Source: an uncultured Gemmiger sp. (GTDB taxonomy: Bacteria; Bacillota; Clostridia; Oscillospirales; Ruminococcaceae). From it: a DNA stretch of 53,510 nt. The stretch spans positions 1 to 53,510 of the forward strand of contig CALXHT010000014.1 of NCBI GenBank assembly GCA_944388215.1. Reading direction: 5' to 3'. The notes under the pieces were generated by a model, which saw nothing but the letters and a program-made list of their open reading frames with translations, was not told the origin of the DNA and did not search any database. How positions within the stretch are numbered: the first letter of the stretch is position 1; each line of letters begins with the position of its first letter. The position numbers and the translations under genes were made by a program. This document shows, one piece after another, positions 1-53,510 of the stretch.

Positions 1-1
1 T

Positions 2-118
2 AGTCCCACCCACTATGCCAACATTATGAACGCCAGCTTTACCAGTATGGGGGTTGGCTGTTGGTTCTGTGATACAGACCAGGGCCGGTATACCTATTGG
101 GTGGTCACCTTCAGCTGA
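2..118 (+). CDS. C-terminal end of a CAP (SCP/PR1-like) domain protein, cut by the window edge
   Basis: Only the last 38 codons are present, with the stop TGA at 116-118. The visible residues include HYANIMNASFTSMGVG followed by YTYWVVTFS. This resembles the end of secreted bacterial CAP domains, where an H-x-x-NIMN-x-x-F-x-x-x-GVG strand is followed by a tyrosine-rich YW-V-x-F strand. Such proteins are usually exported in Firmicutes and their biochemical roles vary. The signal peptide and most of the fold lie outside the window. Family assignment rests on this short segment only. Confidence 0.6.
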   Translation, partial: SPTHYANIMNASFTSMGVGCWFCDTDQGRYTYWVVTFS

Positions 119-134
119 AAGAATATCGAGAAGA

Positions 135-183
135 AAAGCACCTGCCTTGTGCCGCATTTCAGCGACATTCAGCAGGTGCTTTC
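135..183 (+). terminator. Possible terminator after the CAP-domain gene
   Basis: Arms AAAGCACCTGC (135-145) and GCAGGTGCTTT (172-182) pair perfectly over 11 bp around a 26-nt loop. The stem begins 17 bp after the stop codon. The loop is longer than usual and the U tract is short, so strength is uncertain. The A-rich left arm could also let it serve the toxin gene on the opposite strand. Confidence 0.5.
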
Positions 184-213
184 TCATTCTGATCGGCTTT
201 TTATCGGTTCGCT

Positions 214-522
214 TTACCGAAAAAGCTCAGGGTAATTGCTGGACGCCCAGACAATACGCTCGATGACAACCTGGGATTGGTCAATCCGGTAAATCACAAT
301 GTGGTTGTCATGAACCAACTTTCGGAATCCCAGGGCATTCAAGTAGGTGTCGGGGTGTTCCTCTCCCATGCGCGGAAACAGGGATAGCTTTTCGATGTGG
401 TCCTGTAATTCAGCGACGGCACGGAGCGCAGAATCCTCACCCACTTTCTCAAAGTGGTAATCGGATATGTTCAACATATCCTGTAAGGCTTCTTCAGTAT
501 AAATAACGGAAAACTCAGCCAT
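214..522 (-). CDS. RelE/ParE-family toxin
   Basis: A 102-residue protein of the RelE/ParE toxin superfamily. It opens with FSVIYTEEALQDMLNISDYH, the usual first strand plus alpha hairpin. It continues with a glycine-phenylalanine-arginine segment (ALGFRKLVHDNHIVIYRID) and ends with a strand carrying IERIVWASSNYPELF. This matches the compact fold of ParE-type toxins, which act on gyrase, and RelE-type toxins, which cut ribosome-bound mRNA. Sequence alone does not separate the two. Its start codon overlaps the end of the upstream antitoxin gene by 8 bp, as expected for translational coupling in a type II operon. Family call is firm; target is unknown. Confidence 0.85.
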   Translation of the reverse strand: MAEFSVIYTEEALQDMLNISDYHFEKVGEDSALRAVAELQDHIEKLSLFPRMGEEHPDTYLNALGFRKLVHDNHIVIYRIDQSQVVIERIVWASSNYPELFR

Positions 523-826
523 TTTTCTGCCTCTGCCTCTCGCCTAAATGCTGCTGGATTTTGGCTCGTACTTGATCGGGTGTATAGGTCGGCTTACCGG
601 CCAAACGGTCCATCTCCGCCTCCAGTACCATTGCGCGATGTTCCAAAACGGCCTCCCGTCGGTCCAGTTCTTCTTCCCGCCGAGTAAAGGCGTTCAAATC
701 CATCAGGACGGTATCGCCTTCGCCGTTGCGGGTGATATAGATGGGTTGGCCAGTGGAACGGGATCGCGCAGCCAATTCGTTGTATTCCGTGCGAAGCGCA
801 GAAGCAGGTCGAATATCAATAGCCAT
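515..826 (-). CDS. Phd/YefM-like antitoxin
   Basis: A 103-residue protein starting MAIDIRPASALRTEYNELA, a Phd/YefM-type DNA-binding N terminus. It then has the segment GQPIYITRNGEGDTVLMDL, typical of these antitoxins. The C-terminal half (from about residue 50) is charged and helical, rich in E and R, and would be the toxin-binding tail. I chose the ATG at 826 because an AGGGGG ribosome-binding site lies at 834-839 and the fold begins there; the frame is open further upstream. It precedes and overlaps the toxin gene. It probably represses its own promoter, as is usual in the family. It lies beyond the gyrA terminator, so it is a separate unit. Confidence 0.85.
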   Translation of the reverse strand: MAIDIRPASALRTEYNELAARSRSTGQPIYITRNGEGDTVLMDLNAFTRREEELDRREAVLEHRAMVLEAEMDRLAGKPTYTPDQVRAKIQQHLGERQRQKNG

Positions 827-850
827 ACGCAAGGCCCCCTTTCTTTTTAT

Positions 851-879
851 AGTATAACTCAACCGATAGCAAATTACAA
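851..879 (-). promoter_or_regulatory. Promoter of the toxin-antitoxin operon
   Basis: On the minus strand a TTGTAA (-35, 874-879) and TATACT (-10, 851-856) are separated by 17 bp, about 25 bp upstream of the antitoxin start. The spacing and both hexamers are close to the sigma-A consensus. An autoregulatory operator would be expected here, but no clear palindrome is visible. Confidence 0.65.
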
Positions 880-1006
880 TCATATATTGATCTTATTTGC
901 TTGAAGTAAAACCCATAATCCCCATACTTTCTATAGCGTCTTTTTTATTGAAAAAGGCCATCCAGGACTTGAACAGCCCGGCGACGCGGTGGCGGCGTGG
1001 TGTCTT

Positions 1007-1030
1007 GTTCTTTTCTTGCAAGAAAAGAAC
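1007..1030 (+). repeat. Stop-proximal palindrome family, copy 1 (plus orientation)
   Basis: A perfect 24-bp palindrome with half-site GTTCTTTTCTTG. It is followed on the plus strand by the family tail CAAAAGAACTCTAAC and then the terminator at 1047-1085. It faces copy 2 (1102-1125) across the terminator, so the two form a mirrored pair. No plus-strand gene precedes it now. Confidence 0.85.
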
Positions 1031-1046
1031 CAAAAGAACTCTAACT

Positions 1047-1085
1047 AAAAATGCCTGGGAGGGTAAAACCCTCCCAGGCATTTTT
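1047..1085 (-). terminator. Rho-independent terminator of gyrA (bidirectional)
   Basis: Arms AAAAATGCCTGGGAGGG and CCCTCCCAGGCATTTTT pair perfectly around a TAAAA loop. There are A/T tracts on both sides, so it can work in either direction. It lies about 45 bp after the gyrA stop codon and separates gyrase from the toxin-antitoxin unit. Confidence 0.9.
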
Positions 1086-1101
1086 GATTGGAATTTCTTC
1101 G

Positions 1102-1125
1102 GTTCCTTCTTTGCAAAGAAGGAAC
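1102..1125 (-). repeat. Stop-proximal palindrome family, copy 2 (after gyrA)
   Basis: A perfect 24-bp palindrome, half-site GTTCCTTCTTTG, starting 4 bp after the gyrA stop. In the gyrA sense direction the order is stop, palindrome, tail CGAAGAAATTCCAATC, terminator. The same order recurs after dnaA, jag, serS and noc. Confidence 0.9.
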
Positions 1126-1129
1126 AAGA

Positions 1130-3700
<2,571 letters not shown>

Positions 3701-3734
3701 TCAGTGTACCACCTTGGAATCAGAGTATAGAAAG

Positions 3735-3770
3735 GCGCCTTCTTTCTTTGCAAAGGCGAAGCAAAGAAAC
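3735..3770 (+). repeat. Degenerate member of the palindrome family upstream of gyrA
   Basis: The stretch has CGCCTT at its left end and TTTGCAAAGGCG at its right, followed by the tail AAGCAAAGAAAC. It is an imperfect copy of the TTTGCAAA-centred palindrome family. It lies between structured element copy 1 and the gyrA start, inside the gyrA leader. Confidence 0.55.
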
Positions 3771-3788
3771 ACAAGCCAATGAATTTCA

Positions 3789-3967
3789 AATCCGTCACCG
3801 TCGGCGGACATGCGCCGACGACGGTGACACATCCAGGGAAATTGCCCCCAAAATTGTGTGCGAGGAGCCCGCGACGAGTGCGCGGTTTTGGGGGCAATTT
3901 TGTCGAAGGGGGATCCAAATGGGGGAAACAGGCGTGACAGGCACCGCCGTGCACGACTGTTGCCCCC
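3789..3967 (-). ncRNA. Structured leader element, copy 1 (gyrB-gyrA gap)
   Basis: This is one of three copies of an element of about 180 bp (others at 11328-11517 and 44543-44718). Three hairpins are visible on the plus strand. P1 has arms GTCACCGTC...GACGGTGAC (3794-3838). P2 has arms TTGCCCCC...GGGGGCAA (3842-3897) around an invariant core of about 40 bp (3850-3889). P3 starts AACAGGCGTG (3927-3962). The arms differ from the other copies in compensating pairs while the core is unchanged, which points to selection for structure. In all three copies the transcribed strand is equivalent. I do not recognise it as a known riboswitch; it could also be a mobile miniature repeat. Confidence 0.6.
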
Positions 3968-3975
3968 GTTGACCG

Positions 3976-6039
<2,064 letters not shown>

Positions 6040-6300
6040 CTACCATTCGGCCTTTTCGGCGCGCTTTTTCAGCGCCGCGGGGGACAGCTGACTCAAGTAC
6101 AGCGTTTCGTCGGGGAAGTCGGTGAGGATGAAGCTGCGGGGCAGCGTGCCGGGGGCGCACAGGTCCACCACGGCACCCTCCGACTCGGCCGTCTGAAAGA
6201 AGGCCTGGGTGCGGCGGGATGCCCCCGCCGTCTCCAGGTCGAACACACCCAGCACGTCCCGGGTGTTCAGCACAAAATCCTGTCCGGCATGAAAATACAT
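6040..6300 (-). CDS. remB: RemB/YaaB-like regulatory protein (DUF370)
   Basis: An 86-residue protein starting MYFHAGQDFVLNTRDVLGVFDLETA, the signature of the DUF370 family that includes Bacillus YaaB/RemB and the biofilm regulator RemA. It continues with SRRTQAFFQTAESEGAVVDL and FILTDFPDETLYLSQLS. The ATG at 6300 is preceded by an AGGGGG site. The gene lies between recF and gyrB exactly as yaaB does in Bacillus. The composite repeat ends only 13 bp upstream of the start, so its leader has been reshaped by that repeat. Function in this group is inferred from family and position. Confidence 0.85.
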   Translation of the reverse strand: MYFHAGQDFVLNTRDVLGVFDLETAGASRRTQAFFQTAESEGAVVDLCAPGTLPRSFILTDFPDETLYLSQLSPAALKKRAEKAEW

Positions 6301-6313
6301 GATGCCCCCTTTT

Positions 6314-6512
6314 GTTCCTTCTTTGCAAAGAAGGAACCGAAGAAACTCCAACATGTTAGTCCGTGAAGTATGCGTTCCCGTAAGGCTGACGATTTTCCGG
6401 GCCTTGGGTATCCGCCGTTTTTTGTCCGGCTGTAGGGCGGGGTCCTGACCCCGCCGGAAAATCTGGCGGTCACAACAACACCCTGCGGCGGGGAAGAATC
6501 CCCGCCCTACAG
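6314..6512 (-). repeat. Composite repeat copy 1, between recF and remB
   Basis: A 199-bp element read on the minus strand. Its first part (6430-6512) is an 83-bp GC-rich block starting CTGTAGGGCGGGG and ending CCCCGCCCTACAG. A middle segment contains GGATACCCAAGGCCCGG and CCTTACGGGAACG. It ends in a perfect palindrome (6314-6337, half-site GTTCCTTCTTTG). The copy at 51548-51746 has exactly the same length and order. The first bases supply the TAG stop codon of recF, and the far end sits 13 bp from the remB start. Confidence 0.85.
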
Positions 6513-7607
6513 CGGCTTCTCCGACGCCTGGCCGCCCTTCACATAGACGATCTTGCCGTTTGTCCTGGCAAAAGCCGCCGTGTCGCAGGTGGTGACGATG
6601 GTCTGGTGCTCCCCCATCCGGGTGAGCAGATAGGTCTGCCGGTCGTCGTCCAGCTCGCTGAGCACATCGTCCAAAAGCAGCACCGGGTGTTCCCCGAAAA
6701 AGTCTCCCACCACGGTGGCTTCCGCCAGTTTCATGGCCAGCACACAGCTGCGCTGCTGGCCCTGGCTGCCAAAGACCCGGGCGGGCTGGCCGTCCAGCTG
6801 CAGGTCCAGGTCCTCCCGGTGGGGTCCCGTCAGACAGAACCCCGCCCGCAATTCGGCGCTGCGCACCGCCGCCAGCTTTTCGGCCAGGGCGTCGGCGGTG
6901 GGGGCTTCGGCACAGCACTGGTACCGCAGGGCGAACACCTCCGCCCCGTGGGAGATCTCGGCGTAATTCTGCGCCGCCGCAGGGGCCAGCGCCTCCACGA
7001 ATTTCTGCCGGTGGGCCATGATCTGCCCGCCGTACTGGGCCAGCTGCTCGTTGTAGGCGTCCAGCAGCAGCGCGCCGTTGGGGGTGATCTCGTAGCTCTT
7101 TAAAAGGGCGTTTTTCTGGGCCACCAGCCGCATGTACCGCCGCAAAGCCACCAGATAGGGCCGGAACACCTGGCAGAGCGCCGAATCCAGAAACCGGCGC
7201 CGCCCCTCGGGCCCGCCCTTGACCAGCGCCAAAAGGTCCGGCTCGAACACCACGGCCTGGAAATTGCCCGCCAATGCGGCGGCCCGGCCCTGGTCCACGC
7301 CGTTGAGCTTGCCGGTGCGGCCGGGGCGCTGACTGCCCCTGGCACCCACCGTCAGGCGGATGGTCTTCTCGCTGCCCTGTGTCTCAAAGGAACCTTCCAG
7401 CACGGAAAATTCGCAGCCGCGGCGGATGAGCTCGGCGTCCTTGGCGCCCCGGAAACTCTTGCCGCCGGTGAGCAGCCAGATCGCTTCCAAAAGATTGGTC
7501 TTGCCCTGGCCGTTGGGCCCGCACAGGACCGTCAGATTGGGGTCGGGGTCCAGCACGGCGTGGGCGATGTTGCGGTGGTCGGTGAGTTCCAGATGCTCAA
7601 GGCGCAT
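6507..7607 (-). CDS. recF: DNA replication and repair protein RecF
   Basis: 366 residues, an SMC-like ABC ATPase that helps load RecA at gapped DNA. The Walker A motif GPNGQGKTNLLEA is near residue 30, the ABC signature GSQGQQRSCVLAMKLAE near residue 295, and Walker B VLLLDDVLSELDDDRQ near residue 325. The start overlaps the end of yaaA. The last codons read EKPL followed by a TAG that belongs to the terminal sequence of the composite repeat, so the present C terminus has probably been set by insertion of that repeat. Confidence 0.97.
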   Translation of the reverse strand: MRLEHLELTDHRNIAHAVLDPDPNLTVLCGPNGQGKTNLLEAIWLLTGGKSFRGAKDAELIRRGCEFSVLEGSFETQGSEKTIRLTVGARGSQRPGRTGKLNGVDQGRAAALAGNFQAVVFEPDLLALVKGGPEGRRRFLDSALCQVFRPYLVALRRYMRLVAQKNALLKSYEITPNGALLLDAYNEQLAQYGGQIMAHRQKFVEALAPAAAQNYAEISHGAEVFALRYQCCAEAPTADALAEKLAAVRSAELRAGFCLTGPHREDLDLQLDGQPARVFGSQGQQRSCVLAMKLAEATVVGDFFGEHPVLLLDDVLSELDDDRQTYLLTRMGEHQTIVTTCDTAAFARTNGKIVYVKGGQASEKPL

Positions 7608-7822
7608 CAGCCGCCCTCCGCGACCTGCACGGTCTGGCCGTCCAGCTCCACCGTGTCACCGGCGCGGCATTTCTTGCCCCGCATGGTGCACACTTCGCCA
7701 TTGACCTTTACCTGGCCGCCCTGGATCAGTTCCTTGGCTTCGCCGCCCGTCTCACACAGGCCGGCGAATTTCAGCAGCGCGTCCAGCTTGATATACTCGG
7801 TATGGATCCGCAGTTTTTCCAT
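7607..7822 (-). CDS. yaaA: S4-domain RNA-binding protein (YaaA)
   Basis: 71 residues forming a single S4 domain: [32 protein letters not shown]. This is the usual small protein between dnaN and recF in Firmicutes (Bacillus yaaA). S4 domains bind structured RNA, and a ribosome-assembly role has been proposed for the family. The gene sits 4 bp after dnaN and touches the recF start, so it is translationally coupled in the dnaN-yaaA-recF operon. Confidence 0.93.
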
Positions 7823-7826
7823 AGGA

Positions 7827-8936
7827 TCAGCCCTCGTTCTTGAACCGGACCGGCAGCACCAGATAGATGAAGTCCTTGCCGTCCTCGGGCAGGATCTTCA
7901 CGGGGCTCAACGGTCCGTTGATTTCCAGCACCATCCGCTCGCATTTGGAGTACCGCATGGCGTCCAGCAGATAGCGGTTGTTGAAGCCGATCTCCACAGG
8001 GTCGCCGGTCATGGCCACGGGCGGGAACTCGTCCACCACTTTGCCCAGCGGCGTCTGGCACCGCACGGTGATCTTGTCCTCAGCAAAGGTGATGCGCAGC
8101 GGGTTTTTCAGCCGCTCGGTGATGATCAGCGACGCACGCTCGATGGTGCTGATGAAGGTCTTGCAGTCCACCGTCACACGGGTCTTCTTGTCTTTCGGGA
8201 TGACGCTCTCGTAGTTGAGGAAGTCGCCCTCGATCAGGCGGCTCATGATCGTGTAGCCGTTGGTGGTGAACACCACATACCGGCGGTTGGCGTCGATCTT
8301 GACGGGGTCGTCCGGTCCGCCCATGATCTTCAGCAGTTCCTGCAGGGTTTTGGCGGGAATGATGATGCGGATATCCCGGGTGCATTCCACGTCCCGCTGG
8401 ATGATGGCCAGACGATAGCCGTCCAGCGCCACAATGGTGAGGCTGCCCGGCTCAATGACGAACAGTTCGCCGGTGTGGGCAGGTTTCTTGTCGTCCTGGC
8501 TGACGGCGTAGATGGTCTTCTCGATGAGGTCCCGCATCATGCTGGTGGGGATGGTCATGGTGTTGTCGGCGCCGGTGACGGGCAGGCTGGGGTAGTCCGA
8601 AGCGTTCATGGCGGGGATCTCGAATTCCGCCACACCGCCGCTGATGATGGCCTGGCCTTCGTCGGTGAGTTCGATGCGCACATCGCCGGCGGGCATCCGG
8701 CTGACCATCGAGAGCAGGAGTTTCGCCTCCAGTACCGTTTCACCGGGTACAAGGACGTTGCATTCGATGGTGGTGGTGATGCCCATTTCCATGTCGTAGC
8801 CGGTGAGGGTCAGGTTGAAGCCCTCGGCTTTCAGGTAGATGCCTTCCAGCACGGGGATCGCCGAACGGTTGGTAATGGCGCGGGAAACGCCTTCGATCGC
8901 CGAAGCCAGAAGGGATTTTTCGCATTCAAATTTCAT
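7827..8936 (-). CDS. dnaN: DNA polymerase III sliding clamp (beta subunit)
   Basis: 369 residues, normal for the beta clamp, which forms a ring dimer tethering the replicative polymerase to DNA. The protein begins [21 protein letters not shown] and shows three repeated domains. The C terminus, LVLPVRFKN, corresponds to the end of the third domain near the peptide-binding pocket. An AAAGGAC ribosome-binding site precedes the ATG. It follows the oriC gap in the order dnaA-oriC-dnaN-yaaA-recF. Confidence 0.98.
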
Positions 8937-9284
8937 GGCAGGTCCTTTCTCGGTCTTTGTTCAGCTGAAAGACCCGACTGTATTGAAAAGGATTAGTTTG
9001 TCTCTGTTTTTGTTTTCCACAGATCCGGCATCTTTTTGCGAAGAAAACCGCGAACTGAATCTGGTTTTGGAAGCAGAAACTATTAACTATTCTCGTAGTA
9101 GTAGTAGGGGGTGTGAAAACGGTGGAAAAGTCCGCGCGCTTCGGTAACGGCGCGGAAAATGGCGGTTGAGTTTTTCTCCACCGTCTGTGCAGAAAGTGGT
9201 GGAAAACCTTGAAAACCCGAGTTTTTCACCGCGGTTCTTGAAAACCGCCTGTTGAAAAGGGAAAACTCTGTGGATAAGTTACGT
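8937..9284. other. oriC-like region in the dnaA-dnaN gap
   Basis: This gap has the elements of a Firmicute unwinding region. TGTGGATAA at 9269-9277 is a perfect DnaA box. TTTTCCACA at 9013-9021 is one base off, and GTGGAAAA occurs at 9122-9129 and 9199-9206. Next to the 9122 motif lies a G run (9107-9111) and then four TAG triplets (9096-9107), which read 3'-GAT-5' away from the boxes as DnaA-trios do. Beyond them is an AT-rich stretch (about 9069-9095) that would be the site of opening. Order box, GC clamp, trios, AT-rich matches the basal unwinding system known in Bacillus. Confidence 0.75.
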
Positions 9285-9424
9285 GTACTTTCTTTGCAAA
9301 GAAAGTACCAAAGAAACTCCAACCAAAATCGAACGATGTTCGATTTTTATAGAATATAAGGGTCCACCCATCCACGGGTTGAAATATTGAAAGTTCTTTG
9401 CCTACTTTCTTTCAAGAAAGTAGG
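9285..9424. terminator. Mirrored palindrome pair around a terminator, downstream of dnaA
   Basis: Reading from dnaA, the stop is followed by a palindrome (9401-9424, arms CCTACTTTCTT / AAGAAAGTAGG), the tail GCAAAGAACTTTCAA, and a hairpin AAAATCGAAC-gatg-TTCGATTTTT (9325-9348). A second, oppositely oriented perfect palindrome lies at 9285-9308 (half-site GTACTTTCTTTG) with tail CAAAGAAACTCCAACC. The hairpin has T tracts on both sides and can end transcription either way. The same mirrored layout is found after gyrA. Confidence 0.8.
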
Positions 9425-9428
9425 TAGG

Positions 9429-10739
9429 TTAAGTTCTAACGTTCTTCATGATATCGCTGCACATCTCTTTGAGGTGCTGGTCCCTGGTGATGTTTTCCGC
9501 CATCGTCTTGATGGAATACACCACGGTGGAATGATCCCGCTGGAACTCCTGACCGATGGCCTCCATGCTCATGCCGGTCACTTCCCGGATAATATACATG
9601 GTCATCTGCCGGGCCGCGCTCACATTGGCGTTGCGCTTCTTGCCCCGGATATCCGCCGGCATCACATTGTAGGTCCGCGCCACCTCGTTGAGGATCTTCT
9701 CAATGGTCACCGGGATGGGCTGGCTGTCGTTCAGCGTATCCTTGATGGCGGTCGTCGTCACGCCGATGCAGGGGGCAATGCCCTCCAGCATGTAATAGGC
9801 GTTCAGCTTCTTCACCGCGCCTTCCAGCTGCCGGATGTTCTGCTTCAGATGATTGGCAATATACTCCGCCACGTCGTCGGGCAGGTCCAGGTTGAGAAGC
9901 TCCGCCTTCCGCTTCACGATGGCCACGCGGGTCTCGAAATCCGGCGGCTGAATGTCGGCGGTCAGGCCCCACTCAAACCGGGTGCGCAGCCGCTCTTCCA
10001 GGCTCTTGATCTCCTTGGCCGGACGATCCGACGCAATGACGATCTGCCGCCCGTCGTTGTGCAGCGTGTTGAAGGTGTGGAAAAATTCCTCCTGGGTGCT
10101 CTCCTTGCCCGCCAGGAACTGGATATCGTCAATGAGCAATACGTCCGCCTGACGGTACTTCTGCCGGAACTGCTCGGTGGTGGCCGTTTTCACCGCCGTG
10201 ATGATCTCGTTGGTGAACATTTCACAGTCCACATAGACGATGTTGAAATCCGGGTGGTTCTTTTTAATTTCGATCTGGATGGCGTTGAGCAGATGGGTCT
10301 TGCCCAGGCCCGACGGTCCGTAGATGAACAGCGGATTGTACGCCCCCGACGGATTCGCCGCGACAGCCTGGGCCGCCGCATAGGCAAACTGGTTGGAGGG
10401 ACCCTTGATGAAGTTCTCGAAGGTGAAATCGTACCGGCCGCTGGGCAGATTCTTCTCTTCCAGCTTGGGCTTTTCCGGCTCTTCCTCTTTTTTCGGGGTG
10501 ACGAACACAAGATCGACATCAAATCCCAGTACAGACTTGAAGGCATCCTTCAGCATCGCAGTGTACCGGTCCGACACAATGCCCAGAATGAAGGCGTTGC
10601 GGATCTCCAGCGTGATGGTGTTGGAATTCTCAAAGCTGACGGCTTTGATGTCGCTGATGTAGTATTGATAGGTTGCCTCGGCAGTATGTTCACGGCAATA
10701 GGCCTTGGCCGCGTCCAATACGTCGTTGATGGAATCCAT
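9429..10739 (-). CDS. dnaA: Chromosomal replication initiator DnaA
   Basis: 436 residues, the AAA+ initiator that binds DnaA boxes and opens the origin. Domain I covers about residues 1-75 and the linker is short and lysine/glutamate-rich. Domain III has Walker A GPSGLGKTHLLNA near residue 140, Walker B VLLIDDIQFLAGKE near residue 205 and sensor residues in ERLRTRFEWGL. Domain IV ends with the DnaA signature RDHSTVVYSIKTM. It is transcribed away from rpmH and precedes the oriC gap and dnaN. A good promoter lies at 10853-10881. Confidence 0.98.
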   Translation of the reverse strand: MDSINDVLDAAKAYCREHTAEATYQYYISDIKAVSFENSNTITLEIRNAFILGIVSDRYTAMLKDAFKSVLGFDVDLVFVTPKKEEEPEKPKLEEKNLPSGRYDFTFENFIKGPSNQFAYAAAQAVAANPSGAYNPLFIYGPSGLGKTHLLNAIQIEIKKNHPDFNIVYVDCEMFTNEIITAVKTATTEQFRQKYRQADVLLIDDIQFLAGKESTQEEFFHTFNTLHNDGRQIVIASDRPAKEIKSLEERLRTRFEWGLTADIQPPDFETRVAIVKRKAELLNLDLPDDVAEYIANHLKQNIRQLEGAVKKLNAYYMLEGIAPCIGVTTTAIKDTLNDSQPIPVTIEKILNEVARTYNVMPADIRGKKRNANVSAARQMTMYIIREVTGMSMEAIGQEFQRDHSTVVYSIKTMAENITRDQHLKEMCSDIMKNVRT

Positions 10740-10852
10740 GACTTACGATACTCCCCACTTCCTGTTAAAAATCGCGCCCTGAGCGCAGCACGGTGCAAAC
10801 AAAAATTTGCAGGGCATCCTGGCTTCATGAAGGGCGCAAAAACACTACATAC

Positions 10853-10881
10853 AGTATACCACAAAAGGGGGTTCAAAACAA
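10853..10881 (-). promoter_or_regulatory. Promoter of dnaA
   Basis: On the minus strand TTGTTT (10876-10881) and TATACT (10853-10858) are 17 bp apart, about 115 bp upstream of the dnaA start. DnaA-box-like motifs lie just beyond it, so initiator autoregulation is plausible but not shown. Confidence 0.65.
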
Positions 10882-10914
10882 CACCCTATTATAATAAAGT
10901 AGGAACTTTTTTGG

Positions 10915-11008
10915 GGTGGCTTGTGGAAAAAGATGCCACTAAATATGGGGGTATGGATTTCGGGAGCCACAACTGTACGGCGGAACGAAAAATTTATCCC
11001 CAAAACTA
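10915..11008. promoter_or_regulatory. Degenerate DnaA boxes upstream of dnaA
   Basis: TGTGGAAAA (10922-10930) and TTATCCCCA (10994-11002) each differ by one base from a DnaA box. They lie between the divergent dnaA and rpmH promoters, beside an AT-rich stretch (10876-10914). This would match the upstream half of a bipartite Bacillus-type origin, or a DnaA autoregulatory site. Confidence 0.5.
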
Positions 11009-11038
11009 TTGACAAATGCTGCCGTTATCGCGTATAAT
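11009..11038 (+). promoter_or_regulatory. Promoter of rpmH
   Basis: TTGACA (11009-11014) and TATAAT (11033-11038) match the sigma-A consensus exactly, with an 18-bp spacer. It drives rpmH and, through partial read-through, the rnpA-yidD-yidC-jag genes. Confidence 0.9.
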
Positions 11039-11119
11039 CTAAGACTGCAAGGCTGCCCCTGTATGGGCAAAGCCCTGAACCAACCGCCCATACCGGGAAT
11101 TCAACAGGAGGAATGAAAA

Positions 11120-11254
11120 ATGAAGCGTACTTTCCAGCCCAAGAAGCGTCAGCGCAGCCGCGTGCATGGTTTCCTGCAGCGCATGAGCACCAAGAACGGC
11201 CGCAAGGTCCTGGCCCGTCGTCGTGCCAAGGGCCGCAAGAGCCTGACGGTCTGA
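11120..11254 (+). CDS. rpmH: 50S ribosomal protein L34
   Basis: A 44-residue, strongly basic protein with the conserved L34 pattern: it starts [18 protein letters not shown], continues [19 protein letters not shown] and ends KSLTV. L34 is a component of the large ribosomal subunit. An AGGAGG site lies 6 bp upstream of the ATG. It opens the rightward block divergent from dnaA, the classical bacterial arrangement, and is followed by its own terminator. Confidence 0.98.
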
Positions 11255-11276
11255 TCTTTGGAAATGAAGGAAGTAA

Positions 11277-11311
11277 AGGGTTGCTGACAACTGGGTCAGC
11301 AGCCCTTTTTT
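11277..11311 (+). terminator. Terminator after rpmH
   Basis: GGGTTGCTGAC pairs with GTCAGCAGCCC around AACTGG and is followed by TTTTTT. It allows rpmH to be transcribed in excess of rnpA and the membrane-insertion genes downstream. Confidence 0.88.
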
Positions 11312-11327
11312 CGAAACTGTCGTTCAA

Positions 11328-11517
11328 AGGAGGCAACAGCCGCGCACGGCAATTGCCTACCGCGGCTATTTCCTCCTTTGGATTCTCTTTCGACAAAATT
11401 TACCCCAAAACCGCGCACTCGTCGCGGGCTCCTCGCACACAATTTTGGGGTAAATTTCCCTGGATGTGTCAACGTCGTCGGCGCATGTCCGCCGACGTTG
11501 ACGGATTTTAAAAATTG
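11328..11517 (+). ncRNA. Structured leader element, copy 2 (rpmH-rnpA gap)
   Basis: Here the transcribed strand is the plus strand and the order is P3, P2, P1. P3 has arms AGCCGCG and CGCGGCT (about 11338-11367). P2 has arms AAATTTACCCC (11397-11407) and GGGGTAAATTT (11447-11457) around the invariant core. P1 has GTCAACGTC (11468-11476) and GACGTTGAC (11494-11502). Relative to copy 1 the P1 pair C-G has become A-T and the P2 arms have changed from CCCCC/GGGGG to ACCCC/GGGGT. It lies after the rpmH terminator and ends about 20 bp before the rnpA start, so it forms the rnpA leader. Confidence 0.6.
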
Positions 11518-11537
11518 CGTTTTGTGGAGTTTTGCCC

Positions 11538-11906
11538 ATGCGTTACCGCACCTTGAACAAAAACTGGCAATATAACCGCGTGTACGGCCGCGGCAAGAGC
11601 TACGTGCACCCCCATGTGGTGCTCTACGTGGCGAAAAACCGGCTGGGGTATACCCGCATCGGGCTGACCGCCACCAAGAAGGTGGGCCATGCCGTACAGC
11701 GCAACCGCTGCCGCCGCGTGATGCGGGCCGCACTGAGCGAACATCTCTCGCAAAATATCGGCGGATATGATATAATACTGGTAGCGCGCGGTCAGACACC
11801 CCACCTGAAGAGCACCCAGCTGAGCAAGACGCTGGGCAAACTCTTTGCCAAGGCGGGTCTGCCCGACCTGGCCAAGCCCGCCCGGCCGGTGGAAAATCCC
11901 CAATGA
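11538..11906 (+). CDS. rnpA: Ribonuclease P protein component
   Basis: 122 residues, the protein cofactor of RNase P that helps trim tRNA 5' leaders. It begins [19 protein letters not shown] and carries the RNR-box [13 protein letters not shown] near residue 60, then [11 protein letters not shown] start at the ATG at 11538, 9 bp after a GTGGAG site; an in-frame TTG two codons upstream is less likely. It is preceded by structured element copy 2 and overlaps yidD by 4 bp (ATGA). Confidence 0.96.
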
Positions 11907-12157
11907 CCCGGCTGCTCATCGCGCTGCTGCGCGGCTACAAAAAATATATCAGCCCGCATCTGGGGCATCACTGCCGGTTCATACCCACCTGCAGCGAATA
12001 CGCCATGCAGGCGCTGGCCGTCCACGGACTTGTGAAGGGCCTGCTCCTGACGGTCTGGCGGCTGCTGCGCTGTAATCCCCTGTGCAAGTTCGGCTTCGAC
12101 CCAGTACCCGAAAAGGGACGCTGGGTCAATGAAAAACGGAAACTCACCCGGGGGTGA
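11903..12157 (+). CDS. yidD: Membrane protein insertion efficiency factor YidD
   Basis: 84 residues with the family core [20 protein letters not shown] followed by SEYAMQAL and later [17 protein letters not shown]. The cysteine-rich motif and N-terminal amphipathic helix are characteristic. YidD helps insertion of membrane proteins and is almost always placed between rnpA and yidC. It overlaps the rnpA stop. A 420-bp gap filled by a composite repeat now separates it from yidC. Confidence 0.95.
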
Positions 12158-12179
12158 GGCGGACCTTTTGCGGGTATCT

Positions 12180-12474
12180 TGTAGGGTGGGGATTCTTCCC
12201 CGCCGCGGGGGTTTGCGGTGGCCGCCCAATGTTCCGGCGGGGTCAAGACCCCGCCCTACAGCCATCGAAAAAACAGATACCCAAGGCCCGGGATGCCGTC
12301 CGCCTTACGGGAACGTATACTTCCCGGACTATTATGTCAGAGTTTCTTTGCCTGATTTCTTTGCAAATTTCCCCGTGCCGCCCTGCAGCGGGCGGAACCC
12401 TTTCCCAAGCGGCAGAACACACCGGGGTGAAAGGTTAGAGTTTCTTTGCCTACTTTCTTTGCAAAGAAAGTAGG
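12180..12474 (+). repeat. Composite repeat copy 2, between yidD and yidC
   Basis: The GC-rich block (12180-12261) starts TGTAGGGTGGGG and ends CCCCGCCCTACAG. It is followed by ATACCCAAGGCCCGGGATGC and CTTACGGGAACG, then a partial palindrome (12344-12372, containing TTTCTTTGCC), and after an extra 75 bp a complete palindrome (12449-12474, half-site CCTACTTTCTTTG). The copy is about 100 bp longer than those at 6314 and 51548 because the terminal part is duplicated with unrelated sequence between. It fills most of the gap 12158-12578, where I see no gene. Confidence 0.8.
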
Positions 12475-12578
12475 GGCAAAGAAGGAACAAAAAAGCTTCT
12501 CATGTCTTTGCGCTGCGCGGCAAAGACCTACTTTAAAATACACGCTTCCGGGCGCAGCCGGGGCAGAATGGACAAGCT

Positions 12579-13598
12579 ATGCAAATTCTCTACTTCCTGG
12601 CCATCCTGATTGGCCCGCTGGTGAAGGTTCTGTACAACCTCATCGGCAACTACGCGGCGACGATGGTAGTCGCCACCATCATTCTGAAGCTGCTGCTCTT
12701 TCCGCTGGCGATTCACCAGCAGAAATCCATGGCCAAGATGTCGGTGTTCCAGCCGCTGATGAATGAAATCCAGCAGAAATACAAAAACAACCCCCAGAAG
12801 CAGCAGGAAGAGCTGATGAAGCTGCAGCAGGAACACGGGTTCAATCCCATGGCCGGCTGTCTGCCCATGCTGCTGACCATGCTGGTGCTGTTCGGTTTCC
12901 TGGGCGTCGTGTACTATCCCGTGCACTACATCTTCGGTGTGTCCGACGCCGCCGTGCGCCAGGCCTGTGAAGCCCTGGGTCTGGCCACCGCCAACACCGC
13001 CACCATGCAGACCGCGCTGATCCAGGCCATCCATCAGGGTGCCCCCATCAGCCCCGACATCATCCCGGCCAGCGTGGTCACCGAGATCCAGAACTTCAAC
13101 ACCTCCTTCTTCGGCATGGATATGTGCGATATCCCCGGCTTCCATGTGACGCCCATCGCCATCTTCCCCATCATTGCCGCCGTGACCATGCTGCTGAGCT
13201 ATTTCTTCACCCAGAAACTGTCCGGCATGGGCAACCAGATGCAGACCAGCATGAAGGTCATGATGTGGGTGATGAACCTGATGTTCGTTTCCTTCTGCTT
13301 CAATGCGCCGGTCGGTTTCTCGCTGTACTACGGTGTGTCCAACCTGTTCCAGATCCTGCAGAGCTTTGTAACCTACAAGATCTACAGCCCCGAGAAGTTC
13401 AAGGCCCAGTATGAGGCGGAACTGGCGGCCAAGCGTGCCGAGAAGAAGAAGAAAAAGACGATGACCATCGAGGAGAACGGCCAGACCGTGACCAAGGAAG
13501 TGACCGGCAGCGAGGCGAACAAGCTGCGTCTGGAGCTGGCGCGCAAGCGGGAAGCCGAGCTGTACAAGGATGAACGGACCACACCGTTGCAGAAATAA
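12579..13598 (+). CDS. yidC: YidC/Oxa1-family membrane insertase
   Basis: 339 residues. Membrane segments are visible at about 1-25, 28-45, 95-115, 185-205 and 225-250. Between the first two and the third is the charged cytosolic hairpin KYKNNPQKQQEELMKLQQEHG, and then FNPMAGCLPMLLTMLVLFG, both family hallmarks. There is no lipobox cysteine at the N terminus, unlike SpoIIIJ-type Bacillus proteins. The basic C-terminal tail (AKRAEKKKKKTM) would contact the ribosome. The ribosome-binding site is weak. It precedes jag with a short gap, as in most Gram-positive bacteria. Confidence 0.96.
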   Translation: MQILYFLAILIGPLVKVLYNLIGNYAATMVVATIILKLLLFPLAIHQQKSMAKMSVFQPLMNEIQQKYKNNPQKQQEELMKLQQEHGFNPMAGCLPMLLTMLVLFGFLGVVYYPVHYIFGVSDAAVRQACEALGLATANTATMQTALIQAIHQGAPISPDIIPASVVTEIQNFNTSFFGMDMCDIPGFHVTPIAIFPIIAAVTMLLSYFFTQKLSGMGNQMQTSMKVMMWVMNLMFVSFCFNAPVGFSLYYGVSNLFQILQSFVTYKIYSPEKFKAQYEAELAAKRAEKKKKKTMTIEENGQTVTKEVTGSEANKLRLELARKREAELYKDERTTPLQK

Positions 13599-13613
13599 CA
13601 AGGAGGGAGAATC

Positions 13614-14693
13614 ATGCGCACCATTGAGATGAGTGCCCGCACCGTAGAGGACGCCGTAGCGGCGGCCTGCGAAGCGCTGGGCGTGGATCGTGACGATCTG
13701 AACGTGAGCTATGAAGTCCTGGAATTCCCTGCCCGCAAACTGTTCAAGGTGATCCCTGCGAAGGTGCGGGTGAAGGTGGAGGAGCCGGAGGACACGGCGC
13801 CCGAGACCGCCGCACCGGCCCCTGTGGAGGCCGTGGAGGCCCCGGTGGAAGAGACCCCGGCCCCGGCCGAAGAAGCCGCCCAGGAGGCCGCTGAGCCCGT
13901 CCAGGAGGCGGACACGGCGGCGGAAGAGGCGCTGGACATCGGTGCCGACCCGCGGCTGCAGGCGGCGGTGGAGTACCTGACGCCGATTTTCAAGCTGATG
14001 GGGGTGGAGGATTTCACCTTCTCGGCGCTGAAGAAGGGCGAAGCCACCATTCTGCGGGTGAGCGGCAGCCACATGGGCGCGCTGATCGGGCGCCGGGGCG
14101 AGACGATGGAGAGCCTTTCCTACCTGGCGAGCCTGGTGGTGAACCGGATGGAGGGCCCCTACGTGAAGCTGGGCCTGGACGTGGGCGGTTACCGCGACAA
14201 GCGGGAGGACGACCTGACGGCGCTGGCCAAGCGGATCGCCGACCGGGTCATCCGCACGGGCTGCTACTATGAGATGGAGCCCATGAACCCCTATGAGCGG
14301 CATATCATTCACACGGCGGTGGCGGACATCGAGGGTGTGCGCAGCGAGAGCAAGGGCGAAGGCCCCAACCGCCGCGTGGTGATTTATTCCACCGATCCCA
14401 ACGCCAGCAACCTGCCGGACCGGGACAACGCCCGGAATGCCCGTGGCGGCCGCGGTGGACGTGGACGCCGGGATGGTGGCCGTGGACCCCGTCGGGACGG
14501 CGGACGCAGTGGTCGCGGCGGACGCGGACCGCGCCGGGAGGGCGGAAGCCGGTACGGCGGGCCCCGGTCCAGTGTGCCGGGCCGCGAGTTTGCCGATGCG
14601 CCCCGGGATCCCAACGCCCAGCCCATGGCACCCAAGCCGGCTGAACATATCCATGACGGCGACGACTTCGCCTTCGGCAAGATCGAGCTGTGA
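13614..14693 (+). CDS. jag: Jag/KhpB RNA-binding protein with an RGG-rich tail
   Basis: 359 residues. The Jag-N domain covers residues 1-55 (MRTIEMSARTVEDAVAAACE). An Ala/Pro/Glu linker spans about 55-115. A KH-like domain with GALIGRRGETMESLSYL follows, then an R3H domain with NPYERHIIHTAVAD and KGEGPNRRVVIYS. The last 80 residues hold about a dozen RGG, RGGR and GGR units and an acidic end. Jag/KhpB binds RNA and influences cell division and elongation in Firmicutes. The RGG-rich extension is not part of the standard domain set and probably adds RNA affinity. An AAGGAGG site precedes the ATG. Confidence 0.93.
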   Translation: MRTIEMSARTVEDAVAAACEALGVDRDDLNVSYEVLEFPARKLFKVIPAKVRVKVEEPEDTAPETAAPAPVEAVEAPVEETPAPAEEAAQEAAEPVQEADTAAEEALDIGADPRLQAAVEYLTPIFKLMGVEDFTFSALKKGEATILRVSGSHMGALIGRRGETMESLSYLASLVVNRMEGPYVKLGLDVGGYRDKREDDLTALAKRIADRVIRTGCYYEMEPMNPYERHIIHTAVADIEGVRSESKGEGPNRRVVIYSTDPNASNLPDRDNARNARGGRGGRGRRDGGRGPRRDGGRSGRGGRGPRREGGSRYGGPRSSVPGREFADAPRDPNAQPMAPKPAEHIHDGDDFAFGKIEL

Positions 14694-14709
14694 TGGTTGC
14701 GCTGGTCTT

Positions 14710-14790
14710 GTTCTTTTCTTGAAAGAAAAGAACCAAAAGAACTTTCAACCAAAACTACCCCGCAGGGTTTTCACCCTGCGGGGTAGTTTT
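14710..14790 (+). terminator. Palindrome plus terminator after jag
   Basis: The jag stop is followed by a palindrome (14710-14733, arms GTTCTTTTCTT / AAGAAAAGAAC), the tail CAAAAGAACTTTCAACC, and a hairpin with arms AAAACTACCCCGCAGGG and CCCTGCGGGGTAGTTTT (14751-14790). This is the standard family arrangement. A damaged mirror copy may follow at 14795-14830. Confidence 0.9.
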
Positions 14791-14868
14791 ATTGGAGGTA
14801 CTTTGGCTCCCTCTCCCAGGAAAGAACAAACCGGGAACATCACAGTCATGGGGGGTTATTGTTTAGAG

Positions 14869-14901
14869 TTTCTTCGGTTCCTGTTTGCAAAGAAGAATCT
14901 T
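14869..14901 (-). repeat. Degenerate palindrome-family copy
   Basis: The sequence AGAGTTTCTTCGGTTCC followed by TGTTTGCAAAGAAG is a decayed copy of the palindrome and tail in minus orientation. It lies between jag and the acyltransferase gene, about 100 bp from the intact copy at 14981-15004. No gene is seen in 14791-14966. Confidence 0.6.
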
Positions 14902-14966
14902 GCCCGTACTGCCCTGTATCGGTAATACGTTCGTCTCCCGGTCACGCGGTATCCCCGGAAGATTGT

Positions 14967-15998
14967 TTAGAGTTTCTTCGGTTCCTTCTTTGCAAAGAAG
15001 GAACAAATAAGAACACAGAGAAGCGGTACACCCACCAAAGCCAGCGCAGCAAAGAGCAGCCGGGCGGCGGGGGCATCGGCGGGGAAGGCGTCGGGCAGGC
15101 GCATCCATACCGAATCCAGCACCCACAGCCCGAAGATATGCCAGCAGAAGATCTCCATGCTGTGGCGTCCCGCGGCCTGTAAGACAGTGCTCACCAGCGG
15201 CACCCTGGCCAGCAGCGCGCAGACCGCAATGCACAGCACGGTGCCGGCGGTCCCGGCCAGGAAAAAGGATACCGTCCCCCGCCAGTCCGCGTACTGGCCG
15301 TAGACCCGCAGATTCAGGTCGTAGGTATCGTGGCGCTGAATGTACGCCACCGCACAGACGATCAGCAGCGGCAGCTGCCGTGGCTGGAACGGCTGCCGGG
15401 CAAAATCCAGCCCTGCCAGGGCATGGCCCATCAGCATATAGGCGGCGCCCATGGGTGCGGTGTCCAGACACCAGGGCAGCAGCACGGGGGTGGCGCGCAG
15501 CAGCTGGGCGGCCGCCAGCAGCACGACCAGCGCCACCGCCAGCCGCCAGGGCGGGCCCAGCAGCCGCCGGACCAGGTAGAACAGCGCCGTGGCCGTCACC
15601 AACAGGGTGAGGAACCACAGCTGCCCGGCCCACAGACAGTTCACCAGCACCGGGTTGGCGGGGTCGTAGAACCGGCCGTACACCACGCTGAACACCGCCC
15701 GGCCGATCAGGTCGGTGTCCTCGCCCCGCAGGGGATAGAGCACGAACCAGATCACGAACAGCACGGCGCAGACGGTAAAATACTGCCGCACCATCCGTCC
15801 CAGCCGCTGGAGCGGCCGGCTGGCCGAGGCCAGATACCCCGCCAGCACAAAGAAGAGGGGCACATAGAATTCATAGATCCAGGGCGCCGCGGGAGCCCAC
15901 AGCAGCTGGGCATGGGAGGCCACCACCGCCAGAATGGCAAAGCCCCGGGCAATGTCCAGGGCGGCGATGCGCCCCGGACCCGAAACAGTCAGATTCAT
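14967..15998 (-). CDS. Acyltransferase family 3 membrane protein
   Basis: 343 residues with about ten hydrophobic segments. The start, RIAALDIARGFAILAVVASH, is typical of acyltransferase-3 proteins, which transfer acyl groups to cell-surface sugars. Family features also seen are a short arginine-rich loop (SRPLQRLGRMVRQ) and a histidine in the membrane region (SMEIFCWHIFGLWVLDS). The substrate is not predictable. The last 13 codons (CSFFAKKEPKKL and the stop) are encoded by a copy of the interspersed palindrome and its tail (14981-15004), so the repeat has replaced the native C terminus. It is divergent from the mobile element at 16.1 kb. Confidence 0.85.
   Translation of the reverse strand: MNLTVSGPGRIAALDIARGFAILAVVASHAQLLWAPAAPWIYEFYVPLFFVLAGYLASASRPLQRLGRMVRQYFTVCAVLFVIWFVLYPLRGEDTDLIGRAVFSVVYGRFYDPANPVLVNCLWAGQLWFLTLLVTATALFYLVRRLLGPPWRLAVALVVLLAAAQLLRATPVLLPWCLDTAPMGAAYMLMGHALAGLDFARQPFQPRQLPLLIVCAVAYIQRHDTYDLNLRVYGQYADWRGTVSFFLAGTAGTVLCIAVCALLARVPLVSTVLQAAGRHSMEIFCWHIFGLWVLDSVWMRLPDAFPADAPAARLLFAALALVGVPLLCVLICSFFAKKEPKKL
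14981..15004 (-). repeat. Palindrome-family copy inside the acyltransferase 3' end
   Basis: A perfect 24-bp palindrome (half-site GTTCCTTCTTTG) with the tail CGAAGAAACTCTAAAC. It is read in frame as SFFAKKEPKKL and supplies the stop codon. No clear terminator follows here. Confidence 0.85.
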
Positions 15999-16029
15999 GG
16001 AAAAAATGTCCTTTGCGGGATTTTTCTCT

Positions 16030-16059
16030 ATTATATACCGTGGCGCGGTGCGGAATCAA
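16030..16059 (-). promoter_or_regulatory. Promoter of the acyltransferase gene
   Basis: On the minus strand TTGATT (16054-16059) and TATAAT (16030-16035) are 18 bp apart, 32 bp upstream of the start codon. Confidence 0.65.
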
Positions 16060-16135
16060 CCGGCAGGGGGATGGAAGCCGCCGCCCGGCCGTGCTATAAT
16101 GGAAAAAAGCGCAAAGGAAAGAGGAGAAAATCAAG

Positions 16136-16180
16136 ATGAAAAGCATTCGCAGCATAGCGGCGCGGCGTTCGTGTCGTTGA
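16136..16180 (+). pseudogene. First codons of a gene interrupted at the element boundary
   Basis: An AAGAGGAG ribosome-binding site and a TATAAT box (16095-16100) precede an ATG reading MKSIRSIAARRSCR and then a stop. The signals look genuine but the frame is lost near 16160, where the FtsK-like fragment begins. I read this as the 5' stub of a chromosomal gene truncated by the element. The original product cannot be identified. Confidence 0.45.
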
Positions 16181-16688
16181 GAAGGACGAGGATACACTGG
16201 CGGAGTTGTCGTCTGTTGTTGAAGAACTGGAACGTCGCAAAAAGGACTATCTGGCTCACGATGTGCGCAGCCTTCCGGAGTACAGGGAAAAGGTGAACCG
16301 GGAGTTTCCAAGAATCGTTGTAGCGTGCGACGAGGTTGCGGAAATGCTGGACAAGTCCGGAAAGACCAAAGAACGCAAAGAAAATATCGAAAAAATCGAA
16401 AGCTATCTTTCGACGATTGCTCGGCAGGGACGTGCCTTTGGCATCCATTTGTTTTTGGCAACCCAGCGCCCGGACGCCAATATTCTGAATGGGCAGATTA
16501 AAAACAATATGGATATTCGTATTTGTGGAAAAGCAGATGCTACCTTGTCCACCATCATTTTGGGGGATGGTAAAGCGGATACCGAAATTTCAAAGGATGC
16601 ACAGGGGCGCTTCATCATGCCGGACGGAACGCTTTTTCAAGGGTTTAATTTCAAGGACCCGTTTGAGCCGGATGATAAAGAAAAATAA
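16158..16688 (+). pseudogene. 3' fragment of an FtsK/SpoIIIE-type ATPase gene
   Basis: About 176 codons are open from just after a TAG at 16155. The segment has the Walker B region FPRIVVACDEVAEMLDK, then TIARQGRAFGIHLFLATQRPD and the C-terminal core NMDIRICGKADATLSTIILG. These are features of the second half of FtsK-like DNA pumps and conjugation coupling proteins. The Walker A half is absent and no ribosome-binding site is near, so this is a 5'-truncated remnant. Base composition is lower in GC than the flanking core genes. It marks the left edge of the foreign region. Confidence 0.75.
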
Positions 16689-16705
16689 TTGATATGTATA
16701 CATCA

Positions 16706-16738
16706 AAGGGCAGGTGCAGTGGGAACCTGCTCTTTTTT
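16706..16738 (+). terminator. Terminator after the FtsK-like fragment
   Basis: GGGCAGGT pairs with ACCTGCTC around GCAGTGGGA and is followed by TTTTTT. Confidence 0.75.
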
Positions 16739-16763
16739 CATCATAATGTGGATTCGTTTCTAT

Positions 16764-16792
16764 TTGCTGTGCGGTACGGTTTATGCTATCAT
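16764..16792 (+). promoter_or_regulatory. Promoter of the restriction-methylation gene
   Basis: TTGCTG (16764-16769) and TATCAT (16787-16792) with a 17-bp spacer, 33 bp upstream of the start codon. Confidence 0.55.
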
Positions 16793-16825
16793 GATACGTA
16801 AGAACTGTGCTACGAGGTGAAAAGG

Positions 16826-19621
16826 ATGACGGATGCACAACAGAAGAAAGCAGCAAAAGAGTTTGCCGAATACTGGAAGGGAAAAGGCTACGAAAAAGGC
16901 GAAAGTCAACCTTTCTGGCTTTCTTTGCTCCGGGATGTTTACGGCGTGGAGCATCCGGAACAGTTTATTGAATTTGAGGACCAGGTCCATCTGGACCACA
17001 CCAGTTTTATTGATGGTTATATTCCATCCACTCGCGTACTGATTGAGCAAAAAGCACTGGACAAGGATATGAAGAAAGGAATCCGTCAGTCGGACGGTTC
17101 CTATCTGTCGCCGTTCCAACAGGCCAAGCGGTATATTACCGAATTGCCGTTGTCCAAACATCCGCGCTGGGTCATCACCTGCAATTTCAGCACCTTTTAT
17201 GTGTATGATATGGAACGCCCCCAGGGGGAGCCGGAGGTTATCAAGCTGGAAAACCTGGAAAGCGAAGCCTATCGGCTGCAATTTCTGGTAGATTCCGGCA
17301 ATGAGCATCTGAAACGGGAGATGGAAGTTTCCATTGCCGCCGGTGAGATTGTCGGACTGTTGTACGATGCTTTCTTGAAACAGTATGCAGATCCGGAAAG
17401 CGAACGAGCCTTGAAAAGTCTGAACAAACTGTGCGTGCGCCTGGTCTTTTGCCTGTATGCCGAGGATGCCGGTATTTTCGGCCGCCATGGGATGTTCCAT
17501 GATTATCTGTCTGCTTTTGATACACGCAGTATGCGCAAAGCAGTGTTGGAGCTGTTCCGGGTGCTGGACACCAAGCCGGAAGACCGGGACCCCTATCTCA
17601 AGGACGATAACCCGGAACTGGCTGCTTTCCCCTATGTGAACGGTGGACTTTTCTCGGATGAAGATATCGAGATTCCCCCCTTTACCGATGAGATTCGAAA
17701 TCTGCTTCTGGTAAAGGCCAGTGAAGATTTCAACTGGTCGGAAATCAGTCCCACCATTTTTGGGGCTGTCTTTGAAAGCACCTTGAACCCTGAAACACGC
17801 CGCAGCGGGGGTATGCACTATACCAGCATCGAGAATATTCACAAGGTAATAGACCCTCTGTTTCTGGATGATTTGAAAGGGGAACTGGACGAAATCTGTG
17901 CCATTGCGGTGGACCGCACCAAGACGGCAAAGCTGAAAGCCTACCAGCGCAAGCTGGCATCCCTGACTTTTCTGGACCCAGCGTGTGGTTCCGGTAACTT
18001 TCTGACGGAAACTTATCTGAGTTTGCGTCGGTTGGAAAACCGGGTTCTGTTGGAACTGCTGCACGGGCAGATGGCGATGTATACGGCCAGCGAAAGCCCG
18101 ATACAGGTTTCCATTTCCCAATTTTACGGCATCGAAATCAATGACTTTGCGGTGACGGTTGCCAAGACAGCGCTCTGGATTGCCGAAAGCCAGATGATGA
18201 AGGAAACCGAGAAAATCCTGCTTGTGCCGCTGGAGTTTTTGCCCCTGAAAACCAATGCCTATATTGTGGAGGGAAACGCCCTGCGGATGGATTGGGAAGA
18301 AGTTGTGCCCAAGACTCGGCTGAACTATATCATGGGAAATCCGCCGTTTGTGGGCTACACTTACCAAACAGAAAAGCAAAAGCAAGATTTACAATTAGTT
18401 ATAGATGGAATTGGCAAAAATATAGATTATGTTGCGGGATGGTATTTTAAAGCAGTAAAATATATTCAGAAAACAGAAATTAGAGTAGCGTTTGTTTCGA
18501 CAAACTCGATTACACAAGGAGAACAAGTTGCAATTATATGGAAACCTATGTGCGAACAAATGGGTGCTCATATTGATTTTGCGTATAACACCTTTCGGTG
18601 GGATAGTGAAGCCAGTATAAAAGCGCATGTTCATTGTGTTATTGTTGGATTTAGTGTATCCAATATAAAAAAAACAAAAAAACTTTTTGTTTCCGAAAAA
18701 GTGCAAGTTGTTGACAATATCAATGCTTATTTACTGCCAGCACCAAATGTGTTTATTACAAAACGAAGCAAACCAATTTCAAATGTTCCTGAAATGTGCA
18801 AGGGAAGCCAACCAACAGATGGCGGAAACTTAATTCTGACTATAGAAGAAAAAGACGAACTTGTTAGGAAGGAGCCAAAAGCAAAGCAATACCTTAGGGA
18901 ATTTATTGGAGCCGAAGAATTCATCAATAAAACGCCGCGGTATTGTTTATGGTTAGAAGATGCACCTCCAGAATTTATAAAGTCATGTAAACCAATTAGG
19001 GAAAGAATAGAAAAAGTTCGACTGATGAGGGAAAGCAGTAAAAAGCTGGCAACGCGAAAATGGGCCGACTATCCCACGAGATTTACAGAAAATCGACAGC
19101 CAAACACGACATATGTTCTTGTTCCCAGTGTATCTTCTGAACAGCGCAAGTATGTTCCAATGGGTTTTGTAAAACCGGAGATTATTGCAAGTAATCTGGT
19201 TTTGATTGTACCACAAGCAACAATTTATATTTTTGGAATATTAACTTCCAATGTTCATATGGCATGGATGCGTGCCGTTTGCGGTCGATTAGAAATGCGT
19301 TACCGTTATTCCAATACTCTTGTTTATAACAACTTCCCCTGGCCCACCCCCACAGACGCACAGAAGGCCAAAATCGAGCAAACCGCCCAGGCAATTCTTG
19401 ACGCCCGCGCCCTCTATCCGGACAGCAGCTTGGCCGACCTGTACGACGAACTGACGATGCCGCCAGAGTTGCGCAAGGCCCACCAGAACAATGACCGTGC
19501 CGTGATGCAGGCATACGGATTCGATGTAAAAACTATGACCGAGAGTTCCTGCGTGGCTGAACTGATGAAGCTATATAAGCAAAAGGTTGCCGAACTGGAA
19601 ACCAGCAAAAAGAAAAATTGA
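16826..19621 (+). CDS. Type IIL (MmeI-like) restriction-methylation fusion enzyme
   Basis: 931 residues, close to MmeI length. A PD-ExK-type nuclease site is visible as D63 followed by E74-x-K76 in the N-terminal 80 residues. A helical connector follows. The N6-adenine methyltransferase has motif I FLDPACGSGNFL near residue 382 and motif IV NPPF near 505. The remainder would be the target-recognition domain and a C-terminal cap. In this family one protein both cuts and methylates, and specificity lies in the recognition domain. Bases 18365-19325, just after NPPF, are strikingly AT-rich while both ends return to the composition of the rest, suggesting an exchanged recognition domain. I start at the ATG after GAGGTG rather than the upstream GTG. 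Confidence 0.88.
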   Translation: MTDAQQKKAAKEFAEYWKGKGYEKGESQPFWLSLLRDVYGVEHPEQFIEFEDQVHLDHTSFIDGYIPSTRVLIEQKALDKDMKKGIRQSDGSYLSPFQQAKRYITELPLSKHPRWVITCNFSTFYVYDMERPQGEPEVIKLENLESEAYRLQFLVDSGNEHLKREMEVSIAAGEIVGLLYDAFLKQYADPESERALKSLNKLCVRLVFCLYAEDAGIFGRHGMFHDYLSAFDTRSMRKAVLELFRVLDTKPEDRDPYLKDDNPELAAFPYVNGGLFSDEDIEIPPFTDEIRNLLLVKASEDFNWSEISPTIFGAVFESTLNPETRRSGGMHYTSIENIHKVIDPLFLDDLKGELDEICAIAVDRTKTAKLKAYQRKLASLTFLDPACGSGNFLTETYLSLRRLENRVLLELLHGQMAMYTASESPIQVSISQFYGIEINDFAVTVAKTALWIAESQMMKETEKILLVPLEFLPLKTNAYIVEGNALRMDWEEVVPKTRLNYIMGNPPFVGYTYQTEKQKQDLQLVIDGIGKNIDYVAGWYFKAVKYIQKTEIRVAFVSTNSITQGEQVAIIWKPMCEQMGAHIDFAYNTFRWDSEASIKAHVHCVIVGFSVSNIKKTKKLFVSEKVQVVDNINAYLLPAPNVFITKRSKPISNVPEMCKGSQPTDGGNLILTIEEKDELVRKEPKAKQYLREFIGAEEFINKTPRYCLWLEDAPPEFIKSCKPIRERIEKVRLMRESSKKLATRKWADYPTRFTENRQPNTTYVLVPSVSSEQRKYVPMGFVKPEIIASNLVLIVPQATIYIFGILTSNVHMAWMRAVCGRLEMRYRYSNTLVYNNFPWPTPTDAQKAKIEQTAQAILDARALYPDSSLADLYDELTMPPELRKAHQNNDRAVMQAYGFDVKTMTESSCVAELMKLYKQKVAELETSKKKN

Positions 19622-19640
19622 AAAGTTCACATCAAAAAAT

Positions 19641-19666
19641 GCCGGGGGCTTGCGCTCCCGGCTTTC
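19641..19666 (+). terminator. Terminator after the restriction-methylation gene
   Basis: GCCGGGGGC pairs with GCTCCCGGC (one G-T pair) around TTGC, followed by TTTCTTT. It lies between two converging genes. Confidence 0.8.
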
Positions 19667-19667
19667 T

Positions 19668-20090
19668 TTATTGCTGGACCATCTGCCGACCACAATCTAT
19701 GCACATAATATTTACCGCTTTGGTGGCCCGGACGCTGTTGCCGCAGCAGGGGCAGACATATTTGCGGTGGTGGCCGTTTCCGCTGGTGGGCGTTGTGCTT
19801 GTTTCACCGCCTGCTGCGTTCCCGCTGCCAGCACCCCGCGGGGCGAAGCTCCATTCGATGCGGTTCATCTGGATATCGGTCCAGCCCTGGTCCAGAATGA
19901 ACTCGCAAAGAACATCGGTCGGTTGGGTGATGCTCCACCCGATTCGTTTATCGTAGCTGATTTGTAGGTCACGGGCGGTAGCAGCATCACGGAATCGTTT
20001 ATTGTGGTAAGCGCCCCCTCGGCTGGTGTCCTGGATTCCCTGCTGCATATTCCACAGATGTTTTCGTTTGCCATTTTTTATAAACGTGGT
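19668..20090 (-). pseudogene. 3' fragment of a SprT-like zinc-ribbon protein gene
   Basis: The readable part includes KRKHLWNMQQGIQDTSRGG, then RIGWSITQPTDVLCEFILDQ, and ends in a zinc ribbon KYVCPCCGNSVRATKAVNIM-C-x2-C. This resembles the C-terminal half of SprT-like proteins common on Clostridia conjugative elements. The metalloprotease HExxH part is missing, and the frame runs upstream into a terminator hairpin and a tRNA-end repeat rather than a proper start. An ATG at 20048 could initiate a shorter product. I treat it as a truncated remnant. Confidence 0.6.
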
Positions 20091-20170
20091 ATGATTGTGG
20101 TATGCAGTGCTATGGATAAAAAAATACTCCCTGTTTCTGACGTAACAACGTCAAAAACAAGGAGTAAGTC

Positions 20171-20191
20171 TTGGTGACCCGTACGGGAATC
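20171..20191 (+). repeat. tRNA-Glu 3'-end-like direct repeat a
   Basis: The 21 bp TTGGTGACCCGTACGGGAAT-C are identical to the 3' end of the tRNA-Glu gene at 41642-41662 and in the same orientation; identity extends leftward to GTC. On the minus strand it is followed by a terminator-like hairpin (20110-20165: TACTCC and TTGACG facing CGTCA and GGAGTA), just as the real tRNA is. It is a likely attachment-site scar. Confidence 0.65.
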
Positions 20192-20428
20192 TCCCGCGGG
20201 CTAACCAACAGTCCACTGGACTGTTGGTTCCGGCGCTGCGGCGCCGTCGCCCTGTACCGGGCGCGGGCGCCCCGCATCGGCCGGGGTCCCTTGGTGCGGG
20301 CCCCCGCCTCTGCGGCCCGCGGCCCTGCTCCGGCTCCCTGCATCCGCCGCAGGCGGCGGTCGCCTGCGCAGCAATTCCTCGTACGGAAGCACCAAAATAA
20401 CCCCCCAGCCTAAGCTGGGGGGCTTATT
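20192..20428. other. GC-rich spacer with palindromes, no gene
   Basis: Between the two tRNA-end repeats lies about 240 bp with no credible gene. A perfect palindrome with CCAACAGTCCA facing TGGACTGTTGG is at 20203-20227. It is followed by GC-rich hairpins such as CGGCGCtgcGGCGCCG. A terminator-like hairpin (AATAAGCCCCCCAGC facing GCTGGGGGGTTATT) lies at 20394-20430, directly beside repeat b. The palindrome has a relative at 41512-41536 with a different but still paired arm. Confidence 0.55.
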
Positions 20429-20449
20429 TTGGTGACCCGTACGGGAATC
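20429..20449 (+). repeat. tRNA-Glu 3'-end-like direct repeat b
   Basis: The same 21 bp as repeat a; the two share TCTCCCG just beyond it. It lies 43 bp from the stop codon of the serine recombinase gene. Together with the tRNA at 41643 it brackets 21.2 kb in direct orientation, the layout of attL/attR of an element integrated in a tRNA 3' end. Confidence 0.65.
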
Positions 20450-20491
20450 TCCCGGGGGTTTTATTTTTTGCGCACCACTCGTTAAATATCT

Positions 20492-22423
<1,932 letters not shown>

Positions 22424-24751
22424 ATGGAACGCGTGGACTTTTGCTCCTGTATGACGGTCCTGCGCAGATATCTGCAGGAAGATCAGATGGGGAATCAGCT
22501 GGATCTGATGTATGCCCTGTTCCGCAGCTTTTTGCAGAGTGAGGAGGCTGCCAGTTTCGATCTGGATAATGGACAGGTCTGCCGGTGGCTCAATGGCATG
22601 GCAAAAGTCAGCCCCAAAATTACAGGGTTTTACCTGACAGGTAAAGAAGATCTGCTTGCTGCGGACATTCGGGAAGAGATCTTCCCGTATCTTTCCGACC
22701 CGGATATGACGATACAGGAATTTTGTCACTTGATTCTTCAGGACCCTTCTGTGTCGGAAAGAAAAAAGCGGACCCTGCTCGAAGAAAACGGCACCGATCC
22801 GGCGCAGCAGGCAAACTTTCTGGCAGATGTTCTCTGCTTTGCCCTAGGGCGAGAGTTTCTCAAACGCGATGCGCGCACCAAGACCTTGCGGGCAGCAGGA
22901 AATCTCTCCCCCAGTATTCTGGACTTTATTTTCAGCGCAGACCCGCCACGCCCCTGCAGCTATTTTTGTGGGCGAGATGCAGAGATGGAACAGCTCCATG
23001 ATCTGCTCTCAGAAAACGGAAAGGTGTTTGTGCATGGGATTCCCGGCATCGGAAAGAGCGAACTTGCCAAGGCCTACGCCAGCAGGTATCAAAAGGAATA
23101 CACCAATCTTTTATATATAGCGTACTCGGGAAACCTGGTGCGAGATATTTCCGAGATGGATTTTGCCGAGGACCAGCCGGAAGAAAGCGAACAGGATCGC
23201 TTTCGGCGGCACAACCGCTTCCTGCGAAGCCTGCAAACCGATACGCTGCTGATCGTGGACAACTTTGATACAGCGCCCGAGGAGGAAGCCTTTTTACCGG
23301 TCTTGCTGAAATACCGTTGCCAGATCCTCTTCACAACCCGCTATCGTCCACGACATTACACGGCATTGGAGATTACGGAAATTCAGGATGCTGCCATGCT
23401 GTTTCAGCTGGCAGAACGTTTCTATCCGGAAGCGGCAGATCATACGGAAGTCCTGGAACAGGTCTTCCGTACGGTGCACGCCCATACTTTGGCCGTGGAA
23501 CTGGCGGCACGTCTGCTGGGCAAGGGTGTTCTGACGCCGGAAGAGTTGCTGGAAAAACTGAAAGCCGAAAATGTGGCACTGCAATCTGAGGAAACCATTC
23601 ACACGAACAAAGACAACCGCCCGCAAAAGGCCACCTATTACCAGCACATTCATCTGCTTTTTTCGCTGTACAAATTGAGCGCCCCACAGCAAGCTGTACT
23701 GCGCTGCATGGCGCTGGTTCCGCCTCAGGGAATCTCCGTCCGCCGTCTGGTACAGTGGATGCAGCTTTCCAGCAGCAACACCCCGGAAGAACTGGTGGAC
23801 GCTGGATTTTTGCATCCCCAGCCAGGGTATTGTCTTGTCATGCATCCTCTGATCCGGGAAATCACTCTGGCCGACGAAAAGCCTTCCGTTACCAACTGCC
23901 GTTGCCTTTTGCAGGAAATCCAGAAGCAATGTCTGCTGTTGGGTGTTTCCATTGACTTCGCGCCGCTTCTGTTCCAGACGGTAGACGGTATCCTGGACCA
24001 TTGCATCCAGGATGATCCCGAATATTTCCTGCTATGGCTGGAAGATGTCTTCGGTTATGCGGACAACTACTCCGATGAACCCCGACTTCGCAGAATACTG
24101 GAGGAAATCCGAGACCTTCTGGAGCGAGGCAAAGTCGGAAAAGCCAGGGACCATGCCATCCTGTTGGATTATACGGCGGCATTGACCGGCAATTACGACC
24201 ACCGCTATAGAGAAGCCGCCGAGTTGGATCGGAAAGCGCTGGATATTCTCAACCAGCAGGATTCGCTGAACTCTACAGAACGGCAGCTTTTCTGCAATAT
24301 TTCCTCCAATCTTTCCCTTTGGTACACCCGCTTGCAGCAGCCACAACGAGCCTATGAGCAGATGAAGTTGGGTCTGCAGCTTCTTTCCGAGGGGCAGGTA
24401 GAGGTGAGCCGAAACACCATCCCGCAGATCCTGAACTTTTCCATCATTGCCGCAAATCTGGGACGACCCGAAGAAGGCATTCCGTATTTGCAGATGCTGC
24501 GGAAGTTGTATCAGCAACAACAGATGACCGAAGGAAGCGACTATGCGGAAGTGACCTATCGGCTGGGAACGCTGTATCTGGCCGCTGGTCAGCCGAAGGC
24601 AGCCAAAGATTTTTTGGAAGAAGCCTGGCAGATTTTCAAGACCGTATATGCCGACCAACCCAAACTTCTGGAAGAAAAGAAAGCCTTCTACCGCACCTTG
24701 CTGCAGATGCTCGGTGCGCAGTTTCTTCCCGATCCACAATCACTCACCTGA
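22424..24751 (+). CDS. STAND-type NTPase with TPR-like C terminus
   Basis: 775 residues. The N-terminal 180 residues are helical and of unrecognised family (MERVDFCSCMTVLRRYLQ). An NB-ARC-like NTPase follows with Walker A GIPGIGKSELAKAYA near 205 and Walker B TLLIVDNFD near 275, then sensor-like RCQILFTTRYRP. A winged-helix-like segment and, from about 560, helical repeats of TPR type (PQRAYEQMKLGLQLLSEG, GRPEEGIPYLQMLRKLY) complete it. This sensor-switch-effector plan is shared by bacterial signalling regulators and Avs-type antiphage proteins; no effector enzyme domain is evident. The ATG at 22424 follows GGAGGTGAG. As cargo of a mobile element it may regulate transfer or protect the host. 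Confidence 0.78.
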   Translation: MERVDFCSCMTVLRRYLQEDQMGNQLDLMYALFRSFLQSEEAASFDLDNGQVCRWLNGMAKVSPKITGFYLTGKEDLLAADIREEIFPYLSDPDMTIQEFCHLILQDPSVSERKKRTLLEENGTDPAQQANFLADVLCFALGREFLKRDARTKTLRAAGNLSPSILDFIFSADPPRPCSYFCGRDAEMEQLHDLLSENGKVFVHGIPGIGKSELAKAYASRYQKEYTNLLYIAYSGNLVRDISEMDFAEDQPEESEQDRFRRHNRFLRSLQTDTLLIVDNFDTAPEEEAFLPVLLKYRCQILFTTRYRPRHYTALEITEIQDAAMLFQLAERFYPEAADHTEVLEQVFRTVHAHTLAVELAARLLGKGVLTPEELLEKLKAENVALQSEETIHTNKDNRPQKATYYQHIHLLFSLYKLSAPQQAVLRCMALVPPQGISVRRLVQWMQLSSSNTPEELVDAGFLHPQPGYCLVMHPLIREITLADEKPSVTNCRCLLQEIQKQCLLLGVSIDFAPLLFQTVDGILDHCIQDDPEYFLLWLEDVFGYADNYSDEPRLRRILEEIRDLLERGKVGKARDHAILLDYTAALTGNYDHRYREAAELDRKALDILNQQDSLNSTERQLFCNISSNLSLWYTRLQQPQRAYEQMKLGLQLLSEGQVEVSRNTIPQILNFSIIAANLGRPEEGIPYLQMLRKLYQQQQMTEGSDYAEVTYRLGTLYLAAGQPKAAKDFLEEAWQIFKTVYADQPKLLEEKKAFYRTLLQMLGAQFLPDPQSLT

Positions 24752-24758
24752 AAATTCC

Positions 24759-24795
24759 AACCGGCCCCTGCGCAGATGCGCGGGGGCCGGTTTTG
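24759..24795 (+). terminator. Terminator after the STAND gene
   Basis: AACCGGCCCCTGCGC pairs with GCGCGGGGGCCGGTT around AGAT, followed by TTG, 8 bp after the stop codon. Confidence 0.85.
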
Positions 24796-24869
24796 TTGTA
24801 TCCTCAATTTGCGCTCAAATTCCGCACAATGAGAAAACACCCCCTCTTTCGTTAGAATGAACCTGTAAA

Positions 24870-24900
24870 CAAAACAGCACCAACGAGTTCGAAATTGGTG
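24870..24900. promoter_or_regulatory. Inverted repeat upstream of the ParM operon
   Basis: GCACCAA and TTGGTGC flank CGAGTTCGAAA, about 40 bp before the tnpW-like start. In ParM systems the centromere is usually upstream of parM, and this is the only clear symmetry there. It could equally be an operator or a leader hairpin. Confidence 0.35.
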
Positions 24901-24935
24901 CCTGGTTCCAGGGAAAACGAAAGGGGGCTTTTTCT

Positions 24936-25148
24936 ATGGATATCGAAGCACAGAATCCGGTTCTGAGAAAACCGTACCGCCATACCGTGGGCCGCGCTGT
25001 TTTTGAGGTTACGGCCTACGGAAACCCGGCAGGTACGCGAACCGCCCACCAGCTGCTGCTTCAAAGGATGGAGCGGCAGTTGGCGAAAAAAGAAAAGGAG
25101 GAACAAGCAGATGAAGCAACTGAATCAACTGACTATTGTGGGGATTGA
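24936..25148 (+). CDS. TnpW-like small element protein
   Basis: 70 residues. The segment LRKPYRHTVGRAVFEVTAY followed by HQLLLQRMERQLAKKEKEE resembles the small TnpW-type proteins of Clostridia transposons: a short V/I-rich strand pair and a basic helix ending in lysine and glutamate. The role is unknown. An AAAGGGGG site precedes the ATG. Its end overlaps the start of parM by 38 bp in another frame, so the two are translationally coupled. Confidence 0.6.
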   Translation: MDIEAQNPVLRKPYRHTVGRAVFEVTAYGNPAGTRTAHQLLLQRMERQLAKKEKEEQADEATESTDYCGD

Positions 25149-26028
25149 CCAGGGATACGGCAACATGAAAACAGCAAACACCCTTTTTCCCACCGCCATC
25201 ACTGCCTTTGATACTGCTCCGGTGTTTCAAGGAGATGTACTGGAATATGACGGACGTTTTTACCGCGTGGGCGAAGGACATAAGGGATTTGTGGCAGATA
25301 AGTCTTCCGATGAAGATTTTTATCTCCTGACGCTGGCCGCTGTGGCCAAAGAGTTGGAACTGTATCGGCTTTTCACTGCCAACCTTTGTCTGGCCGTGGG
25401 ATTGCCGCTCAGCTGGGTGGGCAGTCAGCGGGAGAGTTTCCGCCAATATCTGTTGCAAAAGCAAGCGGTCACTTTCCGATTGAACGGGCATTTGTTTCAG
25501 TTGCGGATCACAGGATGTAAGGTTTATCCCCAAGGGTATGCCGCCGTAGTTCAGCAGTTGGGTACCTTTGAGGGAGAACACTTGCTTGCGGACATTGGCA
25601 ATGGAACCATGAATCTTCTGTATTTGCAGGATTCCCAGCCGCAGGAAAGCCGTTGCTGGACTGAAAAAATCGGCGTCAATCAGTGTATGATTCGCGCCAA
25701 GGAAACCGTCCTGCGTAAGTTCGGCACCAAAATCAGTGACCATACCGTGGAACAGATTTTGCGTACCGGCACCGCCAAGATCGACGCAGCTTACCTTGCC
25801 TGTATTCGTGATGTTGCTTCTGCCTATGTGGAGGAACTCTTTGCCGTACTGCGCAGCTATGAATATGATCCGGCAACCGTACAGTTGATCGTTGCCGGTG
25901 GCGGCGGACAGCTCATCAAGCATTTTTACTCCTATGACCCGGCGCAGATTACTATTTTGGATGACCTTTGCGCCGCCGCCAAGGGCTACGAATATCTGGC
26001 ATACCGACAGCTTATGCGGGAGGCCTGA
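25111..26028 (+). CDS. parM: ParM/StbA-like actin-type segregation protein
   Basis: 305 residues from the ATG at 25111, which has an AAAAGGAGG site 8 bp upstream; an earlier in-frame start would lack this. Actin-fold motifs are visible: phosphate 1 VGIDQGYGNMKTAN at the N terminus, phosphate 2 LLADIGNGTMNLLYL near the middle, and the adenosine motif LIVAGGGGQLIKHFY near the end. ParM forms filaments that push apart DNA copies bound by ParR. Its presence on this element suggests a circular, possibly replicating stage. ParR follows 1 bp after the stop codon. Confidence 0.85.
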   Translation: MKQLNQLTIVGIDQGYGNMKTANTLFPTAITAFDTAPVFQGDVLEYDGRFYRVGEGHKGFVADKSSDEDFYLLTLAAVAKELELYRLFTANLCLAVGLPLSWVGSQRESFRQYLLQKQAVTFRLNGHLFQLRITGCKVYPQGYAAVVQQLGTFEGEHLLADIGNGTMNLLYLQDSQPQESRCWTEKIGVNQCMIRAKETVLRKFGTKISDHTVEQILRTGTAKIDAAYLACIRDVASAYVEELFAVLRSYEYDPATVQLIVAGGGGQLIKHFYSYDPAQITILDDLCAAAKGYEYLAYRQLMREA

Positions 26029-26029
26029 G

Positions 26030-26401
26030 ATGGGAGAAATTCGCACGACCAATCTCCGGCTCAATCTTGAAAAGCCGATACAGCGGCAGGCATGGGAATA
26101 TCTGCAAACTATGGATAAAGCGGTATTCAAGTCCTATAGTCAGGCAATAGCCACTGCACTGGTGGATTATTTCGACCGGTATTACAAAAAGCAGGAGGAC
26201 CCCTATCTGGAAACCCGTGCCCGGGAAGAACGGTTTGTCCAGCAGATCGTAACCGCTGTGGAGCAAGCCATGCGGGACGTACTGCCGCTTTTTCTGGCAG
26301 GTTGTCTGGCAGGTATGGGGCAAAGCGCGGGGTCGATTCAGCCGGAAGCCCCAGATTCAAAAGAGTCGGATTGCGTAAACTGGGATTTTGCGGGAGGTTG
26401 A
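26030..26401 (+). CDS. ParR-like centromere-binding protein
   Basis: 123 residues. It begins MGEIRTTNLRLNLEKPIQRQ, then AWEYLQTMDKAVFKSYSQAI and ATALVDYF. This is the ribbon-helix-helix pattern of ParR adaptors, with the LRLNL strand for DNA contact and the YxSYSQAI helix. The C-terminal half would bind ParM filament ends. It starts right after parM with a GGGAGG site, forming a parM-parR operon. The assignment rests on pattern and position. Confidence 0.75.
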   Translation: MGEIRTTNLRLNLEKPIQRQAWEYLQTMDKAVFKSYSQAIATALVDYFDRYYKKQEDPYLETRAREERFVQQIVTAVEQAMRDVLPLFLAGCLAGMGQSAGSIQPEAPDSKESDCVNWDFAGG

Positions 26402-26408
26402 TGGGAAT

Positions 26409-26636
26409 ATGAAAACCTTACAGCAATGCCTGGAGGAGTTGGCAACCGAACGGCCGTTGCAGCCGGATGAATATCTGGACCCCAAAAGTGGGCTGCCCTG
26501 CTGCAAACGCTGTCACAGCCCCCGCCGCATCCGGAAATCGCTTTTCGGCAGGGAACGGCTGCTTCCCATAGCTTGCAAATGTCAGCAAAATGGTGACATT
26601 TCCGGAAAGAAAAACACCAAAAAGCAGGAAAAATGA
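26409..26636 (+). CDS. Helicase-loader-like zinc-ribbon protein, probably truncated
   Basis: 75 residues. A four-cysteine ribbon, LPCCKRCHSPRRIRKSLFG then LLPIACKC, resembles the N-terminal part of DnaC-like loaders on Clostridia elements, in which an ATPase domain follows. Here the frame stops after a lysine-rich tail (GKKNTKKQEK) with no ATPase domain, so it is either a stand-alone short form or a remnant. It follows parR by 7 bp with a GGAGG site. Confidence 0.5.
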   Translation: MKTLQQCLEELATERPLQPDEYLDPKSGLPCCKRCHSPRRIRKSLFGRERLLPIACKCQQNGDISGKKNTKKQEK

Positions 26637-26705
26637 TGCTGCATTTTGCCCTCAAAAAGTCCGTCGACCAATGTGATCGATCTTTGATACCGGAAAGGAG
26701 TTTCT

Positions 26706-26912
26706 ATGACTGAAAATGAGAAAAAACTGGTACAGGCCAGGCATCGTTTGGAGGCTGCGCAAGCCAGGAACCGCCAGAGGGAACGAAAGGAGCGAACACG
26801 ACGATTGATCCAGGAAGGAGCCATTCTGGAAAGTCTACTGCCGGAAATCCGCGACGTGCCTCTGTGTGATCTGCCCGCAAGATTGCAGGTTGGATTGCGC
26901 AACGATCCGTAA
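26706..26912 (+). CDS. DUF3847-like small protein
   Basis: 68 residues, highly charged, predicted helical. The core KLVQARHRLEAAQARNRQRE then ERTRRLIQEGAILESLLPE matches small DUF3847 proteins next to relaxase genes on Clostridia elements. Related short proteins are suspected to be mobilization accessories that bind oriT. A GGAAAGGAG site precedes the ATG. It ends just before the predicted oriT. Confidence 0.7.
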   Translation: MTENEKKLVQARHRLEAAQARNRQRERKERTRRLIQEGAILESLLPEIRDVPLCDLPARLQVGLRNDP

Positions 26913-26927
26913 GGGGGAATCTGTCCC

Positions 26928-26985
26928 GTAAGGGCGCACTTACTCACCACCGGCAAAGCCGGCGGTGGTAAGCGCGCCCGCTGCG
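26928..26985 (+). other. Predicted origin of transfer (oriT)
   Basis: A strong inverted repeat, CTTACTCACCACCGGC facing GCCGGCGGTGGTAAG around AAA (26939-26972), is followed directly by TAAGCGCGCCCG. The RSF1010-type MOBQ oriT has the same plan: inverted repeat and then TAAGTGCGCCCT with the nick inside. On the minus strand the exact RSF1010 core TAAGTGCGCCCT is present (26931-26942). It lies 32 bp upstream of the relaxase gene. The nick is expected within the GCGC-CCC segment. Confidence 0.7.
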
Positions 26986-27016
26986 GCGGGAGGGAAAACG
27001 AAGGAGGTGACACGCC

Positions 27017-28702
27017 GTGGCAATTTACCACCTGGAAGCAAAAATCATCAGCCGCGGAGCAGGACGTTCGGCCATTGCCGCTGCGGCTTATCAGAGCGGC
27101 GAAAAACTGTACAATGCATACGACGGCCTGACTCATGACTACCGGAAAAAAGGAGGTATCCTGCACACCGAGATTTTACTTCCGCCCCAGGCGCCCGCTG
27201 CCTGGAAGGAACGTCAAATCTTATGGGAAGCAGTAGAGACCGCCGAGAAAACCCGGGACAGCCGTCTGGCGCGTCAGCTCATCGTTGCCCTGCCGGTGGA
27301 ACTTGCCCAGGAGGATTGGCTGCGGCTTCTGCGATCCTTTTTGCAAAAGGAATGTGTCGACCAGGGGATGTGCGCCGATCTGGCGATCCATGATCCGGAT
27401 GGCCACAACCCTCATGCGCACATCCTGCTCACCATGCGTCCCCTGAATACACAAGGGCAATGGCAGGCAAAAACACAAAAAGAATACCTGTGCAGCAAAG
27501 CGGGACAGGAACAAGGCTTTACCGCACAGGAATTTCTGCAAGCCAAAACGGAAGGCTGGGAAAAACAGTATAAATACAAGAACCCGCAGGGCCGGACAGC
27601 GTGGCTGACGCCCTCACAGGCCGTCCAAAACCCCGAGTGGGTACGCTGCTCGAAGCAGCCGAAAGCGGCAAAATTTGGGCGACAAAATCCGCTGTGTGCC
27701 CGGTGGAACAGCCAGGAGCAGCTGCTCCAATGGCGATGCGCCTGGGCAGAGGCCGTCAATCACGCGTTGGAAGAAAAGCAGCAGACAGCCCGTGTCACCC
27801 ATCTGAGCCATGCGGCACAAGGCATGGCGGAACAGCCAACCGTTCATGAAGGATACCACGCCCGCAAGTTGGAAAAGCAGGGAATCTCTGCGGACCGCTG
27901 TGAACTCAATCGGCAGATTCGGGCCGACAATGCGTTGCTGCACACGCTGAAGGAGCAGTTGGAAAAATGGACGGAATGGGTCGGCCAAGGGGTGGAGAAG
28001 ATGGCTGCTCTGCTGGAACAGCTGCGCAGCAATCTGATCCTGCTACAATACCGGGTCCTTTCCAATGAAGCGCGGGCAGATACTTACAAACGGGAGGCGG
28101 CCTATATGCGCCCACTCTTGAAAGATGTGGACGATACAAACCGACAGTTGACGGAGATCCAATTGCAGCGCCAAAAGGCACAGGCGGACAAAAAGAAACT
28201 TTCCCCGCTGCAGCTCCGAAAGCACCGCCATTTGTCTGAGCAAATCGCCGCCCTGACCGAAGAACTGGAAGAACTGCAAAGCCGCCGCCATATGTTGATG
28301 GAAAAGCTCTATTGCAAAAAGGATAGCGATGTTACTCAAAGGGAAAAAGAGCTGGCGCAGCTTACCCTGATGATTGAGCAGTTGGATACGCAACGGAACA
28401 GTCTTCAGGAGCAGCTAAAAAAAGATCTGCATCATTTTACAGGTCTTATAAATTCCATTCCCGAACCGGACCGGGAAGCCGTTATGGATGAGCGGGTAAG
28501 ACTTCGCAAACAGATTACGCGGGAACTCTATCATTCTTTGCAAGCAAAGGAGCCGGAATTCAATTTTGCCCGGGCAGCCAATGCCGAAAGAAAAATCGAT
28601 AATTCCACGGGAGAAACCGGACAGATACAAAAGCTATTGATTCGGAAGCGCAAAAAGCAAACTTCAAGGCAAAGCAGAAATTCGGAAGAGCGAGCCCTTT
28701 GA
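27017..28702 (+). CDS. mobA: MobA/MobL-family relaxase
   Basis: 561 residues with a GTG start after AGGAGGTGA. The N-terminal relaxase domain begins MAIYHLEAKIISRGAGRSAI and has a tyrosine at position 25 (AAAYQSGE), matching the catalytic tyrosine position of RSF1010 MobA. The metal-binding motif DGHNPHAHILLTMRP is near residue 120. The C-terminal half is a long charged coiled coil (about 290-500) instead of a primase. The protein would nick at the adjacent oriT and pilot the strand into a helper element's secretion channel. It is the last intact gene of the element. Confidence 0.92.
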   Translation: MAIYHLEAKIISRGAGRSAIAAAAYQSGEKLYNAYDGLTHDYRKKGGILHTEILLPPQAPAAWKERQILWEAVETAEKTRDSRLARQLIVALPVELAQEDWLRLLRSFLQKECVDQGMCADLAIHDPDGHNPHAHILLTMRPLNTQGQWQAKTQKEYLCSKAGQEQGFTAQEFLQAKTEGWEKQYKYKNPQGRTAWLTPSQAVQNPEWVRCSKQPKAAKFGRQNPLCARWNSQEQLLQWRCAWAEAVNHALEEKQQTARVTHLSHAAQGMAEQPTVHEGYHARKLEKQGISADRCELNRQIRADNALLHTLKEQLEKWTEWVGQGVEKMAALLEQLRSNLILLQYRVLSNEARADTYKREAAYMRPLLKDVDDTNRQLTEIQLQRQKAQADKKKLSPLQLRKHRHLSEQIAALTEELEELQSRRHMLMEKLYCKKDSDVTQREKELAQLTLMIEQLDTQRNSLQEQLKKDLHHFTGLINSIPEPDREAVMDERVRLRKQITRELYHSLQAKEPEFNFARAANAERKIDNSTGETGQIQKLLIRKRKKQTSRQSRNSEERAL

Positions 28703-28837
28703 ACAGAGTTTGCTTTATCTGAAGCAATTCTCGATTGCACACCAAAGCTGGCAAGACCATGTATTGTTCCCATGGACACGCGCGTTTTCGGTATAAAACC
28801 AAGGTTACTTATTCAACGTGCCATTTGAACAGTCCTC

Positions 28838-29294
28838 ATAATGACCTGCGATATGAGGATACCCTGTTGGAGCTGGAAGAGGCCTCCCAGAAAGCCGGGT
28901 TCCGGGTCATTGCGGCGGTGGATGCGGTGGCCGAGCACACCATCGTCCGGCAGTTTGCCGCCTTTGGCGAAAAGATTTAGGCAAAAATGTCCGCGGGCGA
29001 TCTGTCCGAGCCGGAGATTCCCGGCAACCGCCCCTAAAAAAGGCCGGCGGCGCCGTCATGGTGCCCAAGGCCACCAAAGCGTGCAACCGCTGCGATGTCT
29101 GCGCCACAAAATGCCCGGGACAGGCCATCCCGAAGGACGACCCCACGAAGGTGGACGAAAAGGCGTGCATCTTCTGCATGCTCTGCGTTGCGGTATGCCC
29201 GCAGGGCGCCCGCAAGGTCAATCCGCTGCTGCTCTCTGCGGCCGGGCTGATGCTGAAAAAGTTTGCTCCGAGAGGAAGGAATGCGAACTGTTGA
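28838..29294 (+). pseudogene. Decayed EFR1-type flavodoxin-ferredoxin gene
   Basis: In one frame DLRYEDTLLELEEASQKAGF and AAVDAVAEHTIVRQFAAFGE match the linker of EFR1-type proteins. That frame then meets a TAG (28978) and another stop near 29035. After a frameshift the ferredoxin part continues as CNRCDVCATKCPG and CIFCMLCVAVCPQGARKVN, two intact 4Fe-4S motifs. The N-terminal flavodoxin domain is missing; the gene starts at the mobile-element edge. Truncation, internal stops and a frameshift show it is dead. No gene is seen from 29295 to the sortase stop. Confidence 0.75.
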
Positions 29295-29471
29295 TTTTTG
29301 GGAAAATGATTGCCGGAGAAAGCAAGACGAAAAATCCCTGCCCGGGGCGCGACGGGGATAGCTGTATCGCCCAGGGGCACAGGGCTGACCCGGCGGCCGG
29401 AAACAGTCAGGCGGCGGCCAGCGGCTCAGCCTGCGGGCGCGGTTGCTGTTCCCGCTTGGCCGGAAAGATAA

Positions 29472-30383
29472 TCACCACTTTTTCCGGGCGGAACGCTTTT
29501 CGGCCCGCCGGCGCAGCCGCGTCACGGCGGCTGCCAGCAGCGCCAGGGCCAGCGCAGCCAGAGCGAGGCGGTTGATCCATTTTTCCCGGTCGATGGTCTG
29601 CTGGGAGGCATCCCGGGACGGTTCCCGGTCAGAAGGCGCGTTTTCCCGGTCAACCGGTGTCTCGGTTCCGGGCGTCACCCGGCGGCAGTAAACCAGGTAC
29701 CGCTGGTAGTTGTGGGGATAGGGATGGCAGGTCACGAGGGTCAGCAGGTCCTCCCCTGCCTGAATCTTGACGGCGTCGATCTCATCGGGGGAGATGATCC
29801 GGGTTTCCGATACCTCATACCAGAGGGTTTCCCAGAGGGTGTCCAGCCGGACCAGATCGCCGGGCTGCAGATTTTCGATCTCGAGAAACATCGGGATGCC
29901 CTGCCAGCCCCGGTGCCCGGCAATGACGCAGTTGGTGTCTGCGCCGCCGATGGGCATGCTGGTGTTGCCCAGCACGGCCGCCCCGCGGGCGAGATGGTCC
30001 CGGCTGGCCCCCAGATAGAGGGGCAGTTCCAGGTCCATGGCGTCGATGGTCAGGTAGCCCACCGCGTCGTCTGTCAGGCCGTATTCCGACAGGTCGAAGG
30101 GCGGCTCCTCATAGCTCCAGGCGTCCCGCAGGCCGCTTTGCCGGTCGGCAAAGATCTGCCGGTTGTAGGCCTGCATCTCCCGGTAGAGGGGGTCCTCTTC
30201 CTCCTGCTGCGCCGCAGAGGCCGCCCCGGCGGGCCGCGTTTCTTCCCGGCGGCTCTGGACCTCACCGATGCGGGCAGCGCTCTGCCAGCTGGCCGCCAGA
30301 CGCCGGACGTTCGGGTAGAGCACCAGCCCGATGCCTGCCAGCGCCAGCAGGCCGGTCAGCAGCCGCCGAATCGTTCGTTTCAT
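29472..30383 (-). CDS. Class C (pilus) sortase 1
   Basis: 303 residues. It has an N-terminal membrane segment (RLLTGLLALAGIGLVLYPNV) and a C-terminal one (LALAALALALLAAAV), the two-anchor layout of pilin-polymerising class C sortases. The catalytic residues are the histidine in CVIAGHRGW, the cysteine in TLVTCHPYPHN and the arginine in YQRYLVYC. The lid lacks the usual DPF/W motif and has EEPPFDL instead. It overlaps the second sortase by 4 bp. It is the last gene of the pilus operon. Confidence 0.92.
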   Translation of the reverse strand: MKRTIRRLLTGLLALAGIGLVLYPNVRRLAASWQSAARIGEVQSRREETRPAGAASAAQQEEEDPLYREMQAYNRQIFADRQSGLRDAWSYEEPPFDLSEYGLTDDAVGYLTIDAMDLELPLYLGASRDHLARGAAVLGNTSMPIGGADTNCVIAGHRGWQGIPMFLEIENLQPGDLVRLDTLWETLWYEVSETRIISPDEIDAVKIQAGEDLLTLVTCHPYPHNYQRYLVYCRRVTPGTETPVDRENAPSDREPSRDASQQTIDREKWINRLALAALALALLAAAVTRLRRRAEKRSARKKW

Positions 30384-31273
30384 TGCGGTCTCCTTGGACG
30401 TGCAGAGGGCTTGCTGCGCCGTTTTTTGCGCAGTTTGTGCCAGCTCCAGAGATACAGCGCCACCAGCAGGGCCAGCAGCAGCCAGAGCCCCACCAGCGCG
30501 GCCTGCAGATACTGTTTGAGCCAGTTGCTGGGCCGGACTTCCTGGGTCTGCTGGATGGTTTCCGCCTCCTCGTAGGGAATGCGGGTGCCCCGGACCAGCA
30601 GCCGGTGGGTGTTGACGCCGTAGGGCGTGCAGGTGATCAGCGTGACATAGTCGTGGTTGGCATCAATGCGCAGCGAGTCGGTCTCGCTGGGCAGGACCAC
30701 CTGGATCTGGTCCACCTGATAGGCCAGCGTCTGCCCCAGCACGTGGAGGTAAAAGACGTCCCCCTCCACCACCTGTTCCAGGTCGGTGAAGAGCTTTTTG
30801 CTGCTCAGCCCGCTGTGGGCGGAAAGCACACAGTGGGTCCCGGTGCCGCCCACCGGCAGCGACGTACCCTGCAGGTGGCCGACGCCTTTCTGCAGCACCT
30901 CTTCGGTGGTGCCGTGGTAGATGACCAGGTTGACCTGGATGGAGGGAATCGTGATGTACCCCATGGCGCCGTCGCCGGCCACGTTGAGCAGGCCTGCATA
31001 GGGCATGGCGGTCGGGTCCAGCTGGCTTTCGTCGAAGGGATCGGTCAGCAGGACGCCCCCCTTGAGAAGCCCCTCGTTGTAGTCCCGGCATTCCTCCAGC
31101 TCGGCGGGGACTTCCTCCTCGGGAAGGGTGTCCTGCACCAGGCTGTCGTAGTAGGCCGTCAGCTCCTTCTGCTGGCTTTCATAATACAGATTGCTGACCA
31201 CCGGATAGGCCAGAACCCCGATGCCAACGAGAAAAACCACCACAGAGGCCAGGGTCAAACATTTTCGCCACAC
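30380..31273 (-). CDS. Class C (pilus) sortase 2
   Basis: 297 residues with an N-terminal membrane segment (LASVVVFLVGIGVLAYPVV), a canonical lid LLTDPFDES, catalytic histidine in CVLSAHSGL, cysteine in TLITCTPYGVN and arginine in THRLLVRGTR. A C-terminal membrane helix (LLLALLVALYLW) and a basic tail complete the class C layout. The intact DPF lid suggests it is the typical pilin polymerase of the pair. It follows the backbone pilin after a hairpin. Confidence 0.95.
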   Translation of the reverse strand: MWRKCLTLASVVVFLVGIGVLAYPVVSNLYYESQQKELTAYYDSLVQDTLPEEEVPAELEECRDYNEGLLKGGVLLTDPFDESQLDPTAMPYAGLLNVAGDGAMGYITIPSIQVNLVIYHGTTEEVLQKGVGHLQGTSLPVGGTGTHCVLSAHSGLSSKKLFTDLEQVVEGDVFYLHVLGQTLAYQVDQIQVVLPSETDSLRIDANHDYVTLITCTPYGVNTHRLLVRGTRIPYEEAETIQQTQEVRPSNWLKQYLQAALVGLWLLLALLVALYLWSWHKLRKKRRSKPSARPRRPQ

Positions 31274-31294
31274 GGGAAAACCTCTCTTTTACAG

Positions 31295-31333
31295 AAAAGA
31301 TTGGACAGAAGTTTGCCTTCTGCCCAATCTTTT
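31295..31333 (-). terminator. Attenuating hairpin between pilin and sortases
   Basis: AAAAGATTGGACAGAA and TTCTGCCCAATCTTTT pair with one mismatch around GTTTGCC. On the minus strand the stem ends in TCTTTTCTG, a weak U tract. A partial terminator here would keep sortase expression below that of the backbone pilin. Confidence 0.65.
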
Positions 31334-31366
31334 GTGATAGCGGGTCAGGACAGCCCGCGGGCTGCC

Positions 31367-33229
31367 TTACTTGGAGCTGTTCTTCTTGCGGGAAGAGAGA
31401 AAGAGCGCGCCCGCCGCGGCGATCAGCAGGATGCCGCCCACGGTGAACATCCAGGTGCCGGCGCTGCCGGTCTGGGGCAGGTCAAAGCCCTTCTGGTTGA
31501 GAACGGTAAGCTGGCCCAGCGAAATGCTGGTGCTGCTACCCGCAGTTGCCGTTTCCAGCAGATCCTTGGTGTCGCCCTCATACATCGCGGTGGATTTCGA
31601 GGCGTCCAGATTGGCCTTGTTGGAGGTACTCGCCTTCAGCACGATCTGGATGGGTTTGGCCTGGGTAAAGCCCTGCGGCACCCCGGCTTCCACCAGCCAG
31701 TAGGTGGCGGCGTCCAGGCCGGTGATGGTCAGCTTGCCGTTGGCGTCGAGCTTCAGGTCGGTGATGCTGGCCGTGGCGGCTTCGCTTGCGTCGGGAAGAC
31801 GGTAGACGCCCTTGCCGGTGGTGGGGTCGGGGTTGACCTGGACCAGCTTCAGGGGATCGCCGGTATTATCGGCCCGGTAGAGGTTGAAGATGACGTCAGA
31901 AGCGTGGTCGCCGCCATCGCTGAAGGTCTTCTGGACCTCGATGCCGTAGGTGTGGACCACCGCCTGGTCGGTCAGGGTGTGCACATCGTTGTTGTTGGTG
32001 AAGGTCAGCGTCACGTCATTGGGGTTGGTGGCGACGGCAGAGGAGGTCAGGGTGGCGTTGTAGGTCAGGGTGATTGTCTGGCCCTGGTAGTTCTGCCAGA
32101 CACTGTCGGCCGGAGCGAGAAAGTCAACCTTGAAGGACTGGCTGCCAGCGCTGTAGGCGTTCACGGTCAGGGTGGCGAGGGTCTCCGTTGTTTGGCCTGT
32201 TGGGCCCGACACAGTCCGGGTAAAGGAGGCAGTCCACGCCTGGCCCACCTGGTCGTTGGGAATCGCGGCGGTAAAGGTATCGCCGTTTTCCGCCTTCAGG
32301 GTCAGGGTACCGGTCAGCTTCTGGTTTGTCAGGGTATCTTCCAGGATATACTTGGTCAGGTTGCCCGGGTCGGCCAGATCGGGCACCTGGGTCGTGATCC
32401 GGTACTCGAGGGTGTCGCCCACTTCGGCGGTGGTGTCCTGCTGGGGATTGTTGTCGGCGTTAAAGTTCTCGCCTGTGTGGCCGGGGTTCCGGACCTGCTT
32501 GGTCAGCGGAATCTCCTCGGCCTTCATGGTGATGTCGGTGCCGTTTTCCACAAGGATGCCCTGGATCACCGAGAGACCGGTGGGAACATTCGAGAAGAGC
32601 AGGGCGTAGTAGCCGTCTGCCGGGACGTTGATCGCAACGTTGGCCGGGTTGTTGGGCGGGACGGTCACCGGCGGCTGAGGGGAAGCCGGTGTGGTCGTCT
32701 CGATGTACTTTTCCAGCCAGGTGTAGAAGGTGGCGATGTCGCCGTTTTTCGCCGTGAGCTGGCCCGGCTTATCGTCGCTCGTGATCCGGCTCAGCAGGTC
32801 GGCCTCGCCGTAGGCCAGGTCGAGGGCGCCGGTGGAGGTGGAGGGGAGCGTGATGGAGGTGGCGCCCTTCGGTACACCATCAGATGTGGTGGCCACCTTC
32901 AGGTTGTTGCCGGTGCTGTCATAATACAGGTACAGCGTCTTGGTCGCTGTGCCAAACGAATCCTCGATCCCCTCAATGTTGAAGAAATCCTTGAACCGGG
33001 GCTCCACCGTATACAGGGTGGCATCCCCGGAGGTGGTGGTGACCTTCGAGAACACCTTGTAGGCGGTGACCGTCATGCCGGACCAGGAGACGTTCGTCGT
33101 GGACGGCTTGTTCAGGGTGATGGGATCGGGACCCGCGGCAAAGGCGCTGGGGGCCAGCAGAACCAGCATCATCAGCAGGCTTGTCAGCACCGCCAGCAGG
33201 CGGCGCCAGGGAACATTTCGTTTTTTCAT
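31367..33229 (-). CDS. LPXTG backbone pilin (SpaA/FimA-like)
   Basis: 620 residues. It has a signal peptide (RRLLAVLTSLLMMLVLLAP, cleavage near AFA-AG). The ectodomain consists of Ig-like and Cna-B-type domains, with a D2-like strand VGDTLEYRITTQVPD and a C-terminal SpaA domain (ATYWLVEAGVPQGFT). The end carries the sorting signal LPQTG, then a hydrophobic helix and a basic tail (SSRKKNSSK). Size, domain order and neighbouring sortases fit the shaft subunit of a covalent pilus. I could not identify the polymerising lysine with certainty. Confidence 0.92.
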   Translation of the reverse strand: MKKRNVPWRRLLAVLTSLLMMLVLLAPSAFAAGPDPITLNKPSTTNVSWSGMTVTAYKVFSKVTTTSGDATLYTVEPRFKDFFNIEGIEDSFGTATKTLYLYYDSTGNNLKVATTSDGVPKGATSITLPSTSTGALDLAYGEADLLSRITSDDKPGQLTAKNGDIATFYTWLEKYIETTTPASPQPPVTVPPNNPANVAINVPADGYYALLFSNVPTGLSVIQGILVENGTDITMKAEEIPLTKQVRNPGHTGENFNADNNPQQDTTAEVGDTLEYRITTQVPDLADPGNLTKYILEDTLTNQKLTGTLTLKAENGDTFTAAIPNDQVGQAWTASFTRTVSGPTGQTTETLATLTVNAYSAGSQSFKVDFLAPADSVWQNYQGQTITLTYNATLTSSAVATNPNDVTLTFTNNNDVHTLTDQAVVHTYGIEVQKTFSDGGDHASDVIFNLYRADNTGDPLKLVQVNPDPTTGKGVYRLPDASEAATASITDLKLDANGKLTITGLDAATYWLVEAGVPQGFTQAKPIQIVLKASTSNKANLDASKSTAMYEGDTKDLLETATAGSSTSISLGQLTVLNQKGFDLPQTGSAGTWMFTVGGILLIAAAGALFLSSRKKNSSK

Positions 33230-33298
33230 GGATAAAACTCCTTCAAAAAATACATTCTATTTACAACAGGAAAACCATGCAAAAGGAAAACAGAATCC

Positions 33299-36200
33299 TT
33301 ACCGGGGAAAATGCGGCCCGGTTTTGCGGCCCTTGACAAGGGCTTTGCGGTTGGCCGCCCAGAAGAGCGCCCCGGCCAGGGCCAGCAGCAGCAACCCGGC
33401 GGCCAGCGGGCCCCGCAGGCCGTCCAGCCCCGTGACGGGCAGGGACATCTTGCGGTAGTTGGTGACAGTGTACAGAATATCGCAGACCTTGTTGGTGCCG
33501 TCCTGGAAGGGCAGCGTGATGCTGCTCATCTCCTCCTCAAAATCGGCGGTCTGCAGATAGCCGTCCGGCACCGTTGTCTCCCGCAGGGCATAGACCTGAT
33601 CGAGGGGAAGCTCGGTGAACTGGACGATCGCCTCCACATTCTGGGCGTCCGGCAATTTGTTTGCATAGTATTGCTGGCGTTCGCTTTCGGTCAGGAAGCG
33701 GTAGTAGAAATATTCTGTGCCGCCTTCCTCCCGGGCAGCGGTGTGCACCACATAGGAGAGGGTGCCGTCATTGTACCGCATGGTTTCCCGGTCAAAGAGG
33801 GGGTCGCTCTCGTCGAAGGGGCAGCGCATGGCCAGCGCGGTCATCTGCTCCGGACGGTACTCGGTCAGGGTGTTATCCTTCACCGTATAGAGGGTGAACC
33901 CGGCACCGCTGAGCAGCGTGCCCAGGCCGGAACGCTTGGTGATTGTGATCGAGCCGCTCCGCGTGTTGGTGTAGGTTACCGTGTTGCCGGCGAAGGAGCC
34001 ACCGGGCAGGGGAAGCCCCGGGCCGGAATCGGGCGGTTTCACGACGGAACCGGTCACCGCACCATCGTTCACCTGCACGGTCTGGCCGTTGATGGTCACC
34101 GCAGGGGCATAGCCCTGGGTGGTCTCCCGGATGATGTACCGGGTGCCCACCGGCAGATCCCGGATCACCAGCGTGTCGCCGTGACCCAGGTAGACCGTCA
34201 GGCTGCCGTCCGTAAAGGTTTTGGTCTGGGGGCCCTCCTCATCGGTGACCGTATAGGTATAGGTCCCCGTCAGATGGGCGGCCCCCTCGCTGGACATCAG
34301 ATCAATGGTAAAGGGGAACTTTACGGTGCTGTCCGACTCTTCGGGCAGGAATTTCTGCAGGGTCAGGTCGGCCGGCTTGTACTTGTAGTTGTAGAAGTGG
34401 AAGCTGGGGTCGCCCACCTGCTTCTCGACAATGCCGCTGGCCGTGATGGTCTGGGTGGGATTGACGCCGTTGATCGTCACCGTGGTGGTGTATCCTTCGG
34501 CGGATTTCGCCGTCTCGGTCACCGTCACATTCAGGCCGAAGGGAACCCCCTTCACTGAAATTTTCTGCCCGTCCTGCAGTTTCAGCAGCAGGGTGCGGTC
34601 GGTGTCCTCCTCAAAATAGCCTGTCCGGACGGCGGGAGCATTGGGCGTTGCTTTCTGGATCTTCCAGCTGCCCTCGGAATCCTTGGCAAAGGTCAGGGTG
34701 CCGGTCTCCAGCGTGTCGGACCCGTCGGTGACCTGGTAGGTCGCGGCGGCGTCCCAGGCCTGGCTGCCGGTGATTTTCACCGCAAAGCGGAAAGTCTCGT
34801 CCCCGGTGACGCCGTTGCCGCCCACCGTCTTGGCCACCGAAAAGCTGCCCGGGGTATCTTCGTGGCGGTTGCGCACCACCAGGGTGGTGGAACCGGTAAA
34901 GAGGTTGCGGATGTTGGTGTCCTGCAGATCAATCTTGTTTGCCACCGAGCTGTACAGGATGTCCCCGTCGTGGGCATCATAATTCTGCTGGACCAGCAAG
35001 GCGGCAATGTCCTCGTCCACCTCAAAGTAGGGCGGGGGCGCCACGCCGCCGTCCGCATGGGTGCCGTACTCCAGCAGGGCGTTGTCCAGCCCGTAATGCA
35101 GGTGCATGCTCGGCCCCGGTTCGGAAGGGTGAAAGACCGCATCGGTCATATCCGCCCATTCCTCGCCCGTCACCAGCGTGGCCGTGATGTCCCGCAGCGT
35201 GACGTTGACGCTGTCCTCGGCGGCATAGCGCACCATCGTTTCCAGCAGGCGGCCCAGCCCCTTGCGGACCGTGATGCCGTCGTTCGCTTCCAGGGCGTCG
35301 GCATAGACGCGGCCGTTTTTCGTCACATAGACCGGGATGAAGGTTTCGTTGCCGGTGTAGCCGTCGGGGGCTGCCATCTCCCGGACCCAGTAGTAGGTGT
35401 CACCCTTGAAGGTGACCCGGGCGCTGCCGGGCGTGCCCGTCCCGTCGTGGGAAAAGACCAGGATGCCGTCGTCGCCGGTGGTTCCGGTGACCAGCGGCTC
35501 TGCGTCCGCGTCGGGCTTGTCCTGCCCCTCATAGAGGCCGAAGGAAACGCCCGACAGGGGATTGCCATCCTCGTCCAGCTTGAGAACGCCCAGCTCAGGG
35601 GTGATGTTGGGCACATAGATCCGGCTGGAAAAGACGCGGTTGAAGTCCGAAACGTCCAGCAGGGCAAAGCCCTGGGGGCTGTTGCCGTCGATCCGTTCCA
35701 CCAGGTCCCGGACAGCCTGCTGCACCGCATCCGAGGTGAGATCCGCCTGCAGGTTCGGGTCGATGGCTGCGGCAATGCCTGCCAGCTTGTCGCCGGTGGA
35801 TTCCCCGGCAAGACCGGGGAAGACTGCGTCCAGGTCGTCCAGGTCGAGGAAATAGTAGGCCATCGTCAGGTCGGCGGTGGGGCTGTTGCTGGCCCAGTAA
35901 TACCGCGAGGCTTCGCCGGGCAGGTCGAGCAGGTTGCCCTCATACCGGCCGTTCTGGCCGTCCCATTCCAGGTACCACACCGGGAACCGGGAGACGGAGG
36001 TGCTCTGGCGCTGGGCGCCGTAAATCTGGTACAAAGCCGCTTCCAGGGCGGAACGCCGGGCGTTCTGGTCCTCGTCGGTGCCGGTTGTGTTCGTCACATC
36101 GTGGAAGCCCGTCATGTTGGAACCGTAGAGGGGATGCCAGTCGCCGTCGCTGCCTTTCAGCAGCGGTACGGCCACAATCAGGCCCCGGGAACCGGTGCTC

Positions 36201-38920
36201 CGGTCGATCTCCTGGCCGGTATTGTACCGCAGCGTGCCCGCCTGGTACACCGCCGCCGAGAAGTTGCTCACGGCGCCGGTCTCCCAGCGGTTGTCCACCA
36301 TCAGCAGGTTGGTGCCGGAGGTCGTGCCGTCCTCGTGCCGGGTAAACCGGTCATAGCGCAGAAGGACCCGGGCCGGACTGAAATAGCCATCGGGGGGCAC
36401 TTCTTCCAGAATGTAGTAGTCGTGGAGGCTGAAATCATAGTCGGGCAGCACGGCCAGACCATCGACGTCGGTGGTTACCTGGGCAACCCGGTTGGCATAG
36501 TCGGGCTGGTAGGACTCGGTGTCCTCGTCCCATACGGCGGGATAGAGGGAAAACTGCACGTAGCTCATCGGCTGGCCGTCCTGGTCCAGCTTGACCAGGG
36601 TGTTCTCCGCCGGCTGCAGCAGGTTGAAGGAGAGGGTCAGGTTGGAGTCGGTGTTGCCCCGCTCCAGATAGAACATCTTCAGGGTGTGGGTGGTGTTGTT
36701 GCCCAGCGTGTCGCCGTTGAAGGCGTTCAGCTTCTCCTCCGACACGCCCGCTTGCCGGAACAGTTCTTTCAGGGTAGTTTCGGTGCGGTGTTTGGTGGGG
36801 TCGGAGGTCAGGTGGGTCACCACCTTGCCGGTGGAAAAGTCAATCTCCACCGAGGCTTCGTCGTGGATGCCGCCCAGGTCCGCCACCAGCACGCCGTCAA
36901 TGAAGATCCAGACGTCGTCGTCGCCGGAAAACTCAAACACCATCGGCCGGGCGTTGGCGCCCACGCTGGTCATGCCGTTCATCGGCTGCTGGAAGTCCAC
37001 CGTCATGCTCAGGCCCAGATAGTGGTTGATCAGCGCGTTCAGAGAGTTGAAATCCTTGTTCTGGGTCAGCTGGCCGTCCGCGTCCAGCTTGAAGACCTGG
37101 TTCGCCGTGTTGAAGGGGAAGAACTGCCCCTCGGGCGATGAACCGCCCGGCTTCACGCCCCAGGTGTTGTAGACATTGAATTTCTTGTCACCGGGGATAA
37201 ACTCCGCAAAGTTCTCATGACTGGAATAGTAGTAGTTGCCCGCATCATCCACCTTGAACAGCCCCTGCACGCCGGAATACCCTACGCCGGCGCCGCTTTG
37301 CTCGAGCATCTCCGGGTCGAAGAGATACTGCAGGCTCTCCTCGGGGTCATAGGGGTATTTGCCGTTGAAGATGCCGCTGGCGCCAAAGGAATTTTTCAGG
37401 TCGAGGACCGGGTAGCCGTCCGTCCCCAGCTGGCGCTGCACAATGCCGGTGGTGGGACCACCGTTCTGCCCGGTCCATTTGTTCCATTTTTCAGGCGCAT
37501 AGTCCTTGAAGAACACCAGGCCGTGGCCGTTGTTGAGGGCCGACGTATAAAGGGCGCTGGCCGTGTGGGTGTGCTGGTCGTAGTAGGCCTGCGACAGCAG
37601 CCAGTAATCAAAGACGTTGAGGGTCACGTTGCTGGGGCTGACCGTGTCGATCAGATACTGCTCATTGCCGGTGATCCCGGGGGTCGGTTTCTTGTCCGAG
37701 CCGATCTGGATGTTCAGCGCCAGCAGTTCGGCGTCGCCGCCCTTGTACTGGTCCGCCGCAGCGTCCAGGCTTCCCCAGTCCGGGAAGTCGAGGTCCGCTT
37801 CGGTCAGGTCCGCCCCGTCGGGCAGGGGATCCTGGGTGAGCGCCTGTTCATAGGCGGCGATCTGCTTTTTCAGATAGCTTTCGCTGAGCTGCACCGGGGT
37901 GAGCGTGCCGTCCATCGCGGACAGCGCCGTGCTTTCAATCACCCGGAAGTCGGCGGTGGACTGCATCTGTCCGCCGGCCTGCCAGTCATCCTTCCAGAGC
38001 CACTGGACGGGAATCTTCACGCTGTTGCGCTGGACCGTCTGCTGCGTCCCGGCGTCATCGGTCCAGGTCACGGTGTAGTCCACCGTGATGGCGGGCAGAT
38101 TGGCGTTGAGGAAGTCCAGCACATCCTGCATCGTCATGGGATAGAGGGTGTTCGCGTGGGCAAAATTCACCGTGTTGACGGTGTTGGTCGCAAAGGGCAG
38201 CTCGTAGACCGCCTTGGTGAAATCCACCGCAAACCGGGGCTCGTCGCCGGCATCCAGCGCGGTGGGCTGGTCCCCGGTGTCCTCCGGCAGGCCGGCGGGG
38301 TCGGGAGTGGGCGTCCCGGTGGTGGGCTGATCCCCGGTGTTCTCCGGCAGGCCGGCGGGGTCGGGAGTGGGCGTCCCGGTGGTGGGGGTCGCATCAGGCG
38401 CCTCCCCCGAGGGACTGGGGGACGCGTCGGAACCGGCAGCGCCGGGGTCCTCCTCCCCGGTGGAGGGGCTGGGAACCGGCTGGGGCGTGGGACTCTCCTG
38501 CCAGAGGGCCGTGCAGTGCAGGTCCTGCGTCACCGGATACCCCGCCAGTTCGCGGAGGGTCTCCCCGGTTTCCGCCAGCTGCCAGCCCGTAAAGAGGAAG
38601 CCCTCCCGCTGGGGCGCGGCCACCGAGAGGGTGACGCCTGCCCCGGGCTGGGATTCGGTCAGGGTGGTGGTCCATCCTTCGCCGGACGCCGTCCAGCCCT
38701 GGGCCGCAAGATCCGGCAGGGTGCCGCCCGCCGGATCGAGAGATACCGTGTACGCGGCGGGGTCTGTCTCCGGGGCGGGCTCCACGGTGGCGTCCGCGCT
38801 GCCGGAGGCGTCCGGCCCCTGGGCCAGGACGCGCAGCCCCGAAACGGGCAGCAGCCCCAGCAGGAACACCGTGACAAAAAGCCATGCGATGGCCCGGTTG
38901 TGTTTCTTTCGCGTTTGCAT
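33299..38920 (-). CDS. Giant LPXTG adhesin, probable pilus tip protein
   Basis: 1873 residues. Signal peptide (IAWLFVTVFLLGLLPVSGL) is followed by a Listeria-Bacteroides-type repeat (YTVSLDPAGGTLPD ... GFLFTGWQ). A proline/threonine-rich stretch with two exact-length 20-residue repeats lies at about 180-225. A PA14/fibro-slime domain has FEFSGDDDVWIFIDGVLVAD then GGIHDEASVEID (near 650). Several Cna-B/SpaA domains follow. The C terminus has SLPVTG, a hydrophobic helix and a basic tail, the sortase signal. Fibro-slime plus SpaA architecture is usual in pilus tip adhesins of gut Firmicutes. It is first of the structural genes. Confidence 0.9.
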   Translation of the reverse strand: MQTRKKHNRAIAWLFVTVFLLGLLPVSGLRVLAQGPDASGSADATVEPAPETDPAAYTVSLDPAGGTLPDLAAQGWTASGEGWTTTLTESQPGAGVTLSVAAPQREGFLFTGWQLAETGETLRELAGYPVTQDLHCTALWQESPTPQPVPSPSTGEEDPGAAGSDASPSPSGEAPDATPTTGTPTPDPAGLPENTGDQPTTGTPTPDPAGLPEDTGDQPTALDAGDEPRFAVDFTKAVYELPFATNTVNTVNFAHANTLYPMTMQDVLDFLNANLPAITVDYTVTWTDDAGTQQTVQRNSVKIPVQWLWKDDWQAGGQMQSTADFRVIESTALSAMDGTLTPVQLSESYLKKQIAAYEQALTQDPLPDGADLTEADLDFPDWGSLDAAADQYKGGDAELLALNIQIGSDKKPTPGITGNEQYLIDTVSPSNVTLNVFDYWLLSQAYYDQHTHTASALYTSALNNGHGLVFFKDYAPEKWNKWTGQNGGPTTGIVQRQLGTDGYPVLDLKNSFGASGIFNGKYPYDPEESLQYLFDPEMLEQSGAGVGYSGVQGLFKVDDAGNYYYSSHENFAEFIPGDKKFNVYNTWGVKPGGSSPEGQFFPFNTANQVFKLDADGQLTQNKDFNSLNALINHYLGLSMTVDFQQPMNGMTSVGANARPMVFEFSGDDDVWIFIDGVLVADLGGIHDEASVEIDFSTGKVVTHLTSDPTKHRTETTLKELFRQAGVSEEKLNAFNGDTLGNNTTHTLKMFYLERGNTDSNLTLSFNLLQPAENTLVKLDQDGQPMSYVQFSLYPAVWDEDTESYQPDYANRVAQVTTDVDGLAVLPDYDFSLHDYYILEEVPPDGYFSPARVLLRYDRFTRHEDGTTSGTNLLMVDNRWETGAVSNFSAAVYQAGTLRYNTGQEIDRSTGSRGLIVAVPLLKGSDGDWHPLYGSNMTGFHDVTNTTGTDEDQNARRSALEAALYQIYGAQRQSTSVSRFPVWYLEWDGQNGRYEGNLLDLPGEASRYYWASNSPTADLTMAYYFLDLDDLDAVFPGLAGESTGDKLAGIAAAIDPNLQADLTSDAVQQAVRDLVERIDGNSPQGFALLDVSDFNRVFSSRIYVPNITPELGVLKLDEDGNPLSGVSFGLYEGQDKPDADAEPLVTGTTGDDGILVFSHDGTGTPGSARVTFKGDTYYWVREMAAPDGYTGNETFIPVYVTKNGRVYADALEANDGITVRKGLGRLLETMVRYAAEDSVNVTLRDITATLVTGEEWADMTDAVFHPSEPGPSMHLHYGLDNALLEYGTHADGGVAPPPYFEVDEDIAALLVQQNYDAHDGDILYSSVANKIDLQDTNIRNLFTGSTTLVVRNRHEDTPGSFSVAKTVGGNGVTGDETFRFAVKITGSQAWDAAATYQVTDGSDTLETGTLTFAKDSEGSWKIQKATPNAPAVRTGYFEEDTDRTLLLKLQDGQKISVKGVPFGLNVTVTETAKSAEGYTTTVTINGVNPTQTITASGIVEKQVGDPSFHFYNYKYKPADLTLQKFLPEESDSTVKFPFTIDLMSSEGAAHLTGTYTYTVTDEEGPQTKTFTDGSLTVYLGHGDTLVIRDLPVGTRYIIRETTQGYAPAVTINGQTVQVNDGAVTGSVVKPPDSGPGLPLPGGSFAGNTVTYTNTRSGSITITKRSGLGTLLSGAGFTLYTVKDNTLTEYRPEQMTALAMRCPFDESDPLFDRETMRYNDGTLSYVVHTAAREEGGTEYFYYRFLTESERQQYYANKLPDAQNVEAIVQFTELPLDQVYALRETTVPDGYLQTADFEEEMSSITLPFQDGTNKVCDILYTVTNYRKMSLPVTGLDGLRGPLAAGLLLLALAGALFWAANRKALVKGRKTGPHFPR
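38262..38381 (-). repeat. Two 60-bp tandem repeats in the adhesin gene
   Basis: Units 38262-38321 and 38322-38381 differ at only two positions. Each encodes the 20-residue unit containing TPTPDPAGLPE[N/D]TGDQP, a flexible wall-spanning or stalk segment. Units of exactly 20 codons can be gained or lost without frameshift, so copy number may vary between strains. Confidence 0.9.
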
Positions 38921-39049
38921 GTTCCCTTTCTCCCTTGATGATGGCAGGGCCTGTCCCTGCGGTCTGGATCACCCCGCCGTCCGGGGGGTCCGGGCGGCGG
39001 AATGTGATTTGCTTCATATGAGGAATTCTGTTGTATTGCGGCCCACAGA

Positions 39050-39076
39050 AAAATCCGTGGGGAAGCCCCCCACGGC
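39050..39076 (-). terminator. Terminator-like hairpin before the adhesin gene
   Basis: On the minus strand CCGTGGGG pairs with CCCCACGG and is followed by ATTTTTC. It lies between the recombinase-like gene and the adhesin gene, so read-through from the invertible promoter would have to pass it. No strong promoter is visible in the 169-bp gap (38921-39089). Confidence 0.6.
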
Positions 39077-39089
39077 GGGGCAGCCGGAA

Positions 39090-39884
39090 TCACCAGTCGA
39101 TGCTGTCCTGCTCCATCTCGAGCAGGTGGTCGTACATCTGTTTTTTCAGCACCAGCAGATGGTCGTCGAGCTGGTGCTGGGTGGCTTTGTAGAGGTTGTG
39201 CATGCTGCGGGGATTGCCCTTTTCCTCCGGCACGCCGGCCTCCTGGCAGAGCTTCTGCAGCTTGCGGAAGATGTTGGCCCGGTTCAGCGGCTGCCCGCCC
39301 CGGGTCAGAAAGACCGGCCCGTGGCGGAGACTGCGGTCCGCAATGTAGGCCAGCAGCTCCTGCTGCAGCCCGGCGGGGCAGCAAAAGGCAATGGAACTGC
39401 CGCGGCACTGCAGCGTGCCGCTTCCCTGCCGGACAAGCTCCACCGTGATCTGGTCCAGGCATTGCAGCGGCAGGTCGACCGTCACAAACAGCTTGATCAG
39501 CAGATAGCTGCGGCGCTCCCCCAGGCGGCGGGCGGTGCGCAGCAGTTTCAGGTATTCCCCGCGGGTCAGCGCGGGGGACTCCCGCTCCTCATCGGAAGGG
39601 GATTTCAGATGGTTGCTCATCAGGTCGTACCGCTTGCACCACCGGAAATAGTTGTTGGCCGCCGAGATATGTACATTCAGGGTGGTGCGGCCGTAGCTCT
39701 CGCTCAGCTGGTTCCGCCAGTCCGCCAGCAGCTCCGGGGTGAGGGGGCCGTGGCGCTGCACGAAGGCCAGCAGACCCTGCAGACAGTTCGCATAGCAGTG
39801 GCGGGTGTCGGGGGACCATTTGCGGCACTTTTCGCTGGAAAGAAAGGACGCAAGGGAGTAGCCGGTCAAAATCTCATCGTTCAC
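39090..39884 (-). CDS. Tyrosine-recombinase homologue lacking catalytic residues
   Basis: 264 residues with a SAM-like core-binding domain (about 1-105: WSPDTRHCYANCLQGLLAFV) and a C-terminal domain that aligns with the neighbouring recombinase through GPVFLTRGGQPLNRANIFRK. Arg I is replaced (VTVDLPLQCLDQ where the neighbour has STGIRVSELQ), HNLRH is HNLYK, and the GHSS...Y segment is gone, the end being EMEQDSIDW. It can probably bind DNA but not recombine. The GTG start follows AAGGAG. It lies directly downstream of the invertible promoter and upstream of the adhesin, so a regulatory or accessory role is likely. Confidence 0.75.
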   Translation of the reverse strand: MNDEILTGYSLASFLSSEKCRKWSPDTRHCYANCLQGLLAFVQRHGPLTPELLADWRNQLSESYGRTTLNVHISAANNYFRWCKRYDLMSNHLKSPSDEERESPALTRGEYLKLLRTARRLGERRSYLLIKLFVTVDLPLQCLDQITVELVRQGSGTLQCRGSSIAFCCPAGLQQELLAYIADRSLRHGPVFLTRGGQPLNRANIFRKLQKLCQEAGVPEEKGNPRSMHNLYKATQHQLDDHLLVLKKQMYDHLLEMEQDSIDW

Positions 39885-39920
39885 GGCGGGCCATGCGCTC
39901 CTTCCTGTTCGGGTGGTACA

Positions 39921-40224
39921 GAATCAGTGTTCTGTTGCTTTTCTGTACAGCAAAAAGCCGGAAACAATCCATACATACATGAACATATAGATTTTCACAG
40001 CTACAGCATGAAATAATATTAACGCAAAAAAGCAAAAAAAGCAAGTTCGGCGTTAAATTTTGATCCATTTATTCAAAAATTGAACAGGGAAAACTCGTTG
40101 GGCAGAAAAACAAAACGTTTGCCCAACAGATTTTCCCTGCTTTTTTTCAGCGGATTCTTTCCTGGCCCGGGAAAGGGTTCTTCGGGGTGGTTCCGGTGTT
40201 GCCCCGGGAACAGAACACTGATTC
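39921..40224. promoter_or_regulatory. Candidate invertible promoter segment
   Basis: A 304-bp segment is bounded by perfect 16-bp inverted repeats: GAATCAGTGTTCTGTT at 39921-39936 and its reverse complement at 40209-40224. It separates the two tyrosine-recombinase homologue genes. Inside, a leftward promoter (-35 TTGCTT at 40039-40044, -10 TAATAT at 40016-40021, 17-bp spacer) faces the pilus genes, and a strong terminator (40085-40147) faces right. Inversion would turn the promoter away and point the terminator at the pilus genes. Invertible promoters next to tyrosine recombinases are an established phase-variation mechanism in gut bacteria; this instance is inferred from layout. Confidence 0.8.
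40085..40147 (+). terminator. Strong terminator inside the invertible segment
   Basis: A two-part stem: CAGGGAAAA with TTTTCCCTG outside, GTTGGGCA with TGCCCAAC inside, followed by CTTTTTTT on the plus strand. In the present orientation it would stop rightward transcription; inverted, it would stop transcription toward the pilus genes. Confidence 0.85.
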
Positions 40225-40232
40225 CGTTTCCC

Positions 40233-41070
40233 TTATAACAGAAGGTGCATCCGGTTCAGCAGGCGCTCATGCTCGGCGCCGGACTCCATGATATAGATCC
40301 GCGTTGTCTCGATGCTGGAATGACCCAGAAGGTCGGCCAGCTTCGAGATATTTTTTTCCATGTTGTAGAACGTGCGGGCAAACAGATGCCGCAGATTGTG
40401 GGGAAACACCTTCTCCCGGGGGACGTTGGCCTTTTCGCAGAGGGCTTTCAGCAGTTTCCAGACCGTCACCCGGGAAAGGGGGCGCCCCCCGGCGGGACAG
40501 GAAGACCGGCCCCGTGTGGATGCGCTGCCGCTGGCACCAGCGGGTCAGCCGGTGGCAGAGGGCGGCAGGCAGCAGGATCTCCCGGCATTTGCCCTTGCAG
40601 CGGATGGACGCCTTGCGGCGGCGCACTGCCTCCGCGGTGATCCACTGCAGTTCCGATACCCGGATTCCGGTGGAACAGATCGTCTCAAGCAGCAGCTGGC
40701 TGCGCCGGTTGCGGGTCTGCTGCGCGGCGTGGAGCAGCCGGAAATATTCGGCGCGGTTCAGCTCCCGCCCCGGGTCGGCAAAGATCCGCCGCTGCCGCTT
40801 GAGGGGCTTTGCCTTGCCGGCCGGGTTGTCGATGCTCTCCTGGTAATCGTTCACCGCGGCCAGCATCGCGTTGACCGTGGACGGGGTGTACCCCCCGTCC
40901 ACCAGGCGGTCCCGCCAGGCGGCAACGGTTTCCCGGTCCGGGGTTTCCGGGGCCCCGGTATCGGCGAAAAACCGGGCCAGGGCCCGGGTGTACTTTTCCA
41001 TCGTGGCGGCGCTGTATTCGCGGTGGATCAGCCAGCTTTCATAGGTTTGCAGGATGTTCTGCAGGTTCAT
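40233..41070 (-). pseudogene. Tyrosine recombinase with a frameshift in a homopolymer run
   Basis: Two overlapping frames together give a complete recombinase of about 279 residues. The first (from the ATG at 41070, after GAGAGGAG) has the core-binding domain, STGIRVSELQ with Arg I, and RCKGKCREILLP with the lysine. It runs out of frame near 40475-40495. The second carries HNLRHLFARTFYNMEKNI, LADLLGHSSIETTRIY with the nucleophile tyrosine, to the stop at 40233. The break lies in G6/C5 runs, and removing one base restores the family sequence. This is the expected enzyme for the neighbouring invertible segment. A sequencing error, a recent inactivation, or slippage-based switching are all possible. 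Confidence 0.8.
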
Positions 41071-41094
41071 CAGGATCTCCTCTCTGTTGCAGGG

Positions 41095-41125
41095 CTTTGC
41101 TATAGGATGACCATTTTTTTGCACA
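41095..41125 (-). promoter_or_regulatory. Possible promoter of the tyrosine recombinase gene
   Basis: On the minus strand TTGTGC and TATAGC are 16 bp apart, about 25-30 bp before the ribosome-binding site at 41073-41084. The match to consensus is moderate. Confidence 0.4.
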
Positions 41126-41126
41126 A

Positions 41127-41607
41127 TTTCTCTTTCGAAATCAAAAAGATTGAGTGCAACATCTAGACGGAACCACCACCTCTCGGACTGCGTATGAATG
41201 GAAGTATACTTCTTGTGGGTATACGGATTCCAGTCATATTGTAGAAGAAACAAAGTAAGCAGTCTGTCATGGACGGATTGGCTGGCCGTCCTTATCTGGC
41301 GTCCGGCTTGTGTTTTGCCTCGGAAGACATTTTCAGGGGAATCCCTGACTCCCATGCGGGCCAAGAGAGCTTCACTTTATATGAACGATATTATACAGCG
41401 TTGCCCCAACTAAAAAGCGAGCACATCGAACAGATGGGCTCGCTTTTTAGTGCAAACATCGGAATCACTGTTCTTGTTCGCGATGCGCAAAAAATAAATT
41501 CCCCGCGCTCTAAAAACGGTCCACTGGACCGTTTTTGCCCGCCGGAGCGGGCGGCGGGCACGAGCTATTCGATTCCCGTACGTCGGCCCAAACCGCATGG
41601 ATATAAA
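41127..41607. other. Gene-free stretch with hairpins between the recombinase and tRNA-Glu
   Basis: No credible gene is seen. A strong two-way terminator, CTAAAAAGCGAGC facing GCTCGCTTTTTAG, is at 41410-41450. A perfect palindrome (AAAAACGGTCCA facing TGGACCGTTTTT) is at 41512-41536, followed by the GC hairpin GCCCGC-cggag-CGGGC; this resembles the 20203-20227 palindrome. At 41568-41582 the 15 bases TTCGATTCCCGTACG repeat part of the tRNA-Glu T arm in inverted orientation. The stretch looks like layered remains of insertions beside the tRNA. Confidence 0.6.
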
Positions 41608-41640
41608 GAAAAACATCCTGCTCCCTTGAGAGCAGGATGT
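41608..41640 (-). terminator. Terminator of the tRNA operon
   Basis: ACATCCTGCTC (41613-41623) and GAGCAGGATGT (41630-41640) pair perfectly around CCTTGA. On the minus strand the stem, 2 bp after the tRNA-Glu end, is followed by TTTTTC. Confidence 0.9.
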
Positions 41641-41641
41641 C

Positions 41642-41662
41642 TTGGTGACCCGTACGGGAATC
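41642..41662 (+). repeat. tRNA-Glu 3'-end direct repeat c (inside the intact tRNA gene)
   Basis: The same 21 bp as at 20171-20191 and 20429-20449, here forming the CCA end, acceptor arm and half of the T arm of the functional tRNA. It would be the attR/attB side of an element integrated at this tRNA. Confidence 0.65.
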
Positions 41663-41717
41663 GAACCCATGTTACAGCCGTGAAAGGGCCGTGTCTTAAC
41701 CGCTTGACCAACGGGCC
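41643..41717 (-). tRNA. tRNA-Glu (anticodon TTC)
   Basis: 75 nt with encoded CCA. The acceptor arm pairs GGCCCGT with ACGGGTC, with a terminal G-C. The anticodon arm is CGGCC-CTTTCAC-GGCTG, placing TTC in the anticodon. The T arm has GGTTCGATTCC. It is the second gene of a tRNA-Met-tRNA-Glu operon and its 3' end matches the direct repeats at 20.2-20.4 kb. Confidence 0.95.
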
Positions 41718-41810
41718 GTATAGAATACAAGATTTCGCTAAAACAGCAAGCAACCCACCGGCCACTATTGCAACCGGTCCCCAAGTATTTTAGCGAAACC
41801 TTGTAATCTG

Positions 41811-41887
41811 TGGTAGCGGTAACTGGATTTGAACCGGTGACACTTCGGGTATGAACCGAATGCTCTAGCCAACTGAGCTATACCGCC
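41811..41887 (-). tRNA. tRNA-Met (anticodon CAT)
   Basis: 77 nt with encoded CCA. The acceptor arm pairs GGCGGTA with TACCGCT, with one G-T pair. The D arm has TAGCTCAGTTGG, the anticodon arm TCGGT-TCATA-CCCGA with CAT, and the T arm GGTTCAAATCC. The A-G-C-T-C D-arm start and lack of initiator GGG pairs favour an elongator tRNA. A CAT anticodon could also be the lysidine-modified Ile tRNA. It is directly downstream of a consensus promoter. Confidence 0.93.
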
Positions 41888-41922
41888 ACATTTGGAAGCG
41901 CCTTATCAGAAAGCGCTCTATT

Positions 41923-41951
41923 ATTATACGAATTCCAGGGGTTCCTGTCAA
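41923..41951 (-). promoter_or_regulatory. Promoter of the tRNA-Met/tRNA-Glu operon
   Basis: On the minus strand TTGACA (41946-41951) and TATAAT (41923-41928), both perfect, are 17 bp apart, 36 bp upstream of the tRNA-Met 5' end. Confidence 0.93.
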
Positions 41952-42003
41952 GTAGTTTTTGCAATTTTTTTGAAAAAATACCACTCCGCTGTCCTTTTTT
42001 GAT

Positions 42004-42206
42004 TTTTCCACCCTTGCCCCGCCCATTTTCCACCATAATTTTCAACAGTCTCGTTGAAAGTGTCTTAAAATATACGTTTTACCGCACAATTTTTTCTCGA
42101 CCGGGTTTTCCACGCCCGGTGGAAAATGCATCGTTCCCGGATAGTTTTCCACCACACGGTGCAAAACACGCCCCGATGCATCCCTTTTGCCCCTGTTTTT
42201 TCCACA
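42004..42206. promoter_or_regulatory. Cluster of DnaA-box-like motifs between tRNA-Met and serS
   Basis: Six TTTTCCAC octamers (five forward at 42004, 42026, 42106, 42145 and 42198; one inverted at 42119) lie in 203 bp. TTTTCCACA at 42198-42206 is identical to the box at 9013-9021 in the oriC gap. 42106-42126 forms an inverted pair. There is no gene in 41952-42206. The cluster may titrate DnaA or be a displaced part of the origin. Confidence 0.45.
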
Positions 42207-42279
42207 CAAAAACGGCATGGTCAAAAGACCATGCCGTTTGATGGGAGTTTCTTTGCTTCTTTCTTTGCAAAGAAAGAAG
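42207..42279 (-). terminator. Palindrome plus terminator after serS
   Basis: One base after the serS stop lies a perfect palindrome (42256-42279, half-site CTTCTTTCTTTG), then the tail CAAAGAAACTCCCATC, then a hairpin AAACGGCATGGTC facing GACCATGCCGTTT (42210-42239) with TTTTTG after it. Confidence 0.92.
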
Positions 42280-42280
42280 A

Positions 42281-43588
42281 TTACTTGTGGTTGGGCACCA
42301 GCAGCGCCTTGCCGCCCATGTAGGGGCGCAGCACTTCGGGGATGGTGACGGTGCCGTCGGCCTGGAGATGGTTCTCCAGGAAGGCGATGAGCATACGCGG
42401 CGGCGCCACGCAGGTGTTGTTCAGGGTATGGGCCAGCTGGGTCTTGCCGTTCTCGTCCTTGTAGCGGATATGCAGGCGGCGGGCCTGGGCGTCGCCCAGG
42501 TTGGAGCAGCTGCACACCTCGAAGTACTTCTGCTGACGGGGGCTCCAGGCCTCGATGTCGCAGCTCTTCACCTTCAGGTCGGCCAGGTCGCCGGAGCAGC
42601 ACTCCAGCTGCCGCACCGGGATCTCCATGGAGCGGAACAGCTCCACCGAGTTATGCCACAGCTTGTCGTACCAGGTCATGCTGTCCTCCGGCTTGCAGAC
42701 GACGATCATCTCCTGCTTCTCGAACTGGTGGATGCGGTAGATGCCGCGCTCCTCGATGCCGTGGGCACCCTTCTCCTTGCGGAAACAGGGGGAATAGCTG
42801 GTCAGGGTCAGGGGCAGCTTGGCGCCGTCCAGCGTCTGGTCGATGAACCGGCCGATCATGGTATGCTCCGAAGTACCGATGAGGTAGAGGTCCTCGCCCT
42901 CGATCTTGTACATCATGGCGTCCATCTCGGGAAAGGACATGACGCCCTTCACCACGTTGCCGTGCATCATGAAGGGCGGGATCACGTAGGTGAAGCCTTT
43001 GCCGATCATGAAGTCGCGGGCGTAGGCCAGCACCGCCTCGTGCAGACGGGCGATGTCGCCCAGCAGATAGTAGAAGCCGTTGCCCGCCACACGACCGGCG
43101 GAATCCAGGTCGATGCCGTCAAAGCTCTCCATGATATCCACATGGTAGGGGATGGGGTAATCGGGCACCACCGGCTCGCCGAAGCGCTGCACTTCCACGT
43201 TGTGGGTGTCGTCGGGGCCGATGGGCACGCTGGGGTCGATCATCTGGGGAATCGTGTACATGATCTCCTGGATCTTGGCCTGGAGTTCGGTCTCCTTGCC
43301 TTCCAGTTCCTTCAGGCGGTCGGCCTGGGCGGTGACCTGCTTCTTGATCTCCTCCGCCTCGGCGGCCTTGGAGGGATCCTTCTTGGCCTGGCCCATCAGC
43401 ATGCCGATCTGCTTGGACAGCTTGTTGCGGTTGGCCCGCAGGTCGCTGGCCTCGCCGATGGCGGCGCGGTACTCGGCATCCAGTTTGATGACCTCGTCCA
43501 CCAGGGGCAGCTTGGCGTCCTGGAACTTCTTGCGGATGTTCTCCTTGACGGCTTCGGGGTTTTCACGGACAAAGCGAATGTCTAACAT
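42281..43588 (-). CDS. serS: Seryl-tRNA synthetase
   Basis: 435 residues, normal length. The N-terminal long coiled coil (about 25-105: DLRANRNKLSKQIGMLMGQA) binds the tRNA long arm. The class II catalytic core shows motif 2 SPCFRKEKGAHG, the TSEH substrate loop and motif 3 with TLNNTCVAPPRMLIAFLEN. It charges tRNA-Ser with serine. It follows parB by 36 bp without a T-box leader, so it is transcribed with the parA-parB unit. Confidence 0.98.
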   Translation of the reverse strand: MLDIRFVRENPEAVKENIRKKFQDAKLPLVDEVIKLDAEYRAAIGEASDLRANRNKLSKQIGMLMGQAKKDPSKAAEAEEIKKQVTAQADRLKELEGKETELQAKIQEIMYTIPQMIDPSVPIGPDDTHNVEVQRFGEPVVPDYPIPYHVDIMESFDGIDLDSAGRVAGNGFYYLLGDIARLHEAVLAYARDFMIGKGFTYVIPPFMMHGNVVKGVMSFPEMDAMMYKIEGEDLYLIGTSEHTMIGRFIDQTLDGAKLPLTLTSYSPCFRKEKGAHGIEERGIYRIHQFEKQEMIVVCKPEDSMTWYDKLWHNSVELFRSMEIPVRQLECCSGDLADLKVKSCDIEAWSPRQQKYFEVCSCSNLGDAQARRLHIRYKDENGKTQLAHTLNNTCVAPPRMLIAFLENHLQADGTVTIPEVLRPYMGGKALLVPNHK

Positions 43589-43624
43589 ACTTTTACACTC
43601 CTCTGGAATCTATGGAATGGGGGT

Positions 43625-44509
43625 TCAGGATTCGGGGTCGTACTGGCCCAGCAGACTGACGAACTTCTGCAGCATATCGTCGCTGTAGAAATCGATCTTC
43701 AGGCTGCCCTTGCCGTCCTTGTACTCCACATGGACCTCGCTGCCGGTGACTTCCTTCAGCGCGGCCTCCACCTCCACCGCACGCTTGGGACGGTGGAAGG
43801 GGTCGGGTTTGGGTTTGGGGGGCTTCGGCGGTTTGGCCAGCTTCTTGCAGAGCGCCTCGGTCTGCCGCACGTTGAGACCCTTCTCGGTGATCTCCTGGGC
43901 GGCGGTGCGGATGAGGTCCTCGCTGGGCAGACCCAGCAGCACCTTGGCATGACCGGCGCTCAAAGCGCCGGCGCTGACCTGGGCGCGGACCTCGTCGGGC
44001 AGGGCCAGCAGCCGCAGAGAGTTTGTCACGGCGCTGCGGCTCTTGCCCAGGCGTTTGGCGGCGGTCTCCTGGGTGAGGCCGTACTTTTCAATCAGCTGAC
44101 GGCAGCCCTCGGCCACCTCGATGGGGTCGAGGTCCTCCCGCTGGAGGTTTTCAATCAGCGCCAGGGCGGCGGCCTGTTCGTCGGTGACATCCTTGATGAG
44201 CACCGGCACCTCGTCCAGCCCGGCCAACCGGGCAGCCCGCCAGCGGCGTTCCCCGGCAATGATCAGATACCCGGTGCCCAGCCGCTTGGGCCGCACCGCG
44301 ATGGGCTGCAACAGCCCATTCTCGGTGATGCTGGCCGCAAGCCCCGCCAGGGATTCGTCGTCGAACTTCTTGCGGGGCTGGTCGGGATCAGGCTCGATCT
44401 CCCGCAGGGGCAGGGTGGTGACGCCGGCGTCGTCGGCGGTGGTTTCGGGCAGGTCGGCAAACAGGCTGTCCAGCCCCTTGCCCAGCCCGCCCAGTTTGCG
44501 TTTGGCCAT
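43625..44509 (-). CDS. parB: Chromosome partitioning protein ParB (Spo0J)
   Basis: 294 residues. The start is KRKLGGLGKGLDSLF, the ParA-contacting peptide of Spo0J-type ParB. The CTPase domain has PRKKFDDESLAGLAASI, GLLQPIAVRP and ENLQREDLDPIE, with GERRWRAA as the CTP-binding box. The helix-turn-helix is GLTQETAAKRLGKSRSAVTN. A proline-lysine linker leads to the C-terminal dimer domain. It loads at parS and slides to organise the origin region. Structured element copy 3 lies in its leader between parA and parB. Confidence 0.97.
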   Translation of the reverse strand: MAKRKLGGLGKGLDSLFADLPETTADDAGVTTLPLREIEPDPDQPRKKFDDESLAGLAASITENGLLQPIAVRPKRLGTGYLIIAGERRWRAARLAGLDEVPVLIKDVTDEQAAALALIENLQREDLDPIEVAEGCRQLIEKYGLTQETAAKRLGKSRSAVTNSLRLLALPDEVRAQVSAGALSAGHAKVLLGLPSEDLIRTAAQEITEKGLNVRQTEALCKKLAKPPKPPKPKPDPFHRPKRAVEVEAALKEVTGSEVHVEYKDGKGSLKIDFYSDDMLQKFVSLLGQYDPES

Positions 44510-44542
44510 AGATGCCTCCTTCCGGCGTGAGAAATTTTACAC

Positions 44543-44718
44543 TCGTCGCTGGCGGCGGACATGCGCCGACGGCAGCGACACCTCCAGGGAAATGCAGACC
44601 AAAATTGTGTGCGAGGAGCCCGCGACGAGTGCGCGGTTTTGGTCTGCATTTTGTCGAAGGGGCCTCCAAAGGGGGAAATAGCCGCGCCAGGCGCCGCCGT
44701 GCGCGGCTGTTGCCCCCT
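44543..44718 (-). ncRNA. Structured leader element, copy 3 (parA-parB gap)
   Basis: Plus-strand P1 arms are GTCGCTG (44545-44551) and CAGCGAC (44573-44579). P2 arms are AAATGCAGACC (44590-44600) and GGTCTGCATTT (44641-44651) around the invariant core. P3 has GCCGCGCC and GCGCGGC (44680-44707). Compared with copies 1 and 2 the arms differ at several positions, always with the partner changed. It ends about 35 bp before the parB start and, as in the other copies, P1 is nearest the start codon. Confidence 0.6.
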
Positions 44719-44732
44719 TTGAAACGAGCGGG

Positions 44733-45497
44733 TTACCGCTCGTTGTTACTCAAAAACTCCCGGGCCAGCTCCATATAGGCTTCGCAGCCCTTGCCGTTGG
44801 GCTCGTAGAAGTTGATGGGCATGCCGAAGCTGGGCGCCTCGCTGAGACGCACCGACCGGGGGATCACCGTCTTGAAGACCTTGTCGCCGTAGTACTTCTT
44901 CACCTGGGCCACCACCTGCATGGTCAGGTTGAGCCGTCCCGAATACATGGTGAACAGCACACCCTCAATGTCCAGGTAGCGGTTGTACTTCTTGCGCACG
45001 GTTTTGAGGGTGCTCATCAGTTCGGTGAGACCCTCCAGGGAGTAGAACTCGCACTGCAGAGGGATGAGCACGGTATCGCAGGCGCACAGGCCGTTGATGG
45101 TGAGCAGGTCCAGCGAGGGCGGGCAGTCGATGAAGATGTAGTCGTAGAGGGGCACCACGGGGGCCAGCACGGTGCGCAGCCGCATTTCGCGGCGGGGGAT
45201 GCTGACCAGTTCCACGACCGCGCCCGCCAGCTGGGTGTTGGAGGGCAGCAGGTCGGTGTTGTACTCGGTCTTGAGGATGGCGTCCCGCACATCGTCGTCG
45301 TCCATCAGGCAGGTGTAGATATCAAACTCCTGCTTGTTTTTGGGCACGCCGTAGCCGGAGGTGGTGTTGCCCTGGGGGTCCAGGTCCACCACCAGGACTT
45401 TTTTGCCCAGCGACGCCACGCAGGCGCTCAGATTGACGGCGGTGGTGGTTTTGCCCACGCCGCCCTTCTGGTTTGCGATTGCGATGACTTTTGCCAC
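44733..45497 (-). CDS. parA: Chromosome partitioning ATPase ParA (Soj)
   Basis: 254 residues from a GTG at 45497 with AGGAGG 7 bp upstream; earlier in-frame ATGs would add residues outside the family. The deviant Walker A motif KGGVGKTTTAVNLSA is at the N terminus, Walker B FIDCPPSLDLLTI near residue 125. ParA forms a nucleoid-bound gradient that moves ParB-parS complexes and, as Soj, affects DnaA activity. It precedes parB in the inverted block. A TATAAT lies at 45551-45556 on the minus strand. Confidence 0.97.
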   Translation of the reverse strand: MAKVIAIANQKGGVGKTTTAVNLSACVASLGKKVLVVDLDPQGNTTSGYGVPKNKQEFDIYTCLMDDDDVRDAILKTEYNTDLLPSNTQLAGAVVELVSIPRREMRLRTVLAPVVPLYDYIFIDCPPSLDLLTINGLCACDTVLIPLQCEFYSLEGLTELMSTLKTVRKKYNRYLDIEGVLFTMYSGRLNLTMQVVAQVKKYYGDKVFKTVIPRSVRLSEAPSFGMPINFYEPNGKGCEAYMELAREFLSNNER

Positions 45498-45599
45498 GGC
45501 GTTTCCTCCTGTTTCGGGTGATTTTGGACCGCAGAACGGGTCCACGACCTATTATAACACAGCTTTTTGGGTTTAAAAAGGGGGTCGGCCATAAAAAGT

Positions 45600-45635
45600 G
45601 CCCCGGGAATGTTCCACGTGGAACATTCCCGGGGC
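45600..45635. promoter_or_regulatory. parS site inside a 36-bp perfect palindrome
   Basis: TGTTCCACGTGGAACA (45610-45625) is a parS-type site, differing symmetrically from the Bacillus consensus TGTTTCACGTGAAACA. The symmetry extends with GCCCCGGGAA on the left and TTCCCGGGGC on the right to 36 bp. It lies upstream of the parA promoter, between parA and noc. The extended arms could also form a hairpin in RNA. Confidence 0.88.
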
Positions 45636-45650
45636 TTGGAAACGGTTTTT

Positions 45651-45774
45651 CTTCCTTCTTTGCAAAGAAGGAAGCGAAGAAACTCTCACCGGGTATACAA
45701 GAGAGGGGGAGGCAGCATGTTGGGCTGCGGTGGTCAGGAGATTCTCCGGCGGGGTCAAGACCCCGCCCTACAGC
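45651..45774 (-). repeat. Composite repeat copy 3, partial
   Basis: A perfect palindrome (45651-45674, half-site CTTCCTTCTTTG) with tail CGAAGAAACTCTCACC is joined through a divergent 50-bp middle to the right half of the GC-rich block (45741-45774, ending CCCCGCCCTACAG). The left half of the block is missing. It fills the space between the parS palindrome and the noc terminator. Confidence 0.75.
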
Positions 45775-45801
45775 CAACATTTCATTTTGCTTTATATATA
45801 A

Positions 45802-45872
45802 AAAATGCATGGTCCCTGACCATGCATTTTGATTGGAGTTTCTTTGCCTACTTTCTTTGCAAAGAAAGTAGG
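45802..45872 (-). terminator. Palindrome plus terminator after noc
   Basis: The noc stop is followed immediately by a 26-bp palindrome (45847-45872, half-site CCTACTTTCTTTG), the tail CAAAGAAACTCCAATC, and a hairpin AAAATGCATGGTC facing GACCATGCATTTT (45802-45830) with T tracts. Confidence 0.92.
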
Positions 45873-46826
45873 TTACAGGAGTTGTACCGCAAAATCCTCG
45901 GTGCTGTCGGCGGGGGCAGTTTCAGCAGCAGCCGCTACGGCGGGCGCTTCGGGGGCGGGGGCAGGCCCCGGCGCCGCCTGCACCGGCGCCGCCGCAGCAG
46001 GGGACGCGCCCGGCGCCACCCGGCCGTCGTTGCCCACCGGGATGCGCACAATGTATTCCAGGCACCCGTCCTTCTTGTCGCAGCTGGTGGTGGCGGCGAT
46101 GCCCTTCTGGGTCATCAGATCCACAGCATGCTGCAGGGTGTTCACAAAAAACCGCACATCCCGCACCATGGGAATGGTCTTGCGGCAGGGACTGGGCCCC
46201 TTGGGCGCCGCCAGCATGCTCTCCACCAGCTTGTCGGTCTGGCGGACGCTCAGATTGTCCCGGGCAATCTTTTCCAGCGCCGCTGTGCGCCGCCCCTCGG
46301 GCAGCCGCAGCACCGCCCGGGCGTGGCGCTCGCTCAAGTGATTGGCCGTGCAGAGGTCCTGCTGTTCCGGCGTCAGGGTCAGCAACCGCAGCTTGTTGGC
46401 CAGAGCCGGCTGGCTCAGCCCCAGACGCCGGGCGGCCTCGGCCTGGGTGCAGCCCCACAGCCGGATCACCTCCTTGATGCCCCGGGCGGTGTCGAAGGGG
46501 TCCAGCTGGCTGCGCTGGAGGTTTTCAAGCAGCCCCAGGGCCGCCGACTCGCTGTCGTTGAAATCCGCCAGGATGGCGGGGATCTTTTCCAGCTTTGCCA
46601 GCCGGCAGGCCCGCAGCCGCCGTTCCCCCGCCACCAGCTGATACTTCCGCAGTCCCACCCGGCGCACGCTCACCGGCTGGAGCAGCCCGTTCTGGAGAAT
46701 GCTCACGGCCAGGGCGGCGATCTCCGGCTCGTCGAAGGCCGTGCGGGCCTGGTAGGGGGACGGCTCGATGCTGTCGATGGGCAGCAGCAGCACGCGGCCG
46801 GTTTTTTGGGGTTCTTTTCTCGACAC
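45873..46826 (-). CDS. noc: ParB paralogue, nucleoid-occlusion-type (Noc-like)
   Basis: 317 residues with a GTG start after GGGAGG. ParB-fold motifs are SPYQARTAFDEPEIAALA, NGLLQPVSVRR, CTP-box GERRLRACRL and ENLQRSQLDPFD, with a helix-turn-helix GCTQAEAARRLGLSQPAL. It lacks the N-terminal ParA-contact peptide and has a 50-residue Ala/Pro-rich tail. Position between rsmG and parA is that of noc in Firmicutes. The N terminus is basic but not an obvious amphipathic membrane helix as in Bacillus Noc, so nucleoid occlusion is an inference from synteny. Confidence 0.82.
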   Translation of the reverse strand: MSRKEPQKTGRVLLLPIDSIEPSPYQARTAFDEPEIAALAVSILQNGLLQPVSVRRVGLRKYQLVAGERRLRACRLAKLEKIPAILADFNDSESAALGLLENLQRSQLDPFDTARGIKEVIRLWGCTQAEAARRLGLSQPALANKLRLLTLTPEQQDLCTANHLSERHARAVLRLPEGRRTAALEKIARDNLSVRQTDKLVESMLAAPKGPSPCRKTIPMVRDVRFFVNTLQHAVDLMTQKGIAATTSCDKKDGCLEYIVRIPVGNDGRVAPGASPAAAAPVQAAPGPAPAPEAPAVAAAAETAPADSTEDFAVQLL

Positions 46827-46860
46827 GATGGTTTCCTCCCTGCACGTTGCAAAACAAAAA

Positions 46861-46892
46861 GTGCTATGCTTTTTCTACAAAAAGCATAGCAC
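46861..46892 (-). terminator. Terminator after rsmG
   Basis: GTGCTATGCTTTTT and AAAAAGCATAGCAC pair perfectly around CTAC; on the minus strand TTTTTGTTTT follows. It divides rsmG from noc. Confidence 0.88.
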
Positions 46893-46949
46893 AACCGGCA
46901 GGAAACCGGAACAAAAATCGTTCGCCCCGAATCCGCAAAAAACGCGGTC

Positions 46950-47654
46950 TTACAGCGGTTTTTTTGCAATTTTTCCGCCGTTGCGGGGATAAACCGTCGG
47001 AGTCTGCGATATTTTTTTGCAGAACACCAGCCCCCGGGCGCTGCCGTCCGGCAGGGTGAAGGTGCGGGTCTCGGCGTACTGGCCGCCCAGCTTGGCAAGG
47101 GCATGGGCGGCGGCGTGGGCCTCGGTGTCGGCCTCGGGACCCTTCAGGGCCACGAACCATCCGCCCTGGCGTACCAGGGGCAGGCAGTACTCACAGAGCA
47201 CCGGCATGGCCGCCACCGCCCGGGCGCAGGCTACGTCGAACTGCTCCCGCCAGACCTTGCGGGCGGCCTCCTCGGCCCGCTCCTTGGCAAACTCGATGCC
47301 GGTGAGGCCCAGCTCGCCGCAGAGATATTTTAAAAAGTCCACCCGCTTGCCGGTGGGCTCCATCAGGGTGAGCTGCAAATCCGGCTTGTAGATTTTCGCC
47401 ACCACGCCGGGGAAGCCCGCGCCGGTGCCCACGTCCACGAGCCTTCCGGCAACTTCCGGCTGGGCGGCGAAGAGCAGGCTGTCCGCAAAGTGGCGGTCCT
47501 CGATGCCCTCGGGGGTGGTGATGGCCGTCAGGTTGACTTTCCGGTTGTAGTCCACCAGCAATTCCGCGTAGCGGTCCAGCAGGTCCAGCTGGGCAGGGGA
47601 GAGGGCAATGTTCCACGTGGAACATTTTTGTACCAGGCGTTCTTTGTCAATCAT
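46950..47654 (-). CDS. rsmG: 16S rRNA (guanine-N7) methyltransferase RsmG
   Basis: 234 residues. Motif I is [17 protein letters not shown] near residue 70, followed by [12 protein letters not shown] and a DVACARAVA segment, the family fingerprint. It methylates one guanine of the 530 loop of 16S rRNA using S-adenosylmethionine. The start overlaps the end of mnmG by 8 bp. Codons about 10-15 (CSTWN) are written by a parS site, so ParB binds inside the coding sequence. Confidence 0.97.
47609..47624. promoter_or_regulatory. parS site inside rsmG
   Basis: TGTTCCACGTGGAACA, identical to the site at 45610-45625, lies within the first codons of rsmG. parS sites in this gene are a known feature of many bacteria. 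It is 2 kb from the first site. Confidence 0.88.
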
Positions 47655-49539
47655 GGTGTTCCTCTTTCTGTTGGCTGCGGGCCTTCAGCAGGGCGATGCT
47701 CAGCTGGGCCAGGTCGTTGGGGGAGACCCCCGGAATCCGTCCGGCCTGGGCCAGCGTCCGGGGCCGGATCTTGGTGAGCTTCTCCCGGGCTTCCAGGGTC
47801 AGCGTCTCCAGCGGGGCGTAGTCGAAGTCCTCGGGGATGGCCACCTGCTCGTGGCGCTGGATATCCCGGATGATCCGCTCCTCCCGGGCAATGTAACCGG
47901 CGTAGCGGATCTCCGTCTCGATGCGCTGGGCCATGGCGGGGGTGACACCTTCGCCCCGGCCGATCACCGCGGCGATCCGCTCGTAGGTGATGGCCGGACG
48001 GCGCATGAGCTCCGCCGCCGTGCCGCCGCTCTCGCCCAGGGGAGTGCCCTCCGGCACCACCGCCCGCAGATCGGAGAGTTTTACGTGGGTGGTCTCCAGC
48101 CGGTGGAGCTCGGCGGTCTTAATGTCCCGGCCACGGCAGAAGACCGCCCACCGCTCGTCATCCACCAGGCCGTACTCCCGGCCGATGGGGGTGAGCCGCT
48201 CGTCGGCGTTGTCCTGCCGCAGGGACAGGCGGTACTCGCTGCGGCTGGTCATCATGCGGTAGGGGTCCATGACCCCCTTGGTGACGAGGTCGTCCACCAG
48301 GGTGCCCAGGTAGCTGGTATGCCGGGCCAGCACCAGTTCGGATTTGCCCAGCGCGTGCCGGGCGGCGTTGAGCCCCGCAAGCAGGCCCTGGGCGGCGGCC
48401 TCCTCGTAGCCGGAGGTGCCGTTGAACTGTCCGGCACCGTAGATGCCCGCCACCACCTTGCTTTCCAGGGTGGGCTTCAGGGTGGTGGGGTCCACGCAGT
48501 CGTACTCGATGGCGTAGGCCGGGCGCATGATCTCCAGATGCTCAAAGCCCACGATGGTGCGGTACATGGCGTTCTGCACGGCCTCGGGCAGGCTGGAGGA
48601 GAGACCCTGCAGGTACATCTCCTCGGTGTCCTCGCCGCAGGGCTCCACAAAGACGGGGTGGCGCTGCTTGTCTTTGAAGCGGACCACCTTGTCCTCGATG
48701 GAGGGGCAGTACCGGGGTCCCACGCCCTGGATGTCGCCGCCGTAGAGGGGAGAGCGGTCCAGGTTGTCCAGAATCACCTTGTGGGTCTCGGGGTTGGTGT
48801 AGGCGATGTAGCAGTTGACCTTGTTGTGCATCGGCGTCCGGGTCAGGAAGCTGAAGGGCTGGAGCAGCTCGTCGGGGTCGCCGGGCTGGCATTCCAGTTT
48901 GGAAAAATCAATGCTGCGGCGGTGCACCCGGGCGGGGGTGCCGGTCTTGAAGCGGCGCAGCGTAAACCCGTGGGCCACCAGAGACTTGGTCAGCTGGGTG
49001 GCGGCGTGGGTGCCGTCGGGGCCGCCGTCGTAGTGGGCCTCCCCCACAAAGATGCGCCCGCCCAGGGTGGTGCCGGTGGCAATGACGCAGCAGTTGCAGC
49101 GGTAGTAGCCGCCCAGCGCCGTCATGACGCCCACAATGTGGCCGTCCTGCACATCCACGCCGGTGATCTCCGCCTGGTGGATGTCGAGATTTTCGGTTTT
49201 TTCCAGGGCGTGCTTCATCCAGATGTGATACCGCTTGCGGTCGGTCTGCACCCGCAGACTGTGGACCGCAGGCCCCTTGCCCCGGTTGAGCATCCGGCTC
49301 TGCAAAAAAGTGGCGTCGGCGCCGAGACCCATCAGCCCGCCCAGGGCGTCCACCTCCCGCACCAGATGCCCCTTGGCGGTGCCGCCAATCGACGGGTTGC
49401 AGGGCATGTTGCCGATAAAGTCCAGCGTCAGCGTGAAGACGGCGGTCTTGGCGCCCAGCACCGCCGCCGCGTGGGCGGCCTCGATGCCCGCGTGGCCCGC
49501 GCCCACCACGATCACGTCATAGTTTCCCAGAATATCCAT
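47647..49539 (-). CDS. mnmG: tRNA uridine-34 carboxymethylaminomethyl enzyme MnmG (GidA)
   Basis: 630 residues. The FAD-binding motif is [18 protein letters not shown] at the N terminus, then [15 protein letters not shown] with a conserved catalytic cysteine. A second GidA signature PGYAIEYD-like segment is seen as [13 protein letters not shown], and [20 protein letters not shown] near residue 265. With MnmE it modifies the wobble uridine of several tRNAs. It overlaps rsmG and follows the DUF3592 gene, one gene removed from its partner mnmE. Confidence 0.98.
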
Positions 49540-49569
49540 AACTCTATGTTTCCCTCTATTGAAGATGTA

Positions 49570-50034
49570 TTACCCCTGTTCGGGCAGGATGCCCTCGGTG
49601 CAGACGTGGTACCGGTGGTAGTTGTCGGGGTCCACCAGCACCGGCAGGGCGGTCCGGCCGTCCAGAAAGGGCGTGGGGTCAAACCACAGACTGTCGCTCT
49701 CAAAGACGTAGACCTTGCCGTCGGCGGCGTTCCGCGCCTGGCATTGCAGCACCAGGGGGCACCGGCCGTTGAGCCGCACCCGGGTGTCGTACTGCACCCC
49801 GATGATGTCCGCCTGAATGGTGCGGCCGTTTTCCTCCAGCCAGCGGCGGAGTTTCCGCCCCCGGGAGAGGGCGGCCATCATCCCGATACCCGCGAAAAAG
49901 AAGATCATGCCCATGGCGGCAAAGACGAAGAGCACCGGTTCCCGCGCCGCCAGCACCAGTCCGGTGCCCAGGGCCACAAAGACCAGCCCGATGATCATGA
50001 AGATCGCGCCCAGAAGTTTCAGCACTTTTTGCAA
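49570..50034 (-). CDS. DUF3592-like two-helix membrane protein
   Basis: 154 residues. Two hydrophobic helices (about 7-30 LLGAIFMIIGLVFVALGTGL and 34-55 VLFVFAAMGMIFFFAGIG) are followed by a basic turn and a soluble domain of beta strands (TIQADIIGVQYDTRVRLNG, VYVFESDSLWFDPTPFL). The pattern fits DUF3592-type proteins, whose function is unknown. It sits between mnmE and mnmG with gaps of 15 and 30 bp, an unusual insertion into a normally adjacent pair, and is likely cotranscribed. Confidence 0.7.
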   Translation of the reverse strand: MQKVLKLLGAIFMIIGLVFVALGTGLVLAAREPVLFVFAAMGMIFFFAGIGMMAALSRGRKLRRWLEENGRTIQADIIGVQYDTRVRLNGRCPLVLQCQARNAADGKVYVFESDSLWFDPTPFLDGRTALPVLVDPDNYHRYHVCTEGILPEQG

Positions 50035-50049
50035 GGCGGTCCCCTCCTT

Positions 50050-51441
50050 TTACTTGCCCACGCAGAAGGTCTCGAAGACCTCGTCGATGGTGGCGTCGGC
50101 GGCGTCCTCGCCGGTGAGATCGCAGAGAGCCTGCAGCGCGTCGGTGAGGCAGACCGCCACCGCGTCGAGACCGAAGCCGTCGTCGATGGCCCGCAGGGCT
50201 TCCGCCACCGCGTCCCGGGCCCGGGTGGCCGCCGCCAGCTGGCGGTCGCTGCAGAGCTGCCCCGCCCGGGGGTCCAGCTTGGCGGTGCCCAGAAGGTCCG
50301 CCACCGCCGCCGACAAGGGCTGCAGACTGGCGGTGTCTTTGGCGCAGAGGGTCAGTACCTTTTTGAAGTAGGGGGTCAGCGCGGCCTGGGCTGCCTCGGT
50401 GGATGCGGCCAGGTCCTGCTTATTCAGGATGGCCAGCGCCGGACGGCCCTGGCAGCGGCGGGCAATGTCCAGGTCGGATTCCTCCAGCGGCTGGGCGGCG
50501 TCGAAGACTGCCAGCACCAGGCCCGCCTCGTCCAGCTTTTTCCAGCTGCGGCGGATGCCCTCCGCCTCGATGGCGTCGCCGTCGGCGCCCACCTCCCGGA
50601 CGCCCGCCGTGTCAAAGAGGTTGAGCCGGATCTCCCCCAGCTGCACCGCCTGCTCCACAATGTCCCGGGTGGTGCCCGCCACCGGCGTGACGATGGCCCG
50701 GTCAAACCCGGCCAGCAAGTTGAGCAGGGTGCTCTTGCCCACGTTGGGGCGCCCCAGCAATACGCAGTCCACCCCGTGGCGCAAAACGGCCCCGGCGCCG
50801 TAGCCGGCGATCAGGTCGTCCAGCTCGGCTTTCTGGGTGCGCAGCGTGCCGGTGAGGGCCGTGTCGGACAGTTCCGGCACGTCCTCCTCGGGGTAGTCCA
50901 CCCAGGCCGCCAGATGGGCATTGAGGCTTTGCAGGGCTTTCTGGATGGCGGCAATGCGTTTCGCCAGCCGCCCGTCCAGGGCGGATTTGGCCAGGGCTGC
51001 CCCCTGCCGTCCGTTGGCCGCGATGACTTCCATCACCGCCTCGGCCTGGGTCAGGCTCAGCTTGCCGTGTTCCAGCGCCCGGCGGGTGAATTCCCCCGGC
51101 CCGGCCGGGGCCGCCCCCGCCAGCAGCAGCGCTTCCAGCAGACCGTCCGCCATGGCCGTGCCGCCGTGCACCGACAGTTCGATCACGTCCTCCCCGGTGT
51201 AGGAGTGGGGCGCCCGGTAGAACAGCGCCACCGTCTCGTCCATCTCCTCGCCCCGGAGCATGTAGTGGCCCAGCATGGCCGTGTAGCCCCTGGCGTCCGC
51301 CACGCGGCGGCCCTGCCGCACCGGCACGAAGATTTTCTCCACGATGGGATAGGCGTCGGGACCCGATACCCGGATCACCGCAATGCCGCCCTCCCCCGGC
51401 GGCGTGGCCAGCGCACAGATGGTCTGTTCCAAACGGTCCAT
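50050..51441 (-). CDS. mnmE: tRNA modification GTPase MnmE (TrmE)
   Basis: 463 residues. The N-terminal tetrahydrofolate-binding domain has IAVIRVSGPDAY and PGEFTRRALEHGKLSLTQAE. The G domain, inserted in a helical domain, has G1 GRPNVGKSTLLN, G3 DTAGVRE and G4 NKQD. The C terminus is FETFCVGK, with the conserved cysteine motif (usually CIGK). It works with MnmG on wobble uridines. AGAAGGAG precedes the ATG. It is the first gene of the inverted block. Confidence 0.98.
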   Translation of the reverse strand: MDRLEQTICALATPPGEGGIAVIRVSGPDAYPIVEKIFVPVRQGRRVADARGYTAMLGHYMLRGEEMDETVALFYRAPHSYTGEDVIELSVHGGTAMADGLLEALLLAGAAPAGPGEFTRRALEHGKLSLTQAEAVMEVIAANGRQGAALAKSALDGRLAKRIAAIQKALQSLNAHLAAWVDYPEEDVPELSDTALTGTLRTQKAELDDLIAGYGAGAVLRHGVDCVLLGRPNVGKSTLLNLLAGFDRAIVTPVAGTTRDIVEQAVQLGEIRLNLFDTAGVREVGADGDAIEAEGIRRSWKKLDEAGLVLAVFDAAQPLEESDLDIARRCQGRPALAILNKQDLAASTEAAQAALTPYFKKVLTLCAKDTASLQPLSAAVADLLGTAKLDPRAGQLCSDRQLAAATRARDAVAEALRAIDDGFGLDAVAVCLTDALQALCDLTGEDAADATIDEVFETFCVGK

Positions 51442-51547
51442 AGATAGCTCCTTCTACATTTATATATAAGGATGGGTTGTTGTTGATGCGGGAGGTTCGC
51501 GCTCCCGGACGGTGCCGCTTTTTGACCGCGCAAAAAGCCGTTTATCC

Positions 51548-51746
51548 GTAGGGCGGGGATTCTTCCCCGCCGCGGGGTGTTGCGGTAACCGCCAAATTCT
51601 CCGGCGGGGTCAAGACCCCGCCCTACAGCCGGACAAAATAAGGCGGATACCCAGGCACCGGGACGCCGCCCGCCTCACGATGACGCGGGCTTCCCGGTTT
51701 ATATGTTTGGAGTTTCTTTGCCTACTTTCTTTGCAAAGAAAGTAGG
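51548..51746 (+). repeat. Composite repeat copy 4, between mnmE and aroD
   Basis: 199 bp, same length and order as the copy at 6314-6512. The GC-rich block (51548-51627) runs GTAGGGCGGGGATTC to CCCCGCCCTACAG. A middle part has GGATACCCAGGCACCGGGA and CTTCCCGG. It ends in a 26-bp palindrome (51721-51746, half-site CCTACTTTCTTTG) that touches the aroD stop codon. In the aroD direction this gives stop, palindrome, tail CAAAGAAACTCCAAAC. No gene lies in 51442-51746. Confidence 0.88.
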
Positions 51747-52475
51747 TCATCCTAAATCCCCGGCAGTCAGCAGCTTCGCCCGCAGGTTGGCGGCCGGGGG
51801 CTGGCCGGGGGCGCTGGCCGCCGACAATGTGCCGAAGGTTGCCGCGCTGCCGAAGGGTCCGCCGCAGTACCGTGTAGCCGCGCCGTCCCGGCCCATACTC
51901 ATGGTGATGAGCAGCGCGTCGGGGCGCTGGTCGTGCACCTCCGCCGTGGCCAGCAGCAGCGCCGCCGCGTCGGCCCGGCTGTGGGGCATCACCGCCAGCT
52001 TGGCAATGTCCGCCCCCGCGTCCAGCATGCCGTGGAGTGCCTCCGCCATGGCGTGGCGGTCCGGCGTGCCGTCAAAGTGATGCTCGCTGAAAAGCGCCGC
52101 CGCTCCCGCCCGCTTCGCCGCGTCCCGCAGCACACGGACCACCGCGGCGTCGGTGCGCCACTCGATGTCCAGGGCGTCCACGCCCCCCTGCTGTAACAGC
52201 GCCAGCCCGGCGTCCCGGTACTCCGGGGCGTCCAGCGCCGCTTCGCCGCCCTCCCGGGCCGTGCGGATCGTCACGATCAGCGGCTTTTGTACCAGTCCCC
52301 GCACCATGGCAAGGGCCGACAGCCAGTCGCCTACCCGCAGTGGGTCCAGCCGCAGCTCCACGAGATCCGCCTCGGGGGCGGCCTGGGCGGCTTTGGCCTG
52401 GGCTTCCAACTCTCCCAGAGCATGGGCAAACAGCGGTACGATGATGCGCGGTGTTTCGGGGTTCAGTTGCAGCAT
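51747..52475 (-). CDS. aroD: Type I 3-dehydroquinate dehydratase
   Basis: 242 residues from the ATG at 52475, which follows AAAGGAG; longer in-frame starts would precede the promoter. Family motifs are EADLVELRLDPL, KPLIVTIRTAREGG and ALDIEWR, with the general-base histidine in FSEHHFDGTP. The Schiff-base lysine is in DIAKLAVMP, and the substrate loop is GRDGAATRY. It converts 3-dehydroquinate to 3-dehydroshikimate in the shikimate pathway. It stands alone among replication genes, with its own promoter and a palindrome at the stop. Confidence 0.95.
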   Translation of the reverse strand: MLQLNPETPRIIVPLFAHALGELEAQAKAAQAAPEADLVELRLDPLRVGDWLSALAMVRGLVQKPLIVTIRTAREGGEAALDAPEYRDAGLALLQQGGVDALDIEWRTDAAVVRVLRDAAKRAGAAALFSEHHFDGTPDRHAMAEALHGMLDAGADIAKLAVMPHSRADAAALLLATAEVHDQRPDALLITMSMGRDGAATRYCGGPFGSAATFGTLSAASAPGQPPAANLRAKLLTAGDLG

Positions 52476-52513
52476 GGCGGTGCTCCTTTGTCGTACAGAC
52501 GGCTTTTTGTTGT

Positions 52514-52542
52514 ATTGTACCACAATTTAAAAAAAGTGTAAA
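52514..52542 (-). promoter_or_regulatory. Promoter of aroD
   Basis: On the minus strand TTTACA (52537-52542) and TACAAT (52514-52519) with a 17-bp spacer, 39 bp upstream of the start codon. Confidence 0.8.
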
Positions 52543-52559
52543 TTCGTGAAGATTGCCGC

Positions 52560-52588
52560 TTGCGGCACGCCCGCCGACGCGCTACAAT
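52560..52588 (+). promoter_or_regulatory. Promoter of the patatin-like gene
   Basis: TTGCGG (52560-52565) and TACAAT (52583-52588) with a 17-bp spacer, 25 bp before the start codon and divergent from the aroD promoter. The AGGAGG at 52599-52604 follows closely. Confidence 0.65.
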
Positions 52589-52612
52589 AGGATGTTACAG
52601 GAGGCATTTGCT

Positions 52613-53485
52613 ATGGAAAACTTCACAATGCCGCAAAGCGCCGCCCTGCTTCTGGAGGGTGGTTCGCTGCGCGGCCTGTATACGGCCGGCGCCCTGGACG
52701 CGCTGATGGAACAGAACATCTACTTCCCTGCGGTGGCCGGCGTCAGCGCCGGCGCCCTCAACGGGGTGAACTATGTGGCCCACCAGCCGGGGCGGTCGGC
52801 CAGCATCAATTTGCGGTATCGCCGGGACCCGCGGTACTTCGGCCTGATGGCCGCCGTCAAGGGGGGCAGCCTGTTCGGGCTGAACTTCATGCTGCGGGAT
52901 ATCCCCCAGTCGGTGCCCTTTGACGCCGACACCTTCTACCACGGCGGACAACGGATGGTGGCGGTGGCCACCTGCCTGGAAACCGGCAAACCCGCCTACT
53001 TTGAAAAGGGCAAGACCGACTTCGACTTCCTGGACGCCGTGCGGGCGTCGGCCAGCCTGCCGCTGGTGTCCATGCCGGTGCGCATCGGCAAGAACCGCTA
53101 CCTGGACGGCGGCTGCTCCTGCCCCATTCCGCTGCACTGGGCGCAAAAGGAAGGCTTTGCCAAGACCGTCATCATCACCACCCGGCAGAAGGGCTTCCGC
53201 AAATCCCTGCCCGGCCAGCGGATGGTGAACCTGTACGACGACTTCTACGGCGACCAGACGCTGTTCCTGGCGGCGCTGCTCACCCAGGAGGTGCGGTACA
53301 ACGCCCTCATGGAGGAGATCGACGCCCTGGAAGCGGCGGGCAAGGTGTTTGTGGTGCGGCCCCATGACCCCATTGAGATCGGCCGGTTCGAGAAAAACAC
53401 CGACAAGCTGCTGGACCTGTACAACCGCGGCCGCCGCGAGATGCGGGGGCAGCTGAACGCCCTGCGGGACTATCTGATGCAATAA
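52613..53485 (+). CDS. Patatin-like phospholipase
   Basis: 290 residues from the ATG at 52613, 8 bp after AGGAGG. The patatin fold is marked by the oxyanion loop EGGSLRGLYTAG, the nucleophile GVSAGALNG and the catalytic aspartate in LDGGCSCPIPL, which form the Ser-Asp dyad. These enzymes hydrolyse acyl esters of lipids; this subgroup is the bacterial YjjU-like type without a signal peptide. The C-terminal part is charged and helical. The gene ends 25 bp before the window edge; ACCGCCGGATGCC there may begin a terminator. Confidence 0.9.
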   Translation: MENFTMPQSAALLLEGGSLRGLYTAGALDALMEQNIYFPAVAGVSAGALNGVNYVAHQPGRSASINLRYRRDPRYFGLMAAVKGGSLFGLNFMLRDIPQSVPFDADTFYHGGQRMVAVATCLETGKPAYFEKGKTDFDFLDAVRASASLPLVSMPVRIGKNRYLDGGCSCPIPLHWAQKEGFAKTVIITTRQKGFRKSLPGQRMVNLYDDFYGDQTLFLAALLTQEVRYNALMEEIDALEAAGKVFVVRPHDPIEIGRFEKNTDKLLDLYNRGRREMRGQLNALRDYLMQ

Positions 53486-53510
53486 AAAAGACCGCCGGAT
53501 GCCGGGAAAT

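Follow-up and report, generated by a model that had tools for sequence, protein, structure and literature searches.

The three structured elements in the gyrB/gyrA, rpmH/rnpA and parA/parB spacers of the window (the whole 53,510-nucleotide stretch of Gemmiger DNA analysed here) are very probably copies of a MITE of about 215-240 bp when complete, which is mobilised in trans by IS1182, inserts at the hairpins of intrinsic terminators and has an interior with a strand-polar fold. The mobile-element part of this explanation is well supported; from the pattern of base changes, we infer that the fold may work as RNA. It does not serve as a dedicated switch of gyrA, rnpA or parB.

Sequence comparison bore out the three full copies described in the initial annotation, and a covariance model built from 44 sequences, copies 1 and 3 included, scored them at 126, 125 and 120 bits (Table 1). 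The matches to copy 1 extend over 3789-3967 (+), 11329-11507 (-) and 44544-44717 (+), with 88% identity for copy 2 and 85% for copy 3. Read in the orientation of the query, each copy is made up of P1, a linker with CAGGGAAAU, P2, UUUUGUCGAA and P3 (CAAAGGGGG ... CCCCCUUUG and variants), where P1 has the pattern GUC....GGACAUG.GCC....GAC and P2 has variable arms flanking a near-invariant core. The arm sequences that had been quoted for P1 and P2 were correct when checked against the window sequence, and P3, which lies beyond P2, was added here as a third hairpin. All three copies indeed share one orientation to transcription, but the best-folding, G.U-bearing strand is antisense to the flanking genes in each case; for copy 1, the query strand folds with -98.8 kcal/mol (z -5.4), compared to -88.9 (z -4.0) for its complement. 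Their placement in leaders was half right, in that the copies sit between two genes, near the stop codon or terminator of the upstream one. No target duplication was seen at any of the three window copies. The hairpin adjoining copy 2 was read by eye, a simple scan of the window sequence having missed it, and it is also found in several relatives that have no full element beside it; the one beside copy 3, read from the sequence, may be a decayed 3′ terminal hairpin or half of a target duplication.

Table 1. Positions of the three element copies, their hairpins and neighbouring features in the window.
Feature	Position	Strand	Remarks
Copy 1	3789..3971	+	folding strand; type I, P1-P2-P3; gyrB/gyrA spacer
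P1 of copy 1	3794..3828	+	covarying stem; conserved loop GGACATGCGCC
P2 of copy 1	3839..3900	+	core nearly invariant, GUGUGCGAG ... CGAGUGCGC, including several G.U pairs
P3 of copy 1	3916..3971	+	CAAAUGGGGG ... CCCCCGUUG
Copy 2	11325..11507	-	rpmH/rnpA spacer; adjoins rpmH terminator
Copy 2 hairpins	P1 11468-11502, P2 11396-11457, P3 11325-11380	-	
rpmH terminator-like hairpin and T-run adjoining copy 2	11275..11311	+	AAAGGGTTGCTGAC...CAGCAGCCCTTTTTT
Copy 3	44543..44722	+	parA/parB spacer
Copy 3 hairpins	P1 44545-44579, P2 44590-44651, P3 44667-44721	+	
Hairpin 3′ of copy 3 P3	44723..44744	+	AACGAGCGGGTTACCGCTCGTT; spans antisense parA stop codon
gyrB	3976..5964	-	context
gyrA	1130..3700	-	context
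rnpA	11538..11906	+	context
rpmH	11120-11254	+	context
parB-like gene	43625..44509	-	TIGR00180 above its cut-off
parA-like gene	44733-45545	-	ParA-type families matched, below their cut-offs

Other features of the window were noted alongside. A consensus scan found no promoter-like match driving the folding strand inside the copies; a weak one (9 of 12, by consensus match only) lies within rnpA at 11596-11569 (-) and is aimed at the folding strand of copy 2. Palindromic repeats of the TTCTTTGCAAAGAA type, at 1029-1125 (-) around the gyrA terminator and at 3731-3770 before copy 1, are probably a separate repeat family. The segment 920-1140 is strongly folded (z -9.1), and a weak model match at 1029-1125 (31.5 bits) was set aside as the palindrome-rich gyrA terminator region and not a copy of the element. 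Two tRNA genes, at 41646-41717 and 41814-41887 (-), were the sole Rfam matches at the gathering threshold in the window.

The element is confined neither to these spacers nor to the vicinity of core genes. Its own genome (2.33 Mb, 46 contigs) holds about 15 copies or part-copies, with 15 BLAST matches, some of them partial, and 15 covariance-model matches at E <= 0.001. Among 35 genomes of the genus Gemmiger, 27 matched copy 1 and 27 carried the P1 pattern, with 0 to 38 P1 matches per genome (maximum 38 in genome G031). The type I model, in a search whose filters lose weak matches, found relatives in 11 of 197 genomes of the family, belonging to 6 of 125 genera. An exact search for the 20-base core on named contigs, which may omit records very near the own genome, returned 12 stretches, all from Gemmiger assemblies. 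The element is short, without a transposase gene and present in many copies per genome, which is the size and copy number of a MITE. The collected loci yielded 173 distinct copies in which P1 is paired: 132 of type I, 31 of type II and 10 that are either partial or due to chance. In type II, P1 and a P3-like frame are retained but P2 differs, and its loop contains AGUCGCC, able to pair with GCGAC just 3′ of P2; examples are loci L041, L042, L043, L016 and L009, where a pseudoknot GUCG/CGAC is likely. Two further structured modules, of about 65 and 110-130 nt, were nested at fixed positions of the element: one in the P1 loop (L007, L033, L047, L056), which also occurs outside the element (L248; parB spacer of G004), and one between P2 and P3 (L020, L033, L035, L049, L052, L054).

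Complete or near-complete units were found in five other genera (g19, g59, g83, g97 and g107), in multiple copies in g59, g97 and g107. Their order is a 5′ end AGTCTGTCGAAAAA, P1-P2-P3 and a terminal hairpin AGCGTGTCGA..TCGACACGCT with an inverted TGTCGA end. They bring the number of P2 classes to three, the third class occurring in four of these five genera and type I in g19. The terminal inverted repeats are present but imperfect, with AGTCTGTCGAAAAA at the 5′ end and, in type III copies, a 3′ end resembling TTTTTCGACACGCTC, and the A/T-rich stretch 5′ of P1 in Gemmiger reads as a probable worn remnant of the AGTCTGTCGAAAAA-type end.

About half of the fresh copies in these other genera carry the same locus-specific hairpin just outside both ends, mostly complete from foot to foot, and many of the downstream hairpin copies run on into the T-run. 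The flank comparison took in the 41 type III copies whose 3′ end was recognised and whose flanks were of sufficient length. In 21 of them, the upstream and downstream flanks of one copy matched each other beyond the 99th percentile of the cross pairs (20 sharing 22-35 nt and one only 11 nt), and in the other 20 no target duplication was detected. The same threshold was passed by 37 of the 160 Gemmiger copies, out of 173, that entered the test, compared to 1.6 expected, and the best 25 of these 37 matches were nearly all palindromic. A filled locus of the own genome (L012) has a counterpart in a relative (L056) with a single terminator-like hairpin and no element; for L331, whose genus offered only one other genome, no clean empty site was found. 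At L336 (G140), near position 2455, the truncated 5′ end of a second element lies directly 3′ of another element's downstream hairpin, an arrangement that may point to repeated insertion at one terminator.

Ends and target habit of this kind are also found in some IS1182-family insertion sequences. Transposases of this family (NF033551) were detected in 13 of the 197 family genomes at E <= 1e-40, six of them above the curated cut-off, and both ends could be recognised at 5 of the 13 loci. At L380, L381 and L382, where the transposases are above the curated cut-off, the ends are AGYCTGTCGAAAAA or AGCYTGTAGAAAAA, with one AGTCTGTCGAATAA, and identical hairpins flank both sides of the insertion sequence (3 of the 5 loci); at L383 and L392 the flanking hairpin is not duplicated. 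The left end of L381 is identical, letter for letter, to the 5′ consensus of the MITE, and common ends are shared between the MITE and the autonomous elements L380-L382, as well as L383, L388 and L392. For the right end of the MITE (GAGCGTGTCGAAAAA, read inwards), the agreement with the IS ends is poorer than for the left and is limited to the TGTCGAAAAA part. Neither the own genome nor the other genome of its species gave an IS1182 transposase match, and the same was true of G140 and G092. Among 16 screened genomes, 12 gave no match (including G000, G026, G034, G140 and G092) and none gave one above the curated cut-off; G030, G167 and G185 had partial matches below it and G214 a weak one. In G030, a genome of the genus, an IS1182 element is apparently split over two contigs (L377 and L378), with the same hairpin at both ends. 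MITEs commonly lack an autonomous partner in the same genome. The link to IS1182 is drawn from the ends and the target habit, and mobilisation in trans, or by an element since lost, is assumed.

The initial annotation had placed the element before core cell-cycle and RNA-processing genes, and a true cis-regulatory RNA of such genes, acting as a leader or in the 3′-UTR and copied elsewhere later, would account for the covariation and for the compensated differences seen at the same site between species (see below). At these spacers, however, the element is absent from most genomes of the genus. Counting loci readable through to the upstream gene (which leaves out 3, 1 and 1 of 30), a full copy is present in 3 of 27 gyrB-gyrA spacers (G000, G034, G001), 3 of 29 parA-parB spacers (G000, G022, G002, with a copy without P2 in G009) and 4 of 29 rpmH-rnpA spacers (G000, G034, G004, G022); every element found in this count is antisense to the gene pair. 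P1-only forms occupy the rpmH-rnpA spacers of G009 and G003, the latter with an inserted module, and those of G026 and G002 carry what may be read as P3 remnants. The terminator duplications and the transposon ends also speak against a cis-regulatory origin, and together the spacer counts and flank duplications largely refute this reading, which we consider extremely unlikely. Hence, the selected structure proposed in the initial annotation stands, on the strength of the covariation, but not as a cis-regulator of gyrA, rnpA or parB, where it is sporadic; its reserve idea of a spreading repeat is the one that we prefer, in the form of a MITE that has IS1182-type ends and inserts at terminators.

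The remaining gyrB-gyrA spacers contain unrelated sequence, with RAYT-like genes among it, and insertions seem to favour this spacer throughout the genus, as at a hot spot. RAYT-like reading frames and GGCGGGGTCAAGACCCCGCC repeats were seen there in G026, G022, G002, G001 and others (L211-L223); judging by their motif, these are putative RAYT (REP-associated transposase) frames and REP-like repeats. Their presence in the genus would fit a repeat of the ERIC, BOX or REP type whose mobility depends on a different enzyme, for instance a RAYT of the kind encoded in the relatives' gyrB-gyrA spacers. This is very unlikely for the element itself, as its left end and hairpin duplication fit IS1182 elements and not REP hairpins.

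The interior of the MITE is under strong constraint on pairing. A set of 44 diverse type I copies has 95.9% of its cells paired, and both partners vary in 21 of the 41 pairs; compensated cells number 218, compared to 59.8 in shuffles, and none of 500 shuffles reached any of the measures, so that the compensating changes first noticed in the window are far above chance. Sliding the pairing partners abolishes this compensation. Among 26 type II copies, both partners vary in 21 of the 34 pairs, and again none of 500 shuffles matched any of the measures; the type III consensus fold (23 copies) has 49 pairs, 14 of them changing on both sides. The putative type II pseudoknot GUCG/CGAC pairs in 26 of 26 sequences, its four pairs showing G-C/G-U changes only; L192, a copy outside this set, reads GCCGC/GCGGC and would allow the same pairing. 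A pseudoknot in type I was considered by eye and found unsupported. Alternative P3 tips, CACCG and CAATTG, recur among the copies.

In agreement with the initial annotation, which had recognised no family, Rfam searches at gathering and permissive thresholds returned no relevant family for the element. Around copy 1 and nine other loci, Rfam matches were far below gathering, with the exception of a near-threshold T-box leader at 2863-3114 of L299 (89.8 bits, gathering 93), which lies downstream of the G167 copy and is separate from the element. A reading of TTTTGTCGAA as a Spo0A box, on the basis of its motif, was dropped because TTTTGTCGAA belongs to the frame of the fold, and TGTCGA also to the ends.

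The fold is asymmetric between the strands. Across 122 type I copies, the variable pairs (P1 and the outer P2 arm) contain 107 G.U and 20 A.C cells, which are not independent, the copies being related, while at four core pairs G.U is seen in 116 or more of the 122; from the set of 173, this count drops 46 copies without the P2 core, one without its 3′ side, one at an edge and three duplicates. Since G.U pairs become A.C mismatches on the complement and a cruciform is symmetric, a single-stranded molecule is indicated, the simplest candidate for which is, by inference, RNA. This bears on whether the structure is selected at the DNA level only, as hairpins or cruciforms needed for transposition, for example in binding a hairpin-seeking transposase. 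Such a role would be in keeping with the action of IS1182-type elements on stem-loops and with the nesting of other repeat modules in P1 and between P2 and P3, but a cruciform folds both strands alike, whereas G.U exceeds A.C on one strand only, the four core pairs are G.U almost throughout and orthologous copies show compensation after insertion. We therefore regard selection on DNA structure alone as unlikely.

Compensation after insertion was seen by comparing copies at orthologous sites, where comparisons run consecutively within clusters and some changes are accordingly counted twice. In P1, 21 of 32 changes were compensated, omitting two comparisons that are not orthologous (neighbouring matches in one locus: L054, L168) and one with a different P1 spacing, and with flanks only 74-77% alike in three comparisons; the raw totals are 27 compensated, 8 G.U, 4 A.C, 2 double unpaired and 2 other. 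When L157-L190, a comparison of type I with type II, is omitted too, 18 of 29 changes are compensated. The changes in P2 comprised 9 that were compensated, 11 in which a G.U pair was gained or lost, 2 A.C, 3 single changes of other kinds and 2 double changes that left the bases unpaired. Gene conversion or recombination with other copies could give such differences without any selection in place, and it would explain why several compensated changes come together in some pairs (L007 compared to L157), why the P3 tips recur and why P1 arms are mostly shared in some genomes, being unique, among the copies collected, in only 8 of 21 in G001, 2 of 8 in G002 and 3 of 28 in G031. In G034, G000 and G026, however, the arms are mostly unique (11 of 11, 12 of 14 and 5 of 7, respectively); as all 11 collected G034 arms differ, no conversion donor is visible there, although donors may have been lost, and single P2 changes still favour G.U. 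Conversion as the source of the compensated differences is, on balance, doubtful.

The placement of the copies is also strand-biased. With called genes on both sides, 153 copies divide into 88 antisense and 18 sense to co-directional genes, 37 convergent and 10 divergent; by site (119 sites, from 141 of the 173 copies), there are 60 antisense, 16 sense, 33 convergent and 10 divergent. All gene-context counts depend on a home-made gene caller seeded on known genes, and the copies of G214 and G219, where no genes were called, lie outside them. The random orientation that the initial annotation had named as an argument against its proposal was thus not found, the 60:16 ratio being biased to antisense. 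The antisense:sense ratio is 13:7 at sites with a detectable duplication and 47:9 at those without (p = 0.11; p = 0.03 and 0.17 under other duplication thresholds). Fresh type III copies stand at 7:6, one of the six sense copies (the second match in L336) being a truncated element, and adding them to the young class gives p = 0.02. This age trend is weak, and suggests that sense copies are lost over time. A replication-strand cause of the orientation was looked for by hand in two single-contig genomes, with no clear trend.

Taken together, these observations can be accommodated by a mechanism in which the transposase would join the ends of the element to the feet of an extruded target stem-loop, whereby the whole stem-loop would become the target duplication. 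The downstream hairpin copy would retain its T-run and could still stop transcription; we propose that the surviving stop signal makes the insertion nearly harmless, hence the copies just after stop codons. The interior would act single-stranded, most simply as RNA, and copies that place this RNA within an operon mRNA would later disappear, so that mainly antisense ones, like the three of the window, would remain. Candidate roles for the fold may be a processing site, a 3′-end stabiliser, an antisense RNA or a component that the element requires in order to move. As a first guess, it could be a 3′-UTR or antisense structural element that shields the transcript of the host and hence the MITE. 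A bolder form of this idea, in which a structured RNA family spreads as the passenger of a transposon, so that a functional three-hairpin RNA is planted at terminators, is carried in 3′-UTR or antisense transcripts and has its pairing selected at each site, is tentative, and we would give it somewhat less than even confidence.

The natural copies thus display an outcome that the legend to Figure 13 of the IS1272 study (PMC5678879) proposes as a branch of its model, namely the duplication of the entire terminator stem-loop. As the stop signal may survive, this outcome would help to explain the tolerance of such elements behind essential genes. The interior of this MITE combines strong covariation with a strand bias and is available in about two hundred natural variants, so that the question of whether the hairpins of bacterial MITEs are passengers or selected RNAs becomes directly testable. 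There is also a warning for genome reading: covariation and a neighbourhood of core genes are not sufficient to call a riboregulator.

Literature searches, with terms that did not include the name Gemmiger, returned no IS1182 MITE, Faecalibacterium MITE or structured terminator MITE that we recognised as this element, and to our knowledge no RNA element that disperses by whole-terminator duplication has been described. Among known systems, IS1272, a studied member of the IS1182 family, likewise targets terminator hairpins; it is reported to replace the stem-loop or delete part of it, with no target duplication (PMC4923244, PMC5678879), stem-loop duplication being an alternative outcome in the model of PMC5678879, whereas the present element often duplicates the hairpin. 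The IS1182 family shares with the element the TGTCGAAAAA-type ends in this bacterial family and the insertion at terminator stem-loops, but its insertion sequences carry a transposase, which the element lacks. Correia/NEMIS, RUP, BOX and ERIC are short, intergenic, hairpin-forming, sporadic and modular repeats, sometimes with internal insertions, and are likewise structured and MITE-like. They differ in their ends, hosts and targets, and the element stands apart from them by its multi-hairpin fold, its one-sided G.U bias and its duplication of entire terminators. Group IIC introns, too, have intrinsic terminators as their insertion sites and contain a structured RNA, but Rfam found no intron family here, and the element has the inverted ends of a transposon and a target duplication. 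Integron attC sites are strand-specific folded sites just after genes; the element, by comparison, is a three-hairpin unit with transposon ends that is dispersed over the genome.
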